10,189 bases of DNA, taken from contig JAATVP010000231.1 of assembly GCA_014523625.1 (NCBI GenBank), positions 1 through 10,189 on the forward strand, in the 5' to 3' direction. A program made the translations under genes and the position numbers. Shown piece after piece: positions 1-10,189 of this stretch. Position 1 is the first letter of the stretch. The number at the start of each line of letters is the position of its first letter. Below the pieces are notes generated by a model. That model was not told the origin of the DNA, did not search any database, and saw only the letters and a list, made by a program, of their open reading frames with translations. The stretch is from Nitrososphaerales archaeon TH5896 (lineage in GTDB: Archaea; Thermoproteota; Nitrososphaeria; Nitrososphaerales; Nitrososphaeraceae).

Positions 1-2456
1 TCATTTCCCAAGGAGTTAGCTTCTGCAGCACCTGAACGAGAAGTACAATCTTTATAGACAGGATGTGGGCATTCAGTCCTCAGGTATGTATCTCCTCCTT
101 CAAGAGGAATAGTTATAATATAGGTACATGCGCCCTCTCTATCATCAGGTCTATTATGAAAACCTCCATGCAATTTCATATCAATAGTATTAGAACCGCC
201 TCCCTTGAAATAGCCTGTCATTTCAATATTTGGCGGAACATCTTCTACTGACCATCTCATTGAATCAGATGGATTTGGATCGCTGAAGTCTGTGCGATAC
301 TGGCCTACTGTTTTATAGATTGTCTTTGCTCCATTTGGATCTAATCCTCCGCCGCCGCTTGAAACTGAGATGGATACGGTCGCCGGAGTTGTGCTCGTCG
401 CACCTTGGCTATCTTTTGCAACGTATGTGAAACTGTCCGAACCGGCGAACCCAGAAGTGGGTGTATAGACCACCATACTTTGGAGTGGTAGTGGGGATAA
501 CTGTCCATGAGATGGTGGGGTAACTAAGCTAAAGGTTAGGGGAGAATTTTCAGGATCTTGGCCACTAAGAGTAATCTCAACAGGTGTGTTGATGTTGGTC
601 GAAACAGATTTTGAATCTGCCGAGGGTCTTTGATTGGAGGATCCTACAGGTGTAATCACAAACCCTTCCATCCTTCCATCAGAATTAGGCACTACTGCAG
701 GATCGCTATTGTCCCTTAGAATTCCACTAAGGGATGTCCATGATGAGGACCAGATTGCACTGTTAGGTGGAGACTGTGTCTTGTAGTATAGAGCACTGTT
801 AGTACCTATGACAATGGCCTGTAACGTGCCATCAGTATTCCTTGCAGCGGCTGGTCCGGTATCTGCCTTTACTCCTCCGCCAAGAGATGTCCATGATGAA
901 GACCATGTGCTGCTGCCAGGAGAGGACTGTGCTTTGTAGTATACAGCGTTGTTAGTACCGATCACAAATACCTGCAGCCTACCATCACTGTTCGCAATAA
1001 CTGCAGGATCTGTGCCTCCTCTCAGGGTACCGCTCAGCGATGTCCATGATGAAGACCATGTGTTACTATTAGGTGAGGTCTGCGCTCGGTACTGTAATTG
1101 GTTATTTGTCCCCACTAAGAACACCTGCAGCCTACCATCGTGATTCCTTGCTACAGCTGGACTCGTATCTGCTTTTACTCCTCCACCTAGGGATGTCCAT
1201 GATGAGGACCAGGTTGCACTATTAGGTGACGTTTGAGTCTTGTAGTATACGACGTTATTTGTACCTACAACAAATACCTGCAGCCGACCATCATCGTTAG
1301 CCATCGCTATTGGATCCGTACTGGCCCTCAATCCACCACCAAGAGAGGTCCATGATGAAGACCAGATATTGCTGTTAGGGGAGGACTGTGTCTTGTAGTA
1401 TAGCTGACTGTTAGTACCTACAACAAATACCTGCAGCCTACCATCGTTATTCCTTGCTACAGCTGGACTCGTATCTGCTTTTACTCCTCCACCTAGGGAT
1501 GTCCATCCAGTCCAAGTGTTACTACCTGATGCAGTCTGGGTCTTATAAAATAACTGATTATTTGTACCTACAACAAACACCTGCAGCCTACCATCACTAT
1601 TCATGGCGACAGCCAAATCGGTATCAGGGGCTATATTACCACCAAGTGAAGAGTAAGACGACCATGTGCTGCTACCAGCTGAGGTTTGCCATTTGTGTAA
1701 GAGAATGCCAACTACATTGCCTCCGTTTCCACCTCCACCACCGCCACTACTAGCACTACCGAAGACAGAGATTTCCGTAATACTTGCCCAATCATTCTCA
1801 GTATTACCATTTACGGTAATTCGTACGTATCTTCCTTCAGTACCTCCTGGCAAGGTATATTTCTGAGCAGATGAACCAAGACTACTAGTATCAGAGAGTT
1901 TATTAGTGAAGGTAGTACCATCATTTGATACCGAGATAACAAAATTATTTTGCCGTACATCACCACGATACCAAACAATATCGACACTACATATACTCTG
2001 TATTGAGCCAAGGTCGAGTTGAATCCATGAACCTGTTCCCAGGTTGGACCATCTGGTATTAAGATTATTATCTAGAACGTTCGACGGAACATTCCCGTCG
2101 TTACCGTTCGCTATAGCTGATGAGACAGGAAGCTTGCTGCATGTTACTAGAGACTCAAGGGAGTTAGATCCCTGGCTGCCGCCTTGTAGGGTTGAAACAT
2201 CTTTAGTATCTTTTTCCAATTGTGGGTCTAAGTTAGCGGGATCAGTGCTCGTACCTCCTTCAATAGGAATCACCAAAGGGATATTTGCCCCTTCATAGTT
2301 AGCTTTGTAATCCTCATTCAAGTAAGGTGGTTCAAGAGCCATAACCTTATTTGAATATGAAACTACTACAAGTGAAGAAAGGATCAGCGAGATTAAAAGT
2401 ATTGAGCAGATATGCTTCTTTGGTACGATGCTATATCCGCGGAATAGATGGCTCAT
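1..2456 (-). CDS. Large secreted carbohydrate-binding/adhesin-like protein: discoidin, 7-bladed PLL-type propeller, cadherin-like and jelly-roll domains (C-terminus outside the window)
   Basis: I translated this reading frame by hand from the ATG at 2456 to base 1: 818 codons with no stop, so the 3' end is missing. Residues 17-36 are a hydrophobic signal-peptide core, with a likely cleavage site after VMA (residue 40). Residues 103-234 form a discoidin (F5/8 type C) domain: NVLDNNLNTRW, WIQLDLG, YVRITVNG and ITEISVFG are its hallmarks, and C106 and C156 probably form a disulfide. A glycine-rich hinge follows (237-247). Residues 255-600 are seven repeats of about 51 residues, each with DGRLQVFVVGTN, YYKTQ and W-SLGG, typical of DUF346/PLL lectin-like propellers. 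Residues 606-700 are a cadherin-like/Ig-like domain (PVEITLSGQDPENSPLTF, SFTYVAKDSQG). After a second Gly hinge, residues 708-818 begin a domain resembling the next gene upstream. Cell-surface glycan binding or adhesion is inferred. Confidence 0.88.
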   Translation of the reverse strand, partial: MSHLFRGYSIVPKKHICSILLISLILSSLVVVSYSNKVMALEPPYLNEDYKANYEGANIPLVIPIEGGTSTDPANLDPQLEKDTKDVSTLQGGSQGSNSLESLVTCSKLPVSSAIANGNDGNVPSNVLDNNLNTRWSNLGTGSWIQLDLGSIQSICSVDIVWYRGDVRQNNFVISVSNDGTTFTNKLSDTSSLGSSAQKYTLPGGTEGRYVRITVNGNTENDWASITEISVFGSASSGGGGGGNGGNVVGILLHKWQTSAGSSTWSSYSSLGGNIAPDTDLAVAMNSDGRLQVFVVGTNNQLFYKTQTASGSNTWTGWTSLGGGVKADTSPAVARNNDGRLQVFVVGTNSQLYYKTQSSPNSNIWSSSWTSLGGGLRASTDPIAMANDDGRLQVFVVGTNNVVYYKTQTSPNSATWSSSWTSLGGGVKADTSPAVARNHDGRLQVFLVGTNNQLQYRAQTSPNSNTWSSSWTSLSGTLRGGTDPAVIANSDGRLQVFVIGTNNAVYYKAQSSPGSSTWSSSWTSLGGGVKADTGPAAARNTDGTLQAIVIGTNSALYYKTQSPPNSAIWSSSWTSLSGILRDNSDPAVVPNSDGRMEGFVITPVGSSNQRPSADSKSVSTNINTPVEITLSGQDPENSPLTFSLVTPPSHGQLSPLPLQSMVVYTPTSGFAGSDSFTYVAKDSQGATSTTPATVSISVSSGGGGLDPNGAKTIYKTVGQYRTDFSDPNPSDSMRWSVEDVPPNIEMTGYFKGGGSNTIDMKLHGGFHNRPDDREGACTYIITIPLEGGDTYLRTECPHPVYKDCTSRSGAAEANSLGN
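650..1692 (-). repeat. Tandem coding repeat, ~153-bp unit, seven propeller blades
   Basis: Seven in-frame blade repeats lie inside the large secreted protein. The period is about 153 bp (51 residues; the first is 50). Each unit has an aspartate-box-like DGRLQVF strand and a W(T)SLGG turn. Units alternate between two types: blades 2, 4 and 6 read GVKADTSPAVARN-like, while blades 3, 5 and 7 read LRxxTDPAVxxN-like. Bases 1123-1200 and 1429-1506 match at 77 of 78 positions and lie exactly 306 bp (two blades) apart, which points to recent duplication of a blade pair. Because this is a translated repeat it is not a CRISPR array. Confidence 0.9.
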
Positions 2457-2525
2457 GCTATTTTATGATAGACAAACATCTATTTACGTAAAATTTAGAA
2501 TTCTGCCGGATCATCTATCAATGGG

Positions 2526-2533
2526 TTTTATAT
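2526..2533 (-). promoter_or_regulatory. Putative TATA box of the large secreted protein gene
   Basis: Read on the minus strand this is ATATAAAA. It lies about 70 bp upstream of the ATG at 2456. With archaeal TATA-to-start spacing of about 25 bp, transcription would begin near 2503-2505 and leave a leader of roughly 48 bases. No Shine-Dalgarno sequence precedes the ATG. Confidence 0.45.
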
Positions 2534-2718
2534 CCTTCAATCTTAAGGAATAAAGGAATTACAAGCCTGATAGTAGTCTGATGAGCAAAAAATTTAAAAG
2601 AAAATTTTACTGTGAATAGTATCAGTAGTAGCTGGTGTGTAATTCATAGGTAGTCTTTTAAGAATTTAATGATTCTGTTCCACGATAGATAATAAAATCT
2701 GTACTATATCTCGATCGG

Positions 2719-2745
2719 TAAATTGTCTAATATTCTGACAATTTA
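2719..2745. repeat. Perfect 9-bp inverted repeat followed by T7
   Basis: TAAATTGTC (2719-2727) is the exact reverse complement of GACAATTTA (2737-2745), with a 9-base spacer. A T7 run at 2748-2754 follows on the plus strand. As RNA this would be an AT-rich hairpin plus U-run, like an intrinsic terminator for rightward transcription, but no plus-strand gene lies upstream. It is 77 bp past the stop of the leftward gene at 2822, so it could instead be a transcript 3' end or a protein-binding dyad. Confidence 0.5.
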
Positions 2746-2821
2746 TGTTTTTTTGCCTTTGACATTCACATCTCTATATCTCTATCAATTTAAGCCATGC
2801 CATTTGATTAAAATCTACTCC

Positions 2822-3796
2822 TCATTTATCAGGTAGTGGTGGCTGAATCTCCCTTATACTCAGGTCTCTAAAATCCCATACTATTCCATCAGATCTGAAA
2901 GATGCCACAGGTCCGGAATTTGTGATGATATGGTCTTTTGCGATACCACAATCCGCAGAATAGAACTCTTCATCCCATGAAGCCGCGAACCATCCGCCGT
3001 CATCAATTAGGTCTGTTACTTGTGACCAGGTATTATTATTCTCGTTATCTATATAAGATTCCATTTTAACCGCTGTATTATTTTCAATATTATACATAAT
3101 AACCTTCCATCCAATCCATCTGCCAATAAGTGGTTGACTTGTGGCTTGCATCGTCTCACTACTATCAGTATATCCTCCACTATGCCATATCTCTTTTTTC
3201 CAATTTGCAGTTCCATCTACTAATAACCTTCCCTTTAGGGATGTACCTTCGCATGGAGCTTCATCAGTGTGATGCCCACCCCTTGCATACCATTGTAGAC
3301 CAACTTCGTCCTCATCTTCTGATGCAGCTATAATACGGGCGTAGCCGGTAATTTCAACGTCTCTCCATTCCTCCTGCGAAGGTGGAGTAATTACCTCTAA
3401 TAAAATGTGGTATTTATCGTTAAATTGCTGAGAAATATTTATGCCTCCCAATCTCCAAGATCCATCTTGTTGCTTTTCTAGTTCAACATCTCCTAAAATA
3501 AACCAAGGATCTGTGTATGGATCATCCATATTCACATACCATTCTCTGCCTCCACTCTTTGTTTCATATATCTTTTTAACCCCAAATCGATCTAGTTGCC
3601 GTGCATTCTCAGAATCAACCTTACTACCGTTACCGATATCATCAGTGTTGGCACTGGTCGCCTTCAACCCTATATGGCGATCATAATTGTTTCCCTCAAC
3701 AATAATCAAGAATGATATTACTGCTACGAATGATATAACACAAGATATTGTATAGTTGTTACTTTTTATTGTACAGACAGCATTTGATATTCTCAT
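2822..3796 (-). CDS. Secreted or membrane-anchored jelly-roll (concanavalin-like) domain protein
   Basis: This 324-residue protein starts at an ATG at 3796. Residues 16-34 are a strongly hydrophobic segment (signal peptide or N-terminal anchor), with lysine and arginine before it. The mature part, from about residue 70, looks like one beta-rich jelly-roll domain: VKKIYETKSGG, MDDPYTD, DVEITGYARI, RGGHHTDEAPCEG, IGRWIGWKVIMYN, VKMESYIDNENN, and a closing strand VASFRSDGIVWDFRDLSIRE. That layout resembles LamG/polysaccharide-lyase-like sandwich folds, but I cannot point to a catalytic triad, so a binding role is as likely as an enzymatic one. C182 and C283 may pair. The first third of the domain resembles residues 708-818 of the downstream large secreted protein (IY-T, DP, E-TGY, GG-H, C). 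It sits 170 bp after wecB on the same strand, possibly in one transcript. No clear TATA box was found just upstream. Confidence 0.82.
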   Translation of the reverse strand: MRISNAVCTIKSNNYTISCVISFVAVISFLIIVEGNNYDRHIGLKATSANTDDIGNGSKVDSENARQLDRFGVKKIYETKSGGREWYVNMDDPYTDPWFILGDVELEKQQDGSWRLGGINISQQFNDKYHILLEVITPPSQEEWRDVEITGYARIIAASEDEDEVGLQWYARGGHHTDEAPCEGTSLKGRLLVDGTANWKKEIWHSGGYTDSSETMQATSQPLIGRWIGWKVIMYNIENNTAVKMESYIDNENNNTWSQVTDLIDDGGWFAASWDEEFYSADCGIAKDHIITNSGPVASFRSDGIVWDFRDLSIREIQPPLPDK

Positions 3797-3966
3797 TTTT
3801 AGCTATTCTCAATTTTCAAGTGACGAACAGACTTAACTTACTACCCAGTTCACCATTCAACGTCCATCTCATTTCTAATCCATCTTCGACCAAGCAATTC
3901 TATGTAGTAGGCATACAAGCATTTAACATGAATGACAGATCTTGCTGTGAGCATTATCGTAGATCG

Positions 3967-5037
3967 CTACTCGATGATACTACTTATAACTTTATAGGCC
4001 CTGTTAGTGACATCTTCTCCGTATGGATTAACGCTTATTTTCACATTAAGCATTTCTCTAATCACTTCGTTTATGGAACATTGCTGTCCAGCACCATCAA
4101 GAGGATGATACAGTCTATTTGCCTTTAGAAGGATCGTTTCCTGTCTTTCAGTTGTATTATTTAGAGTAACACATGGCCTCTTAAGAATGATGGATTCTTC
4201 CTGTACCCCCCCAGAGTCAGTCAACACAATCATGGCATCCTTAAGTAGAGAAAGAAATTCGGAATAGCCCACTGCATCAATTACCCTGACGTTATCAGGA
4301 AGAGTTATCCCATACTTCTCCAAGCTACTCTTTGTCCTTGGATGGATTGGAAAAAGTATCTTGTGCTCTACGTTAGATAGAAATCTTGAAAGTATCTTTA
4401 ACATGTCCTCATTGTCAACAAGAGCTGGTCTATGCAGTGTCAAGAGAACATATTCTGCAGGAATATCAGATCTCCTTTTCTTGTCCTTTATTTCTTGATA
4501 AAGTTTCCTACATACATCGGAGACCAGGTTACCCGTAACAAAGATCCTTTCCTCTGGTACACCCTCAAATTTTAAGAATAATTTACTAAGCTCTGTAGGA
4601 ACAAGATAGTAGTCAGATAGCGCATCTACCTGTATTCTATTTCTTTCTTCTGGCTTTGAAAGATCAAAACACCTCAACCCAGCCTCAATGTGAAATAATC
4701 TGCATCCACAATCTTTAGCTGCCAGCGCTCCAGCCACCGTTGAATTAGTGTCCCCATAGACGAGAACGTGAGTAGGTTGGATCTGTTGTAACAATCCACG
4801 AATATTTTCTCTCAATACCAGAATATCTGAAGTGTTAGATCTTAGATCATAATCGAACGTGATATTTAGCTCGTCAGTGAAAATATCCTTCATGTTAGCC
4901 GAAAAATGTTGCCCTGTATAGACAAAATTATTTCTGTAAGTTTTATTAAGAGACTTGACCAATTGAGATACTTTTATTATTTCTGGTCTATTCCCTGCAA
5001 TTGTGATTAGATGCACTTCCTCTACTCTGTTATTCAA
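3967..5037 (-). CDS. wecB: Non-hydrolysing UDP-N-acetylglucosamine 2-epimerase
   Basis: At 356 residues this matches the usual length of the family, which interconverts UDP-GlcNAc and UDP-ManNAc in the cytoplasm for surface polysaccharide or glycan synthesis. Family motifs appear in order: GNRPEIIK (15-22; R17 is the conserved arginine), TGQH (41-44), GDTNS (95-99; D96), HIEAGLR (116-122; E118), PEERNR (129-134; E131), VTGN (167-170), TLHR (200-203; H202), TDSGGVQEES (273-282) and TTERQE (295-300). Two motifs deviate: the usual GTRPE is GNRPE, and the usual HRxEN is HRPAL. The start is a TTG at 5037; no ATG, GTG or other TTG occurs between it and the upstream in-frame stop. The gene is divergent from the deacetylase gene and upstream of two secreted-protein genes on the same strand, which fits a surface-glycan role. 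A related NDP-sugar epimerase specificity is possible. Confidence 0.93.
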   Translation of the reverse strand: MNNRVEEVHLITIAGNRPEIIKVSQLVKSLNKTYRNNFVYTGQHFSANMKDIFTDELNITFDYDLRSNTSDILVLRENIRGLLQQIQPTHVLVYGDTNSTVAGALAAKDCGCRLFHIEAGLRCFDLSKPEERNRIQVDALSDYYLVPTELSKLFLKFEGVPEERIFVTGNLVSDVCRKLYQEIKDKKRRSDIPAEYVLLTLHRPALVDNEDMLKILSRFLSNVEHKILFPIHPRTKSSLEKYGITLPDNVRVIDAVGYSEFLSLLKDAMIVLTDSGGVQEESIILKRPCVTLNNTTERQETILLKANRLYHPLDGAGQQCSINEVIREMLNVKISVNPYGEDVTNRAYKVISSIIE

Positions 5038-5085
5038 ATCAATAACTATTGAAGCATAAAATGATGTATATGAGATTATCTACGA

Positions 5086-5093
5086 CTTATAAT
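5086..5093 (-). promoter_or_regulatory. Putative TATA box of wecB
   Basis: On the minus strand the sequence reads ATTATAAG, with a T/A-rich flank (5094-5100). It is about 52 bp upstream of the TTG start. A start site about 25 bp downstream would give a leader of roughly 26 bases. Confidence 0.4.
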
Positions 5094-5128
5094 ATTTTTT
5101 CCCTTATCCAATGTCGATTTCCATCCTG

Positions 5129-5145
5129 ATGCAAAATATTTGCAT
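5129..5145. promoter_or_regulatory. 17-bp dyad, candidate operator
   Basis: ATGCAAA (5129-5135) and TTTGCAT (5139-5145) are exact reverse complements around a 3-base centre (ATA). The site lies about 35 bp upstream of the putative wecB TATA box and about 130 bp upstream of the deacetylase TATA box. This position suits a dimeric regulator acting on one or both divergent units. The regulator is unknown. Confidence 0.4.
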
Positions 5146-5273
5146 GATTCACCTAGTTATGTGTTGATTACGTAATTAATGACATTTCTATAGTATTAGG
5201 ATCAATTAAGCAGCTTTGAAGGTTAATAGATAATATTTTTGATCCAAATAATGTAATTGACACTGTAATAATT

Positions 5274-5281
5274 GATATAAG
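5274..5281 (+). promoter_or_regulatory. Putative TATA box of the PIG-L/BshC-like unit
   Basis: The sequence is GATATAAG. It lies about 76 bp upstream of the TTG at 5354, so a start near 5303 would give a leader of about 50 bases. A second AT-rich run nearer the gene is less TATA-like. Confidence 0.35.
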
Positions 5282-5353
5282 AAAAAGGCATTTTATTTCC
5301 CAAAAATTTGAAACATGTGAAAAATTGTTCATGACATCATTTATCTATAACAG

Positions 5354-6151
5354 TTGAAAATTACTGTCGTGATAATTCTAGCTGTAGGATCTCATCCGGA
5401 TGATATTGAATTGGGATGCGGCGGCTTAATCTTACAGGCAGTTAGAAACGGACATGATGTCTATATGTATACCTTAACACGTGGTGAGGCATCGGGTGAG
5501 CCTTACAGTAGGATTAATGAAGAAGCTCAATCTGCTAGAGTCATAGGAGCAAGAAAACTGTTGATTGATAGTTTTCAAGATACTCATCTCGCTGTAAACA
5601 GCGATTTGATAAATCATATTGAAAGAGTAATCGAAATGACCCAGGCGGATCTCGTATTGACGCACTCTTTATCTGATACTCATCACGACCATAGAGCAGC
5701 GGCTGCTGCCACCGTAGAAGCAGGTAGGTTTGCACACAACATACTCTCCTATGAAATCCCATTGTCCAGAGATTTCAAGCCACAGGTATTTCATGATATA
5801 AGCGACGTTATAGAAAAAAAGATCTCTTTGATAAGCTTATTTCAATCTCAGAAAGATAAAGTTTATCTCACTTCCACTGCAATAATGGGTCTTTCTGCCT
5901 ATAGAGCGCTGCAGAGTAGAATGAATTCTACGAAAGAAAATAAGGAAATTGAGAGCGTAAATCATGTCGAAGCATTTGAAGTGATGAAAATTTCACTTGA
6001 CAATAGTATGAAGCTAGCAAATACAACCACTATTGAACGCGATCATGAGCCTGTATCGAACCCTTTAACAGACGATATACAGGAGATCTTGCCTTCCTTA
6101 GAAATCGTGGATTCGACACCTGATCAAACAAGGATATTCAAACAGTATTAA
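5354..6151 (+). CDS. PIG-L/LmbE family zinc-dependent N-acetylglucosaminyl deacetylase (BshB-like)
   Basis: The 265-residue product carries the family zinc site: GSHPDDIELGCGG at 12-24 (H14, D16, D17) and SDTHHDHR at 107-114 (H113 probably completes the metal site). YRALQSR (183-189) and EAFEVMK (206-212) are typical of the C-terminal part. Residues 213-265 are a polar, probably disordered tail beyond the catalytic core. Family members remove an acetyl group from GlcNAc-linked substrates such as GlcNAc-malate (BshB), GlcNAc-inositol (MshB) or lipid-linked GlcNAc. The start is taken as the TTG at 5354, directly after an in-frame stop at 5348; a GTG at 5369 would also leave the motif intact. 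The BshC-like gene begins 15 bp after the stop, so the two almost certainly form an operon. This pairing favours a BshB-type role, but a polysaccharide deacetylase cannot be excluded. Confidence 0.9.
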   Translation: MKITVVIILAVGSHPDDIELGCGGLILQAVRNGHDVYMYTLTRGEASGEPYSRINEEAQSARVIGARKLLIDSFQDTHLAVNSDLINHIERVIEMTQADLVLTHSLSDTHHDHRAAAAATVEAGRFAHNILSYEIPLSRDFKPQVFHDISDVIEKKISLISLFQSQKDKVYLTSTAIMGLSAYRALQSRMNSTKENKEIESVNHVEAFEVMKISLDNSMKLANTTTIERDHEPVSNPLTDDIQEILPSLEIVDSTPDQTRIFKQY

Positions 6152-6166
6152 ATTAATATCTAGTGC

Positions 6167-7885
6167 ATGTACTTATTTCCTGCCCTTCAAAATGCAAAAG
6201 ATCCATTAATCATTGATTTCTTATCTAATATTCCCTGCACTTTGATGCAGGCATATGATAAGATGATGAATGATTTCGCCGATTATACTTTTGAAGGATA
6301 CATACTCAGCAATAGGCAGAAGATGTTAGAGCCTATTATTAAATTTCATAGAGAAGCAGATACCTTAACTAAGGCGGTTGATTGTGCCACTAACGATTTA
6401 AAGGATCCATCCACAAAGATTCTGGTTTCAACTCATCAACCTAACCTCTTTGCATATAGTGGAATATTTAAAAAGATTGTCTTACTTCAGACCTTAAAGG
6501 AGCTAATACTAAATCCTGAGCGCGGTCACAGTAAGTTAAAGATGATTAACTTATTTGTTATTATAGATCACGATTTTGCTGATGAAAACTGGATACGTGT
6601 TGCTCAGCTACCTAGTATCAAACACAATAATGGAATCATGCAGCTAAGGCTGCCTGTAGATAAATCTAAGCGTTGGCAAATGGTCTGCAAGATGCCACTT
6701 CCTAATAGATCGATCTTGGAAAATTGGAGAATCCAATTATTCTCATGGATAAAAAAGAGTTTCATATTCGAGCCATATATCTCGACAGCATTCGATCTGC
6801 AGAACATGAGATCAACTTTAATGTCTAATCTAGAATCTCTTTGGAAGATAGTTGAAGAATCATACTCAATAGCGAATACGTATTCTGACTTTAATTCCTT
6901 TTTCATGTCCAAAATTGTAAACAGGCTCTGGCAGTATGATACTTTGTTCATTAGGTTAACTGATCTCTCCCAAGTGTTCGTAAAAGGTTATGCCAATCTG
7001 CTCAGAAATTACGATAGCTATTCGAAAACACTTAGAGAGGCCGATCAAGTTTTCATGAAAAGGGGTATTCCTAGTGGCGTTAGTAACAGCTCATATCTTA
7101 ATAGCCCACTCTGGCTTCATTGCAAATGCGGAAGCAAATCCGCCACAAAGATTTCAAATAAACGAATCAGAAGCTATGGCGCGCACCAAGAAGTTTTCGT
7201 ATTGGAAGGAGACTGCCTGGGATGCAAGAAGCATCTCATAGCAGAATTAGTCGTAGATGAAGGAGGAGGAATAAATAGTCCCGATGCGCAAGTAGTAAGT
7301 AACCTCTCACCTAGATCTATTCCAATCGTTCTTTTGCTTTCTACCGAACTGGGCATTTCGACATATGTATCAGGAAGGGATGGAATGCGATATGTACTAT
7401 TTGGTAACCGATTGTTCAAGCAATTCTCGCAAGGAAATATCCCTCTGTTCATAGTCTGGCCTGCAAGGGATGTTTATTATGGCTTTGCGCAGTGTGATGC
7501 TCTTAGATCTGTGAAGCTAAAAAACTATGGCGAAATAGGAAGCTACATCCAGAAGCTAAAGGAGAAGGAAGAGCATTACCGATCACTTATAGCTCCTATG
7601 TTATGTGAAAGAAATCAGAGAATAAAGGAGAGTCGATCCGGGAAAGAGGATTATCTCTCAGTGTTGTTCTCTCATAAGAAGAACCAACGGAATATACGCG
7701 CTCAGATGAAGCTTGCAGATAAGGTCAAAAATATATCGAGCCTGAGACCGTGTATAATAGATTACGCTATCAATTTTGGACTACAGGACACAGAGTTACA
7801 ATGGCGACAAAATCTCTTGTCCAGCTCGGACCTAACCTGTCAAAATGAATTGTCACCTAAATTTGCCTATATGACCTTGACATAA
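6167..7885 (+). CDS. BshC-like protein (putative bacillithiol-type cysteine-adding enzyme) with inserted zinc-ribbon
   Basis: In the BshC family the enzyme joins cysteine to a deacetylated GlcN-malate as the last step of bacillithiol synthesis. The length, 572 residues, is slightly above that of bacterial BshC. Matching landmarks are STHQPNLFAYSGIFKK (88-103; compare TGQQ-GLFTGPLYTIYK in BshC), VIIDHDFADENW (131-142; compare the EDHDFEEV region), LGISTYVSGRDGMRYV (395-410; compare AYVGGPGEIAY) followed by IPLFIVWPARD (425-435), and a charged helical segment (455-525) like the family's coiled coil. An insertion carries C319, C321, C350 and C353 (CKCG and CLGC), a likely zinc-ribbon that I do not recall in bacterial BshC. 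The ATG at 6167 follows an in-frame TAG by 3 bases, fixing the start. The first motif also recalls WbqC-family proteins (HQPN), but those are much shorter. Family placement is from remembered motifs, and the substrate is inferred. Confidence 0.7.
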   Translation: MYLFPALQNAKDPLIIDFLSNIPCTLMQAYDKMMNDFADYTFEGYILSNRQKMLEPIIKFHREADTLTKAVDCATNDLKDPSTKILVSTHQPNLFAYSGIFKKIVLLQTLKELILNPERGHSKLKMINLFVIIDHDFADENWIRVAQLPSIKHNNGIMQLRLPVDKSKRWQMVCKMPLPNRSILENWRIQLFSWIKKSFIFEPYISTAFDLQNMRSTLMSNLESLWKIVEESYSIANTYSDFNSFFMSKIVNRLWQYDTLFIRLTDLSQVFVKGYANLLRNYDSYSKTLREADQVFMKRGIPSGVSNSSYLNSPLWLHCKCGSKSATKISNKRIRSYGAHQEVFVLEGDCLGCKKHLIAELVVDEGGGINSPDAQVVSNLSPRSIPIVLLLSTELGISTYVSGRDGMRYVLFGNRLFKQFSQGNIPLFIVWPARDVYYGFAQCDALRSVKLKNYGEIGSYIQKLKEKEEHYRSLIAPMLCERNQRIKESRSGKEDYLSVLFSHKKNQRNIRAQMKLADKVKNISSLRPCIIDYAINFGLQDTELQWRQNLLSSSDLTCQNELSPKFAYMTLT

Positions 7886-8102
7886 TTAGAATTGTCATCT
7901 CGAAGTAATGTTCTACCGCATAACATGCAAGTTTACCAAACAGGCTTCTCAATGGTCCCGGTACTCTACCTTTCTTACGAATAGATATGTGTATAAGCAT
8001 CATTTTCCACTCTCTGTGTAAAAATCTCGATAAATATATCATTGTGGTCTTCTCGTTAGAAAATTGTATAACCCTAGACGTTCCAAAAATAATGTATGAC
8101 AA
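7857..8102 (-). CDS. Doubtful small basic protein, unrecognised
   Basis: This frame opens with TTG at 8102; its first ATG comes 20 codons later. It encodes 81 residues (61 from the ATG), basic and partly hydrophobic, including REWKMMLIHISIRKKGRVPG and LRSLFGKLACYAVEHYFEM. Codon choice (AGA/AGG arginine, many RNY codons) looks like that of its neighbours, which is why I list it. It overlaps the 3' end of the BshC-like gene on the opposite strand by 29 bp. No TATA box or family motif supports it, and it may be a chance frame. Confidence 0.25.
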   Translation of the reverse strand: MSYIIFGTSRVIQFSNEKTTMIYLSRFLHREWKMMLIHISIRKKGRVPGPLRSLFGKLACYAVEHYFEMTILIMSRSYRQI

Positions 8103-8249
8103 ATTCTGAATATTTGGTGGCTTTCGGATATTACATTATGGACCTTGGCCCTAATCTCCATAGTGAATTGCGTCATCATACCTCTTCCGACTCTCCATGT
8201 CGTCTATTTAGACTACCTCTAGCTGTCTATTTCCTTCCCCCTAAATGAA
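7886..8249. other. Intergenic stretch after the BshC-like gene
   Basis: Apart from the doubtful minus-strand frame, this 364-bp stretch shows nothing I can name. There is no convincing terminator T-run directly after the BshC-like stop, no tRNA-like fold and no clear TATA box for the next gene. A 36-codon plus-strand frame at 8138-8248 has no supporting feature. Confidence 0.5.
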
Positions 8250-8858
8250 ATGATAGAGTTCCATGAGGCCCTACTTCTGAGATCAGGGTCTACGTTTAAA
8301 CCTCTTCAAGGATATAGTAGTACCGTGGATAGTCCAGGATCTATACTTGTTTCCACCAGAGTTTGGTTTTGGGCCACTATTTGCATTATTGTGATGATTT
8401 CGAGCGGCATTACATTCGCCAGCGCTCAACTTCTCCCTCTGCCGGCCCCTAATCCTAATAATGAAGATAACAAATTTCGAATAAAAGAATTTTCAAAAGG
8501 GTACCAGCCGCCGAATGTTGAAATATTGACAAATGTATTAAGAGAAGGGAAAAATGTTTTAAAAGTAAATATCACATCAGAGGCACCCATTAGAGACTGC
8601 AAAATCACATTTTCAAAGGGTGAGGGGGAGAAGACAGAAGACTGTGTAAAAGATTCTGGGACGGTATTTAAGGCGCTAGTTGATGCTAAGCAACCGTATC
8701 AAACAGTACGGATTGATGTGTGGGATATATATTCCGATAGTAGCTCCACGGTCGAGAAATTGAGTGTGCTTCCTCCATTAACGCTTAACGAAGCCATTTG
8801 GAATTCAGTAAACAGTATCATGGATACAACATGGCATATATTGGAAAGTACTAAGTGA
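8250..8858 (+). CDS. Small secreted beta-sandwich protein of unknown function
   Basis: From the ATG at 8250 the product is 202 residues. Residues 38-56 are a hydrophobic core (WFWATICIIVMISSGITF), followed by ASAQ with likely signal-peptidase cleavage after A59. A proline/asparagine-rich stretch comes next (62-72). Residues 88-172 look like one Ig-like or FN3-like beta sandwich (PPNVEILT, LKVNITSEAPIRDCKITF, VFKALVDAKQPYQTVRIDVWDI), with C117 and C132 placed for a disulfide. The C-terminal 25 residues are probably helical. The 37-residue N-region ahead of the hydrophobic core is long for a signal peptide. A GTG at 8325 would give a more typical 12-residue N-region and has TTTAAA about 27 bp upstream. 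No enzymatic motif is visible. Proteins of this kind are familiar to me from Nitrososphaeria as uncharacterised secreted proteins; that is recall, not a search result. Confidence 0.75.
   Translation: MIEFHEALLLRSGSTFKPLQGYSSTVDSPGSILVSTRVWFWATICIIVMISSGITFASAQLLPLPAPNPNNEDNKFRIKEFSKGYQPPNVEILTNVLREGKNVLKVNITSEAPIRDCKITFSKGEGEKTEDCVKDSGTVFKALVDAKQPYQTVRIDVWDIYSDSSSTVEKLSVLPPLTLNEAIWNSVNSIMDTTWHILESTK
8295..8300 (+). promoter_or_regulatory. Possible TATA box for a leaderless start at GTG 8325
   Basis: TTTAAA sits inside the palindrome GTTTAAAC, centred about 27 bp before the in-frame GTG at 8325. That is the spacing expected for an archaeal leaderless transcript. It competes with the annotated ATG at 8250, inside whose frame it lies. 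Confidence 0.25.
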
Positions 8859-9152
8859 TGTCTATTTCTTTGCAGAGGTCCAGTTAAGTTAACGGGTTGC
8901 AGATGCAGTACTATCTCTTCCTAAAAGATCTAGGATAATCTTGTCAATAACATCTATCCAAACCATTGTAGTTTATAATTAGACACTACCAGAATTATCA
9001 TCTGCATCCGAGATATTTTTCTAATATTTCTTAAAACATAAAAGATTTTCAAGTATAGAATTGGTGAAGATTGATTTAATAACAAGGAAACACTTTTGGA
9101 GAAATAGAAAGGAGAGAATCATAGGAGTCTTGATAAGAATCCTAGCACCGGT
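8859..9152. other. Intergenic stretch before the cupin gene
   Basis: This roughly 290-bp region is AT-rich and shows no supported gene. A 31-codon plus-strand frame (9061-9156) ends in TAG just where similarity to the cupin frame begins, and may be chance. AAAGGAGAG at 9108-9116 is the only purine-rich, Shine-Dalgarno-like run, but it is too far (about 36 bp or more) from any cupin start to serve it. Confidence 0.45.
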
Positions 9153-9179
9153 ATAGTCATCGATCTTTTCGGACCAACT

Positions 9180-9623
9180 GTGGAATTTTTGACATCGCCC
9201 CAGGATGCACACAGTGATTTCTGTGTGCTCAAGGGCACGATCCCGCCGGGTGTTTCTGTTCCACTTCACTCTCACGCCGATACAGAGGATTTTCTCGTTA
9301 TCTCTGGCGAGGTAGAGGCGTTGAAGGAAGACAACAGAAAGGACTACAAATGGATCGGAGCGAAAGCGGGCGATTACATCCATGTGCCATCCAATGCACG
9401 GCACGCTTGGCGCAACGTATCCAGCATACCTACTCTCGTTCTCATTATTACCACCAAAAAGCTCGGAGAATTCTTTCAAGAGGTGGGAAGACAAGAATCG
9501 GACAGCCAAACGCCTGTGAAGCCCGAAGACCTTTCGCACTTCGCAAAGATCAGCGCAAGATATGGGTATTGGAACGCCTCCCCTGAGGAGAATGCTCTAG
9601 TCGGGTTACGTATGAGCTTCTAA
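9180..9623 (+). CDS. Single-domain cupin protein, unusual start
   Basis: The 147-residue product (from GTG 9180) is a cupin beta-barrel with a complete metal site. Motif 1 fits G(X)5HXH(X)3E(X)6G as G24, H30, H32, E36 and G43. Motif 2 fits G(X)5PX-(X)3H(X)3N as G64, P70, H75 and N79, with N72 in place of the usual second glycine. Such proteins bind Fe, Mn, Ni or Zn and may be dioxygenases, isomerases or quercetinase-like; the substrate cannot be told. The frame stays open upstream to a TAG at 9105, and the codons 9153-9179 read I-V-I-D-L-F-G-P-T, which looks like conserved family sequence but contains no ATG, GTG or TTG. The true product may begin at ATA 9153 or the start may be mutated. The gene is clearly richer in GC than its surroundings, suggesting acquisition by transfer. 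Confidence 0.8.
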   Translation: MEFLTSPQDAHSDFCVLKGTIPPGVSVPLHSHADTEDFLVISGEVEALKEDNRKDYKWIGAKAGDYIHVPSNARHAWRNVSSIPTLVLIITTKKLGEFFQEVGRQESDSQTPVKPEDLSHFAKISARYGYWNASPEENALVGLRMSF

Positions 9624-9825
9624 ATGGTAGTCTATTCCAATCTTCGATAGAATTTTCTCAACTAATCATTAATATTATATGATGTGTGGCGGTGTGAAAT
9701 CCATAAAGAAGAGGTAGCTCATAGCTCATCCATTACATTCTTCAAGGGTAAGCCTTGCTATGCCGTTGAGATATCTTCTTTTAGGGATCGTTTGCAAATG
9801 TCAACCCTCGTTTCCGTATTATAGG

Positions 9826-9842
9826 TTTTTTTGATTAAAAAA
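9826..9842. terminator. Possible bidirectional T-rich terminator between convergent genes
   Basis: T7-GATT-A6 gives a T-run on either strand. It lies between the rightward cupin (stop near 9623) and the leftward gene ending at 9906, about 64 bp past the latter's stop. Archaeal termination uses T-runs, so it could end the leftward transcript. For the cupin it is about 200 bp downstream. The rest of 9624-9905 shows nothing else I can name apart from a short direct repeat (AGCTCAT twice, 9716-9729). Confidence 0.35.
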
Positions 9843-9905
9843 TACGTACTTTGGGCAGATGCACTTCTCTTGCCATATCCATCACGAGGGAAAAAGAGTG
9901 CCCAA

Positions 9906-10189
9906 TTAAACTGAAGGCCTCAGAGTAAATTTCATTAATCCATCTTCTGCTTGTCCACTTTTGGTGACTTGTTGGGCAATCTCCATTACGACTGGTTTTG
10001 GTATCATAAAGTGAACTACATCTTTCGTTCTATTGGTAGGATCTAACATTAGGTTTTTTGTAACATTCATACCATTTATGGTACCAACGTACGATCCAAA
10101 GGAAAGCTCGGATGGTTTCGGGAGATTGACCTCTTGATGTACCATTACCTTGTTGGCTTCTAATCTTGTTACATTCCAATCAAAAGGCA
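9906..10189 (-). CDS. C-terminal part of an unrecognised protein (5' end outside the window)
   Basis: The frame is open from base 10189 to the TAA at 9906-9908, giving 93 complete codons. An internal ATG at 10145 is not needed as a start, because the 14 codons before it (PFDWNVTRLEANKV) continue without a stop and look equally like coding sequence. The visible part has mixed alternating polar/hydrophobic segments (SYVGTINGMNVTKNLML, VVHFMIPKPVVMEIAQQV) and ends in LMKFTLRPSV, which suggests a small beta-rich domain. Three N-x-T/S sequons occur (NVT twice, NRT), compatible with a secreted glycoprotein, but no signal peptide is in view. I do not recognise the family. Confidence 0.6.
   Translation of the reverse strand, partial: PFDWNVTRLEANKVMVHQEVNLPKPSELSFGSYVGTINGMNVTKNLMLDPTNRTKDVVHFMIPKPVVMEIAQQVTKSGQAEDGLMKFTLRPSV

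Follow-up and report, generated by a model that had tools for sequence, protein, structure and literature searches.

Whether adjacent genes for a BshB-like deacetylase and a BshC-like protein signify synthesis of a bacillithiol-like thiol, or modification of some other amino sugar, is the question raised by a stretch of 10,189 nucleotides (the window) from a probable ammonia-oxidising archaeon, the archaeal origin suggested in a preliminary description being supported. The gene for a PIG-L (BshB-like) zinc deacetylase (5354..6151, + strand; 265 aa from a TTG start) is followed after 15 bp by an ORF of 572 aa (6167..7885, + strand) for a BshC-like protein with a predicted class I aminoacyl-tRNA synthetase-like fold, and on rechecking, the coordinates, strands and spacing first given for this two-gene unit were all right. 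The TTG at 5354 may be too early, an in-frame GTG at 5369 perhaps being the likelier start since the resulting N-terminus resembles that of the nearest homologues. The divergent neighbour (3967..5037, − strand) is a WecB-type UDP-GlcNAc 2-epimerase (TIGR00236, 241.7 bits, cut-off 210.15), and beyond it, truncated by the contig edge, is an 818-aa protein (3..2456, − strand) with F5/8 type C (PF00754, E 1.1e-19) and Ig-like (PF17963, E 2.8e-14) domains, secreted-looking as judged solely by its N-terminus. The answer that we favor, at a little under even likelihood, is that the pair would modify an amino sugar, in two successive reactions within the cytosol, for a surface polysaccharide.

The deacetylase was described beforehand as a PIG-L protein with an intact zinc site, and so it proves. 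It exceeds the PF02585 cut-off of 28.2 (83.9 bits, E 1.7e-23) and retains both HPDD (residues 14-17; 5393..5404, + strand), invariant in 12/12 aligned PIG-L proteins and presumably, from its role in the family, part of the zinc site, and HHDH (residues 110-113; 5681..5692, + strand), whose H110, D112 and H113 are likewise invariant in 12/12. This much is shared with BshB1 and other PIG-L deacetylases, and the best PDB sequence is 6p2t, a GlcNAc-malate deacetylase (E 1.4e-13), but the window protein is below the equivalog cut-offs for both BshB1 (TIGR04001, 94.8 bits against 182.5) and BshB2.

For the 572-aa ORF, the outcome differs between the single sequence and its family. A PF10079 HMM search, the check proposed at the outset, scores the window protein at 15.9 bits (E 0.0088), short of the 27-bit cut-off; no NCBIfam family, and in particular not the TIGR03998 equivalog, is matched, phmmer finds no BshC in the PDB, and searches of genome contigs and plasmids with the single sequence return nothing. 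Single-sequence searches are too weak for this ORF, whereas alignment-based searches detected relatives. Among 37 members of the archaeal family, 29 reach E<=1 against PF10079, the best of them 9.2e-12, with L077 (45.4 bits) and L081 (31.7 bits) exceeding the cut-off, and 18 match TIGR03998 at E<=0.1 (best 9.4e-9). In hhalign the archaeal family profile matches that of three bacterial BshC at 97.0% (E 8.6e-11) over 319 columns, and chance likeness is ruled out, as none of eight unrelated families exceeds 1.2% and no reversed profile exceeds 0.74%; that 33/101 genomes carry a match also argues that the ORF itself is not a chance one. When the family alignment is run against PDB sequences, 4wbd appears at E 2.9e-4, though as the sum of weak pieces whose best independent E is 0.065. 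As judged from these comparisons the 572-aa ORF is a remote BshC homologue, the assignment being secure for the archaeal family and insecure from the window sequence alone; the original BshC-like call was right, and profiles and fold make it secure for the family.

The structure prediction, also proposed at the outset, has a pLDDT of 90, and Foldseek puts BshC 4wbd first (E 1.3e-17, TM 0.59/0.62, rmsd 7.3), followed by class I aminoacyl-tRNA synthetases, with LysRS 1irx at E 1.3e-8 and MshC 3c8z at E 0.014. The predicted fold class is common to MshC and the class I synthetases (LysRS, GluRS, CysRS), but these give TM-scores of 0.2-0.4 where BshC gives 0.6. Of the three sequence landmarks initially attributed to BshC, DHDF (residues 134-137; 6566..6577, + strand) is exact, as it is in 29/37 family members, with DHD in 3/3 BshC. 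The other two need rewording: the one given as TGQQ-GLF-like is really THQPNLF, its HQPNLF (H90-F95; 6434..6451, + strand), present in 37/37 members, standing where BshC has GQQxG, and the one given as YVGGPGE-like is in fact YVSGRDG (residues 400-406; 7364..7384, + strand), where BshC has GPGE and the O-antigen cluster protein WbqC (PF08889) has YxSGxGG. By simple patterns, which undercount variants, GQQxG or GPGE occurs in 0/37 family members, while GPGE is in 3/3 BshC and the QQxG[LF] pattern in 2/3. The family further differs from BshC in an insert with the pattern C319xC321GSK...C350xxC353 (7121..7225, + strand), putatively metal-binding and zinc-ribbon-like, whose four cysteines are invariant in the 37 sequences and whose pattern is absent from 3 BshC and 19 WbqC. 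What is shared with BshC, besides the profile match, the predicted fold and DHD, is a PIG-L deacetylase partner.

That partnership recurs, and a deacetylase-ligase module related to BshC is present in several archaeal phyla. At E<=0.001 a BshC-like match occurs in 33/101 genomes searched, the window's own included (two matches each in G000 and G015, a short fragment in G052), and a phylum-wide sample has the gene in 12/398, three of them short matches; none of the family was found in viral contigs. PIG-L is on the same stretch in 33/45 BshC-like loci, adjacent and on the same strand in 12, which supports a functional coupling of the two genes, put forward earlier as an operon, and the linked loci include Bathyarchaeota, Methanomethylicus, Hadarchaeota, Thermoplasmata, Aenigmatarchaeota and Euryarchaeota bins. 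Strong PIG-L matches are in 28/33 carriers (29/33 counting the fragment in G052) and in 18/68 non-carriers. In the trees two separate PIG-L clades are joined to one BshC-like clade; deep placements in the PIG-L trees carry the program's long-branch warning, as does the BshC-like tree, from which five ORFs of <480 aa were left out and which does not resolve the window protein, its branch being long and part of no starred subset.

In the favored reading, the PIG-L protein would take the N-acetyl group off a GlcNAc-type sugar on a precursor, the BshC-like enzyme would, by extension from BshC chemistry, acylate the amine so exposed with a carboxylic acid, an amino acid being the likeliest, and the N-acylated amino sugar would enter a cell-surface polysaccharide. 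The BshC homology (by PF10079, hhalign and Foldseek) and the coupling to PIG-L are in keeping with the two enzymatic steps; the destination is suggested by neighbors. PelF-, epimerase- and PelG-like genes are beside 6/45 BshC-like loci, and others, termed type B, unite the BshC-like gene with PHP, two ATP-grasp genes and a UDP-sugar dehydrogenase; DegT genes are also among the neighbors, and the window has its WecB and F5/8 protein. The epimerase of the Pel-like loci we take to be PelX, so named, and it and the PelF- and PelG-family proteins adjoining the pair in six related loci recall the Pel system, except that the deacetylase here is PIG-L and is paired with a ligase-like gene. The Pel product itself is described in PMC12022489 as a partially deacetylated GalNAc polymer. 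In some Nitrososphaeraceae a Pel-like synthase would make the polysaccharide. For the window the link to a glycan is thin, since Pel-like genes are not in it, no PelF orthologue was found in its own genome (92% complete), where the best match reaches 29% over 198 residues, and WecB is beside the pair here alone among the sources compared for neighbors; there WecB may supply the sugar. The type B and Pel-like neighbors might also have nothing to do with the pair, and strong PIG-L and PHP matches occur in 18/68 and 14/68 genomes, respectively, that have no such ligase. A further pointer comes from WbqC, which is in the BshC-like slot of a Pel-like locus in 5/23 WbqC stretches (23 of 24 matches taken, a 54-position fragment in G029 being left out); in one stretch it is flanked by ATP-grasp and PHP, and 13/23 have a PIG-L that belongs to the window's clade (L057's two PIG-L rows were left out of the PIG-L tree with these stretches). 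In such related genomes the smaller WbqC, encoded at that locus, would catalyze the second of the two reactions.

Were the pair instead to catalyze the final two steps toward a low-molecular-weight thiol resembling bacillithiol or mycothiol, some other glycosyltransferase standing in for BshA and the acceptor not being malate, it would make sense that for both proteins the closest characterized relatives are enzymes of bacillithiol synthesis, that adjacent deacetylase-ligase pairs over several archaeal phyla resemble a self-contained unit, and that the genome has GT4-type proteins weakly similar to BshA. Yet one would expect a steadier distribution of a central redox thiol than 33/101 relatives and 12/398 phylum-wide, and replacement by WbqC beside the same PIG-L clade within a Pel-like locus also speaks against a thiol. 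The absence of BshA from the window, remarked on from the start, extends to its own genome as far as models at their cut-offs go (best TIGR03999 79.2 bits against 273.7), as does that of YpdA (best 49.5 bits against 339.9) and of any match to bacilliredoxin PF06491, though neither YpdA nor bacilliredoxin is strictly required for the pathway. The thiol which the pair was at first said to imply is therefore unlikely, and the alternative given along with it, that a surface amino sugar is modified, is the better fit. The caution for annotation is that such a pair need not mean bacillithiol synthesis.

Also of low probability is a soluble product of another kind, a metabolite or modified nucleotide sugar that is not a thiol and not part of a glycan; it could, for example, be a small amide completed by the ATP-grasp and PHP proteins that type B loci encode. 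Those loci do bring the BshC-like gene together with PHP and two ATP-grasp genes, and strong PHP matches are in 29/33 carriers against 14/68 non-carriers, but PHP is common in ligase-free genomes as well and the window's pair has neither PHP nor ATP-grasp neighbors. That the BshC-like protein has given up ligation for some other role (binding, regulation), its link to PIG-L being inherited, would suit the replacement of GQQxG by HQPNLF but is very improbable, given 22 invariant columns among 37 distant sequences, the extent of PIG-L linkage and the joining of two PIG-L clades to one BshC-like clade.

For ammonia-oxidising archaea the module directs attention to a Pel-like locus and to a surface glycan that may be aminoacylated, and it leads to a testable proposal for the function of WbqC, treated as functionally uncharacterised in PMC5532660. 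Tentatively, and with the balance against it, BshC, the archaeal family and WbqC might belong to a single superfamily, synthetase-like in fold, whose members ligate acyl (aminoacyl) groups to the nitrogen of amino sugars after a PIG-L deacetylase has acted, with the archaeal family as the bridge; if true, the orphan WbqC would gain a biochemical function and bacillithiol synthesis would be a specialized offshoot of polysaccharide modification. The WbqC connection is one of profiles and gene slots. The window protein has no match to PF08889 at E<=1 and one relative, L077, matches it under the cut-off (13.5 bits against 21.3); in hhalign the archaeal family matches WbqC at 95.9% (19 sequences), 96.0% (16) and 96.3% over 176 columns (22). 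(Of loci L105-L126, 3/22 were removed by an ORF filter before hhalign and 16 of 22 were used in alignment A4; alignment A5 used 22 of 63 viral WbqC loci.) Since BshC and WbqC compared directly give 0.1%, no signal, their link depends on the archaeal family. Contrary to expectation, a WbqC model (pLDDT 95.4) has no Foldseek match at E<=0.001 and 4wbd is not among the best 50 listed, the best match being 2b7l at E 0.015; the best hits of the WbqC profile among PDB sequences, ferritin chimeras at E 0.02, were judged chance. WbqC is in 3/101 relatives, one of which, G022, carries both it and the BshC-like gene, few genomes for considering mutual exclusion. At ~240 aa it lacks the long helices of the archaeal family and both its helical and its cysteine insert, but the two have in common HQP near the N-terminus, the YxSGxGG-type motif, D..N.G near the C-terminus, a PIG-L neighbor and the same locus slots.

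The window is the complete contig C188 (10,189 bases) of a 2.74-Mb genome that is 92% complete and whose source can fairly be inferred to be an ammonia-oxidising archaeon. The PIG-L gene (5354-6151) and the BshC-like gene (6167-7885, 572 codons) lie on the same strand (+), 15 bp apart, as in the preliminary description, with the PIG-L start perhaps being GTG at 5369 instead of TTG at 5354. The zinc-site motifs of the deacetylase are indeed intact (PF02585, E 1.7e-23); its closest solved relative by sequence is the GlcNAc-malate deacetylase 6p2t (E 1.4e-13), and its score with the BshB1 model, 94.8 bits, is under the cut-off of 182.5. Besides the pair, the window encodes WecB as well as an F5/8 type C protein. 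Secreted-looking proteins are encoded near the pair at 3-2456 (-), which combines F5/8 type C with Ig-like domains, and at 2822-3796 (-); the F5/8 type C domain is found again next to the BshC-like locus in L036 and L076.

From the window protein by itself assignment to BshC is marginal, but judged on sequence it becomes clear once relatives are included. PF10079 matches the 572-residue protein (E 0.0088) with a score under its cut-off, NCBIfam yields no family match and phmmer against PDB sequences retrieves no BshC. Among 37 aligned family members PF10079 matches 29 at E<=1 (best 9.2e-12), relatives L077 and L081 exceeding its cut-off, and TIGR03998 matches 18 at E<=0.1 (best 9.4e-9). The best PDB sequence for the family profile is BshC 4wbd (E 2.9e-4), a sum of weak collinear pieces. 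In hhalign the family profile and three annotated bacterial BshC (L129-L131) give 97.0% (E 8.6e-11, 319 columns), and 95.3% or 90.4% with the nine non-Nitrososphaerales members or the other 28 alone, against at most 1.2% for eight unrelated families compared with the BshC-like family and at most 0.74% for reversed profiles. Structure prediction bears out the relationship: the AlphaFold model (pLDDT 89.9, pTM 0.91) has 4wbd as top match (E 1.3e-17, TM 0.59/0.62), followed by class I LysRS (1.3e-8) and GluRS (9.9e-4), with CysRS, MetRS and MshC lower at E above 0.001.

Of the BshC landmarks that had been read in the protein, only DHD, common to the family and BshC, is retained; HQPNLF (90-95) occupies the position of GQQxG, and YVSGRDG (400-406) that of GPGE. 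The family alignment of 37 sequences has 22 invariant columns, and the insert at 319-353, whose four cysteines never vary, is without a matching pattern in the three BshC. Since the order of strands and helices in the model fits it, our reading of the layout is a putative synthetase-like core that a helical region and the cysteine insert break up, then two long helices.

BshC-like matches occur in 33 of 101 genomes searched, the window's own genome having two. A phylum-wide sample gave matches in 12 of 398 genomes (three short, at least two of these being WbqC proteins), and the protein is therefore rare outside the source organism's family. Two exact motif patterns retrieved 41 loci, an incomplete set, from genome_contigs; most are titled Nitrososphaeraceae or Nitrososphaerales, and the remainder Bathyarchaeota, Methanomethylicus, Hadesarchaea, Thermoplasmata, Euryarchaeota, Methanomicrobia and Aenigmatarchaeota.

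A PIG-L gene shares the stretch with the BshC-like gene in 33 of 45 loci: as immediate same-strand neighbour in 12, the window counted, nearly adjacent in L066, two genes off on the opposite strand in 17 and three genes off in three, including L057. The PIG-L-like protein of L057 (1421-2125, +) has lost HPDD. In L066, otherwise of type A (below), the BshC-like ORF (10363-11568, +; 402 aa) is shortened on its N-terminal side, being either a broken gene or a sequence error. Where PIG-L is lacking, the contig ends within or soon after the locus in eight cases (L036, L055, L056, L058, L060, L063, L076, L086) and has room in four (L038, L062, L064, L088). PIG-L is not confined to carriers: a strong match (E<1e-60) is present in 28 of the 33 carriers and also in 18 of the 68 non-carriers, raw counts that include kinship; this would be expected if the ligase needs the deacetylase and not vice versa. 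In trees, the window BshC-like protein falls in one 31-row clade (100/100), with support for its placement at the level of the clade as a whole; the PIG-L partners of this clade split into two (97/97; 97/96), the former additionally including L082 and L083.

Two arrangements recur. Type A (6 of 45 loci) has PIG-L and BshC-like genes side by side with winged-helix genes and a divergent set of SNAP/TPR-like, PelF-like GT4 (DUF3492), epimerase and PelG-like genes. PelF-, epimerase- and PelG-like exopolysaccharide genes adjoin the pair in L037, L050, L052, L061, L066 and L079, from ammonia-oxidising archaea; the window's own genome yielded no PelF orthologue (best 29% over 198 residues). In type B the BshC-like gene is grouped with PHP and ATP-grasp genes and a convergent PIG-L; another ATP-grasp gene lies on the opposite side and, in some, a UDP-sugar dehydrogenase is present. 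The second BshC-like copy in the window's genome (L036, contig C137) is of type B, on a short contig without PIG-L. This uncharacterised PHP/BshC-like/ATP-grasp group, with a further ATP-grasp beyond, is seen in L036 and, for example, L044, L049, L067 and L074; a strong PHP match (E<1e-40) was obtained for 29 of the 33 carriers and 14 of the 68 non-carriers. DegT aminotransferases are present in L081-L083; judged from N-termini only, L082 and L083 would also carry GlmS, and L087 a glycan cluster.

Short family-profile matches in two genomes of the source organism's order proved to be WbqC (PF08889), described as functionally uncharacterised and reported from O-antigen clusters (PMC5532660), and noted in sponge Thaumarchaeota (PMC7848895). 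WbqC occurs in 23 of 201 genomes of an order-wide sample, with 24 matches, 23 of which enter the neighbourhood counts. PIG-L is on the stretch in 17 of these 23 loci, and five (L146, L150, L155, L157, L162) carry a PelG-like gene together with ATP-grasp and a subset of the PelF, epimerase, SNAP and winged-helix genes; these are type A loci in which WbqC takes the position of the BshC-like gene. PelF-, epimerase- and PelG-like genes adjoin PIG-L and WbqC in L146, L155, L157 and L162, again from ammonia-oxidising archaea. In L142 WbqC sits between ATP-grasp and PHP, a type B-like arrangement. Thirteen of the 17 WbqC-linked PIG-L share a 20-row clade (100/98) with the window's and six BshC-partnered PIG-L; four lie outside it. 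BshC-like and WbqC profiles match in hhalign at 95.9% (19 sequences), 96.0% (16 sequences) and 96.3% over 176 columns (22 sequences from viral contigs). Two results speak against the WbqC link: direct comparison of BshC with WbqC gives no match (0.1%), and in Foldseek a WbqC model (pLDDT 95.4) has no match that reaches E<=0.001, CTP:glycerol-3-phosphate cytidylyltransferase coming first (E 0.015) and 4wbd being absent among the 50 matches listed. WbqC relatives are present in 63 IMG/VR viral contig loci (L163-L225).

Replacement by WbqC and the gene contexts (Pel-like genes, WecB, UDP-sugar dehydrogenase, DegT) lead us to favour, tentatively, a glycan role for the pair, the type of reading that the preliminary description gave as its alternative (surface amino-sugar modification). 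The bacillithiol-like thiol that it put first now seems unlikely: these contexts favour glycan, no BshA match in the window's 92%-complete genome exceeds the model cut-off (best 79.2 bits, cut-off 273.7), YpdA is likewise under its cut-off there (49.5 versus 339.9) and bacilliredoxin PF06491 has no match. A 2020 review counts 39 hits in archaea for BshA and as many for BshC, chiefly from Asgard, and describes bacillithiol as undetected in archaea (PMC7278568). That the pair makes another soluble product seems equally unlikely, with a glycan role preferred to this also. BshC is described as attaching cysteine to GlcN-malate (PMC7278568, PMC6282198), and the donor acid, acceptor and energy source of the BshC-like enzyme would be assigned by analogy with BshC. 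Judged by titles and abstract openings, a literature search returned no publication on the archaeal family or a BshC-WbqC link. With regard to the bacterial comparison, the 807-kb Bacillus velezensis record L129 (NZ_CP083716.1) is labelled a plasmid and may be a piece of chromosome, since it bears bshC, gerR, mraZ and rsmH.
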